Assembly: GCA_947311625.1 (NCBI GenBank)
Contig: CAMZKW010000005.1
Span: 1 to 43,843 of the forward strand
DNA: 43,843 nt
Direction: 5' to 3'
Origin: Candidatus Campbelliibacteriota bacterium
Lineage (GTDB): Bacteria; Patescibacteriota; Minisyncoccia; Phycocordibacterales; GCA-2747955
Part shown: in pieces, positions 1 through 43,843 of the stretch
Position numbering within the stretch: the first letter of the stretch is position 1
Layout of the letters: each line of letters begins with the position of its first letter
Program-made: the position numbers and the translations under genes
Notes under the pieces: generated by a model
Database searches by the model: none
Told to the model about the DNA's origin: nothing
What the model saw: the letters and a program-made list of their open reading frames with translations, nothing else

Positions 1-351
1 TCGTCTAGTTCAGAAAATCAAATTAAAATAGAAAATATAAATTCTGAAAATAACGAAGAAGATTTCAATGATAATTCTTCAACTGAAGAAGAATCTTTAA
101 CAGAAGATATTTTGTCTAGTTCAGAAAATCAAATTAAAACAGAAAATATAGATTCTGAAAATAACGAGGAAACTTCACCAACAGATAATCAAGAAAATAG
201 TCAAATAATAGCTGAGGGAGGTAATGAAAATCAGAATGAAAGTCAAGAAAACACTAAAACAGAAAACAATCAAGAAAGTGCTTCACAAGAAGGTAATTCA
301 GAAACAGAAAATACAGATTCTCAAAATACAGAAAATCAAACAAATTCTTAA
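1..351 (+). CDS. C-terminal tail of a low-complexity surface or secreted protein (5' partial)
   Basis: The frame is open from the first base to TAA at 349-351, so the start lies outside the window. The 116 visible residues are almost only Ser, Glu, Asn, Gln, Thr and Asp, with no hydrophobic stretch and no Cys or Trp. Two imperfect copies of a block starting SSSENQIK occur 37 codons apart (bases 1-57 and 112-168) and differ at a few positions, so the tail grew by internal duplication. Such acidic polar tails are common at the end of exported or surface proteins, but nothing here identifies the family. Confidence 0.75.
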   Translation, partial: SSSSENQIKIENINSENNEEDFNDNSSTEEESLTEDILSSSENQIKTENIDSENNEETSPTDNQENSQIIAEGGNENQNESQENTKTENNQESASQEGNSETENTDSQNTENQTNS

Positions 352-397
352 TAGTAATTTGTTTTTTATTTATTAAAGAATATGATAAAATTTAATT

Positions 398-556
398 ATG
401 AAAAAAATAATTAAAAGAAATATTTTAAATCTAAAGGATAAAAATAGCTATCCTTTTAATTGAATAAGGGTCGTAAAATGAGTAATTATTTTACTTTTTA
501 TTATATTTATTATTATGTTTATAAATGGTGCTGTAGTTGATAAAGAAATAAGATAA
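398..556 (+). CDS. Small single-pass membrane protein, 52 aa
   Basis: The frame is readable only if TGA is Trp (two in-frame TGAs, giving Phe-Asn-Trp and Lys-Trp-Val). It has a basic N-terminus (MKKIIKRNI), then one hydrophobic helix at about residues 28-44 (VIILLFIIFIIMFI) and a short polar end. A GATAAAAT box ends a few bases before the ATG, the leaderless pattern of the other host genes, and there is no Shine-Dalgarno site. A terminator overlaps the stop codon. Function unknown. Divisome or envelope accessory proteins of this size exist, but I see no specific match. Confidence 0.6.
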
Positions 557-571
557 TTATTTCTTTTTTTA
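543..571 (+). terminator. Rho-independent terminator after the small membrane gene
   Basis: A 9-bp stem AAGAAATAA/TTATTTCTT (543-551 and 557-565) with loop GATAA is followed by a T run. It includes the stop codon of the gene at 398-556. Confidence 0.7.
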
Positions 572-588
572 TTTGTTATAATTAAAAA

Positions 589-1380
589 ATGAAAAATATT
601 AAAATTGATAAATCTATCTTAGGTGAAGCAAAAAAAGTTAATTCTCTTTATAGTTTGGTTGAGAAGGGTGATAAGATTTTGCTAGGTCTTTCTGGTGGTA
701 AAGATTCCATTATGATGGTTCATTTATTAAAGTATTATCAGGAAAAACTAAGAATAAATTTTGAATTTAAAGTTGTTACGGTTCATTATGGTAGTAAAGA
801 GGAAGACAAGCCACTACTTGATTTAAAAGAATATTTTAAAAATTATGGAATAGATATTGAAATTTACAAAACTAAACTTTTTGAATTGATTGAAGAAAAA
901 CAAAATAAAGGAAAATCTATTTGTTCTTTTGTAGCTAGAATGAGACGTGGCGCTTTGAATAAAAAGGCCTTGGATTGAGGTGCAAACAAATTATCCTTGG
1001 GTCATCATTTGGATGATTCCATAGAAACTTTATTTATGTCATTAATTTATGGTGGAAAAATAAGGGCAATGCCACCAAAATATAAATCCCAGAATGGTTT
1101 AGAGGTTATAAGGCCATTAATCTGAGTTAGGGAAAAAAATATTGTTAAAAATATTAAAAGAAATAATATTAAAACAATCGGAAATGAATTTTGCATAGGA
1201 TTAAAAGGTGAAAAAAAATCTCATGTTAGGGAAGAAGTTAAAAATTTATTAAAAGAATTGGAAAATAAAAACAAAGATATTTTTAATTCTTTTAAATCAG
1301 CTCTAGAAAATCCTGATTTAAATTCTCTCTTCATAAAGCCTAAAAAGAGTTTTTTGGATAAAATATATTTTTGAAGGTAA
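589..1380 (+). CDS. TtcA-like PP-loop tRNA thiolation protein
   Basis: 263 aa with UGA as Trp (TGA at 976-978 and twice more). The N-terminal PP-loop SGGKDS at residues 35-40 binds ATP. The order RMRRGAL...LGHHLDD...YGGK...MPPK is characteristic of the TtcA family, which thiolates C32 of some tRNAs using a [4Fe-4S] cluster. The usual CxxC before the RRG motif is reduced here to C112-S-F-V115, and only one Cys (in NEFC) remains where a second pair is expected, so cluster ligation is doubtful or altered. TATAAT at 577-582 lies 6 nt before the ATG, so the transcript is probably leaderless. It could be another PP-loop member such as a TtuA relative. Confidence 0.8.
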
Positions 1381-1385
1381 AAGTT

Positions 1386-1418
1386 AAAATAGGGTGGCGC
1401 TTCGCGCCACCCTATTTT
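1386..1418. terminator. GC-rich hairpin, bidirectional terminator
   Basis: A perfect 15-bp inverted repeat (1386-1400 and 1404-1418) with triloop TTC. The core is GGTGGCGC/GCGCCACC, flanked by AAAAT on the left and ATTTT on the right, so it can terminate in both directions. It lies directly after the TtcA-like gene. Confidence 0.8.
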
Positions 1419-1433
1419 TCCACAAATAACCCA

Positions 1434-1460
1434 TTGACAAAAAAAAAAAACGATTATAAT
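1434..1460 (+). promoter_or_regulatory. Canonical sigma70-type promoter of the first foreign-style unit
   Basis: TTGACA at 1434-1439 and TATAAT at 1455-1460, separated by 15 bp that are mostly A. The same arrangement, including the CGATTATAAT end, recurs at 31331-31358. Unlike host promoters it gives a long leader of about 75 nt. Confidence 0.8.
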
Positions 1461-1479
1461 TCATATAGGTAAAAAAGGT

Positions 1480-1519
1480 GGAGATGATCTCCTATGGAAA
1501 AAAGTTGAAAAGCTTTTTT
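1480..1519 (+). promoter_or_regulatory. Leader hairpins, possible attenuator
   Basis: Between promoter and start codon there are two hairpins: GGAGA/TCTCC (1480-1492), and AAAAAAGTT/AGCTTTTTT (1498-1506 and 1511-1519) closed by a GAAA tetraloop, with its U tract in the 3' arm. The second could stop transcription before the gene. No ligand class is recognisable. Confidence 0.4.
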
Positions 1520-1542
1520 AAAAATATAAAAAAGGATATAGT

Positions 1543-1899
1543 GTGAGTGATATATATAATAGTAGAATACCACAGGTTGGAGATGAAGTTATGGTGAGAG
1601 TAGAATCACATCACTATGGGACAATAATTTATTGGGCAGATAGGCACGGAGTGATAGAAGTAAAAGATAATATAGCGCTGATAAGTGATAGTCCAAAAGA
1701 AGATGATGAAAAGTATTTTTCATTAACAGATTTAATTATTGTTTCTAGAGAAGGAGTAAGCAGATGGAAGTGTAGTGAATGCAAAGAAAAATTTCTATTT
1801 TATGATTTTAAAAAAAGAGCTTGGCCATATGGTAGTTTCTCTGAAAAAAAATGCTGCCCTTTTTGTAAATCAGAATATTTTGAGAAGGTAGTATCATGA
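1543..1899 (+). CDS. Small zinc-ribbon protein, foreign-style gene
   Basis: 118 aa if TGA (1897-1899) is a stop, or 123 aa ending at TAA 1912-1914 if TGA is Trp. GTG start at 1543, chosen because AAGGAT lies about 7 nt upstream. The N-terminal half is beta-rich (residues 10-60), and the C-terminal half has WKCSECKEKF...KKCCPFCKSEYF, a four-Cys zinc ribbon. All three Trp are TGG. The terminal TGA overlaps a following ATG (ATGA), the translational coupling expected under the standard code. Together with the TTGACA promoter and the Shine-Dalgarno site, this sets it apart from its neighbours. The family is not recognised. Confidence 0.7.
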   Translation: MSDIYNSRIPQVGDEVMVRVESHHYGTIIYWADRHGVIEVKDNIALISDSPKEDDEKYFSLTDLIIVSREGVSRWKCSECKEKFLFYDFKKRAWPYGSFSEKKCCPFCKSEYFEKVVS

Positions 1900-2027
1900 A
1901 AAATATGATTTTAAATATCTAGTTATTTCTGGTTTCTGGCTGGGCTGGTAAAAAAACTAAAAAATGCACTAAAATATGGTCAGAAAAATACAGGAGATAG
2001 GAGGTAAAGAGAAAGGGTTTTTTTTAA
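1896..2027 (+). pseudogene. Possible second small gene of the unit, interrupted by two amber codons
   Basis: ATG at 1896 overlaps the TGA of the preceding gene, with GAAGGT upstream as a weak ribosome site. The frame has TAG at 1920-1922 and 1998-2000 and ends with TAA at 2025-2027. Read through, it gives 43 residues: a hydrophobic start, then a basic, Cys- and Trp-containing part (SGWAGKKTKKCTKIW), with Trp as TGG. It may be a decayed gene, a recoded one, or chance. I put it down because of the ATGA overlap and because similar in-frame stops occur near 17.5-19 kb. Confidence 0.25.
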
Positions 2028-2042
2028 AAAAGGCTCTTTCTC
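2009..2042 (+). terminator. Hairpin ending the first foreign-style unit
   Basis: GAGAAAG (2009-2015) pairs with CTTTCTC (2036-2042), and the stem continues inward through GG/CT and a T/A run. It closes the unit before the nusB promoter. Confidence 0.55.
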
Positions 2043-2102
2043 AAAAAAATATTATAGGTACCTGTGGGTATTTTTTTAAAAATTTGATATAATTAATTCA
2101 AT

Positions 2103-3005
2103 ATGTTAACAAGAAGAGAATCAAGAGCAGTGACTCTACAAACACTTTTTATTTTAGATTTTAAAAAAAGTGATGATATTGATAAATTTTACGAATATAC
2201 ACTTTCAGATTTTTTTGATGCCAAAGAAGATGATGGCAAAGTAGTTGAAAGAATTAAAAAAGATGAGTATTCATTTAATTTACTAAATAGTGTTTTTGAA
2301 AAAAAAGATACTTTAGATGAAATTATAAAAAAGGCGGCTTCAGATTGACCATTGGAAAAAATATCATTGATTGATAAAAATATTTTAAGAATTGGTATTT
2401 ATGAATTACTTTTTAATAAGGAAAAAATTCCGGCACCCGTTGCCATCGATGAATCAATTTTATTATCAAAATCTTTTAACCCATCAGATAGTTCTCATAA
2501 ATTTATTTCAGGAGTTTTAGGTTCTGTATTGGAAGCTTCTGGAATAGAGGAGGATGAATCAAGAAAATGAGTTAAAAAAGAATACGAAGGTAAGTATGGT
2601 TTTTTACCTTATTTTAAAGATGGTAAAAAAATAAAAGTTGGTTTAGTTCTTAATATTTTTGAAAAATGAACCTTACCTAAGGGTAGTGCTAAGGGTGATT
2701 TTAAAAATGAAAATGAAGCTATTTTGGAAGTGGCAAAAAGAAAATTAAACATAATTGGAGAGGTTAAAGAAAAAATAGGAGGGCATACTTATTCCGCAGG
2801 TATTATTAATGATAAAAGAGTAATAAAAAATATACAATATTTTTTATTAGAGGTAAAAAATAAAAATGATGTAAAATTAAATCCAAAACTTCAAGGATTA
2901 AATAAGATTGAATTTTTTGATTTAGATAAAATAAAAAATATTGATACCTATGAAGATGTGCTGCCATTATTTGAAAAGGCGGGAAGAATTTTAGAAAAAA
3001 AATAA
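2103..3005 (+). CDS. nusB: NusB antitermination factor fused to a Nudix-like domain
   Basis: 300 aa with three TGA=Trp codons. Residues 1-160 are NusB, the RNA-binding helical protein of antitermination complexes: RRESRAVTLQTLF at the start, SDWPLEKIS with TGA at the conserved Trp, then IDKNILRIGIYELLF, PAPVAIDESI and KFISGVLGSVL. The rest resembles a Nudix hydrolase: EKWTLPKGSAKGD (TGA at the Trp preceding the LPKG motif) and a helix LEVAKRKL where the Nudix box would have REUxEE. The acidic catalytic residues are mostly missing, so this half may bind rather than hydrolyse nucleotides. TATAAT at 2088-2093 is 9 nt before the ATG. It is followed 4 nt later by rnc. Confidence 0.85.
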
Positions 3006-3009
3006 TAAC

Positions 3010-3699
3010 ATGAAGGAAATAAAAGAATTTGAAAAAAAAATAGGATTAGAATTCAAGAATAAAGATTTAATAGACTTAGCTTTTACTCACAGGTCATATT
3101 TAAATGAAAATAGAGACAAAGTTAAGGAACATAATGAAAGAATTGAATTTCTAGGAGACGCTGTTTTAGAATTAGTAGTAACTGAAATGTTATATAATAA
3201 ATTTCCAGGAATGAAAGAGGGTGAAATGACAACAATACGTTCAGCTCTCGTTAATACTGACTCTCTTTCAAAACAGGCTTCAAAATTAGGAATGGAAGAT
3301 TATCTAAAAATGTCTAAAGGTGAAAAAGCTTCAGAAAAAGGTAGGTGACATATTTTAGCAAATACTTTTGAATCAGTCATAGGGGCTATTTATTTGGATT
3401 TTGGATATGAATCTTCTAAAAAATTTTTAGAAATAAATCTTTTTCCATATTTATCAGAAGTTTTAGAAAATAATTTGCATAGAGACCCAAAATCATATTT
3501 TCAAGAGAAAGCTCAGGAAAAGAATGGTGTAACTCCAGAGTATAAAACGGTGGAAGAAGTTGGTCCAGAACATGACAAAGAGTATATCGCAGCAGCATAC
3601 ATAGGAAAAGAATTTGTTGCTAAAGGGAAAGGTAGTTCTAAAAAAAATGCAGAAATAGATGCAGCAGCCAATGCTTTAAAAATTAAAAACTGAAATTAA
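3010..3699 (+). CDS. rnc: Ribonuclease III
   Basis: 229 aa. It processes double-stranded RNA, for example in rRNA maturation. The N-terminal RNase III domain carries the signature HNERIEFLGDAVLELV and the second acidic site ESVIGAIYLDFG. The C-terminal double-stranded RNA-binding domain has DPKSYFQEKAQEK, PEYKTVEEVGP and GKGSSKKNAEIDAAANAL. TGA at 3346-3348 is internal, and TGA at 3691-3693 is read as Trp before TAA at 3697-3699. The gene lies 4 nt after nusB with no Shine-Dalgarno site, so it is probably cotranscribed with nusB. Confidence 0.92.
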
Positions 3700-3711
3700 T
3701 TTCAGTTTTTT
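3685..3711 (+). terminator. Terminator at the end of rnc
   Basis: An inverted repeat AAAAACTGAAATT/AATTTCAGTTTTT (3685-3697 and 3698-3710) ends in a T run and overlaps the last codons of rnc. Confidence 0.8.
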
Positions 3712-3725
3712 GTTACAATATATTT

Positions 3726-4127
3726 ATGAAAAATTTAGAAGAAAAAATTTATTCTTTAATGCGAAAAAGTAAAAATATGAGAGAGGTCTATAGAAAAAAT
3801 CCAAATTTAGATAATGAAAATTTATTAAAGGAATTGGAAGCACAGTCTGATATAGAAGATAGGATAGAAAAAGAACCTATTTTAAAAGAATCTTTGGAAG
3901 GTTTTTCAATTATATTTGGATTAAAACCTAGTGATATATTAGAATTAATAGAATTTAAATCAAATACAGATATAAGGATGGAGTTTGAAAAAATGAAAAT
4001 AGATGGTGGTGTTAATAGTGGTAAAAAAGAATTCGGAGCCGACAAGGGTGGATATTTTAAAAGTGGTATTTCTGGAAATGATAAAGGTGGTGATTTTTCT
4101 GTAAATTCTAATGATTTAAGTTTTTAG
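3726..4127 (+). CDS. Hypothetical protein with Gly-rich tail, 133 aa
   Basis: TACAAT at 3714-3719 sits 6 nt before the ATG. Residues 1-90 are charged and helical with a possible coiled coil (MKNLEEKIYSLMRKSKNM, then ENLLKELEAQSDIEDRIEKEP). The tail after residue 94 is rich in Gly, Ser, Asn and Lys, with GGV, GGY and GGD repeats. It has no Cys, no Trp and no membrane segment, and ends in TAG. The family is not recognised. A disordered tail of this type suggests an interaction or assembly role, which is speculation. Confidence 0.7.
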   Translation: MKNLEEKIYSLMRKSKNMREVYRKNPNLDNENLLKELEAQSDIEDRIEKEPILKESLEGFSIIFGLKPSDILELIEFKSNTDIRMEFEKMKIDGGVNSGKKEFGADKGGYFKSGISGNDKGGDFSVNSNDLSF

Positions 4128-4184
4128 GTTTGTAAAGTATATAAGTGGTACTAAAATATAAATAATTAAATATTTTACAAACTT
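4126..4184 (+). repeat. Long inverted repeat between genes
   Basis: A 15-bp stem with two G-U pairs (4126-4140 and 4170-4184; core GTTTGTAAA/TTTACAAAC) encloses a 29-nt loop. There is no T run directly after it, so it is not a standard terminator. It lies upstream of the marR promoter. Confidence 0.5.
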
Positions 4185-4224
4185 GGGTGTTTATTGAATA
4201 CTAGATTTTTTTTTAATTTTATGA

Positions 4225-4242
4225 TATAATTAAGTAACTTAA
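4225..4242 (+). promoter_or_regulatory. marR promoter with palindromic operator
   Basis: TATAAT at 4225-4230 overlaps the near-perfect palindrome TTAAGTAACTTAA at 4230-4242, so a bound protein would cover the -10 edge and the start site. The ATG is 17 nt after the -10 box. The identical box, palindrome and spacing occur at 8239-8256. The probable binder is the MarR protein encoded next to it. Confidence 0.75.
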
Positions 4243-4247
4243 GTATT

Positions 4248-4700
4248 ATGAAAAATAGAGAAATAATTGAAAAACTTTTGGAAGTTAAAAATATTTTGAA
4301 TGAAGCAGGAAGGAAGGAAATATTTTTTGAGTTTGGTTTAACGGTGGCGAATTATGAAATTTTAAAAATAATTGAAAAGGGAGAAGTAAAAACAATTACA
4401 GATTTAAAAAATATTTTTTCTGAAAGTTTAGCTTCCTTAACTCAAAAAACTCAAAAATTAGAAGAATTGAAATATTTAAAAAAAGAGAAGGATGAAAATG
4501 ATCCTAGAAAAAATATTTTAATAATTACAAAAAAAGGAATTGATTCTTTAAGAAGAGTTGAAAAAAAAATTGATTTAGTTTCTTCTTTTATTTTAAAAAA
4601 ATTTTCCCAAAAAGAAAAAGAAAATTTTTATGAAATTTTAGATTTTTTATCAATTAAATTAAAAAATAGAATAAATAAAAAAATAGTATGAAAAAATTAA
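4248..4700 (+). CDS. MarR-family transcriptional regulator
   Basis: 150 aa winged-helix protein. NYEILKIIEKGEVKTITDLKNIF, then SESLASLTQKTQKLEELKYLKKEKDENDPRKN, show the MarR recognition helix and the wing with its D-x-R. The family binds short palindromes as dimers and is often released by small hydrophobic compounds. The frame passes a TGA (4689-4691, Trp) and ends at TAA 4698-4700, overlapping the next gene by 13 nt. It heads an exporter operon, and its own promoter holds a palindrome also found at the exporter ATPase, so autoregulation and control of efflux are likely. Confidence 0.85.
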
Positions 4701-6247
4701 AAAAAAATAAAAAGATAATTTTGGGTTTTTTGCTGTTAATTATATTTTTAGTAGGTAAAAATATCTATCAAAAATATCAAGAAGCAAATCCTAATTGAAA
4801 ATATAAAAAAATTCAAATTGAAAATAAAGAATTGAAAAAAACTATTTCTGTAGATGGTGAAGTGGTAGCTGATTATGAATTAAATTTAGCATCTGAAATA
4901 CCTGGTATTATATCTAAAGTTTATATTAAAGAAGGTGATTATGTAAAAAAAGGTCAGTTATTGATAAAATTAAAAGATAGCGATTATAGAAATCAAGTTA
5001 GTTCTGCCTATGTAAATCAAAAAATAAATGAAGTTGCTTATGAGAAAACAAAAAAACCAAATCAAAATTTAGATTTAGATATTAAGTCTATTGATGATGG
5101 TAAAAAAACAATTTTAGAAAATATTCAAAAAGTAAGTTCAGATATTAAAAGTCAAATAAATTTACTAGAAACAGATTTATCTCAATGATTAAGATTGGAA
5201 ATAGATGATTATTTTGATCATACTGAATTTGATGATGGTATATATAATCCAACTTTTACCTATAGAATAAAGTCACAAATAGAGATATCTCGTTTAGAAG
5301 AAGAAAGAAAAGAATTAAGTAGTAAATATGAAAATTATAAAAAATCTAATAAAAATATAGATGATACTCTAGATGTTTTGAGAGATTTTGAAAAAATGTT
5401 TTCAGATTTATATTCTAATTCACAGGATTTTCTTGGTTTTAATGAAAAAGAATTAGAACAAAAAGAAAAGCATTTATCAGTTTTAAGAAATATAGTTATT
5501 CAAAAGAGAAATAATTTAATATCTCTAAAAACTACATTATCTAATTTAAAAAATAATTTAGATAATAATAAAACTTCTAAAGAAAAAATTAAAAATATTG
5601 TAAACCCCATTGACTTAAAGTTGGCCAACGAGAGAATAAGGGCTGCAAGAGTTCAGACACATTCAGCATATACTCAATTACAAAAGACTTATATTAGGGC
5701 AACAAAGTCAGGAGTTGTAGCAAATATTTATAAAAAAGAAGGTGAATATGCGGGACCATCACAAGCATTAATAAAAATTTATTCAAAAAATAAATATTTT
5801 ACAGCAGATATTCCAGAAGTTGATTTAGGGAAAATAAAAAAAGAAATGGATGTAAATATTAAATTAGATGCTTTTAAGAATAAAATTTTAAAAGGAAAAA
5901 TAGATTTTATTTATCCAGAAAAAAAAGAAGTTTTCGGCATAAATTATTATGAGGCAAAAATTATTTTTGATAAAAGAGTTTTAAAAGAAAATAATATATT
6001 TACTGGTATGTCGGGAGAAGTAATTATTCCCTATGAAATTAAAAAAGTAGAGTTTTCTTTGAATCGTGATATTGTAAAAAAAGATAGTGATAAGTATTTT
6101 GTTTGAATTTTAAATCCAGAAAAAAAAGGAAGTTTTGATGATAAATTTATAAAGAAATATTTTGAAGTCGGATTTATTGGAGATAATTTTATAGAGATAA
6201 AAGATGATTTAAATAAGTTTGATATATTAAATATTTCAAAAAAATAA
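4688..6247 (+). CDS. Membrane fusion (adaptor) protein, MacA/HlyD type
   Basis: 519 aa. One N-terminal membrane helix (IILGFLLLIIFLVG, about residues 10-23), then a lipoyl half-motif LASEIPGIISKVYIKEGDYVKKGQLL, a long coiled-coil insertion of roughly 250 residues, the second lipoyl half (YIRATKSGVVANIYKKEGEY), and a beta-barrel part with TADIPEVDLG and FTGMSGEVIIPYE. This is the order of periplasmic adaptors that couple an ABC permease to export. TGA codes for Trp at several places (for example 5186-5188 and 6104-6106). The ATG at 4688 lies inside the end of marR, so translation is probably coupled. The coiled coil is long for the family. Confidence 0.85.
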
Positions 6248-6251
6248 TAAA

Positions 6252-7571
6252 ATGAAGAAAAAAAATAGAAAAAAGAATAAGTTAAAAATAAGTAGCAAGG
6301 TAGAAAGTTTGAGAAGTGAAATTTCTACTTCTAAAAAAACAAAAAACAAGAAAAATTTTTTTGTAGATTTTAAACTAGCTTTTTTCTTAACTTGAAAATC
6401 AATCCAGAGAGGGAATAAATCATCTCTTATTTTAGTAATAGGTATAATGATGGTTGTATTTTTAAACTTACTTTTTACAGATGCTATTTTTGCTGGTATC
6501 ACAAAGGGTATGAATGATAATAAAATAAATTATCAATATGGAGAAATTATAATTGAGCCTGGAGCTGGAGAAAATTTTATTAAAAATACAAGAGAAATAA
6601 TAAATAATTATAAAGATGAAAGTGGGGTGGAAAATATAGATTATTCTTTAAAAACAGGGGTTAATTTTATAAACAGAAAAAATAAAGATGGAAGAGACTC
6701 TAAAAAAATACCTGGAATTTTAATGGCTTGGAATAAAAATGATAAGTCAGTTTTTGATTTTAAATCAAATTTAGTTGCAGGGAGATTTTTAAAAGATGAT
6801 GATTTTGGAAAGATTGTTTTAGGTTCAAATTTATCTGGTGGATTTGGGGAGTCGGTTTTTCCAGATGATTTAGAAATAAAATTAGGTGAAAAAGTTTTAG
6901 TTAATTTTGGGGGAAAAAATGAAAGAGAATTTCAAATAGTTGGAGTCTATAAAACAAAAAACTTTGATATCGATAGAAGGGCTATTATTTTACATAAAGA
7001 TTTAAAAAGAGTTTTAGGTGTTAATTCTGAAGCTAGTGAAATTATTTTTCGTTTAGATAAAAGAGGTGATTCAAAAAAAATTTTAAAAAGTTTAAAAGTT
7101 AAATACCCTAAATTAAAAATTTATGATTGAGAGGAAAAAATTTCATTTGGCGCATCCATTGGAAAATCTTTTGAAGCCATCGGAATGATTTTAAAGGTAA
7201 TAGGTTCTTTGGTGGCTGGTTTAGTTATATTTATAATAATCTTTGTTAACGTTGTTAACAATAGAAGACAAGTTGGGGTCTTAAGAGCTATGGGTATTAA
7301 ACAGAAAGTATTAGTTGCCTCCTATGTATTTCTCGGGGTATTTTATATATTAATGGGTATAATTTTTGGTTATTTTTTGATGGAGTATGTAATCATAGAA
7401 ATGTTTAAAGTACATCCTATAAAAATGCCAATGGCTGATGTTGCACCATTTTTATCTCAAAGATCATTTATTTCAGCTATATTTCTATTTTCTATTTTTG
7501 CATTAATTGGTTCTATTGTTCCAGCTTATAATCAAATAAAAAAGAAAATTTTAGATTTGCTTTATCGATAA
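6252..7571 (+). CDS. ABC transporter permease, MacB/FtsX family
   Basis: 439 aa, starting 4 nt after the adaptor gene. A very basic N-terminal tail of about 45 residues precedes FFLTWKSIQRGNKSSLILVIGIMMVVFLNLLF, the first membrane helix typical of MacB/FtsX permeases (TGA at the Trp). A large extracytoplasmic domain follows (GEIIIEPG, AGRFLKDDDFGKIVLGSNL, FQIVGVYKT), then three helices near the C-terminus with NNRRQVGVLRAMGIKQKVLVASYVFLG, the coupling motif of the family. TGA at 7128-7130 is Trp. No ATPase domain is fused. The partner is probably the ATPase at 8262. Confidence 0.88.
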
Positions 7572-7600
7572 CATTTTTAAAAAAATGTTATAATATTTTT

Positions 7601-8179
7601 ATGATTAATAAAGAAAAAGCATTTACTCTTATAGAATTATTAGTAGTAATAGCAATAATAGGTATTCTTGCTGGAATATTATTTGTATCAATAAATCCCT
7701 CAGATCAAGTTAATAAAGCTAAATCAGCAAAGGTTGTAAGGGATATGAAGGCTATAAAGGATGCTGTTGCTTTTTATGTTTTAGATACAGGTGAATTTCC
7801 ACCAGTCTGTCGTTTGAACTGTACTAAAGATACAGATCCTCTTCTAACTAATGTGAATGGTAATAGTGGATGATCTGGTCCATATATCCAAGATGGTATT
7901 TGGAATAGAAAACACCCGTGAGGTGGACATATGGGTTTATTTTTATATGATTCAAATAATAATGGTAAAACTGAGGTTTGATTAATTTTGGATGATGATG
8001 CTCCAGGAACAGATGCTAATGATAATTCAGGCCTAGTACCTATAAAATACCTTAAGATGATTGATAAAAGTATTGATGATAATAATTTAAACTCAGGGTC
8101 TTTCTTTCTAGGAAATTCAGCACCATTTGCTTCAGGCGAAGGAGCCTGAAGAGTTTATAGAATTGGTGAACAAAATTAA
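7601..8179 (+). CDS. Type IV pilin / pseudopilin-like protein
   Basis: 192 aa. It has a class III signal: a short charged leader, then AFTLIELLVVIAIIGILAGILFVSINP, with cleavage expected before Phe and Glu at +5. The globular part has the pseudopilin landmarks W-x-GPYI and HPWGGHMGL, both Trp encoded by TGA, which resemble GspG W-x-GPYL and DPWG. The prepilin peptidase at 32101 would process it. TATAAT at 7589-7594 is 6 nt before the ATG. It interrupts the exporter cluster but has its own promoter. It could serve adhesion, motility or DNA uptake. Confidence 0.88.
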
Positions 8180-8196
8180 AAATAATGTAATTTTGT

Positions 8197-8231
8197 AAAT
8201 AAAATCTATAATGTTTTTTAGATATTTTATT
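8197..8231 (+). terminator. Possible terminator after the pilin gene
   Basis: AATAAAATCTA pairs with TAGATATTTTATT (with a two-base bulge) around a T-rich loop, just before the ATPase promoter. The structure is AT-only, so the call is weak. Confidence 0.3.
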
Positions 8232-8238
8232 ATTATGT

Positions 8239-8256
8239 TATAATTAAGTAACTTAA
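8239..8256 (+). promoter_or_regulatory. ABC ATPase promoter with the same palindromic operator as marR
   Basis: TATAAT at 8239-8244 overlaps TTAAGTAACTTAA at 8244-8256, with the ATG 17 nt after the -10 box. The geometry is identical to 4225-4248, which points to one regulator acting on both promoters. Confidence 0.75.
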
Positions 8257-8261
8257 TTATT

Positions 8262-8960
8262 ATGAAAAAAGAAAGTGAAAAAATAGAATATATTTTAGAG
8301 GTTGAAAATTTACATAAAACTTACAATCCAGACTCTATCAGTCCAGTTCTTGCACTAAAAGGTATTAATATAAAATTTGAAAAAGGTGAGTTTGTGGCAT
8401 TGATGGGTAGGTCAGGCTCTGGTAAATCTACTTTTTTACACCAAGTTGCTTTGTTGGATACACCCACAAAAGGAAATATTATTTTTGATGGAAAAAATAT
8501 ATCAGACCTTGATGATGAAGAAAAAAATAAATTTCGTTTAGACTCCATTGGTTATATTTTTCAAGATTATGCTCTTTTACCAGAATTAAATCTTTTTGAA
8601 AATATATCTTTACCTATGATGGCTAAAGGTGTTGAAGAAGAGGAATATAAAAAAGATGTTTTAGATGTGATTAAAAAAGTTGGATTAGAGGGGTTAGAAA
8701 ATAATTTACCCAGTGAATTATCCGGTGGACAGCAACAAAGGGTTTCCATCGCACGTGCCATTGTAAACAAACCAAAAATACTTTTTGCTGATGAGCCAAC
8801 GGCAAATCTAGATTCTGAATCTTCTAAATCTGTTTTGGACACAATGCGTTCTTTAGTTAAAGATTATGGTCAAACTGTTATTATGGTGACTCATGAACAA
8901 GAGGATGATGATATTGTTGATAGGACAATTTGATTAAAGGATGGAGTAATTGAAAATTAA
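8262..8960 (+). CDS. ABC transporter ATPase, MacB/LolD type
   Basis: 232 aa. Walker A GRSGSGKST at residues 49-57, Q-loop IGYIFQDYALLPELNLFENI, signature LSGGQQQRVSIARAI near residue 152, Walker B ILFADEPTANLD, and H-loop THEQ. The family energises MacB/FtsX-type permeases. Its separate position after the pilin gene, and the operator shared with the marR-adaptor-permease operon, make it the natural ATPase for that exporter. TGA at 8931-8933 is Trp in the usual 'i-x-L-kDG' end. The substrate is unknown. Peptides, drugs or lipoproteins are handled by relatives. Confidence 0.93.
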
Positions 8961-8982
8961 AAAAAAATAAGTATTAAGTATT

Positions 8983-9002
8983 TAGTTTTTTTAAAAAAAC
9001 TA
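8983..9002. terminator. Bidirectional terminator between convergent genes
   Basis: TAGTTTTTTT/AAAAAAACTA (8983-8992 and 8993-9002) separates the ATPase gene from the minus-strand gene ending at 9000, whose TAG stop lies inside it. Confidence 0.6.
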
Positions 9003-9452
9003 TTTTTTAACATTATTATCTATATAAACTTTATGATATTTTTGAAAATTATGTTCTGTTTTTTTTTTAATTTGATAAAAATATAAAGTCGAACCTAAAA
9101 TTATTGAAATTAAAAGAGAAGATAAAATTATTTTGTAATTTTCATATTTAAAACCATTTTTAGTTTTTTTAAAAGTTCAAAGGGAAATAAATATGAAAAT
9201 AATAAAAGTAATTCCTCAAATTAAAAATAAATTATTCAAAATCAATGATGATTGAACTTTGATTTCATGCATTTTTCCAAATTTGTCAGTGATGTCTTTT
9301 AAAAAATAATTAAATGCAAGAGTGGAGAAAATTGTTGTTAATATAAAACTTAATCAAAGAGAAAAATTTTCTATTAAATAAAGCCATTTTGATTCTTGTT
9401 TTATTTCTCCTTTTTCTATTTTTTCTATTATATTTTTATTGAAATTATTCAT
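9000..9452 (-). CDS. Membrane protein cotranscribed with the ECF sigma factor (possible anti-sigma)
   Basis: 150 aa read with three TGA=Trp codons. The N-terminus is a short charged stretch (NIIEKIEKGEIKQESKW), followed by about four hydrophobic segments: LWLSFILTTIFSTLAFNYFL; LILNNLFLIWGITFIIFIFISLW (probably two helices); and IILSSLLISIILGSTLYFY. The start overlaps the end of the sigma gene by 8 nt, so the two are coupled. Membrane proteins coded directly after ECF sigma genes often bind and inhibit the sigma factor. That role is inferred from position, since no known anti-sigma domain is visible. Confidence 0.7.
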
Positions 9453-10035
9453 AATTTTTTTTATTTAAATTTATATATTCTTCTTTTAATTTTTTTTTCG
9501 CTCTGGAAATTAAAGTTCCCACAGACGAAATTGGAATTTTTAATATCTCTGAAATTTCTTCATAAGATTTTTCTTCTTCAAATCTTAAAATAAAAATTTC
9601 TTTATATTTTAGCGGAAGTTTGAAAAATAATTTTTTTAACAGCTCTTGATTTTCAATTTTTTCCATCTCATCTTTAATTTCATTTTTTCAGAATTTTGAT
9701 TCTACAAAAAATAAATTATCTTCAACTGATATATCATTTTCTCGTTTTTTATTTTTTCTTCAATAGTCTATCATTTTATTATGAGTAATTTGGTAAATTC
9801 AAGAAGAAAACTTTTGTCCTTTTTTGAAATAATAATATTTTTGATATATGGTGATAAAAACATCTTGTAAAATATCTTCTCTTTCATCTTTTGAAAAATT
9901 AGAAATTTTTCTTAAAAAATCATCAAGACGTTTTTTATATCTATTTATTATTATTTCTAAAAAATAATAATCTTCTTTAATTTTTAAAAAAACTTTTTCG
10001 TCACTTATTTTTTTTGTTGTATTTTTTAATAACAT
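9445..10035 (-). CDS. ECF-family RNA polymerase sigma factor
   Basis: 196 aa. Region 2: DEREDILQDVFITIYQKYYYFKKGQKFSSWIYQITHNKMIDYWRKNKKR, with TGA at both Trp, matching the F-x-x-W-L/I-x-x-I-x-x-N...D-Y-x-R pattern of ECF sigma factors. Region 4: LPLKYKEIFILRFEEEKSYEEISEILKIPISSVGTLISRAKKKL, a helix-turn-helix that reads the -35 element. Regions 1 and 3 are absent, as in group 4 sigma factors. It faces the DUF2202 gene across a shared regulatory region with mirror-image SigW-type promoters, so it probably activates itself and that gene. An envelope or oxidative signal is plausible but unproven. Confidence 0.92.
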
Positions 10036-10048
10036 ATATATATAATTA

Positions 10049-10076
10049 TATACGAAAAATATTAAATTTTATTTCA
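10049..10076 (-). promoter_or_regulatory. ECF-type promoter of the sigma factor gene
   Basis: On the minus strand, TGAAAT (10076-10071), a 16-bp spacer and CGTATA (10054-10049). This is close to the Bacillus SigW consensus TGAAAC-N16-CGTATA. A TATAAT overlaps at 10050-10045, so a housekeeping start is also possible. Confidence 0.75.
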
Positions 10077-10086
10077 TTCTATAAAA

Positions 10087-10114
10087 TGAAATAAATTATT
10101 TTTATATTCGTATA
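10087..10114 (+). promoter_or_regulatory. ECF-type promoter of the DUF2202 gene
   Basis: TGAAAT (10087-10092), a 16-bp spacer and CGTATA (10109-10114): the same elements and spacing as the divergent promoter at 10049-10076. The two -35 elements lie within a perfect inverted repeat TTATTTCATT/AATGAAATAA. Confidence 0.78.
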
Positions 10115-10155
10115 TTAAGATGAAGGGGAATTATTAAAAATAAAAATATAAAAAT

Positions 10156-11166
10156 ATGAAAAAAGATATATTAATTTTAGGGGCAGGAATTTTATTATTA
10201 GCAAATTCAACAATGGCTTTTGGAGGAGATGGCCAAGGAAGTGGTCATGGAAATGGGGGTGGTTGTCGTGGTGATGTTACTTGTATGCAAGAAAGACAAG
10301 ATCAAAATAAAAATAATAGAGAGTTTAAATCTCAAAGAGGTAATCATGAAATAAAAAACGGTTACGAAGAAGAGGAGGAGGGAGAAAGACATAGTTATAA
10401 AAAAGAAAATCAGTCAAATGATGTAGATGATGACCATGCAAAAAAAGAAGCTAAATGTATGCAAGAGATGGATGATATTAAAAATGGAGAAAAATATGGC
10501 TTAAGCAAAAATGAAAAAGAATATATTTCGTATATGAGAGAAGAGGAAAAAATTGCTCGTGATGTATATTTAACTTTATATAAAAAATGAGGTTTAAAAA
10601 CATTTAATAATATTGCTACAAAATCAGAGCAAAGACATATGGATATGGTAAAAGTATTAATTGATAAGTATGGACTAGAGGATTCAACGGTTGATAATAC
10701 AGTAGGAGTTTTTAAAACAAAAGAATTTCAAGATTTATATGATGATTTAGTAGTAAAAGGTTCAAAATCATTAGCGGACGCTATTAAAGTTGGTTTAACA
10801 ATCGAAGATTTAGATATTTATGATTTAGATAGATATTTATCAGAAACAAAAAATCCAGATGTTAAAAATATATTTCAAAAATTAAACAAAGGTTCTTTTA
10901 ATCACGCACAAGCTTTTAAGAGACAATTGGATAGAAATGGTGGAACTTATGAACCACAGTTTGTTTCAGTAGAAAGGTGAGAAGAAATTCTTAATATGCC
11001 AAAAGGTGATGATGGAAAACCTAGCCATGGAAAAGAGGTGGATCGTGAATATGAATCAGGTGATAATATGAAAGATGAGGGGCATGAAAGACAGGAAAGA
11101 AATAAAAGACAGGAAGGGAAAGGATTTTTTGAAAAAGTTTGAAATTTTCTTTTTGGATGAATATAA
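10156..11166 (+). CDS. Secreted DUF2202 (ferritin-like) protein
   Basis: 336 aa. A signal peptide (KKDILILGAGILLLANSTMAFG) is followed by a Gly/His-rich and then acidic linker with two CMQE motifs. The DUF2202 domain is at about residues 118-275: YMREEEKIARDVYLTLYKKWGL, SEQRHMDMVKVLIDKYGL, LYDDLVVKGSKSLADAIKVGLTIEDLDIYDL, FNHAQAFKRQLDRNGG. Its Glu and His pattern is that of a four-helix ferritin-like fold that may bind metal. TGA encodes the Trp of KKWG. The tail is charged and ends in a short aromatic helix (FFEKVWNFLFGWI). The ECF promoter upstream suggests stress control. Confidence 0.88.
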
Positions 11167-11232
11167 AAAAGCAAATATTCTTTTTAAGAATCTACTTTAT
11201 ACTGATTTAATTTCTTTTTTTTATAAACAATG

Positions 11233-11261
11233 TTGAATTTAGACTGAAAATAAGGTATAAT
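11233..11261 (+). promoter_or_regulatory. Promoter of fusA
   Basis: TTGAAT at 11233-11238, a 17-bp spacer, and TATAAT at 11256-11261. This gives a leader of about 100 nt, unlike the leaderless host genes. Confidence 0.65.
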
Positions 11262-11267
11262 TGCAAG

Positions 11268-11370
11268 TAATTTTAATCTTCCAAAAAAAATTTTGGTTCG
11301 GGGATTGAAAGTTATTATAAGTTTGGGTAGCGGGAAAGCATCCACCCATAAAAATTAATTAAATAAAAAT
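11268..11370 (+). promoter_or_regulatory. Structured 5' leader of fusA
   Basis: It contains the hairpin CCAAAA/TTTTGG (11281-11296), then a G-rich stretch, then TGGGT...ACCCA (11324-11328 and 11344-11348) enclosing GC...GC. There is no Shine-Dalgarno sequence before the ATG at 11371. A regulatory or stabilising RNA element is plausible. No known class is recognised. Confidence 0.35.
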
Positions 11371-13536
11371 ATGAATAGAGAATATCCACTTAATAGAGTG
11401 AGAAATTTTGGTATTGTTGCTCACGTTGATGCAGGAAAAACTACCACAACGGAGAGAATTTTGTTTTACACAGGAGTTTCTCATAAAATTGGTGAGGTGC
11501 ATGATGGTGCAGCAACTATGGACTGAATGGAGCAAGAACAAGAAAGAGGGATTACAATTACCTCTGCTGCTACAACAGCTTTCTGAAATCCTTTATATGC
11601 AAAAGGTGATGCATCACAAAAAGTAAGATTTAATATTATTGATACACCGGGTCACGTTGATTTTACAGCTGAGGTGGAAAGATCATTGAAAGTTCTTGAT
11701 GGTGCTGTTGTTGTTTTTGATGGTAATGCAGGGGTTCAACCACAATCAGAGACAGTATGAAAACAAGCTAATAAATATGGAGTTCCAAGAATGTGTTTTA
11801 TCAATAAATTAGATAAAATTGGAGCTGATTTTGATTATGCTTTTTCTACAATTACAGCAAGACTTACAAAAAATGCTGTCATGGCTCAATTACCAATTGG
11901 AGTTGAAGGTGATTTTAACGGAGTTGTTGATTTACTAGAGAAAAAAGCTTACACTTTTGAAGGTGAAATGGGTATGGATGTTAAAGAGATTGAAATACCT
12001 GCTGAAATGGCCGATAGAGTTGAAGAAAAAAGACAAGAATTTATTGAAAAAATTGTTGAAAATAATGAAGAATTAATGGATAAAGTATTAGGTGGTGAAG
12101 AAGTTGCCGTTGAAGACTTGCATAAAGAATTAAGAAGAGCGGTTATTGCCAATGAAATTGTTCCAGTTTTTGCTGGTTCAGCATTTAAAAATGTTGGTGT
12201 TCAATTAATGCTGGATGCTGTGGTTAGATATTTACCATCTCCAATAGATATTCCTCCTGTAACTGGAAATACTCCAGATATGGATGATGAACTTATTAGA
12301 GAGGCTTCCGATGAAGCACCATTATCATCTCTTGTGTTTAAAATTGCAACTGACCCATTTGTTGGACAAATTGCTTATGTGAGAATTTATTCTGGAAAAT
12401 TAGAAGCAGGTTCTTATGTTCTTAATTCAACTACTGGTAAAAAAGAAAGAATTGGTAGGTTATTGAGAATGCACGCAAACGAAAGAGAAGAAATTACAGT
12501 TGGATATGCTGGAGAAATTGTTGCTGTAGTTGGATTGAAAGATTCAAAAACATCAGATACTCTTTGTGCTTTAGATGCTCCAATTGAATTACATAGAATC
12601 ATATTCCCAGAGCCAGTTATTTCATTAAAGATTGAACCAGAATCAAAAGCTGATCAGGAAAAAATGGGTATGGCTATTAAAAAATTAGCTGATGAAGATC
12701 CTACTTTTACAGTTAATACAGATGAGGAATCTGGAGAAACTATTATTTCAGGAATGGGTGAATTACACTTAGATATTCTTGTGGATAGAATGAAGAGAGA
12801 ATTTAATGTTAATGCTAAAGTTGGACAACCACAAGTTTCATATAGAGAAACTATTACTGGTGAAGCAGAAGGTGAAGAAAAATATGCTAAACAATCAGGT
12901 GGTAGAGGACAATACGGTCATGTTAAATTAAGAGTTAAACCATTTGAAAAAACAGAATCTGAAATGAAATCAGATGAAGAAGATGGTTTGGCGAAAAATG
13001 TTTATAGAGAAGAAGGTTTTGAATTTATAAATAATATTAAAGGGGGAGTTATTCCTCAAGAGTTTATTACACCTACAAGAAAAGGTATAAAAGAAGGGAT
13101 GGACAGGGGTATTCTCGCAGGATACCCATTGGTTAATGTTTCCGTTGATTTATACGATGGTTCTTACCATGATGTTGATTCATCTGAACTTTCATTCAAA
13201 ATTGCTGGTTCAAAAGCCCTTTCAGACGCTGCTAGAAAAGCAAATCCAAAGATTTTAGAACCTATTATGAAAGTTGAAGTTGTAACCCCCGAAGAATTCG
13301 TTGGAGATGTAACTGGAAATATTTCATCAAAGAGAGGAACTATTTTAGGAATTGATGAAAGAGATATGGATCAAGTTGTTAATGCTCTTGTGCCACTTTC
13401 AGAATTATTTGGTTATGTAACTACTGTTAGATCAATGACTCAAGGTAGAGCTACTCCAAATATGGAATTCCATTCATATGGAATTGTTCCACAAAATGTT
13501 GCCGATGAGATTATAAAGAAAAGAACAGGAAATTAA
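11371..13536 (+). CDS. fusA: Translation elongation factor G
   Basis: 721 aa GTPase that drives ribosomal translocation. G1 [10 protein letters not shown] (residues 17-26), G2 region [13 protein letters not shown]3 DTPGH (about 91-95), G4 NKLD (about 146). Domain IV has GQYGHVKL-type sequence and the end is [24 protein letters not shown]. Three TGA codons fall at Trp positions that are nearly invariant in [22 protein letters not shown] and ETV-W-KQANKYG. The gene has no TGG at all. This is the strongest single piece of evidence that UGA means Trp here. A terminator follows. Confidence 0.97.
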
Positions 13537-13538
13537 TT

Positions 13539-13568
13539 AAAAAACTAGAAAAAATTTCTAGTTTTTTT
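13539..13568 (+). terminator. Rho-independent terminator of fusA
   Basis: A stem AAAAAACTAGAAA/TTTCTAGTTTTTT (13539-13551 and 13555-13567) with a 3-nt loop, ending in a T run. Confidence 0.85.
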
Positions 13569-13582
13569 GTTATAATAAAAAT

Positions 13583-14143
13583 ATGAAAAAAATAATTTTA
13601 GCTTTAGAAGGTCCAGATAATGTTGGAAAGGGGACACAATTAAAAAAAATAGTTGAATATTTTAAAGATGTAAATTTTGTATGTTTGTATGATTCTTTAA
13701 AGGCAGGAGAAACAGACGAAGAAAAAGTAAAATATGGGAAAAAAAGAGAAGAAAAATATTTTGAAACAAGAAAATTTTTATGGGAAAATAATATAGCTCA
13801 AATAAATGATAGAAGTCATTATTCAGAATATGCCTATAGAATGTTTAGAAACTCCAATATAATAGATGACTTGTTAAATTTAGAAAATAAATATAAAGAT
13901 ATAAAAGATGATTATTTAACTTTTATTTTTATAGATAAAGTTAAAAATATTTCTGAAAGAGATGATGGACAATCAGCATATAAGAAAGAAGAAGTAGAAA
14001 AAATTGGAGAATTAATAAAAAGATTTAAATATATTTCAAAAAAATCAATATTTGAAAATTACATAATCAATATTAATGGAAAAAATGAAGATGAAGTTTT
14101 TGAAATTGTTAGGGAAAAGATAAAAGAAAAATTTGATTTATAA
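13583..14143 (+). CDS. Thymidylate kinase-like P-loop protein
   Basis: 186 aa. The start LALEGPDNVGKGTQLKKIVEYF holds the P-loop GPDNVGKGT (residues 10-18) of nucleoside monophosphate kinases. Later NDRSHYSEYAYRMFR matches the DR-x-x-x-S substrate region, and FIFIDKVKNISERDDGQSAY resembles the lid. It is shorter and more divergent than standard Tmk (about 210 aa), so dTMP as substrate is not certain. The only Trp is TGG. TATAAT at 13571-13576 is 6 nt before the ATG, so it is probably leaderless. Confidence 0.7.
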   Translation: MKKIILALEGPDNVGKGTQLKKIVEYFKDVNFVCLYDSLKAGETDEEKVKYGKKREEKYFETRKFLWENNIAQINDRSHYSEYAYRMFRNSNIIDDLLNLENKYKDIKDDYLTFIFIDKVKNISERDDGQSAYKKEEVEKIGELIKRFKYISKKSIFENYIININGKNEDEVFEIVREKIKEKFDL

Positions 14144-14190
14144 TCTATTTAAAAAATAAGTAGGTTGAAATAAGTTGTGAAAAAAGAGAA

Positions 14191-14220
14191 AAAAGCCTCG
14201 TCGCTACGCGACGAGGGTTT
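14191..14220 (+). terminator. GC-rich hairpin after the kinase-like gene
   Basis: CCTCGTCGC/GCGACGAGG (14196-14204 and 14208-14216), loop TAC, with A residues before and GTTTGTT after. It is one of a family of GC-rich hairpins in the window. Confidence 0.65.
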
Positions 14221-14225
14221 GTTAA

Positions 14226-14273
14226 AAATTTACTTTTCAAAAAAAAAAAAATGATATAATTCATTTGTTATGA
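14226..14273 (+). promoter_or_regulatory. Promoter shared in sequence with the gene at 16450
   Basis: An A-rich block, ATGATATAATTCATTTGTTATGA, has TATAAT at 14255-14260, 9 nt before the ATG. About 47 bp here match 16407-16453 at almost every position, including AAATTTACTTTT upstream. Confidence 0.65.
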
Positions 14274-16375
14274 GTAAAATAAATAAAATATTTACAATAG
14301 TTTTTACAATATTATTCCTATTTGCAGGGCAAATTTTTGCGGCAGATAATTTTCAGATAAAAACTTATAGTGATAAAGGGTCTTATGTTGGTCAAGGAGA
14401 AAATTGGAATTTTAATAATAATAATGCAATAATAAAATGACCTAAAGCTGATTCTAACTATGTTGGTTTTAAGGTGGATGATTATAGTTTTAATTTTCAA
14501 GATAAAGTTAAAGGTTTAGTAGTAGGGTTACATTCAAATGCAAAGAGACATCCTTTTTATGATATCTCTTTGGATATTGACGGTGATGGTAGAGGAAATA
14601 ATGAATTGAGTGGTTTATTTTATATTCATGAATATGAATATCAAAATAATAAAATAAAAAAATTATCAATTGATTTTGTTCAACTTGGTGAGACAGATTA
14701 TAAAGATATTTATAATAAAAATAAATCTAAAATAGTTGGTTCAATTAGAATTAATTCTAATGTTGCTTTAAAATCAAGAAATGATATTTTGAGAGAATTG
14801 AATTTTCCAGAATCAGTTATAAATGCAAAAGTTTCTATAAACAATATTTCCGTATCAGAAGATGATGATTTTGACGGTAGTGTTAGATTAAAAGCAAATG
14901 TAGCTGATGTTGATATTGTAAAGTATAAAGTTTTTTATAAAAAAAATAAAAATATAGATTGTGATTTTAATAATTTAGAATCTAATTCAATAGATACTAA
15001 TAACAAAATAAACAAATATTTTCCAAGCTTAAAATCTGATACGGATTATTATTTTAAAATTTGTGCTATTGATAAGTTTGGTAATTCAGTAGAAAGTGAT
15101 ACGGACCATTTAAAGACTAGAGCAAAGAAAGAAGAGAACCCGTTAGATTTTGTATCAGAAAATTCAAAAATGTATATTAATGATTCAGAAGCAAAAGATT
15201 TTTTTGCTAATTTTATGACTTCAAATGAATCTGCTAGGGATTCGTATATTAAAAAATATTGATTTAAAGAATCTAAAGTTATTTTGCATTACAGAGTCAA
15301 TGTTCTTATATTTAGTATAGATGAGTTCAATAAAATATCAGAAAAAATTTCTCAAGTTAAAAAGGAAAAAAGTTCATATACTGTAGACACGGCATGAAAG
15401 ATGTATAACCCGAGAATAGAAAGAGCAGATGATAATAATCCTATTATAACTTTTGATGCTAAAGGAGATAGGGGTGATACGCAAGTTAATATTCTTTTTG
15501 CGCGTGATTGAACAGATAATGACAAAATTAAAGTATTTGGTTGGGAGCAGTTTATTTGAAAAATAAATAGTTATTCTAAGATTGCGTGTGAAAATAGTGG
15601 AAATGGATATATATGGGACGATAAAAATCAAAGTTGTGAATGTAAAAGTGGTTTTTTGAAAAAGGACGGAAAATGTGTGGCGAATGACTTAGATACTGGT
15701 ATAGAAAATTTACAAAGAGTATTAAGACAGGCTGGTTTTGTAAAAGATGAAAATAATAATTCAGATAATAATTCAGAAGTTAATAATAATCAAAATCAAA
15801 AAGAAGATGTTTTTGTTCAAAATAATAATAGTGAAAAATTCTGAAAAAATGGAAAGTATATAACCCATACAGAGGATTGTCAGAGTTTTTTCCACGATAA
15901 TCATATGATAGGAACTCCAGGAACAGTAAAAGGAACTTCTGCCTGTTCTTGTGAAAGTGGTTATTTATTAAATAAAACAGGAAATGGTTGTGTGGCTGTA
16001 AGAATTACATCTACCCCATCAGAAGAAAATAATTCTAATTATTCAGTAGATAATTCTTCAAATCAAAAACTAGGACAAGGACAAAGATGTTCAGTAGATT
16101 TAATTTTACATCAAAACCTAAGAGCTCCAAGATATGAAGAAAGATGAATAAGAAATGGAAGATATGATGAATATACAAAAACAACAGTTAGAGAAGCTCA
16201 TATTTTACAAAAACATTTAAATAGATTAGATTTTTCAGCTGGTCCAGTGGATGGAATTATTGGTCCAAAAACCAGAGCTGCTATTCTAAGATTACAAAGA
16301 TATCTTGGAACAAAGGCTGATGGTTATGTTGGGCCAAAAACTAGGGCTTTGTTGAATAATTCTTGTGGTATATAA
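14270..16375 (+). CDS. Large secreted surface protein with EGF-like and peptidoglycan-binding parts
   Basis: 701 aa, readable only with UGA=Trp. Signal peptide KIFTIVFTILFLFAGQIFA. Next comes a beta-rich region, then an Fn3-like segment (KYKVFYKKNK...DTDYYFKICAIDKFGNSVES). Two short Cys-rich EGF-like motifs follow (CECKSGFLKKDGKCV and CSCESGYLLNKTGNGCV), separated by an Asn-rich linker. The C-terminal peptidoglycan-binding domain has ILQKHLNRL, GPVDGIIGPKTRAAILRLQRYLG and DGYVGPKTRALL. This design fits a wall-bound adhesin or host-contact protein. It shares its promoter type with the membrane gene at 16450. Confidence 0.82.
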
Positions 16376-16377
16376 AA

Positions 16378-16403
16378 TACTTTGAAAAAAGTGTTTTTTT
16401 TTT
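16378..16403 (+). terminator. Terminator of the surface protein gene
   Basis: A short stem TACTTT/AAAGTG around GAAAAA, followed by a run of ten T. Confidence 0.6.
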
Positions 16404-16406
16404 GTA

Positions 16407-16453
16407 AAATTTACTTTTTTTAAAAAAAAAATGATATAATTCAGTTGTTATGA
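16407..16453 (+). promoter_or_regulatory. Promoter of the 16450 gene, near-copy of that at 14226
   Basis: TATAAT at 16435-16440, 9 nt before the ATG, within a roughly 47-bp block that differs from 14226-14273 at only a few positions. Confidence 0.65.
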
Positions 16454-17001
16454 TGAATAATAAAGAAATAAAAAAATATATCCAAGAAAAAATTGGACAG
16501 GGTGTATCAAAGGTTGATGTTTTAAAAGATTTATTTCAAAAAAATGAATCAAAATCAAAAAGAAAGTTTGTTAAAAGAGAAGTTGAAAATTCTCCAACAG
16601 CATTATTGGAAGATAATAAGATTTATAAATTTTTAAAAGGTTATATTATAACTATAATTTCTTTTGTGTTGTTATTAAATTTTATCGCTTTTTTAACTGG
16701 AGAATGGGTTTTATTAGGATCGATTTTAATTGAAATACTATTAATAATCTATATATATAGAAACTCTTTGGCTGCATATGGTTGATTTACTTTTTTAAGT
16801 TTGGTTTCAATTCCAAAAAATTTAGAATCATTTTATGAAGAAGTTAAAGTTGACCCAATGATTTTAGAAATAAAAAATTTTGTTTATTTAGAGGTATGAT
16901 TAATTTTTACAGCTTTTATTGCATCAATAATTGTTATCGCAGTTTATTTCAGAAAGGATAATAAAGAACTAAAAAAATACATTAAAGAAAACAATTTATA
17001 A
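16450..17001 (+). CDS. Membrane protein, about four helices, 183 aa
   Basis: A charged N-terminal part (KKYIQEKIGQGVSKVDVLKDLFQ) looks like a short helical domain seen at the start of other candidate-phyla membrane proteins. Hydrophobic segments follow: FLKGYIITIISFVLLLNFIAFL, WVLLGSILIEILLIIYIY, WFTFLSLVSI, and VWLIFTAFIASIIVIAVYF. TGA codes Trp at 16783-16785 and once more. The ATG at 16450 was chosen from the -10 spacing; a second ATG follows immediately. Function unknown. Confidence 0.75.
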
Positions 17002-17019
17002 TTATGTTAAAATTCTTTT

Positions 17020-17610
17020 ATGTTTAAGAAAAAGAATTTTTTTTATTTTTTAATTTTTATTTTCCTAATTTTTGAATTCTATTTTTATCAAATTATTGAT
17101 TTTGGAGAAAGTAGAAGATTAACTCAGGGAGAAAGAAAATTTTTATCAGAAGTTTATGGAAATAAAATAAATTATTCAGAGGTGAAAATTTATTCTCGTA
17201 AATTTTTTTCCCCAATTCAGCCGGATAATTTTGCTATGTCTCCAAATGGAAATATTTATTTTCCTAAAAAATTTTACAAAGATGATTTTTCAAAGGCAGA
17301 TATTTATGCTCAGGCTTGGCTGGTTCATGAAGTAATGCATATTTATCAATATAAAAAAGAAAATCAATGAATGACTTTGAAAGGCTTTCTTTTAGGTTTA
17401 GAAAGAATTTTTGGTTTTAATCCTTACAAATATAAAATAGATTTTTCAAAAAATATTTTTAATTACAATATGGAATAGAAGGGAGATATAGTCAGAGATT
17501 ATTTTTTGATTAAAAAAAGTTTTAAAAAAGGTTAGCCAAAAAGATGAGAGATGATATCAAAAAAATATTTTGACTTTGAAATAAATTTTTGTTTTTACTT
17601 CAAATTATAA
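17020..17610 (+). pseudogene. Zinc-protease-like secreted/membrane protein interrupted by two amber codons
   Basis: TAAAAT at 17008-17013 is 6 nt before the ATG. An N-terminal membrane helix (NFFYFLIFIFLIFEFYFY) precedes WLVHEVMHIYQYK, an HExxH-type zinc motif. TGA at 17368-17370 is Trp. The frame meets TAG at 17476-17478, in NYNME-x-KGDIVRDYF, where from memory relatives have Glu-Gln (EQQ...), and again at 17533-17535. It then runs to TAA at 17608-17610. So either the product stops at 152 aa, or the ambers are suppressed, or the gene is decaying. The downstream part still reads as protein and includes another TGA-Trp. Confidence 0.55.
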
Positions 17611-17708
17611 AATATTTTTGAAAAGAAAATAAGTTATAGATAGTTTTTTAGTCTTGACTCTTTTTGTTCTTTATGTTTTAACTAAAAAAAATAAAAAAGG
17701 AGTATAAG

Positions 17709-19165
17709 GTGGCAAGAAAAAATTTTTTTGATAATGGTGGAGAGTATCCAGTAAAAAAGAGATCGTTGGGTCAGAAGTTAGAAAAAGAGAAAAGAAAAAT
17801 ATTTGTTCTTGATACAAATATTTTGATTTCAGACCCAGAAGCTGTAAAAAATTCGGAGATAATGATGTAGTGATACCCATTGCTGCTATTGAAGAATTAG
17901 ATGGTTTAAAAAGTAGCCTCTTTTCTGCTCGAAGAGCGAGTGCGGTTTTGGATGAGTTAGGTGTTAGTTCTAAATCTGTCAGAGTTAATGGCGGAAAAGT
18001 TTGGATTGATACTGAGTCGGGGAAAGGTGTGGTTCTTGAGTTCAACTCTCAAAAGAATGATGATAGGATCATAGCTTGTGCAAAGGCTTTAAGAGATGCC
18101 AGTGAGAAGACTAAAAAAAGAGTTATTCTCGTTAGTAATGATAGAAATGTTAGAATTAAGGCCAGAGCTTATAAGATTTCGGTGGAGAAGTATGAGAATG
18201 ATAGACACAAAATCAGTCTCAACACAGCTTTGCCGAGATTAATTTTAAGTCAAAAAGAGTTAGAGGAGATTGGAGTTTATGATCAAAATTTAGAGCTTCA
18301 GTTTGGTCCTAAAATATCTTTCTTTATTAAGGATAAGGGGATTAAAGAGAACGAAGGATTTGTTCTCTCTCTCAGTAGAGAAGAAAATATACAGTTGGCT
18401 ATAGTCTATAAGGGTGGAAGGTGTATTAAGACTAATAGCTTAAATAAGTGGGTTTATGAAAATGGCTATGTAAAACCATATGTGCCTGCTTATTATAAAG
18501 ATGAATTGGCTTTTAACCCAAATATGGAGGTTCTAATTCAAAACCTTATGGACCCAAAGATATCTTTGGTGGCGACCTATGGTCAAGCTGGAACAGGTAA
18601 GACTAGAGTTGCAGTCGGTTGTGCCTTGGCAATGGTTAACGATGATAGATATAAATATGAAAAAATTATTATAATCAAGGCCATTGTTCCGGTTGGCAAG
18701 GATATAGGCTACCTCCACGGGGATAAAAATGAAAAAATGTCTGAGTGGGTTTTACCCATAAAAACTCAGATAAATAATATCCTTGGTGGCGGTAAGGTTC
18801 AGATTGGTGTTGATGATTATGTCAATCATAGTCCCTATAAGGATCTTGTTGATGCTGGTATTTTAGAAGTCTAACCAGCGACCTATATCAGAGGAGCTTC
18901 CTTTGAAAATGTAATTGTGATCATTGATGAGTTTCAAAATGTATCACAGGCAGAAGGAAAAACTTGGTTAACCTGTATGGGTGAAAATACCAAGGTTATT
19001 CTAACGGGAGATATTGAGTAGATTGATGCTCCCTATCTTGACCGAGAGAATAATGCTCTCTCGATGATTGTTGAGAAAGCCCGTGGGCAGAGTTGGGTAA
19101 CCATAGTCCCGATGGAGTATGGTGTTCGCTCAGTAATGTCTAAGTGGGCTTCTCATAATCTTTAA
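17709..19165 (+). pseudogene. PhoH-like PIN-ATPase gene, frameshifted and with two stops at Gln positions
   Basis: GTG start at 17709 with AAGGAG 6-7 nt upstream. The PIN domain begins IFVLDTNILISDPEAV. After AVK the frame breaks at an A6 tract (17836-17841) and resumes at -1 with FGDNDVVIPIAAIEELDGLKS. The ATPase part has the P-loop TYGQAGTGKTRVAVGCALAM and IIDEFQNVSQAEGKTW. TAA at 18872-18874 (LEV-x-PATYIRGASF) and TAG at 19019-19021 (GDIE-x-IDAPYLD) sit where Gln is expected. All Trp are TGG, the base composition is richer in GC than the neighbours, and a clean terminator follows. This is probably an acquired, decaying gene. The function of PhoH/YlaK proteins is unclear (RNA-linked ATPase). 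Confidence 0.75.
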
Positions 19166-19195
19166 GTCAGCTTTTAGCTGACTTACTTTTTTTTT
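19164..19195 (+). terminator. Terminator of the phoH-like gene
   Basis: A perfect stem AAGTCAGCT/AGCTGACTT (19164-19172 and 19176-19184), loop TTT, followed by AC and a run of T. Confidence 0.88.
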
Positions 19196-19262
19196 ATCTA
19201 AAAAAATGATATTATTAAAATATAAAATATTGAAAAATATTTTTAGAAATTTAAAAAAAAAA

Positions 19263-19285
19263 GGTGGCGCGCGGAGCGCGCCACC
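19263..19285. repeat. GC-rich hairpin upstream of rny
   Basis: GGTGGCGCGC/GCGCGCCACC (10-bp stem, loop GGA). An A run lies on the left only, so terminator polarity fits the minus strand, where no gene needs it. It may lie in the rny leader. Confidence 0.7.
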
Positions 19286-19304
19286 CATTAAAAGAAAAAT
19301 TAAA

Positions 19305-20801
19305 ATGTGAAACTTAAAAATAATATTTGCAATAATTTCCATAGGGATTATTGGAGTATTTTTTGGTTATTTTTTAAAAAACTATATTTTAGCTAGAAAA
19401 AAAGAAAATTTAGAATTAGATATTGAAAAGAAAAAATTAGAAGCTGAAAAAGAAATTTTTAAAATGACTGAAAAGGCCCAAAGGGAAATTGAAAAAAAAC
19501 AAGAAGAAAATAATCAAGAAAGAAAAAGATTGATAGAAAAGGACAATTTTATTTCAGAATTACAAAAAGATTTAAAAAATAAAGAAATAGAACTCATTGA
19601 TGAAAAAGAAAAAATAAAAGAATTAGAAAAAGAATTAAAAGAAAAAATTTCTCAAGAAATTAAAGAGTTGGAAAATATTTCTTCACTATCGGAAAAAGAT
19701 GCTAAGGAAATAATTTTTAAAAAGATAGAGGAAGAATATAAAGAAGATTTATTTTTAACATCTTCAAAATTAGAAAATGAAAATAAAAATATTTTAATTG
19801 AAAAGGCAAAAAATATTTTAGGAGAAGCAATTCAAAAATATTCCAACGAAGTAAATAATACTCTCACAACAACAGTTGTAAAAATTGATTCCGATGATGA
19901 AAAAGGAAAACTTATTGGAAAAGATGGAAGAAATATACGAGCCTTTGAAAGGGTAACAGGTGTTCAACTTATCATTGATGATGGTCCTGGAGTTGTAACC
20001 ATATCATCTTTTGACCCCATTAGAAGAGAAATTGCCAACAGAACTTTATTGAAAATTTTAGATGATGGAATTGTTCAGCCAGCTAAAATTGAAGATTATT
20101 ATGAAAGTTCTGTTCAGGAAGTTGTAGAAATAATGAAGGAAAAAGGAGAAGATGCGGTAAAAGAAGCTGGTATTTATAATATACATCCTGACCTTATAGA
20201 AATTTTAGGTAGATTACATTTTAGAACCTCATTTGGTCAAAATGTTTTAAAACATTCTTTGGAGATGGTTCATATTTCTGGGGTTATTGCTGAGGAATTA
20301 GATGCCGATGTTAAGATAACAAAAATGGCAGCATTATTTCATGATATAGGAAAAGCCGTTGATTTTGAAACTGAAGGGACCCACGTTGAAATTGGAAGGA
20401 AAATTTTAAAACAATTTAAAATTCCAGAACCTGTAATTAAAGCAATGCAGACACATCATAGAGAATATCCCAATGAAACTCTAGAGTCTTTTATCATTGA
20501 TGCAGCCGATTCAATTTCTGGAGGAAGAAAAGGAGCTCGTTCTGATAATGCAGAAATGTATATCAAAAAATTAGAAGGTCTCGAGAGAATTACTTCAGAG
20601 TTTAAAGGTGTAAAAGAAGCCTATGCTTTGTCGGCGGGAAGGGAAGTTAGGGTCTTTGTAAAACCAGACGAAGTAAATGATTTTGTAGCTAAAAAAATGG
20701 CAAGACAAATTGCTTTGAAAATTGAGGAAGAATTACAATATCCTGGGGAAATTAAAGTAGCGGTTATTCGAGAAAAACGAACAATAACTTTCGCTAGATA
20801 G
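19305..20801 (+). CDS. rny: Ribonuclease Y
   Basis: 498 aa membrane-anchored endoribonuclease of mRNA decay. The second codon is TGA (Trp). The helix IIFAIISIGIIGVFFGYFL at residues 5-23 is the membrane anchor, followed by a long coiled coil rich in Glu and Lys to about residue 145. A KH domain (IGKDGRNIRAFERVTGVQLIIDD...VTISSFDPIRREIANRTL) and an HD domain (HDIGKAVDFETEGTHVEIG near residue 345, then THHREYP) follow. The end REKRTITFAR is family-typical. The start at 19305 restores the anchor, which would be lost under the standard code. Confidence 0.95.
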
Positions 20802-20807
20802 TATAAA

Positions 20808-20840
20808 TAAAAAAACCGAAAAAATTTTTCTGGTTTTTTT
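20808..20840 (+). terminator. Terminator of rny
   Basis: An AAAAAACCGAAAAA/TTTTTCTGGTTTTTT stem with one bulge, ending in a T run. Confidence 0.75.
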
Positions 20841-20870
20841 ATTTTTAAAATTTAATGGTATAATTATTTT

Positions 20871-21533
20871 ATGAATGAAGAAAAAAAATACCCAGAATTT
20901 AAAAAAAAAAGTTTTGTGTGCCCTTTCTGTAATGCTTTAGCACAACAAGAATGAGGGGAATATAGTGATTGGCTTGATGCTTGTGGAAGTAATACTAATT
21001 TTTTATATGACAACAATATTAAATTATGTCGTTGTTATTCTTGTAAAGAAGTATCAATATGAAAAAAAGAAAAAATGATTTTTCCTAAAAAAATATTAGT
21101 AGATTTGGCTCATAAAGATATGCCAAAAAGTGTTAAAGAATTATATAATGAAGCAAGGGAAGTTTCAGTTTCATCATCTAGAGCAGCAGCAGCTTTGTTA
21201 AGAGTTTCATTAGAAAAATTAACAGAAGAACTAGGGGAAATATCAGGAAACTTGAACATAAGAATAGGAAATTTAAAAAAACAAGGTTTACCAGAAAGAG
21301 TTATTAAAAGTTTGGATATAGTTAGAATAAATTCAAATGAGGGCGGGGCACATTCTGGTGAAATAGATTTATCAGGTAAGGATGGATCAGAAATTGTAAA
21401 TAGATTATTTTCATTAGTTAATTTTATAGTTGAAAAAACAATTACTGAAAATAAAGAAATGGACGAAATGTTTGATGATTTACCTGAAAATAAAAAAGAT
21501 GGAATAAAGAATAGAGACAATAAAAAACAATAA
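20871..21533 (+). CDS. DUF4145 domain protein
   Basis: 220 aa. The N-terminal treble-clef-like part has CPFCNALAQQEWGEY and CRCYSCKEVSIW, with TGA at both diagnostic Trp. The DUF4145 part has ILVDLAHKDMPKSVKELYNEAREVSVSSSRAAAALLRVSLEKLTEEL, then NLKKQGLPERVIKSLDIVRINSNEGGAHSGEIDL. The domain occurs alone and fused to restriction or anti-phage proteins. Its molecular role is not known. TATAAT at 20859-20864 is 6 nt before the ATG. The neighbours do not suggest a defence island. Confidence 0.88.
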
Positions 21534-21562
21534 AAAATAAAGATTAAAAATCTTTATTTTTT
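21532..21562. terminator. Bidirectional terminator between DUF4145 gene and ruvA
   Basis: AAAAAATAAAGA/TCTTTATTTTTT (12 bp) with loop TTAAAAA, between convergent genes. Confidence 0.8.
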
Positions 21563-22125
21563 TACTTTCTCTGACCTAAAATTTTAAGAGCTTCTTTGAT
21601 TTTATCATCACCTTCAATATTTTCAACTTCCTTTAAAACCTCGCGAATATCGTGCCTAGCAAACCCAAGAGCCTCCAAAGTTTCATAAATTTCAATGTCA
21701 AAATTATTTTCTTCATTAATCAAATCAATTTTTTCAATTTTATTTTTTAATTCTAAAATAATTTTCTGAGCATTTTTCTTTCCAATTCCTGAAACCTTTG
21801 TAAGTTCATCGGTATTTTCTGATACAACGGCTCTCTTTAAAGATGCAGGTGTTGAAACATCCATAATTGAAAGAGCAACCTTTGGACCAATTCCAGAAAT
21901 TCCAATCAATAGTTCAAAAATTTCTAACTCTGTAAAAGATTTAAAACCAAAAAGCTCCAGAGCATTTTCTCTCACTACCTGATATGTTCAAATAAAAACA
22001 TCTTGATTTTCTTTTAATTCCAAAGTATAGGAACCAACAAAAATTTTATAGCCAACCCCATGGCTTTCCACCACAATAAAATTATTTTTTATTAAAATAA
22101 TTTTTCCACTAATTGAATTTATCAT
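21562..22125 (-). CDS. ruvA: Holliday junction DNA helicase subunit RuvA
   Basis: 187 aa, tetrameric junction-binding partner of RuvB. The N-terminal OB part reads MINSISGKIILIKNNFIVVESHGVGYKIFV, followed by VREN-ALELFGF. A helix-hairpin-helix pair follows: LLIGISGIGPKVALSIM and LTKVSGIGKKNAQKIILELK. The C-terminal domain ends EALKILGQRK. TGA inside VFIWTYQ is Trp. The start at 22125 is preceded on the minus strand by TAAAAT and 6 nt, the leaderless pattern. RuvB and RuvC are not in the window. Confidence 0.93.
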
Positions 22126-22266
22126 AATTTTATTTTAACATATTTAATAAATAGATTTCATTTTTATTTTTTGAAAAAAATAATTTCTTAATAATATATT
22201 ATTTTAAATTTTTCTTTTTTTATATTTTTTTTGCTATAATTAAAAACATATAAGCATATATATTTT

Positions 22267-22331
22267 ATGCACTCGGTCAGAATTAACCAAAGAGAGTCAA
22301 CCGAGTTTGTTTAATCATGACTCTCGTTTTT
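22267..22331 (+). promoter_or_regulatory. pheT leader with leader peptide and attenuator-like hairpins
   Basis: A 15-codon frame (22267-22314, MHSVRINQRESTEFV) ends ...Glu-Phe-Val-stop. ACTCGGT (22271-22277) can pair with ACCGAGT (22300-22306). GAGAGTCA (22292-22299) can pair with TGACTCTC (22318-22325), which is followed by GTTTTT, a terminator. The arms interleave, so the two stems compete or form a pseudoknot. A TATAAT lies upstream near 22235. This looks like transcription attenuation of a Phe-tRNA synthetase gene. Only one Phe codon is present, so ribosome-stall control is not proven. Confidence 0.55.
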
Positions 22332-22337
22332 AAAAAT

Positions 22338-24296
22338 ATGAAATTTAGTTATAATTGATTACAAAGTTTTTTTGATGAAAAACTACCAAGTCCTCAGGAA
22401 TTAGTTGATAAATTAGGAGTTCACTCTTTTGAATTGGAAGGAGTTGAAGAGGTTGAAGGAGATACTTTAATTGATTTGGATATTCTTCCAAATCGTTCTT
22501 CGGATTCTTATTCTTACCAAGGAATTGTTTGAGAAATTTCAGCGCTTTTTGCTTTGAAACCAAAAAATTTAATTCCAGAATTTAAAGGAAGTGATGAAGT
22601 AAAAACTTCTGATTTATTGACTTTGGAAGTTCAGACTGACAAGGTAAAAAGGGCTACAAAGAGAATTGCTCTTGATGTGGAAGTAAAAGAAAGTCCAGAA
22701 TGGTTAAAAAAACTTTTGGAAGCCATCGGTCAAAAGTCAATCAATAATGTGGTTGATATTACAAATTATGTAATGTGGGTAACCGGTCAGCCGGTTCACG
22801 CCTTTGACTATGACAAAATTGTGGGGGAGAGTCAAAAGAAAATTTTTATTCGTCAGGCAAAAAATGGTGAGAAAGTTGTTGATTTGAGCGGCGATGAGCA
22901 TGAGTTAGATGAAACAATGCTGGTTATTGCCGATGAGGAAAAGGCTTTAGATATTGCCGGTTTGAAGGGGGGAGAAATTTCCGGAATTGATGAAAACACA
23001 AAAAGAGTAGTTTTGTCTGCCGTAAATTTTGATTACCAAAATATTAGGAATACTTCAAAAAAATTAAAATTAAGAACCGATGCTTCAATGAGATATGAAA
23101 ATGAAGTCCCTCTTTGTCGTTTAGATGCGGCGGTTAATTTGTTTGCTGATTTGATGGTTAAGGAAGCCGGAGCAAAGGTTTCTGCTGATTTAATTGATAC
23201 CAACCATTTTGATTTTTCTCAAAAGAAGATTATTGAATTGGAGGCTCAAAAATTAAACTCTGTTTTAGGTTCTGAAATTGAGCCTCAGAGAGCAGTGGAA
23301 ATTTTGAATTCTCTAAATATTAAAACAGAATTTAATGGGGGGGAATTTATTTCAGAAATTCCTTGCGATAGGTTGGATTTGAATATTAGGGAAGATTTAA
23401 TTGAAGAGGTTGGAAGAATTATTGGCTACAATAATTTAGAGGCAAAAATGCCAGACGAGGCTTTTAATTTTTCAGAGCAAAATATTTTCAAAAAGAATTT
23501 TTACAAAACTCTTGATTTATTGGTTTCTCTTGGCTTTTACGAAGTTCAATCAAGGGCTTTGGCAGGAAAGGGGGTTGTTGAGTTAGCAAACCCTTACACT
23601 TCCGAATTAGGCTTTGTTAGAGATAATTTGTTGGACGGGTTGAGAAAAAAGGTTGAAAAGGAATTTGTGAATTTTGCCGAGCCAAAGCTTTTTGAAGTGG
23701 GAAAGGTTTTTACTGGCTACGAAACTGATGAAAAAGATAAGGTAGTGGCAGAGCATTGGTGCTTTGCTGGTATTATTGGAAAAAAGAAAATTAAGGAAAA
23801 ACAAAAGGAAGATTTCTTTTATAAAACAAAGGGGATTTTGGAAAAAGTTTTTGAAATTTTGTCCATTAAAAATATTGAATGAAGGGAAGGTCAGGGTGAA
23901 ATTTTAGCTGAGCTTTGAGTTGGTGATGAAAAAATTGGAGATGTGGGAGTAAATTTCTGAGAAATTAATTTTGAAAAATTAATTCAAAATATTGATGAGT
24001 CAGTTCATTACAAAAAGGTTTCAAAATTACCAAAAATGGAAAGAGATGTGGCTTTCTGAGTTCCAATGGACGAGCAGGTCAAAAGAGCCGAAGAATTTAT
24101 TTTATCAGTTTTGGGAGAGAATTTGAAAGAGGTTTCACTTTTTGATATTTACAAGGATGTTGAAAATAACCGAAAATCTTTTGCCTTTAAAATAATTTTC
24201 CAGTCAGACAAAGAAACACTTTCCGATGAATTTGCCAATGGAGAAATGGAAAAGGTTTATGGAATTTTGAAAGAAAATAATTTTGAAACAAGATAA
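22338..24296 (+). CDS. pheT: Phenylalanyl-tRNA synthetase beta subunit, short form
   Basis: 652 aa. MKFSYNWLQSFF (TGA at the conserved Trp) opens the B1 core. The B3/B4 editing domain shows INNVVDITNYVMWVTGQPVHAFDYDKI and LRTDASMRYENEVP. B5 and the catalytic-like core follow (IREDLIEEVGRIIGYNNLEAKMP). The C-terminal FDX-ACB anticodon-binding part has SKLPKMERDVAFWVP...LFDIYKD. The EMAP-type tRNA-binding domain usually inserted after about residue 40 is absent, making it about 150 residues shorter than standard PheT. PheS is not adjacent. The leader at 22267-22331 probably controls transcription. Confidence 0.94.
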
Positions 24297-24440
24297 AAAT
24301 ATTTCAAAAGATAAGTATTTTTTAATAGTTAGGGTATATTTTAATATTGAAATAATATATTTTATCTTTTTATTTAATAAATTAAATCCATAAGAATTAA
24401 AAATATTTCAACTCTATTTTTTTCTTTATTCTTTTTATGG
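24297..24440. other. Intergenic stretch, nothing clear
   Basis: AT-only sequence between pheT and atpB. AAATA/TATTTTTT just after pheT could be a weak terminator. I see no gene on either strand that fits the host start pattern. Confidence 0.4.
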
Positions 24441-24455
24441 TAAAATATGTTTATT

Positions 24456-25205
24456 ATGCATGGAGCAGAAGAAGGACTTAAGGTCTCATTAAAATCAGAT
24501 ATCCTATTTAACTTTTTAGGATTTCCGATAACTAACACTTTTATCACATCATTATTATTATCTTTTTTATTAATATTTTTTGTGATATTTATTATTAAAA
24601 AATCAGATTTAAGACCAAGCAAATTACAATTGGTTATGGAATTCTTTATAGCTGGTGGTTATGATTTTACAAAACAAAGTTTAGGTGATGAAAAATTAGC
24701 TAAAAAAGTATACCCGTTGATTGCATCATTATTTTTTGTCATTTTATTTTTTAATTTAACAAAATTTATTCCGGGAATGGAATCAATAACATTTAATGGT
24801 TTCCATTTATTTAAACCAGTTCATTCAGATTTAAATATGACTTTAGCTTTAGCAGTTGTTTCTTTTATAGCAATTCAAGCATTGGGAATTATTATTTTAG
24901 GTTTTTGAAAATATGGTAATAAATTTATTCAACCTAAATTACTTTGAGGATTTTTGCCAATATTAAATCCTTTAGGTATTCTTGAAGCAGTATCAGAATT
25001 TGCAAAAATAATTTCATTATCTTTTAGACTTTTTGTAAATATTTTTGTGGGGGGGGTTTTAATAATTCTTCTACAGGAATTAACTCATTTTATGCTCCCA
25101 ATTATCGCGATGATGTTTGAAGTTTTTGTAGCTTTTCTACAGGCTGGTATATTTGCACTGCTTACTTTATTCTATATAAAACTTGCCACTTTAGAACCTC
25201 ATTAA
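24456..25205 (+). CDS. atpB: F0F1 ATP synthase subunit a
   Basis: 249 aa membrane stator subunit forming the proton half-channels. The motif SEFAKIISLSFRLFVNIFVGG contains the essential Arg, and the last helices (VFVAFLQAGIFALLTLFYIKLA) are typical. Helices with GFPITNTFITSLLLSFLLIFF and FFVILFFNLTKFIPG precede it. TGA gives Trp in LGFWKYG and KLLWGFLP. The start is the second ATG (24456): the first, at 24447, directly abuts the TAAAAT box (24441-24446), whereas the second has the usual 9-nt gap. No other ATP synthase gene follows, which is unusual for this operon. Confidence 0.93.
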
Positions 25206-25259
25206 AAATTTAAATTAAATTTAACTTTTTTTTATTTTTCTTCGTGATATAATTTAATT

Positions 25260-26405
25260 ATGAAAATAGTAATAACTGGCGGTGGAAGTGGTGGTCATTT
25301 CTATCCATTAATTTCTGTTATAGATAAATTAAGAGAGATATCTGAAAAAAAACATATAATTCAATCGAGGATATATTATTTTGCTGATAAACCATACAAT
25401 GATGATATTCTTTTTAGGCATGAAATACAATTTGAAAAAACAACTTCAGGGAAATTAAGAAGAGGTGCAGGAATAAAAGGATTTTTTTTGAATATAGGTT
25501 CTGCATTTAAAGTTGTCTGAGGGACACTATCAGCTTTTACAAGACTTGTGCAAATTACTCCAGATGTTATCTTTACCAATGGTGGATATATAGCATTTCC
25601 AGTTTTAGTTGCTGCTAGAATTTTAAGAATACCAGTGGTAATTCATGTTTCTGATACGGTTCCTTCTAGGGTTTTATTGTATGCAGGTAAATTTGCTAAA
25701 AAAATATCCATTGCTTTTCCAGAGGCAGAATCTTATTTTAAAAATAAAGACATCATTGCTCTAACGGGAAACCCAGTTAGAGATGAGATAGAAAAGAAGC
25801 AGGTTGATGGTTCCTATGAATATTTAAATTTAGACCCATCTTTACCAACAATCTTTATAATTGGAGGGTCCCAAGGTAGTCAAATTATAAATGATACTTT
25901 AATTGATGCTTTACCAGAATTATTAAAAAAATATCAAGTAATTCATCAAACTGGAAAAGAAAAATTTGATGATAACTATGGAAGGGCTGGAGTTGTTTTA
26001 TTAAATAACGATAATAAAAATAGATATAAAATTTTTCCATATTTAAATGATTTAGAAATGAAAATGTCTGCTGGGGCAGCCGATTTAGTTATTTCTAGAG
26101 CTGGAGCTGGTTCTATTTATGAAATTGCATCTTGAGGTCTTCCTTCAATAATGATACCAATATCAAAAGAAGTTTCAAGAGACCAAGAGTCAAATGCTTT
26201 TTCCTATGCTCGTTCGGGCGCTGCTGTGGTGATTAGGCAAAAAAATCTTACAAGAAGTATTTTAATTCATGAAATCGATAGACTTTTTACAGATTTTAAT
26301 GAAATGAAAAAAATGTCAAAACAGGCGAAGGAGTTTTATAAAGACGATGCAAATATTAAGATAGCCACAGCTCTTTTAGATATTGCTTTAAGTCATGAGG
26401 TTTAA
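25260..26405 (+). CDS. murG: MurG-like N-acetylglucosaminyltransferase
   Basis: 381 aa. It transfers GlcNAc to lipid I on the inner face of the membrane, forming lipid II for peptidoglycan. The start MKIVITGGGSGGHFYPL has the glycine-rich loop. ITPDVIFTNGGYIAFPVLVAARILRIPVVIHVSD matches the acceptor-binding region. In the C-terminal domain IIGGSQGSQIIND and SRAGAGSIYEIASWGLPSIMIP form the UDP-sugar site (TGA at the Trp). The acceptor region has SDTVPSR where most MurGs have E-Q-N, a divergence seen here only. TATAAT at 25248-25253 lies 6 nt before the ATG. Confidence 0.93.
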
Positions 26406-26414
26406 TAATAGAAT

Positions 26415-26750
26415 ATGAGTATAGTAAAAAAATTTACAAAAGTAAAAGAAGATTTTGTTTGTGAAAATTGCGGACAAGAAGTAAAAGGAGACGGGTTTAC
26501 AAATCATTGCCCAAAATGTTTTTATTCAAAACATGTAGATATTTTTCCAGGAGATAGACTGGAAGAATGTCATGGAATGTTAAAACCAGTTGATATTGAG
26601 TTTGCAAAAGGTGGAAGATATATTATTCTACATAAATGTGAAAAGTGTGGAGAAATTTCAAAGGATAAATTTAGAGAAAAAACTGATGATTTTGATAAAT
26701 TCATGGAATTAGTTGAGGTTATAAATAAAAAAAAAGAAAGGAGGTTATAA
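26415..26750 (+). CDS. RNHCP domain zinc protein
   Basis: 111 aa, 9 nt after murG, probably cotranscribed. FVCENCGQEVKGDGFTNHCPKCFYSKHVDIFPGDRLEECHGMLKPVD follows the RNHCP family layout (two CxxC pairs, the NHCP motif, HVD...PGDR), and CEKCGEISKDKFRE adds a last pair. Several Cys pairs suggest zinc binding. The role of this small family is not known. There is no TGA, and the stop is TAA. Confidence 0.88.
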   Translation: MSIVKKFTKVKEDFVCENCGQEVKGDGFTNHCPKCFYSKHVDIFPGDRLEECHGMLKPVDIEFAKGGRYIILHKCEKCGEISKDKFREKTDDFDKFMELVEVINKKKERRL

Positions 26751-26892
26751 TTTTTATTTTTAGAATTATCTAAAAGCTATTTTCAAAAATACTCAGGATA
26801 AACTATGAATATTCATAAAACCATTCAGAGTTTTTTTATAGATAAAGCTAAAAAAAATTATGAAATAAAAAAACCTATGTTAGAATATATTT
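26751..26892. other. Intergenic stretch upstream of the DUF389 gene
   Basis: It holds only AT-rich sequence and, at its end, TAGAAT (26881-26886) 6 nt before the next ATG, the host -10 pattern. Confidence 0.5.
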
Positions 26893-27888
26893 ATGAATGA
26901 AGAAAAAGAAATATTAACTAATTTTATTTTAGATGATTATTTAAAGGAAGATATTGCTATCAATGTTTCTGAGTCAGGTAATTTGAATAAATTATATTGA
27001 CTTCAATTATCTTTGGCAGCAGTTATTGCAACTTTAGGATTATTACAAGGGTCAATACCAGTTGTTATAGGAGTTATGTTAATAGCACCATTGTTAAGAC
27101 CGATTCAGTCTTTTTCATTTGCGATAACAACGTCTCAAAGTAAAAAAAGTTGAAAGTCATTTAAAAATATTTTAGGAAGCATAATTTTAGTTATAATATT
27201 AGGAATAATAATAACTTATTTAATACCCATAAAGCTTGAGAATAGTGAGATATTATCAAGAACAAATCCAAATATTTTAGATTTCTTCATAGCATCTTTT
27301 TCAGCGGTAATTGCTTTTTTAGCTCTTGTATATAAAAAAAAATTATCTGATTCAATAGCAGGAGTGGCTATGGCTGCATCTTTATTGCCACCTTTATCTG
27401 TAATTGGAATTGAAATTGCTTATCATAATTATTTTTTAGCTTGAGGTGCTTTGTTATTATTTATAACTAACCTTGTAGCAATTATTTTAATTGGAATATT
27501 TTTATTTTTCGTTTTTGGTTTTAGACCACATCAAAATGATGATAAAAATAAATTTAAAAAAAATATTTTAATTTTACTTATTTTTATATCAATAATATCA
27601 TTACCACTCATTAGTTCAATTATCTCATTAAAAAATAATATTAATCAGGAGGTTTATTTGAGGAATGAAATAAATAATAATTTAATTAAGGATAAGATAA
27701 ATATAAAAAAAATAACCATTGAAAATAAAAATAATATTACTAAAATTATTTTAGAAGGGGAATATTATAATGAAAATGATTTTGAGTTAATAAAAAAAAA
27801 AATAAATTATATTAAATCTAATTTAAATAAAGATAAAAATATTTTAATAGAAACTAAATTAATTTTAATAAAAAAAATAGAAATTTAA
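26893..27888 (+). CDS. DUF389 membrane protein
   Basis: 331 aa. The core LYWLQLSLAAVIATLGLLQGSIPVVIGVMLIAPLLRPIQSFSFAI is diagnostic of DUF389, with TGA at the first Trp. About six helices follow, including AGVAMAASLLPPLSVIGIEIAY. The C-terminal 100 residues are soluble and charged (NNLIKDKINIKKITIENKNN). The family is widespread in prokaryotes and its substrate is unknown. The -10 box TAGAAT ends 6 nt before the ATG. Confidence 0.9.
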
Positions 27889-27900
27889 ATTTCTATTTTT
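27873..27900. terminator. Bidirectional terminator between convergent genes
   Basis: A perfect repeat AAAAATAGAAATTT/AAATTTCTATTTTT (27873-27886 and 27887-27900) overlaps the stop codon of the DUF389 gene and abuts the perM stop. Confidence 0.75.
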
Positions 27901-28953
27901 TTATTCATTATTATCCAATCTGTCATTGTATTTTTCTTCAAACATATGTCACATTACCAAGAAGAATCCTGCTATTACTGGGCCTATAACTAACCCTGTA
28001 ATTCCGATAAGGCTTAATCCAGCTAATATAGATATGGTTATAAGCATATCTGGTATTTCTGTTTCATGACCAATTAAATAAGGTCTTAACACATTGTCTA
28101 TTGTAGAAATAAGTATAATACCTATTGTTAATATTATTCCACCACTAAAATCTCCAGTAAAGAATAAATACATTGTGGCTGGTATAGTTATCAAACCACT
28201 TCCTAAAGCTGGTATCATTGAAGAGATAATTAAAAGAATTGTTCAAACTATAATACCTTTAAAACCAACTATATAAAATAATAATCCAGCAATTAATCCT
28301 TGAACTAATGAAACTATAAGGGTTCCTTTAAAAATTGAACGAACAATTGATGAAAATTTTTTAAACAAACGTCTTTCTGTTTTATCTCCAAGTGGTAATA
28401 TTTTCGACAATCTTAATAGATATTTTTTTCCATCTTTAAGACCAAAAAATATAATATAAAACATTAAAAATAAATTCATTATAATCTCAAATATATTTTG
28501 ACTAAAAGATATTATTTTTCCACTAAAACTATTAAGGCTTTTTTTAGTAGATTCAATCATCTGTTCTTCAATCTTGTTTGGGTCTATTTTATTTTTTATT
28601 AAAACTAAATCAATTTTATCTTTAAAAGGAATATTTGATAAAACTGTTTCAATATTTTGTTTTTCTAAAAATGTTTTACTAACTTTTGGTATTTGATCTA
28701 TTACAACATATGTTGTAAAACTTAAAGGTATTAAAACAGAAAAAATAATTAAAATAGTTGTTAAAGTGGTAGATAATATTTCTTTCTTTTTTGTTTTTTT
28801 TAAGATATTTTCATAGAGAGGATAGAATACTATTGTAAAAAATATTGCTCAAAATATTGTGTAAGCAAAACTACCAATTAATCAAAAAAATAATATTGTT
28901 GATAATCCTAGGAAACCAAAGAAAAAAAGGTTTTGTATTGTTTCAAATTTCAT
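27901..28953 (-). CDS. PerM / AI-2E transporter family membrane protein
   Basis: 350 aa with several TGA=Trp codons. Two N-terminal helix pairs (LFFFGFLGLSTILFFWLIGSFAYTIFWAIFFTIVFYPLY), a soluble middle part (FLEKQNIETVLSNIPF), and the family core GTLIVSLVQGLIAGLLFYIVGFKGIIVWTILLIISSMIPALGSGLITIPATMYLFF, then ISTIDNVLRPYLIG and ITGLVIGPVIAGFF. Members are linked to autoinducer or solute export and Na+/H+ exchange, so the substrate cannot be named. On the minus strand TATAAT plus 6 nt precedes the ATG. Confidence 0.9.
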
Positions 28954-29130
28954 AAAATTATTATAACAAATTTTAATAAAAATAGAAAAAAACTATTGAG
29001 TAATTACCACCACTAAGAATAGAAAATTAGAAAATATTTAGTATCTAAATATTAAAAGCTTAAATTTTGATAATATGAAAAAGTTAGTATATCTCAAATG
29101 CAAAAAATCAAGTTGGCTAAAACTTGAATG
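28954..29130. other. Intergenic stretch with the perM promoter
   Basis: Apart from the minus-strand TATAAT near 28960-28965 I see nothing supported. A possible plus-strand frame from 29076 runs antisense into the next gene and is not credible. Confidence 0.4.
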
Positions 29131-30372
29131 TTATTTTTTTTTATTTTTTATTTGGAACAGAACTGGTTGATTAAAAAACTTTTTTATTTTTTTTCAAAAA
29201 TCCTTTTTTGGTTTTGGTAAAAATAATTTTTTCTTTTCTTTTGGTAATAAATTTTTATTTTTATTCTTTTTATTCTGAGCTTCTATATTCACCAATTTAA
29301 AAGAGTGTTTATTTTTTATAATTAAACTTGGTTTCGGTAAAAAAATTGTTTTTTCTTTTACTTTTTTATTTTTCAAAATTTTATGTGGTTTTGGTAAAAA
29401 TAATTTTAATTTAGGTTTTGGTAAAAATAATTTTTTATTTAAAATATGATTTTCTTCATGTAGGTATTTAAAACTTTCAGAATTTTTTGGACCAAAAATA
29501 ATTTTATTAAATATTTTTTTTATTTCTTGCCAAAGGGTATTTTTTTCAGAAATTATTTTTGTTTCTTTTTTATTATCAATAATAAAATCAATATCAATAT
29601 CATTTTTAATTTCTTTTTTTGATTCTATTTTTTTTATTTTTTTATTTTCTTTTTTGTAGGATATTTTTTTTTGAGGTGGTAAAGCTAGAGATATAACTTT
29701 TATATATTTATGACTTTCATTTTTGAATATAATAGGTATGTTTTTATCAAAAGATAGAATATTTTTTCATAAATTATAAACATGAACTTTTATACCCAAT
29801 TCATAAAATCTATTTTCTATATAATTTAAATTATTATCAAAATATCCAGATATAAAAACATGATTATTATCTGTATTTTTAATAAAATATTTTATTTTTT
29901 CTGAATTAATTTCTGATATTTTAACTAATTCTTTTTTTCTAATAACACCTTTTTCAAAATAGTTCAATTCAAGATTTTTATTATCAGGAGAGAATGTAAA
30001 TATATTCTTTCCATATGATTTTTTGTCTATGATTAAATTATTTATATTATAATCTCAATTTATAGGATGAATTTTTTGAAAACCAGAAATTTTTAAATTA
30101 GATATTATTTCTTTTTCTATTTCTTCTTTATTTTTTGAAATAATATCAAAATTAATTTCTTCACTATCTAATTCATTTTTTATTTTTTTAAATAATTCTA
30201 TCATTTCTGATTTATTTAATAAATTGTTTAAATCAAAATCAAAGGAATTTCAATATATAGGAAAAAAGTTATTTTCTTTTTCTTTTAATTTTATTATTTT
30301 TATTTTATTATCTTCAAACAATAAAGCAGAGTGATTCTTGGAATTATCAAAAATATTTTTTATAGATGACAT
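29131..30372 (-). CDS. Unknown protein with a C-terminal FLPKP repeat tail
   Basis: 413 aa, continuous only with UGA=Trp. Residues 1-235 may be a degenerate actin-like PilM/FtsA-type fold: the start HSALLFEDNKIKIIKLK and the end NHVFISGYFDNNLNYIENRFYELGIKVHVYNLW...YIKVISLALP resemble the first strand and the last subdomain of such proteins. This is weak. From about residue 300 the tail carries five LPKP/LPKE motifs (KLFLPKPKLKLFLPKPHKIL, IFLPKPSLI, NLLPKEKKKLFLPKPKKDF), strongly basic. TATAAT and 6 nt precede the ATG. The repeat tail may bind nucleic acid, membrane or a partner. Not identified. Confidence 0.65.
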
Positions 30373-30483
30373 ATAAATATTATAACAAAAATTTTTGTTT
30401 TTTTATATTAAATAATATATAATAAACATATTATAAAAAGGGGTAGCTTTAATATCCTTGCATAAAATAACTAAAATAAAATT

Positions 30484-31257
30484 ATGGAATTAGTACCAAT
30501 TATAATTATAGGAATAATAGCTTTTATATTTTTTATCAGACAGATAGAAGAATATCAGAGAGGGATTATGTTTACCATAGGTAAATTTTCCGGAGTAAAA
30601 AAACCAGGTTGAAGAATTGTTATACCAATTTTTCAAAGAATGCACAAAGTTGATATTAGAACAAAAACCGTTGATGTTCCAGACCAGGAAGTTATTACAA
30701 AAGACAATATTCCTGTTTCGATTAATGCCGTTGTTTATTATTCAATAATCGATCCTGAAAAAGCAATTTTAAAAGTCGAAGATTTTTACTATGCTATTTC
30801 TCAATTAGCCCAGACTACCATGAGAAATACTATTGGAGAGAGAACTTTAGATGAAATATTACAACAAAGAGCTGAAATTGCAGAAAAAATTAAAGAAGAA
30901 CTAGATCAATCAACTGATGAATGAGGTATTGATGTTTCCAGGTTGGAGCTAAAAGATGTGATTATTCCTGATAATTTAAAAAGAACAATATCAAAGGAAG
31001 CTGAGGCAGAAAGAGAAAAAAGGGCTGTGATTATTAAAGCTTCAGGAGACAGAGAAGCGGCAAATAATTTAGCTGAAGCTGCTAGAACTCTTGAATCTGT
31101 TCCTGGAGCAATGCATTTGAGAACCTTGCAGGCAATCAATGATTTATCTTCTGACCAATCAAATACAACTATTTGAATGATACCAACAGAAGTTTTATCT
31201 GCTGTTAAGGGGTTTTCAGATAAATTAAATGTTGAAAATGGAAAACTAAAAAAATAG
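30484..31257 (+). CDS. SPFH/stomatin-like membrane protein
   Basis: 257 aa. One N-terminal helix (VPIIIIGIIAFIFFI) and then EYQRGIMFTIGKFSGVKKPGWRIVIPIFQRMHKVDIRTKTVDVPDQEVITKDNIPVSINAVVYY, the classic stomatin SPFH block, followed by TTMRNTIGERTLDEIL and DEWGIDVSRLELKDVIIPDNLKRTISKEAEAEREKRA. TGA supplies Trp in PGW, DEWG and TIWMIP. Stomatin-like proteins scaffold membrane microdomains and often work with NfeD proteases, but none is adjacent. TAAAAT at 30472-30477 is 6 nt before the ATG. The stop is TAG. Confidence 0.93.
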
Positions 31258-31264
31258 TTTTTTT

Positions 31265-31307
31265 TTTTTTTTTTGAGCGCCGCCTTCGGCGGCGCTCAAA
31301 AAAAAAA
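31265..31307. repeat. Long GC-rich hairpin with reversed T/A flanks
   Basis: GAGCGCCGCC/GGCGGCGCTC (31275-31284 and 31288-31297), loop TTC, is extended by T10/A10 to 20 bp. The T run (17 bases from 31258) is on the left and the A run on the right, so on neither strand is the hairpin followed by T. It separates the SPFH gene from the next promoter. Confidence 0.8.
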
Positions 31308-31330
31308 TCCACAATTAAATAATATTCATC

Positions 31331-31358
31331 TTGACAAAAAAAAAAAAACGATTATAAT
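31331..31358 (+). promoter_or_regulatory. Canonical promoter of the second foreign-style unit
   Basis: TTGACA (31331-31336), a 16-bp A-rich spacer, and TATAAT (31353-31358), nearly the same sequence as 1434-1460. A leader of about 55 nt follows with AGGAA/TTCCT as a small hairpin. Confidence 0.8.
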
Positions 31359-31419
31359 ACAAAAAAAAGAGGGGAGGAATTTTCCTTTAAAATTAAAATG
31401 AGCAAGCAAGGAGATAAAA

Positions 31420-31611
31420 ATGAAAGAAGATAAAAGGGTACTGGGTCTAACTTCAAAAGTACTTTGGATTACAAATAGAGTTATGGAAGTAAATGACGCT
31501 ATAAAAAGATATGAAGCGGCTGGTATAAATGTTCCAATTGATTGGTACATAGAGTACCATGAGTTAATGGCAATGCTTCTCAAATTAGAAAAAAAAGGAG
31601 AAAAAGCATGA
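31420..31611 (+). CDS. Small foreign-style protein, first copy of a duplicated pair
   Basis: 63 aa if TGA at 31609-31611 is a stop. AAGGAG at 31408-31413 is 6 nt before the ATG. The sequence LWITNRVMEVNDAIKRYEAAGINVPIDWYIEYHELMAMLLKLEK is helical and has no known motif. Both Trp are TGG. The stop overlaps the next ATG (ATGA). The last 26 codons are identical at the DNA level to the third gene of the unit (79-bp repeat). The family is not recognised. Reading TGA as Trp would add about 7 residues. Confidence 0.65.
   Translation: MKEDKRVLGLTSKVLWITNRVMEVNDAIKRYEAAGINVPIDWYIEYHELMAMLLKLEKKGEKA
31514..31592 (+). repeat. 79-bp direct repeat, copy 1
   Basis: Identical to 31940-32018. It codes for the C-terminal half of the small protein (AAGINVPIDWYIEYHELMAM and on). 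Confidence 0.9.
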
Positions 31612-31859
31612 AAGAGATTTTTAATTATTTAATTTATTTAAATAATATAATAGAAAATTTTTTGAAAGGAAAATTTGGAGAGGTGGGTGCGGATATATTT
31701 TTAGTTTTAATTTTTATAATTAATTTTATAATTATATCTTCTGAAGATGTTGTTGGTGATATTTTTCATTACATTGCAATATTTTTTGTACTACTACAAC
31801 TTATAGTTGTATATATTATGTTAAGAAAAGTAAAAAAAGGGGAAAAAAATGGCAAATAA
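31608..31859 (+). CDS. Small two-helix membrane protein of the foreign-style unit
   Basis: 83 aa. AAGGAG ends 7 nt before the ATG, and the start overlaps the preceding stop. Two hydrophobic segments, IFLVLIFIINFIIISS and IFHYIAIFFVLLQLIVVYIML, are followed by a basic end (RKVKKGEKNGK). The end overlaps the next gene by 11 nt, so all three genes are coupled. No Trp, no Cys. Not identified. Confidence 0.65.
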   Translation: MKEIFNYLIYLNNIIENFLKGKFGEVGADIFLVLIFIINFIIISSEDVVGDIFHYIAIFFVLLQLIVVYIMLRKVKKGEKNGK

Positions 31860-32049
31860 ACCGCCACTAGGTTTAATACCAAAGCATATATTTATTTCAG
31901 ATAGATTTGTAGATGTTAGAGACGCAATATCTAGATATAAAGCGGCTGGTATAAATGTTCCAATTGATTGGTACATAGAGTACCATGAGTTAATGGCAAT
32001 GCTTCTCAAATTAGAAAAGGAGGGAAAGAAAGTATTTAAAGAAGAGTAG
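31849..32049 (+). CDS. Small foreign-style protein, second copy of the duplicated pair
   Basis: 66 aa, ending in TAG inside the terminator. AAGGGGA lies 6 nt upstream. Its N-terminal half (PPLGLIPKHIFISDRFVDVRDAISRYK) resembles that of the 31420 protein at the protein level only, whereas the second half is identical in DNA over 79 bp. That contrast suggests gene conversion or selection on the C-terminal part. The single Trp is TGG. Function unknown. Confidence 0.65.
   Translation: MANKPPLGLIPKHIFISDRFVDVRDAISRYKAAGINVPIDWYIEYHELMAMLLKLEKEGKKVFKEE
31940..32018 (+). repeat. 79-bp direct repeat, copy 2
   Basis: Identical to 31514-31592, offset by 426 bp. Confidence 0.9.
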
Positions 32050-32073
32050 GTTATTCCTACTGCTTCATTTTTT
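32041..32073 (+). terminator. Terminator of the second foreign-style unit
   Basis: GAAGAGTAGG (32041-32050) pairs with CCTACTGCTTC (32056-32066, one bulged G), loop TTATT, followed by ATTTTTT. The stop codon lies in the stem. Confidence 0.85.
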
Positions 32074-32100
32074 ATAAAAAAAATATGTTAAAATTCTTTT

Positions 32101-32952
32101 ATGGAAAATTCAATAATATATTTAGTTTATTTTTTCTTTTTTTATTTCGGGGCAATTATGGGTTCTTTTTTAAATGTAATTGTATTTGAATTAGAAGAAA
32201 ATGTTTTAAAAACAAAAGATGAAAGAGAAAAAAAAGGTATAAAATCTTTTTGGAAAAGAATTAACCGAAGGTCTCATTGCGTAACCTGTAATCAGACTTT
32301 AGGGGTTTTAGATTTATTTCCAATATTTTCCTATATTTTTACTTTAGGAAAATGTAGGCATTGTAAAGTTAAATTTTCTCCAAGATATTTATTTGTGGAA
32401 ATATTTTCTGGATTAGTATTTTTAGGAATATTTTATAAAATATTTTTAGGAAATTTTGATATTAACTTTTTAAGTAATTTTATCTTTTTAACTTTTTTAT
32501 TTTCCGGATTGATTTTAATATTTTTATTTGATTTAAAGCATAAAATAATACCTAATTTAGTTTTATATCCTACATTGTTTTTATCTTTTCTATATTTGTA
32601 TATTCAAAATATGCTTTCATGAGAAACTATTTTTCATTCAATTATAATTTCTTTACCATTTTGAGGAATATGATTTATTTCAAAGGGGAGAGCTATGGGG
32701 TTTGCAGATTGAAAATTAGTATTTTTATTAAGTTTATTTTTAAAAAGTTTTGAAGAAATTTATTCCTTTGGAATTTTATCATTTTGATACGGTGCAATCT
32801 ATGCATTAATATTAATGTGAATATCTAAAAAATATTCTCTTAATTCTGAAGTTCCATTTGGACCATTTTTAATTTTGTCATTTTGAACTATATTTATTTT
32901 TAATATAAATATCTTAGAATTAACATCAAAATTTATGAATTTATTTTCATAA
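32101..32952 (+). CDS. pilD: Prepilin peptidase (type IV leader peptidase)
   Basis: 283 aa with many TGA=Trp codons. The start FGAIMGSFLNVIVFEL is diagnostic, followed by a four-Cys zinc part SHCVTCNQTL...GKCRHCKVKFSPRY, and helices holding the aspartates of the bilobed site: IFLFDLKHKIIPN and RAMGFADWKLVFLLSLFL (GxxD-type second motif, with Ala for the usual Gly and Trp by TGA). The enzyme cleaves and can N-methylate prepilins such as the 7601 product. TAAAAT at 32089-32094 is 6 nt before the ATG. Confidence 0.93.
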
Positions 32953-32975
32953 TTTTTTTATGTTAAAATTATTTC

Positions 32976-33839
32976 ATGAATAGCAAAATATGAAAAATAT
33001 TTATATTAATAATTTTATTTATAATAAATATATTTTTATTTTTTAATCTCTCATATTTAAAAAGACAAAATGAATTTGAAATTGATTTTTTAGATGTGGG
33101 TCAGGGGAATGGAACTTTGATAAAATATCAAGGTTTAAATTTTTTAATTGACTCGGGAAAAGAACTTTATGCTAGAAAAACTCTATATAAAAATTTATCT
33201 TTTTTTAATAGAAATTTGGATTTTAGCTTTGCTTCTCATTATGATTTTGACCATGTAGGAAATTTTATTGATTATTTTCAAAAATATAAAATTTCATATT
33301 TTTTTAGAAATGGGAAAGCTTCAAAAGCTCCTGTTTATGAAGAGTTATTAAAATTAACTAAAAAAAATAAAATTAAAACCATTGATTTGATAGCAGGTGA
33401 TATTTTAAAAATTAATAAAGATTTTTTTATAAAGGTTTTATTCCCAGAAAAAAATATCAACAAAAATAAATTAAAAGATAATAATTCTTCCTTGGTTTTA
33501 CAAATTTTTTATAAAGACAAAACTTTTTTAATAACTGGCGATTCTCCAAAAAAAATAGAAAAATGACTAGTTAAAAAGTATGGTGAAAGTTTAAAATCTG
33601 ATATTTTATTAGCGGGACATCATGGTTCAAAAACTTCATCATCGGAAATTTTTCTAAAAACAATAAACCCAAAATTAATTATTTTTTCTGCTGGAAAAAA
33701 TAATCCCTACCACCATCCAAGCCCATCGGTTATATCTTTAGTTAAAAAAATAAAAATTCCTTATCTAATAACTTATAATGTTGGAACAATAAAGGAAATT
33801 TTTAATGGAGATAAATGAATTTTAAATCTTGAAAAATAA
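32976..33839 (+). CDS. ComEC-type metallo-beta-lactamase fold protein
   Basis: 287 aa. An N-terminal helix (IWKIFILIILFIINIFLFFNL, the Trp as TGA) then IDFLDVGQGNGTLIKYQGLNFLIDSG, SHYDFDHVGNFIDYF, FLITGDS, and LLAGHHGSKTSSSEIFL. These motifs are those of the extracytoplasmic hydrolase domain of ComEC, which works in DNA uptake. The channel domain is absent, so this is a stand-alone form. Together with the prepilin peptidase just upstream and the pilin it suggests a DNA-uptake or surface nucleic-acid function. TAAAAT at 32964-32969 is 6 nt before the ATG. Confidence 0.88.
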
Positions 33840-33862
33840 AAAACTCAAATAATGAGTTTTTT
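33838..33862 (+). terminator. Terminator of the ComEC-like gene
   Basis: AAAAAACTCA/TGAGTTTTTT (33838-33847 and 33853-33862), loop AATAA, with more T after it. Confidence 0.8.
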
Positions 33863-33871
33863 ATTTTTTTG

Positions 33872-33956
33872 CGGAAGTGAGAGGATTCGAACCCCTGATG
33901 GTTTTATCCATGCCAGTTTTCAAGACTGGTGCATTCAACCGCTCTGCCACACTTCC
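33872..33956 (-). tRNA. tRNA-Ser(UGA)
   Basis: Read on the minus strand, the acceptor arms GGAAGTG and CACTTCC pair. The anticodon arm CCAGT-CTTGAAA-ACTGG gives anticodon TGA (reads UCA). A long variable arm (CATGGATAAAACCATC) marks a class II tRNA, and GGTTCGAATCC forms the T arm. The discriminator is G and CCA is not encoded. It reads serine codons and is unrelated to the UGA recoding. Confidence 0.95.
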
Positions 33957-34009
33957 ATACTTTTTTAAAGTTTCTAAATTATACACTTTTTATTTTAAAT
34001 TTCAAGTTT

Positions 34010-34044
34010 AAAAAGTGAGCGCGCCTTCGGCGCGCTCACTTTTT
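34010..34044. terminator. GC-rich bidirectional terminator
   Basis: AAAAAGTGAGCGCGCC/GGCGCGCTCACTTTTT (16 bp), loop TTC. It ends the minus-strand gene at 34044, whose stop codon it touches, just upstream of the tRNA-Ser gene on the same strand. Confidence 0.8.
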
Positions 34045-34226
34045 TAAAATTTTCTTTTTAAATATTTAAATAAATAATAACCAATGAAAATTCCAAAAAT
34101 TCCAAATAAAATAGAAAAACTAAAACTGCTGAAAAAATTATATTTTCATCCTAAAATTTTAGGAAATATTCATCCAAAATATGATCCAATTATGGAAGCG
34201 CCATAGGTAAAACTTTTTAATTTCAT
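34044..34226 (-). CDS. Small two-helix membrane protein, 60 aa
   Basis: Readable only with UGA=Trp (FGWIF and LGWKY). The segments FTYGASIIGSYFGWIFPKIL and FSISILFGIFGIFIGYYLF-like sequence (SFSILFGIFGIFIGYYL) are Gly-rich helices, then a basic end. On the minus strand TAAAAT with 7 nt precedes the ATG. It lies divergent to ligA. Function unknown. The size and glycine pattern recall AtpZ/AtpI-like small proteins, which is only a guess. Confidence 0.65.
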
Positions 34227-34275
34227 AATAATAATTTTATCATATTTTATTCTTTTTTTGTTATAATATAAAAAT

Positions 34276-36285
<2,010 letters not shown>

Positions 36286-36315
36286 TATAATAATATTTTT
36301 TTAGTTATATATTTT

Positions 36316-36346
36316 ATGGTCGTCGCTTCGCGCCGACCATTTTTTT
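36316..36346 (+). terminator. GC-rich terminator after ligA
   Basis: ATGGTCGTCGC/GCGCCGACCAT (one mismatch), loop TTC, then six T. Confidence 0.75.
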
Positions 36347-36350
36347 ATAT

Positions 36351-36375
36351 AAAAAATGGAGAATTAATATTCTCC
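36351..36375 (-). terminator. Terminator of the third foreign-style unit
   Basis: GGAGAAT/ATTCTCC (36358-36364 and 36369-36375). On the minus strand it is followed by a T run (A run 36351-36356). Confidence 0.75.
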
Positions 36376-36468
36376 ACTGTATCTTCTACGCGAGCTCATA
36401 AAGAACTCGCTTTCTTTTGAGAAGGTAAATTTTACACCTTCCCAAAAAAAGTTGAATATTTTTTTCAT
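36364..36468 (-). CDS. Tiny basic protein, foreign-style unit gene 4
   Basis: 34 aa: MKKIFNFFWEGVKFTFSKES then a basic, Ser/Arg-rich end (SSRRRYSGEY). AAGGAT lies 5-6 nt before the ATG, which overlaps the TGA stop of gene 3 (ATGA). The Trp is TGG. The clear ribosome site and the terminator right after it support it as real despite its size. Function unknown. Confidence 0.5.
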   Translation of the reverse strand: MKKIFNFFWEGVKFTFSKESEFFMSSRRRYSGEY

Positions 36469-36536
36469 TTTTTATCCTTTTTCAATGAATTAATAAGATT
36501 TAGAGTTTTTTCTAAATCTATTTTTTCTAAATTCAT
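36465..36536 (-). CDS. Tiny protein, foreign-style unit gene 3
   Basis: 23 aa (MNLEKIDLEKTLNLINSLKK and three more) ending in TGA at 36467-36465. AAGGAG is 7 nt before the ATG. If TGA were Trp it would run on to TAA about ten codons later. The ATGA overlap with gene 4 favours the stop reading. Confidence 0.45.
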   Translation of the reverse strand: MNLEKIDLEKTLNLINSLKKDKK

Positions 36537-36547
36537 ATTCTCTCCTT

Positions 36548-36889
36548 TTAAGAATTTTTATTCAACTCTTTCATTTCTTCCAGAGTTGAAATTTTATAGA
36601 CTGTTAGGATTGCTTGAATCCACCCAGCCCACCTGTTTGCCTTGGTGAGAATCTTTATATAGTTCTCATATTTTTCAATAAGTTCTAAAGTTTCTTCACT
36701 ATCGCCAGCATGAATTTTTGCTATTTCTAGTTCATTTTCTGCTGACGTTAAAGATGGCAAAATTTCCTCCTCCAGTCTTCTTTGCATATCGAGAAGGTGA
36801 GGTTTTGAAATTCCATCTCCAACTCTACCCACCGGAAGTTTATTTTCAAAAAGAGGAAATAAATCTATTAAAGCCTTTTTTACATTCAT
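36548..36889 (-). CDS. Hypothetical helical protein, foreign-style unit gene 2
   Basis: 113 aa from the ATG at 36889, chosen because AAGGAG sits 6 nt upstream; an upstream in-frame ATG lies inside gene 1. Helical and acidic: LLDMQRRLEEEILPSLTSAENELEIAKIHAGDSEETLELIEKYENYIKILTKANRWAGWIQAILTVYKISTLEEMKELNK. The NRWAGWIQ part uses TGG twice. Family not recognised. It starts 1 nt after the stop of gene 1. Confidence 0.65.
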   Translation of the reverse strand: MNVKKALIDLFPLFENKLPVGRVGDGISKPHLLDMQRRLEEEILPSLTSAENELEIAKIHAGDSEETLELIEKYENYIKILTKANRWAGWIQAILTVYKISTLEEMKELNKNS

Positions 36890-36890
36890 C

Positions 36891-37313
36891 TTAAACTCCT
36901 TTTTGTGTTCTAGCTCTTTTAACCAAGCTATTTTTGGGATGGCCGCGATAACCACCCATCTTTTTCAAAGGATAAATATATGCTGACACATTATCTATCC
37001 AAAAACCATCAAGATATTGAGGTTTGTGTTGAAAACCTATCCAGTCTCCTTCAGAATCCATGGCTAGATATCTAACATCAGGATGGATCTTACTCCAATT
37101 AATCTTAAGTGGTTTCTTTCTAGAAACCACTTGCATAGGTTTTATGAGATTGATTGGTTTTGAATTTTTCAAGACACCCCTGCATTTGTTGCAACGGATT
37201 TCATTATCTCCTTTTTTTAACATATTTTTTGGTGCAGTTGTGAAACCACACAAACTTTTTCCATTCTCATCAAAAAGATGAACGTATATCTCTCCTAAAT
37301 GAAAAACTTTCAT
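36891..37313 (-). CDS. Hypothetical protein, foreign-style unit gene 1
   Basis: 140 aa. AAGGAG lies 4 nt before the ATG. It begins MKVFHLGEIYVHLFDENGKSLCG, has IRCNKCRGVLK (one CxxC), then KINWSKIHPDVRYLAMDSEGDWIGFQHKPQYLDGFWIDN. All three Trp are TGG. The sequence looks like a compact soluble domain, with GDWIGF...P recalling small phage or plasmid proteins, but no family can be named. Its 3' end carries the ribosome site of gene 2. Confidence 0.65.
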   Translation of the reverse strand: MKVFHLGEIYVHLFDENGKSLCGFTTAPKNMLKKGDNEIRCNKCRGVLKNSKPINLIKPMQVVSRKKPLKINWSKIHPDVRYLAMDSEGDWIGFQHKPQYLDGFWIDNVSAYIYPLKKMGGYRGHPKNSLVKRARTQKGV

Positions 37314-37341
37314 TTTTCTCCTTTCTTTTAATTTTTTATTT

Positions 37342-37370
37342 ATATTAACATAGATTATTTTTTTTGTAAA
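37342..37370 (-). promoter_or_regulatory. Promoter of the third foreign-style unit
   Basis: On the minus strand, TTTACA (37370-37365), a 17-bp spacer and TAATAT (37347-37342), leaving a leader of about 22 nt with a Shine-Dalgarno site. Confidence 0.6.
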
Positions 37371-37379
37371 GTTTTTTAT

Positions 37380-37411
37380 GGTGGATTTTGCGAAGCAAAA
37401 TCCACCTTTTT
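37380..37411 (+). terminator. Hairpin with terminator polarity upstream of the SanA-like gene
   Basis: GGTGGATTTTGC/GCAAAATCCACC (37380-37391 and 37395-37406), loop GAA, then TTTTT. No plus-strand gene precedes it closely, so it may insulate the next promoter. Confidence 0.7.
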
Positions 37412-37427
37412 CTGTTATAATTTATTT

Positions 37428-38030
37428 ATGTATAAAGTTTATAGAATTCTTAGGAAAAATATTTTGTTTATTCTATTGGCAATTTTATTATTTTCTATTT
37501 TTGTAAATATTCCAATTTGATTAAATTCAAAGGGGAAAATATTCTACTCTTTGGAAAAAATACCAAAGGCTGATATTGGAATTTTACTGGGAACAAGTAG
37601 ATATATTTCTCAAGGTAATATTAATCTATTTTATAAATATAGAATAGATGCAGCTGAAAAATTATTAAAAAGTGGTAAGATAAAAAAGATAATATTATCT
37701 GGATCAAAGGATGAAGGTTATGACGAGGTTGAATGAATGAAAAATGATTTATTAAAAAAAGGAATTAAGATCGAGAAAATAATTTTGGATAAAAAGGGTA
37801 ATAGAACTAAAGATTCCATAGATAATGCTATAAAAAGTGGATATTCTAATTTTATTATTATTTCTCAAAAATTTCATTTAGAAAGGGCTATATTTTTATC
37901 TTCCCTAAGTGGTATGGTAAGTTATGGTTTTGCTGCTGAAAGTCCAGATACAGTGTACTCATCAAAGATATATTTTAGAGAAATATTTGCAAGAATAAAA
38001 TTAATTTTTAAAGATATATTATTTGGTTAA
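37428..38030 (+). CDS. SanA/YdcF-like (DUF218) membrane protein
   Basis: 200 aa. An N-terminal helix (NILFILLAILLFSIFVNIPIW, Trp by TGA), then ADIGILLGTSRYISQGNINLFYKYRIDAAEKLLKSGKIKKIILSG, WMKNDLLKKGIKIEKIILDKKGNRTKDSIDNAI, and FIIISQKFHLERAIFLSSLSGMVSYGFAAE. The order matches DUF218 proteins such as SanA, which act at the envelope with an unknown reaction. TATAAT at 37416-37421 is 6 nt before the ATG. Confidence 0.9.
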
Positions 38031-38046
38031 TAAAAAAAAATAAGTT

Positions 38047-38556
38047 TTAAACTTTTTTTTTAATTTCTTTTAATAGTTCTATTTCTTCCGGAGCTAATTC
38101 TTGTCTTGGAGTAAAATTATTTATTTCTTTTAATAACACCCTTGTTCTTTCTCTAGAATATAAATTTGTTAAAATTATTCCATTTCCATTCTTATCAACT
38201 AAAGCTGTAGAAAAAGATTGATTTCCTCCAACACCCATATCCTTGTAAGGATTATATTTTATATTTTTTATATCTAAAATATCATCAGTTCTTTTTTCTA
38301 AATTTGATATTTTTAATTTAAATTCACTATCTATCTCATCTAAATCCTGTAATTTTAAATTTATTTCAATAATATCTGAAATTATTTTTTGATTTATATT
38401 AAAGCCAGGTATTTTATCAAACCTTTTATTTATCCTTTTTCTGTTAAAAGAACCAATAATATTCACTAAAATTAAAATTAAAATTATTAGAACTAAAATA
38501 TCTAAAATGTTAATTCCGTAGGGAAGATTTAAATTACCTATATATTTTTCTATCAT
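38047..38556 (-). CDS. DUF4446 protein
   Basis: 169 aa. One N-terminal helix (INILDILVLIILILILVNIIG), a helical linker, then IKYNPYKDMGVGGNQSFSTALVDKNGNGIILTNLYSRERTRVLLKEI and a final acidic helix (LAPEEIELLKEI). The NPYxDMGGNQSFSxAL...NGIILTxLYSRExTR pattern is DUF4446. On the minus strand TAAAAT with 6 nt precedes the ATG. Function unknown. Confidence 0.9.
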   Translation of the reverse strand: MIEKYIGNLNLPYGINILDILVLIILILILVNIIGSFNRKRINKRFDKIPGFNINQKIISDIIEINLKLQDLDEIDSEFKLKISNLEKRTDDILDIKNIKYNPYKDMGVGGNQSFSTALVDKNGNGIILTNLYSRERTRVLLKEINNFTPRQELAPEEIELLKEIKKKV

Positions 38557-38606
38557 TTATGTATTTTATCATAATTATTAAAAAATAAAAAAATAAATTA
38601 TTTAAT

Positions 38607-39662
38607 TTATTTCTTATCAATCACTTGATGTTTTATTTTATTTCAATAATCATTAGAATCTATTTCTAAATAATTTGGTAGCTTTTCAAAAACAGATTTA
38701 AATAATTTTTCTAAAATATTTTCATCTAAAAATCTTTCTGGTCCAGAAAAATTATCTTTTGTTTTTTTATTATTTAACCATTCTCTGAGAGCTAAATTTA
38801 AGTTTCCAAGAGGGACAGTAACTAAAACTAAATCATCTAATTCTAAATTTCTTTTTTTCTGATTTAATATTTGATTTTCTTTTTTTTCAGTAGCTTCTTC
38901 ATTCATTGTGTATTGTATTCCTATATCATTTTTATCACAGTCATCACAGGATTCAATATTCAAACCTCTTGAATATTCTTTTTTTATGTGAAAAATAAAA
39001 TCAATTTTTTTTATTGCATCATCATAAACATCTCCAACTTCAATCTCAAAAGGTAAATCAGGGTTATTTACACTTAATTTTGTAAAAAATGATTCAAATA
39101 TTTTTTCAGCTAAATGACCTGGCTTCATTTTATGATATTCTTGATTTTCTTCATAAATAGATGAGGATTCCAATCCTTCTATGGAATTTATGTGATTTGT
39201 TTCCATACTATCTTTAACAGATAATGATAATTGTTTATTTCACAAATCTTTTATTTTTCTTTTTGTCTCCCTTATAATAAATTCTTTTTTTGTTTTTCTA
39301 TCAATTTCAGGGGATAATTTTAATTTCTTACCCCACAGAGATGCTATGGCAATATCACCAGCTGTTATTTCACCTGATTTTTTACCAAATGTTTTAAATA
39401 TCCTTTCTTTATTTTCTCCCGTATCCACACCAACAGAAATTAAATCAGGGCTTTCTTTGTCAAAAATAATTTCTTTTTTTATATCGACATCTTTTAATAA
39501 AACATGCATTTTATCAATTAAATTTTCTTTTTCTTCTTGAAGATTAAAAATTTTTTCTTCTGTTTTTTTTTCTATATAACTAATATCTTTATTTTTTTCT
39601 TCAGCCTCCTCTCTCTTGATATCTTTTTTAACAAAAGATTCAAATATATTTTTTTTAAACAT
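38607..39662 (-). CDS. Hypothetical protein with a possible nuclease-like region
   Basis: 351 aa once two TGA codons are read as Trp (at 39240-39242 and near the end). The first 130 residues are charged, with a coiled-coil stretch (KKTEEKIFNLQEEKENLIDKM). The part GHLAEKIFESFFTKL...FEIEVGDVYDDAIKKIDFIFHI...GIQYTMNE has the spacing of a PD-(D/E)xK core (helix Glu, KIDF, then Q-x-T instead of ExK), which is only suggestive. CDDC is the sole Cys pair. On the minus strand TATAAT with 6 nt precedes the ATG. It shares the upstream region with ruvX. Confidence 0.65.
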
Positions 39663-39716
39663 ATATTTATTATATAAGATAAAGAAAAAAATACAAAGTA
39701 GGTTATAATATATAAT

Positions 39717-40172
39717 ATGAAATATTTAGGTGTAGATTATGGAGAAAAAAAAATAGGTATAGCTAAATCTGATTCTTTAGGTCAGATGGCTTTTCCTTTA
39801 AAAATTTTAAAAAATGATAAAGATTTTATAAAAGAATTTTTTAAAATTTTAGAAGATGAAAAAGTTGAAAAAATAATTTTTGGAAAATCTTTAAATTATA
39901 AAATGGAAGAAAATTTAATTCATAAAAGATTGGAAAAATTTTTAAATAAAATTTTAGAAAAATTAAAAGAGAATAAAATAGAATGGGATTTTGAAAATGA
40001 AGTTTTAACTTCCATGGAGGCTCGAAGGGGACAGAACAAAAATGAAAGGAGATTTAAAAAAGAAGATAGAATATCAAAAAAAATTAATTCAAAAAAAGAA
40101 ATTGATGATTCTGCAGCAGCTTTGATTTTAAAATCTTATTTAGATAAAAAAAATGGTAATTTTAGTTTTTAA
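39717..40172 (+). CDS. ruvX: RuvX/YqgF-type Holliday junction resolvase-like protein
   Basis: 151 aa RNase H-fold protein. MKYLGVDYGEKKIGIAKSD is the metal-binding first strand, VEKIIFGKSLN the second, MEARRG the third, and DDSAAALILKSYL the last with its Asp. The family acts in pre-16S rRNA 5' end processing and possibly on junctions. The usual GlP in the second strand is GKS. TATAAT at 39704-39709 is 7 nt before the ATG. Its single Trp is TGG. Confidence 0.9.
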   Translation: MKYLGVDYGEKKIGIAKSDSLGQMAFPLKILKNDKDFIKEFFKILEDEKVEKIIFGKSLNYKMEENLIHKRLEKFLNKILEKLKENKIEWDFENEVLTSMEARRGQNKNERRFKKEDRISKKINSKKEIDDSAAALILKSYLDKKNGNFSF

Positions 40173-40229
40173 AATTATTTTATAAAAAAGGTGGCGGCTA
40201 CGCCGCCACCTTTTTTATAAAATAATTTT
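40171..40229. terminator. Perfect 28-bp GC-core hairpin, bidirectional terminator
   Basis: The arms 40171-40198 and 40202-40229 pair without mismatch around TAC. The core GGTGGCGGC/GCCGCCACC is followed by A/T runs on both sides. It lies between convergent stop codons, overlapping both. Confidence 0.9.
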
Positions 40230-41143
40230 TATCATCATTTTTTGTGTATTGTATAGGATAACATTAATATAAATAATACAGAACTTATAGCCATAATTAA
40301 TCAAAAATCTTGCAAATGATTTCCAAAAAAATTCTGAGCTGCAGGTAATGAAATTATTGTGTAAAATAATGTTGCTGGCATTGTTAAAAATGCAATTAAA
40401 GTAAAGGTTTTTGCCATTTCACCTTGTTTTGATGTTAGAAGAGAGTTATTTGTATCTCTCAGATCATGAAGTAAATCTGTTAAATCTTGAGCCATAGTTT
40501 CAGTTTTTTCATAGGAAATTAAAATTGACTCTAAAGAATTATATGAAGATTCTTTTTTAAAAAATTCTCTACTTAATTTTAAAAAAATATTTCAAGTTTC
40601 TCTATGGGATCGAATATTCTTTCTAAAATCTAATAAATCCCTGTTGGTTTCAGAAATTTTTTTCACCATATATTTTTCTTTTCCTTTAAAAATATTTTCT
40701 TCGATTTCATCAATCTTTATTTCTAAATTATTTAACTCAAAAATCATATTTTCATAAATCTTTTCTATCATGTGAAGGAAAATATAAACAATACATGAAT
40801 CATGTTCATAATTTTTTTCAAAAGTTGCATTTGATTCAAAAACTTCTTTAAACCTATCAAGACCTTCATTTTTAATTTCTTGATTTGTAATTATATAATC
40901 TTTACCAATTATGAATTTTATTTCTTGGCTAACATAATCTTCATTCTTTAAATCAGGAAAATGTAAAGATAAGTATATATTATCATCCAAAATAATTACC
41001 TTATCCCTATTTGATTTATTTAGGAATTTTGATTGTATGTATGGATTTATATTAAATTTTTTTGCCAAAGGATGAAAATTATCTTTGGATGCTTGAATAA
41101 AATTAAATCAAGTATTTTTTTTATGATGATAAGTTTTTAGCAT
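40229..41143 (-). CDS. CorA-family transporter-like protein without a clear GMN motif
   Basis: 304 aa, ending Lys-Lys-Trp-Trp with two TGA codons before TAA. Cytoplasmic part YLSLHFPDLKNEDYVSQEIKFIIGKDYIITNQ, HMIEKIYENMIFELNNLEIKIDEIEENIFKG, a long stalk helix with LLHDLRDTNNSLLTSKQGEMAKTFTLIAFLTMPATLFYTI, then FWLIMAISSVLFILML. The layout is that of CorA Mg2+ channels, but the loop between the two helices reads SLPAAQNFFGNHLQDF where GMN is expected. Ion selectivity is therefore open. On the minus strand TATAAT with 6 nt precedes the ATG. Confidence 0.82.
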
Positions 41144-41178
41144 AAAATAATTATAATATAAAAATAAAAAAAAAACTA

Positions 41179-41460
41179 TTAATAAACCAACTCATTTTCT
41201 TCTTTATTTTTTGGTTTGAAACCCCCATAATCATCAATGGCATTATTTATATTTTTATGAGCTTGTATGTCATTTATTATAGGATTATTTGTTGGAATAT
41301 TTTTTTCAATTTTTTTATCAGCTTCTTTTGAGTAATATCAAATCCCTACTAACGCAACTGAAAAAATTACAGATAAAATAATTTGTAATCAATTAAATTC
41401 ATCATGGCTATAGTATGGCTCATCCATAAGTTCTCTTGCTTTTTTTACTTGTTTAAACAT
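41179..41460 (-). CDS. Small single-pass membrane protein, 93 aa
   Basis: A charged N-terminus (MFKQVKKARELMDEPYYSHDEF), one helix (WLQIILSVIFSVALVGIWYY, both Trp by TGA) and a polar Asn/Lys/Glu tail. On the minus strand TATTAT with 7 nt precedes the ATG. It is divergent from dnaJ. Function unknown. Confidence 0.65.
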
Positions 41461-41525
41461 ATTTGTTATAATAACAGAATATTGAATTAAATTCAATTTA
41501 GTTAAAAATAAAAAGAAAATAAATT

Positions 41526-42602
41526 ATGAAAAAAGATTATTATGAAATTTTAGGGGTTTCCAAAAATTCTACTGAAGCTGAAATTAAAAAAGCTTTTAGA
41601 AAAAAAGCTATGGAACATCATCCAGATAAAAATGGTGGTGATGATAAAAAATTTAAGGAAATAAATGAAGCATATTCTACTCTTTCAGATAAACAAAAAA
41701 AACAAAATTATGATAGCTTTGGTTCTGCTGATATGGGTGGTGGTGGTTTTGGAGGAGGCCAGGGTTTTGGTGGTTTTGATTTTTCTCAAGCCCAAGGTTT
41801 TGGTGGCGGGCAAGGATTTGATTTTGATCTGGGAGATATTTTTGGAGATATGTTTTCTGGAGGAAAAAGTTCTTCTAGAAGAACTCAGGGTCAAGATATT
41901 GAAGTGGAATTAAATATTTCATTTAAAGAATCAATTTTGGGAACAAAAAGAACTTTTACAATTAAAAAACATATGACTTGTAAATCATGTTCAGGTTCTG
42001 GTGCCGAAAAGGGAACATCGATGAAAAAATGTGATACTTGTAATGGAGAAGGGGTTATAATGGGGGTTCAAAATACACCATTCGGGCAAATTCAAAGACA
42101 ATCAATATGTCAAGATTGTAATGGGAAAGGTAACATTCCAGAAAAAAAATGTTCTCAATGTGATAGCGTTGGTATAAAATTAGATAATGACGAGATAAAT
42201 ATTTCTATTCCAGCAGGAATTGAAGATGGTCAAACTCTTAGAGTTGTAGGGAAAGGTAATGAGGTTGTGGATGGTGTAAATGGTGATTTATTTGTTCATG
42301 TAAGTGTAGATAATGATAATTCTTTTGAGAGAAAGGGTTGAGATTTATATACAAAAATTTATATCCCATTTTGAATGGCGGTTCTGGGTGGTCAAATAGA
42401 GGTCCAAGGAGTTGAAAATAAAATTAAAATAAAAATACCATCGGGAACACAATCCAGTGAAAAATTCAAAATTAAAGGAGAAGGGGTAAAAGGAAAAACT
42501 AATTCCGGTGATTTATATGCAGAAGTTGTTATTGAAGTTCCTAAAAAGATAGATAAAGATTATAAAAAAAAAGTGGAAGAATTAAAAAAACTAGAATGTT
42601 AA
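41526..42602 (+). CDS. dnaJ: Chaperone DnaJ
   Basis: 358 aa co-chaperone of DnaK. The J domain [20 protein letters not shown] has HPD at residues 32-34. A Gly/Phe-rich region follows ([13 protein letters not shown]), then zinc repeats [24 protein letters not shown] and the degenerate CSQCDSVG, and the C-terminal substrate domains ([49 protein letters not shown]). Two TGA codons are Trp near residue 270. The nearest TATAAT (41467-41472) leaves a leader of about 50 nt, so this gene is not clearly leaderless. DnaK and GrpE are not in the window. Confidence 0.96.
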
Positions 42603-42647
42603 TTTTTTTATTTGATTATTTAAAATAATTTTGATAGAATTATTTTT

Positions 42648-42920
42648 GTGAATTCCAATAAAAAAGGAGTCAAAAATATATTTAAACTTTGATTAGTTTT
42701 AATTATTTTTTCTGACCCGTTTTTTTGTATCTGGAAAAACTATTATTTTAACAGAAACTGCTTCAAATAGAAGTAATAGAGATATATTGTATATATCTTT
42801 TTGGAAGGGTGATATTTTATTAAAATAACAAAAGAAGAAGATAGGCGGGAAGAGTTTCTAAAAGAAAAAGAAGAAAGAAAAAAACTTCAAGATGAAGTTT
42901 TAAAGGAATATGGATTTTAA
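42648..42920 (+). pseudogene. Small secreted or membrane protein gene with two homopolymer frameshifts
   Basis: GTG at 42648 follows TAGAAT by 7 nt. MNSNKKGVKNIFKLWLVLII (Trp by TGA) is a signal-like start and reads on to SDPFF. At the T7 run (42720-42726) the frame must lose a T to continue as VSGKTIILTETASNRSNRDILYISFWKGDI. At the T4 run near 42815 it must gain one to continue as IKITKEEDRREEFLKEKEERKKLQDEVLKEYGF and end at TAA 42918-42920. The three pieces join into a coherent protein of about 90 residues followed by a terminator. Sequencing error, slippage or decay could each explain it. Confidence 0.5.
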
Positions 42921-42935
42921 ATAAATCCTTTTTTT
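42912..42935 (+). terminator. Terminator after the frameshifted small gene
   Basis: GGATTT/AAATCC (42912-42917 and 42923-42928) followed by seven T, overlapping the last codons. Confidence 0.75.
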
Positions 42936-42946
42936 ATATAAAATAA

Positions 42947-43843
42947 TTAAATTGAATTTGATAGTTTTTCAAATTTAATTTTAGTGTCTTTATTTTTTAA
43001 ATATTCATAGGCTTTTTTTATACCCAAAGGTTCATTTTTATTTCCATGAATTAAAATAATTGATCCATTTTTTGGATATTCTCCTTTTGCTAATCAAGAA
43101 TAAGAACCTAAGAATATAAGACTATACTTATCTATCATATCACTTCTTATTTTTTTATTAGAAACAAGTCCGGGGAATCTAGCGAAAATAGATGGTATTT
43201 GATTATTTTTCAATAACATTTTTTCAACATCTAATATTTCATTTTCTAAATTAGTCCCAGTCATAAGAAGAAAATTATCTTTAAGTGGTTTGTGAAAAAT
43301 ATAATTATGATTGGAGCTGTGATTGATTCAGGTTATATTTAATTTTCCAGAATTATTTTGATTTAGCAGTCATTTAAAACCATCGGAGTGTTTATCTTTT
43401 CAAGATTTAGTAATAGCAATTCCAATATTTTTATTTCCTTTATTTATAAAATATTCAATAAAGTTTTTTTCAAAAGTAGTTTTTCTCGAAGGGCAAAAAT
43501 CAGCTGTTAAATATACAGATTTATTCAAATTGCTTATATCATTTTTAAGACCAGTATTAGTTAGTCCATCTTTATTTTTTAATGAATCCAGTGCTTTTTT
43601 GTATGATGAAGAATTAAAATTATCTTCATTTTTTAAAAAAATTATTTCTGATTTTTTAATAATTTCAGTATTATTATTTTTTAAATTAACTGCCAAAAAA
43701 TAATCAATATTATTTTTTTTAAAAGATCTAATTGCTCTAAAAATATTATTTTTATAATAAATATCTTTCTTTATAACTTTGTAGTTTGTTATTATATTTG
43801 AAATATTTTTTGAAATATCTCCACCACAAGAATTATTCAATAA
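42947..43843 (-). CDS. Polysaccharide deacetylase-like protein (5' partial)
   Basis: 299 codons are visible. The start lies beyond the window edge. SVYLTADFCPSRKTTFEKNFIEYFINKG matches the first motif (T-x-D-x-CPS), ITWINHSSNHNYIFH the H-S-x-x-H motif, and PSIFARFPGLVSNKKIR the R-x-PG motif. The end GSIILIHGNKNEPLGI fits the last strand with its His. The fold is the NodB type that removes acetyl groups from wall or capsule sugars. TGA codes Trp at several sites. The N-terminal 120 visible residues (IFRAIRSFKKNNIDYFLAVNLKN and on) are a separate domain that I cannot name. Confidence 0.82.

Follow-up and report, generated by a model that had tools for sequence, protein, structure and literature searches.

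Organization of the ruvA-pheT intergenic region

The window is a stretch of 43,843 nucleotides from a Candidatus Campbelliibacteriota bacterium (contig CAMZKW010000005.1), whose near relatives are Parcubacteria/Paceibacterota. It contains the divergent genes ruvA (21562-22125, minus strand) and pheT (22338-24296, plus strand), separated by an AT-rich gap. The pheT leader, of about 90 nt, includes an island with a GC content of approximately 0.4, versus 0.03 to 0.17 in the surrounding intergenic region. The features of this locus are as follows, G003 and G002 being two genomes of the same genus with homologous elements.

22232-22240, plus strand: extended -10 promoter element TGCTATAAT, identified in the sequence by consensus only, with a putative transcription start at about 22247
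22254-22270, plus strand: small 5-bp hairpin GCATA/TATGC in the minimum free energy (MFE) fold, abutting stem 1 and holding the leader ATG (22267-22269); not conserved in the homologues
22271-22277, plus strand: 5' strand of stem 1 (7 bp), ACTCGGT; double changes: two in G003, one in G002
22278-22291, plus strand: loop 1, CAGAATTAACCAAA; 11 of 14 bases identical in G003, similar in G002
22292-22299, plus strand: 5' strand of stem 2 (8 bp), GAGAGTCA; immediately followed by the 3' strand of stem 1 (loop 2 of 0 nt)
22300-22306, plus strand: 3' strand of stem 1, ACCGAGT, from the sequence and the homologue comparison
22307-22317, plus strand: loop 3, TTGTTTAATCA, read from the sequence; holds the leader stop codon TAA (22312-22314)
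22318-22325, plus strand: 3' strand of stem 2, TGACTCTC, from the sequence and the homologue comparison; overlaps an in-frame upstream ATG (22317-22319)
22326-22337, plus strand: AT-rich spacer of 12 nt, GTTTTTAAAAAT, from the knot to the ATG; 13 nt in G003 and 11 nt in G002
22338-24296, plus strand: pheT, beta subunit of Phe-tRNA synthetase, read with TGA as Trp; pheS is on another contig

The two interleaved stems and the T5 tract described in an earlier, sequence-only reading of this DNA are present, and both stems pair perfectly, with Watson-Crick pairs throughout. Their strands follow one another in the order a-b-a'-b', with loops of 14, 0, and 11 nt, and the direct contact between the 5' strand of stem 2 and the 3' strand of stem 1 favors coaxial stacking. 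As the stems have no base in common, no choice between them is forced, and the arrangement corresponds to an H-type pseudoknot, not to the competing folds of a switch. The sequence-only reading had allowed for both possibilities; of these, the pseudoknot is supported, as is a leader that is structured and promoter distal. Stem 2 is followed by a G, the T5 tract (22327-22331), and then the ATG of pheT at 22338, and the encoded N terminus, MKFSYNWL, is the conserved start of PheT, 12 nt past the knot.

The 15-codon leader frame noted earlier also exists, from the ATG at 22267 to the TAA at 22312-22314 (MHSVRINQRESTEFV, read from the sequence), and contains a single Phe codon. Its stop codon is located 2 nt ahead of the upstream in-frame ATG (TAATCATG), which would lengthen PheT by 7 residues.

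An H-type arrangement with perfect stems of 7 bp or more occurs once in the 43.8-kb window, in the pheT leader, and was absent from 20,000 local dinucleotide shuffles and from 60 dinucleotide shuffles of the whole window. Chance does not explain the interleaved stems. The fold of the leader was also better than that of 200 out of 200 shuffled sequences (z = -2.7). The helix energies, which were calculated from hand-entered Turner stacks and are approximate, favor the knot (-19 to -15 kcal/mol) over the nested MFE structure (-13 kcal/mol) for pheT; for the G003 and G002 elements the knot is roughly equal to the nested fold or better, depending on the penalty assumed.

Genomic context of the pheT leader

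The genome is mostly leaderless, in keeping with the sequence-only reading, and poor in Shine-Dalgarno (SD) sequences. In approximately 297 kb of it, -10 boxes ending 6 to 8 nt ahead of the ATG were found for 66 of 161 spacer-bearing genes, and SD-like sites for 15 of 249 genes, compared with 7 after shuffling. The pheT gene with its leader of about 90 nt is thus an exception. PheT and EF-G (11371-13536) both have in-frame TGA codons at conserved Trp positions, and the genome encodes a tRNA with anticodon TCA, labeled SeC by ARAGORN. TGA is read as Trp in this organism. The same reassignment is known for one family of Patescibacteriota, JAKLIH01 (PMC13092985).

In most near relatives pheT directly follows pheS, including G002 and G004, which belong to the genus of the window's genome. 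The pair is split in the window's genome (G000, contigs C5 and C9) and in G003 (contigs C27 and C37; loci L002, L100, L097, and L099), and neither gene was found in G001, a 93% complete genome of this genus. Four other loci in which pheT lies apart from pheS (L035, L041, L042, and L047) all have an upstream GGCCC...GGGTCC-like stem with the loop AAACTAACT and a T-rich tail.

Related elements precede other genes in sister species

A covariance model of the window's pheT leader without its start codon (R1) gave two weak matches in G003, one of which, with a rough E value of 0.19 per genome, is an element upstream of a type IV secretion system (T4SS) pilin gene (PF18895; L139/L142). Its stem 1 is GCTCGAT/ATCGAGC, its loop 1 CAAAATTAACCAGC, and its stem 2, GGGGGTG/TGCCCCC, abuts stem 1 directly and is separated from the pilin ATG by a 13-nt spacer. 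A second model (R2), built from the pheT and G003 elements and searched against 397 genomes of the order, yielded one further convincing element, directly upstream of rpsL in G002 (E value of 0.018, also weak and rough). There, stem 1 is GTTCGGT/GCCGAGC and stem 2 GAGAGACC/GGACTCTC, with one mismatch. The distances from the knot to the ATG are 12 nt for pheT, 13 nt for the pilin gene, and 11 nt for rpsL, although the last is partly built in, since R2 and a third model, R3, were trained with the ATG included.

As judged from the three homologues, both crossing helices are kept by compensatory changes. Compared with pheT, stem 1 shows two double changes in G003 and one in G002, and stem 2 shows three and one, respectively. 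Covariation of the stems was one of the checks proposed in the sequence-only reading, and its outcome did not refute them. The T tract after stem 2 is not kept: where pheT has T5, the G003 element reads CCCCC-AAATTTT and the G002 element CTCTC-ATTTA. The G003 element has no ATG ahead of stem 1, so that the 15-codon frame has no counterpart there. Thus, the knot and its distance to the ATG are common to the elements, whereas T tract, leader frame, downstream gene, and promoter distance are not, which points to translation initiation rather than attenuation.

The clear members are three only, one per species, each upstream of a different gene, in a genus of five genomes read in stretches (0.94 Mb, four genomes). 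With R2, the 397 genomes of the order gave no convincing member beyond the genus, and BLAST searches of the same genomes with the pheT leader gave four weak matches, as expected by chance. The element was absent from G003 pheT and from rpsL of the other readable genomes of the family, and no second copy was found in the window's own genome. The leader had no match in phages and plasmids, and of 12 matches to the core pattern of the element in viral contigs, none had a pseudoknot. Rfam scans of the window and the homologue loci identified nothing except tRNA.

Several candidates were set aside. A region upstream of the G003 rpsL promoter (L140/L178/L202) has the stem-1-like repeat only, without stem 2. 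A knot of 6 and 8 bp in the window's genome (L196) has no gene start downstream, and the remaining weak model matches showed no matching pseudoknot on inspection.

Shuffling of stem 2 and a scan blind to sequence similarity

With stem 1 held fixed, stems as good as the observed stem 2 arose in 106 (pilin), 69 (rpsL), and 2 (pheT) of 50,000 mononucleotide shuffles. With dinucleotide shuffles the counts were 1025, 29, and 0 of 20,000, respectively. The P value of approximately 0.05 for the G003 stem in the latter is due to its G and C runs, which survive such shuffling.

We also scanned 972 genes (0.94 Mb, four genomes) for pseudoknots ending 8 to 16 nt before a start codon, irrespective of sequence similarity. 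The three elements each ranked at the top of their own genome (scores of 38, 37, and 32), whereas approximately 0 to 0.7 shuffled genes per genome reached a score of 30. A weaker fourth candidate (score of 32, loop 2 of 0 nt) lies in the window's genome (L204, 1502-1566, contig C1), 13 nt ahead of rpsB-tsf, S2 being identified by Pfam. This knot resembles the others in shape though not in sequence. The G001 rpsB appears to be leaderless and has no such element; rpsB is thus only a possible member, and its knot may be an independent S2-type operator. Rfam gave no match at this locus. Another hit, in G003 (L261, approximately 10370-10452, contig C11; score of 33), is a strong inverted repeat before a REP-type-transposase-like gene (MSRKVIFENDKYYHIYNRG...) and represents a different thing.

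Possible functions of the leader

On balance, the pheT leader probably contains a cis-acting H-type pseudoknot of a small family that is restricted to one genus of Parcubacteria, precedes unrelated genes (pheT, a T4SS pilin gene, rpsL, and possibly rpsB), and would act on translation initiation. Other interpretations were weighed against this one. The sequence-only reading had proposed an attenuator with the second stem as a terminator, and control by Phe-tRNA supply. Stem 2 and T5 would then act as an intrinsic terminator under certain conditions only, and the antiterminator would be either stem 1 or a ribosome occupying the 15-codon frame. The 8-bp stem followed by G-T5 is suited to such a role, a ribosome at the end of the leader frame would cover stem 2, and stem 1, being transcribed earlier, could form before stem 2 is complete. 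However, terminator and antiterminator would not be mutually exclusive, as the stems do not overlap, and the homologues keep stem 2 and the 11- to 13-nt spacing to the ATG but not the T tract, nor does G003 have the leader ATG. Moreover, the loop of stem 2 is 18 nt long, unlike the GC-rich, tight-loop terminators of this genome (L100), and a consensus scan did not list it. We therefore consider attenuation rather improbable, and the proposed link with Phe-tRNA supply is not borne out, given that the homologues precede a pilin gene and rpsL and that G003 has no equivalent of the leader frame. Another form of autoregulation, in which stem 1 mimics the acceptor stem of tRNA-Phe (GCTCGGG/CCCGAGC) for recognition by PheRS, was suggested by the fact that, among 30 tRNA genes, that of tRNA-Phe resembles stem 1 most closely (5 of 7 positions in register, P of approximately 0.02; 5 consecutive positions, P of 0.004). 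This match was noticed post hoc, and the acceptor stem of tRNA-Phe is not known to be among its main identity elements. As the elements upstream of the pilin gene and rpsL have a comparable core (TCG, with CGAG in the 3' strand), chance is a simpler account, and we dropped mimicry as hardly credible.

The same pseudoknot might instead respond to one specific ligand, as a metabolite riboswitch or a ribosomal-protein operator. The similar loop 1, the compact fold close to the ATG, and the presence of the translation genes rpsL, rpsB, and pheT among the carriers are in keeping with this idea, yet the carriers have no common pathway, Rfam returned no match, and the element is confined to one genus among the 397 genomes of the order; this explanation also appears improbable to us. 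Finally, the stems are inverted repeats at the DNA level too, and the element is found at unrelated genes, as might be expected of a pair of overlapping dyads for protein binding or of what is left of a small mobile repeat. Against this, compensatory changes affect both arms, the gap between b and a' is zero or one nucleotide, and it is the distance to the ATG that is nearly fixed, not that to the promoter. With no further copy in its own genome and no phage or plasmid match, a DNA-level feature is very unlikely.

If the leader acts on translation initiation, the knot would sit at the 5' edge of the footprint of the initiating 30S subunit. It would most likely be a docking or gating element, which, when folded, would offer the AT-rich spacer and the ATG to the 30S subunit, with bS1 or another 30S protein as a possible mediator. 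A trans-acting factor locking or opening the knot would then set expression. A more far-reaching version, which we regard as unlikely, is that the 67-nt element (counted to the ATG) is a reusable module that unrelated genes of SD-poor, mostly leaderless Parcubacteria have acquired; it would take over the role of the SD sequence and dock the 30S subunit a set number of nucleotides ahead of the ATG. If real, the family would be a class of structured RNAs, namely coaxial pseudoknots 11 to 13 nt before the ATG of unrelated genes, and would bear on how translation starts in SD-less bacteria on mRNAs with a 5' untranslated region (UTR). Little work exists on leader RNAs from the Candidate Phyla Radiation; a full-text literature search combining that name with "pseudoknot" returned one paper, on the GTPase Era.

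Comparison with known leader RNAs

The pheST attenuator with its pheM leader peptide and the T-box are likewise leader RNAs upstream of Phe-tRNA synthetase genes. However, the pheT frame has one Phe codon in 15 and is unconserved, the related elements precede non-synthetase genes, and the G003 homologue has no ATG before stem 1, which argues against a pheM-type peptide. No T-box was listed by cmscan for positions 22130-22400 at E values up to 10. The statement in the sequence-only reading that the layout fits no T-box and no leader peptide with multiple Phe codons therefore stands.

A pseudoknot in the 5' UTR of Escherichia coli tisB is required for binding of the 30S subunit and S1 (PMC7708055). 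It is likewise of the H type and serves translation initiation, a role that in our case is proposed only. The tisB knot is near the 5' end of a toxin mRNA and far upstream of the ribosome binding site, whereas the pheT-type knots are 11 to 13 nt before the ATG, without an SD sequence.

Pseudoknots upstream of the initiation site of mycobacterial rpsO can serve as operators (PMC10931766). The rpsO (uS15) leaders of E. coli and mycobacteria resemble that of pheT in having a pseudoknot near the start codon, but they contain a U-G/C-G motif and regulate rpsO, which is not among the known carriers here. A uS15 operator was rejected, as this recognition motif does not occur in the all-Watson-Crick pheT stems. 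The uS2-responsive leader of gamma-proteobacteria is a structured 5' UTR before rpsB-tsf, where the window's genome also has a pseudoknot; the latter, however, has no Rfam match and is not conserved in G001. The rpsL leaders of G000, G002, and G003 (L185, L186, and L187) contain TTGTATC(AA)-like repeated boxes, possibly a separate ribosomal-protein leader.
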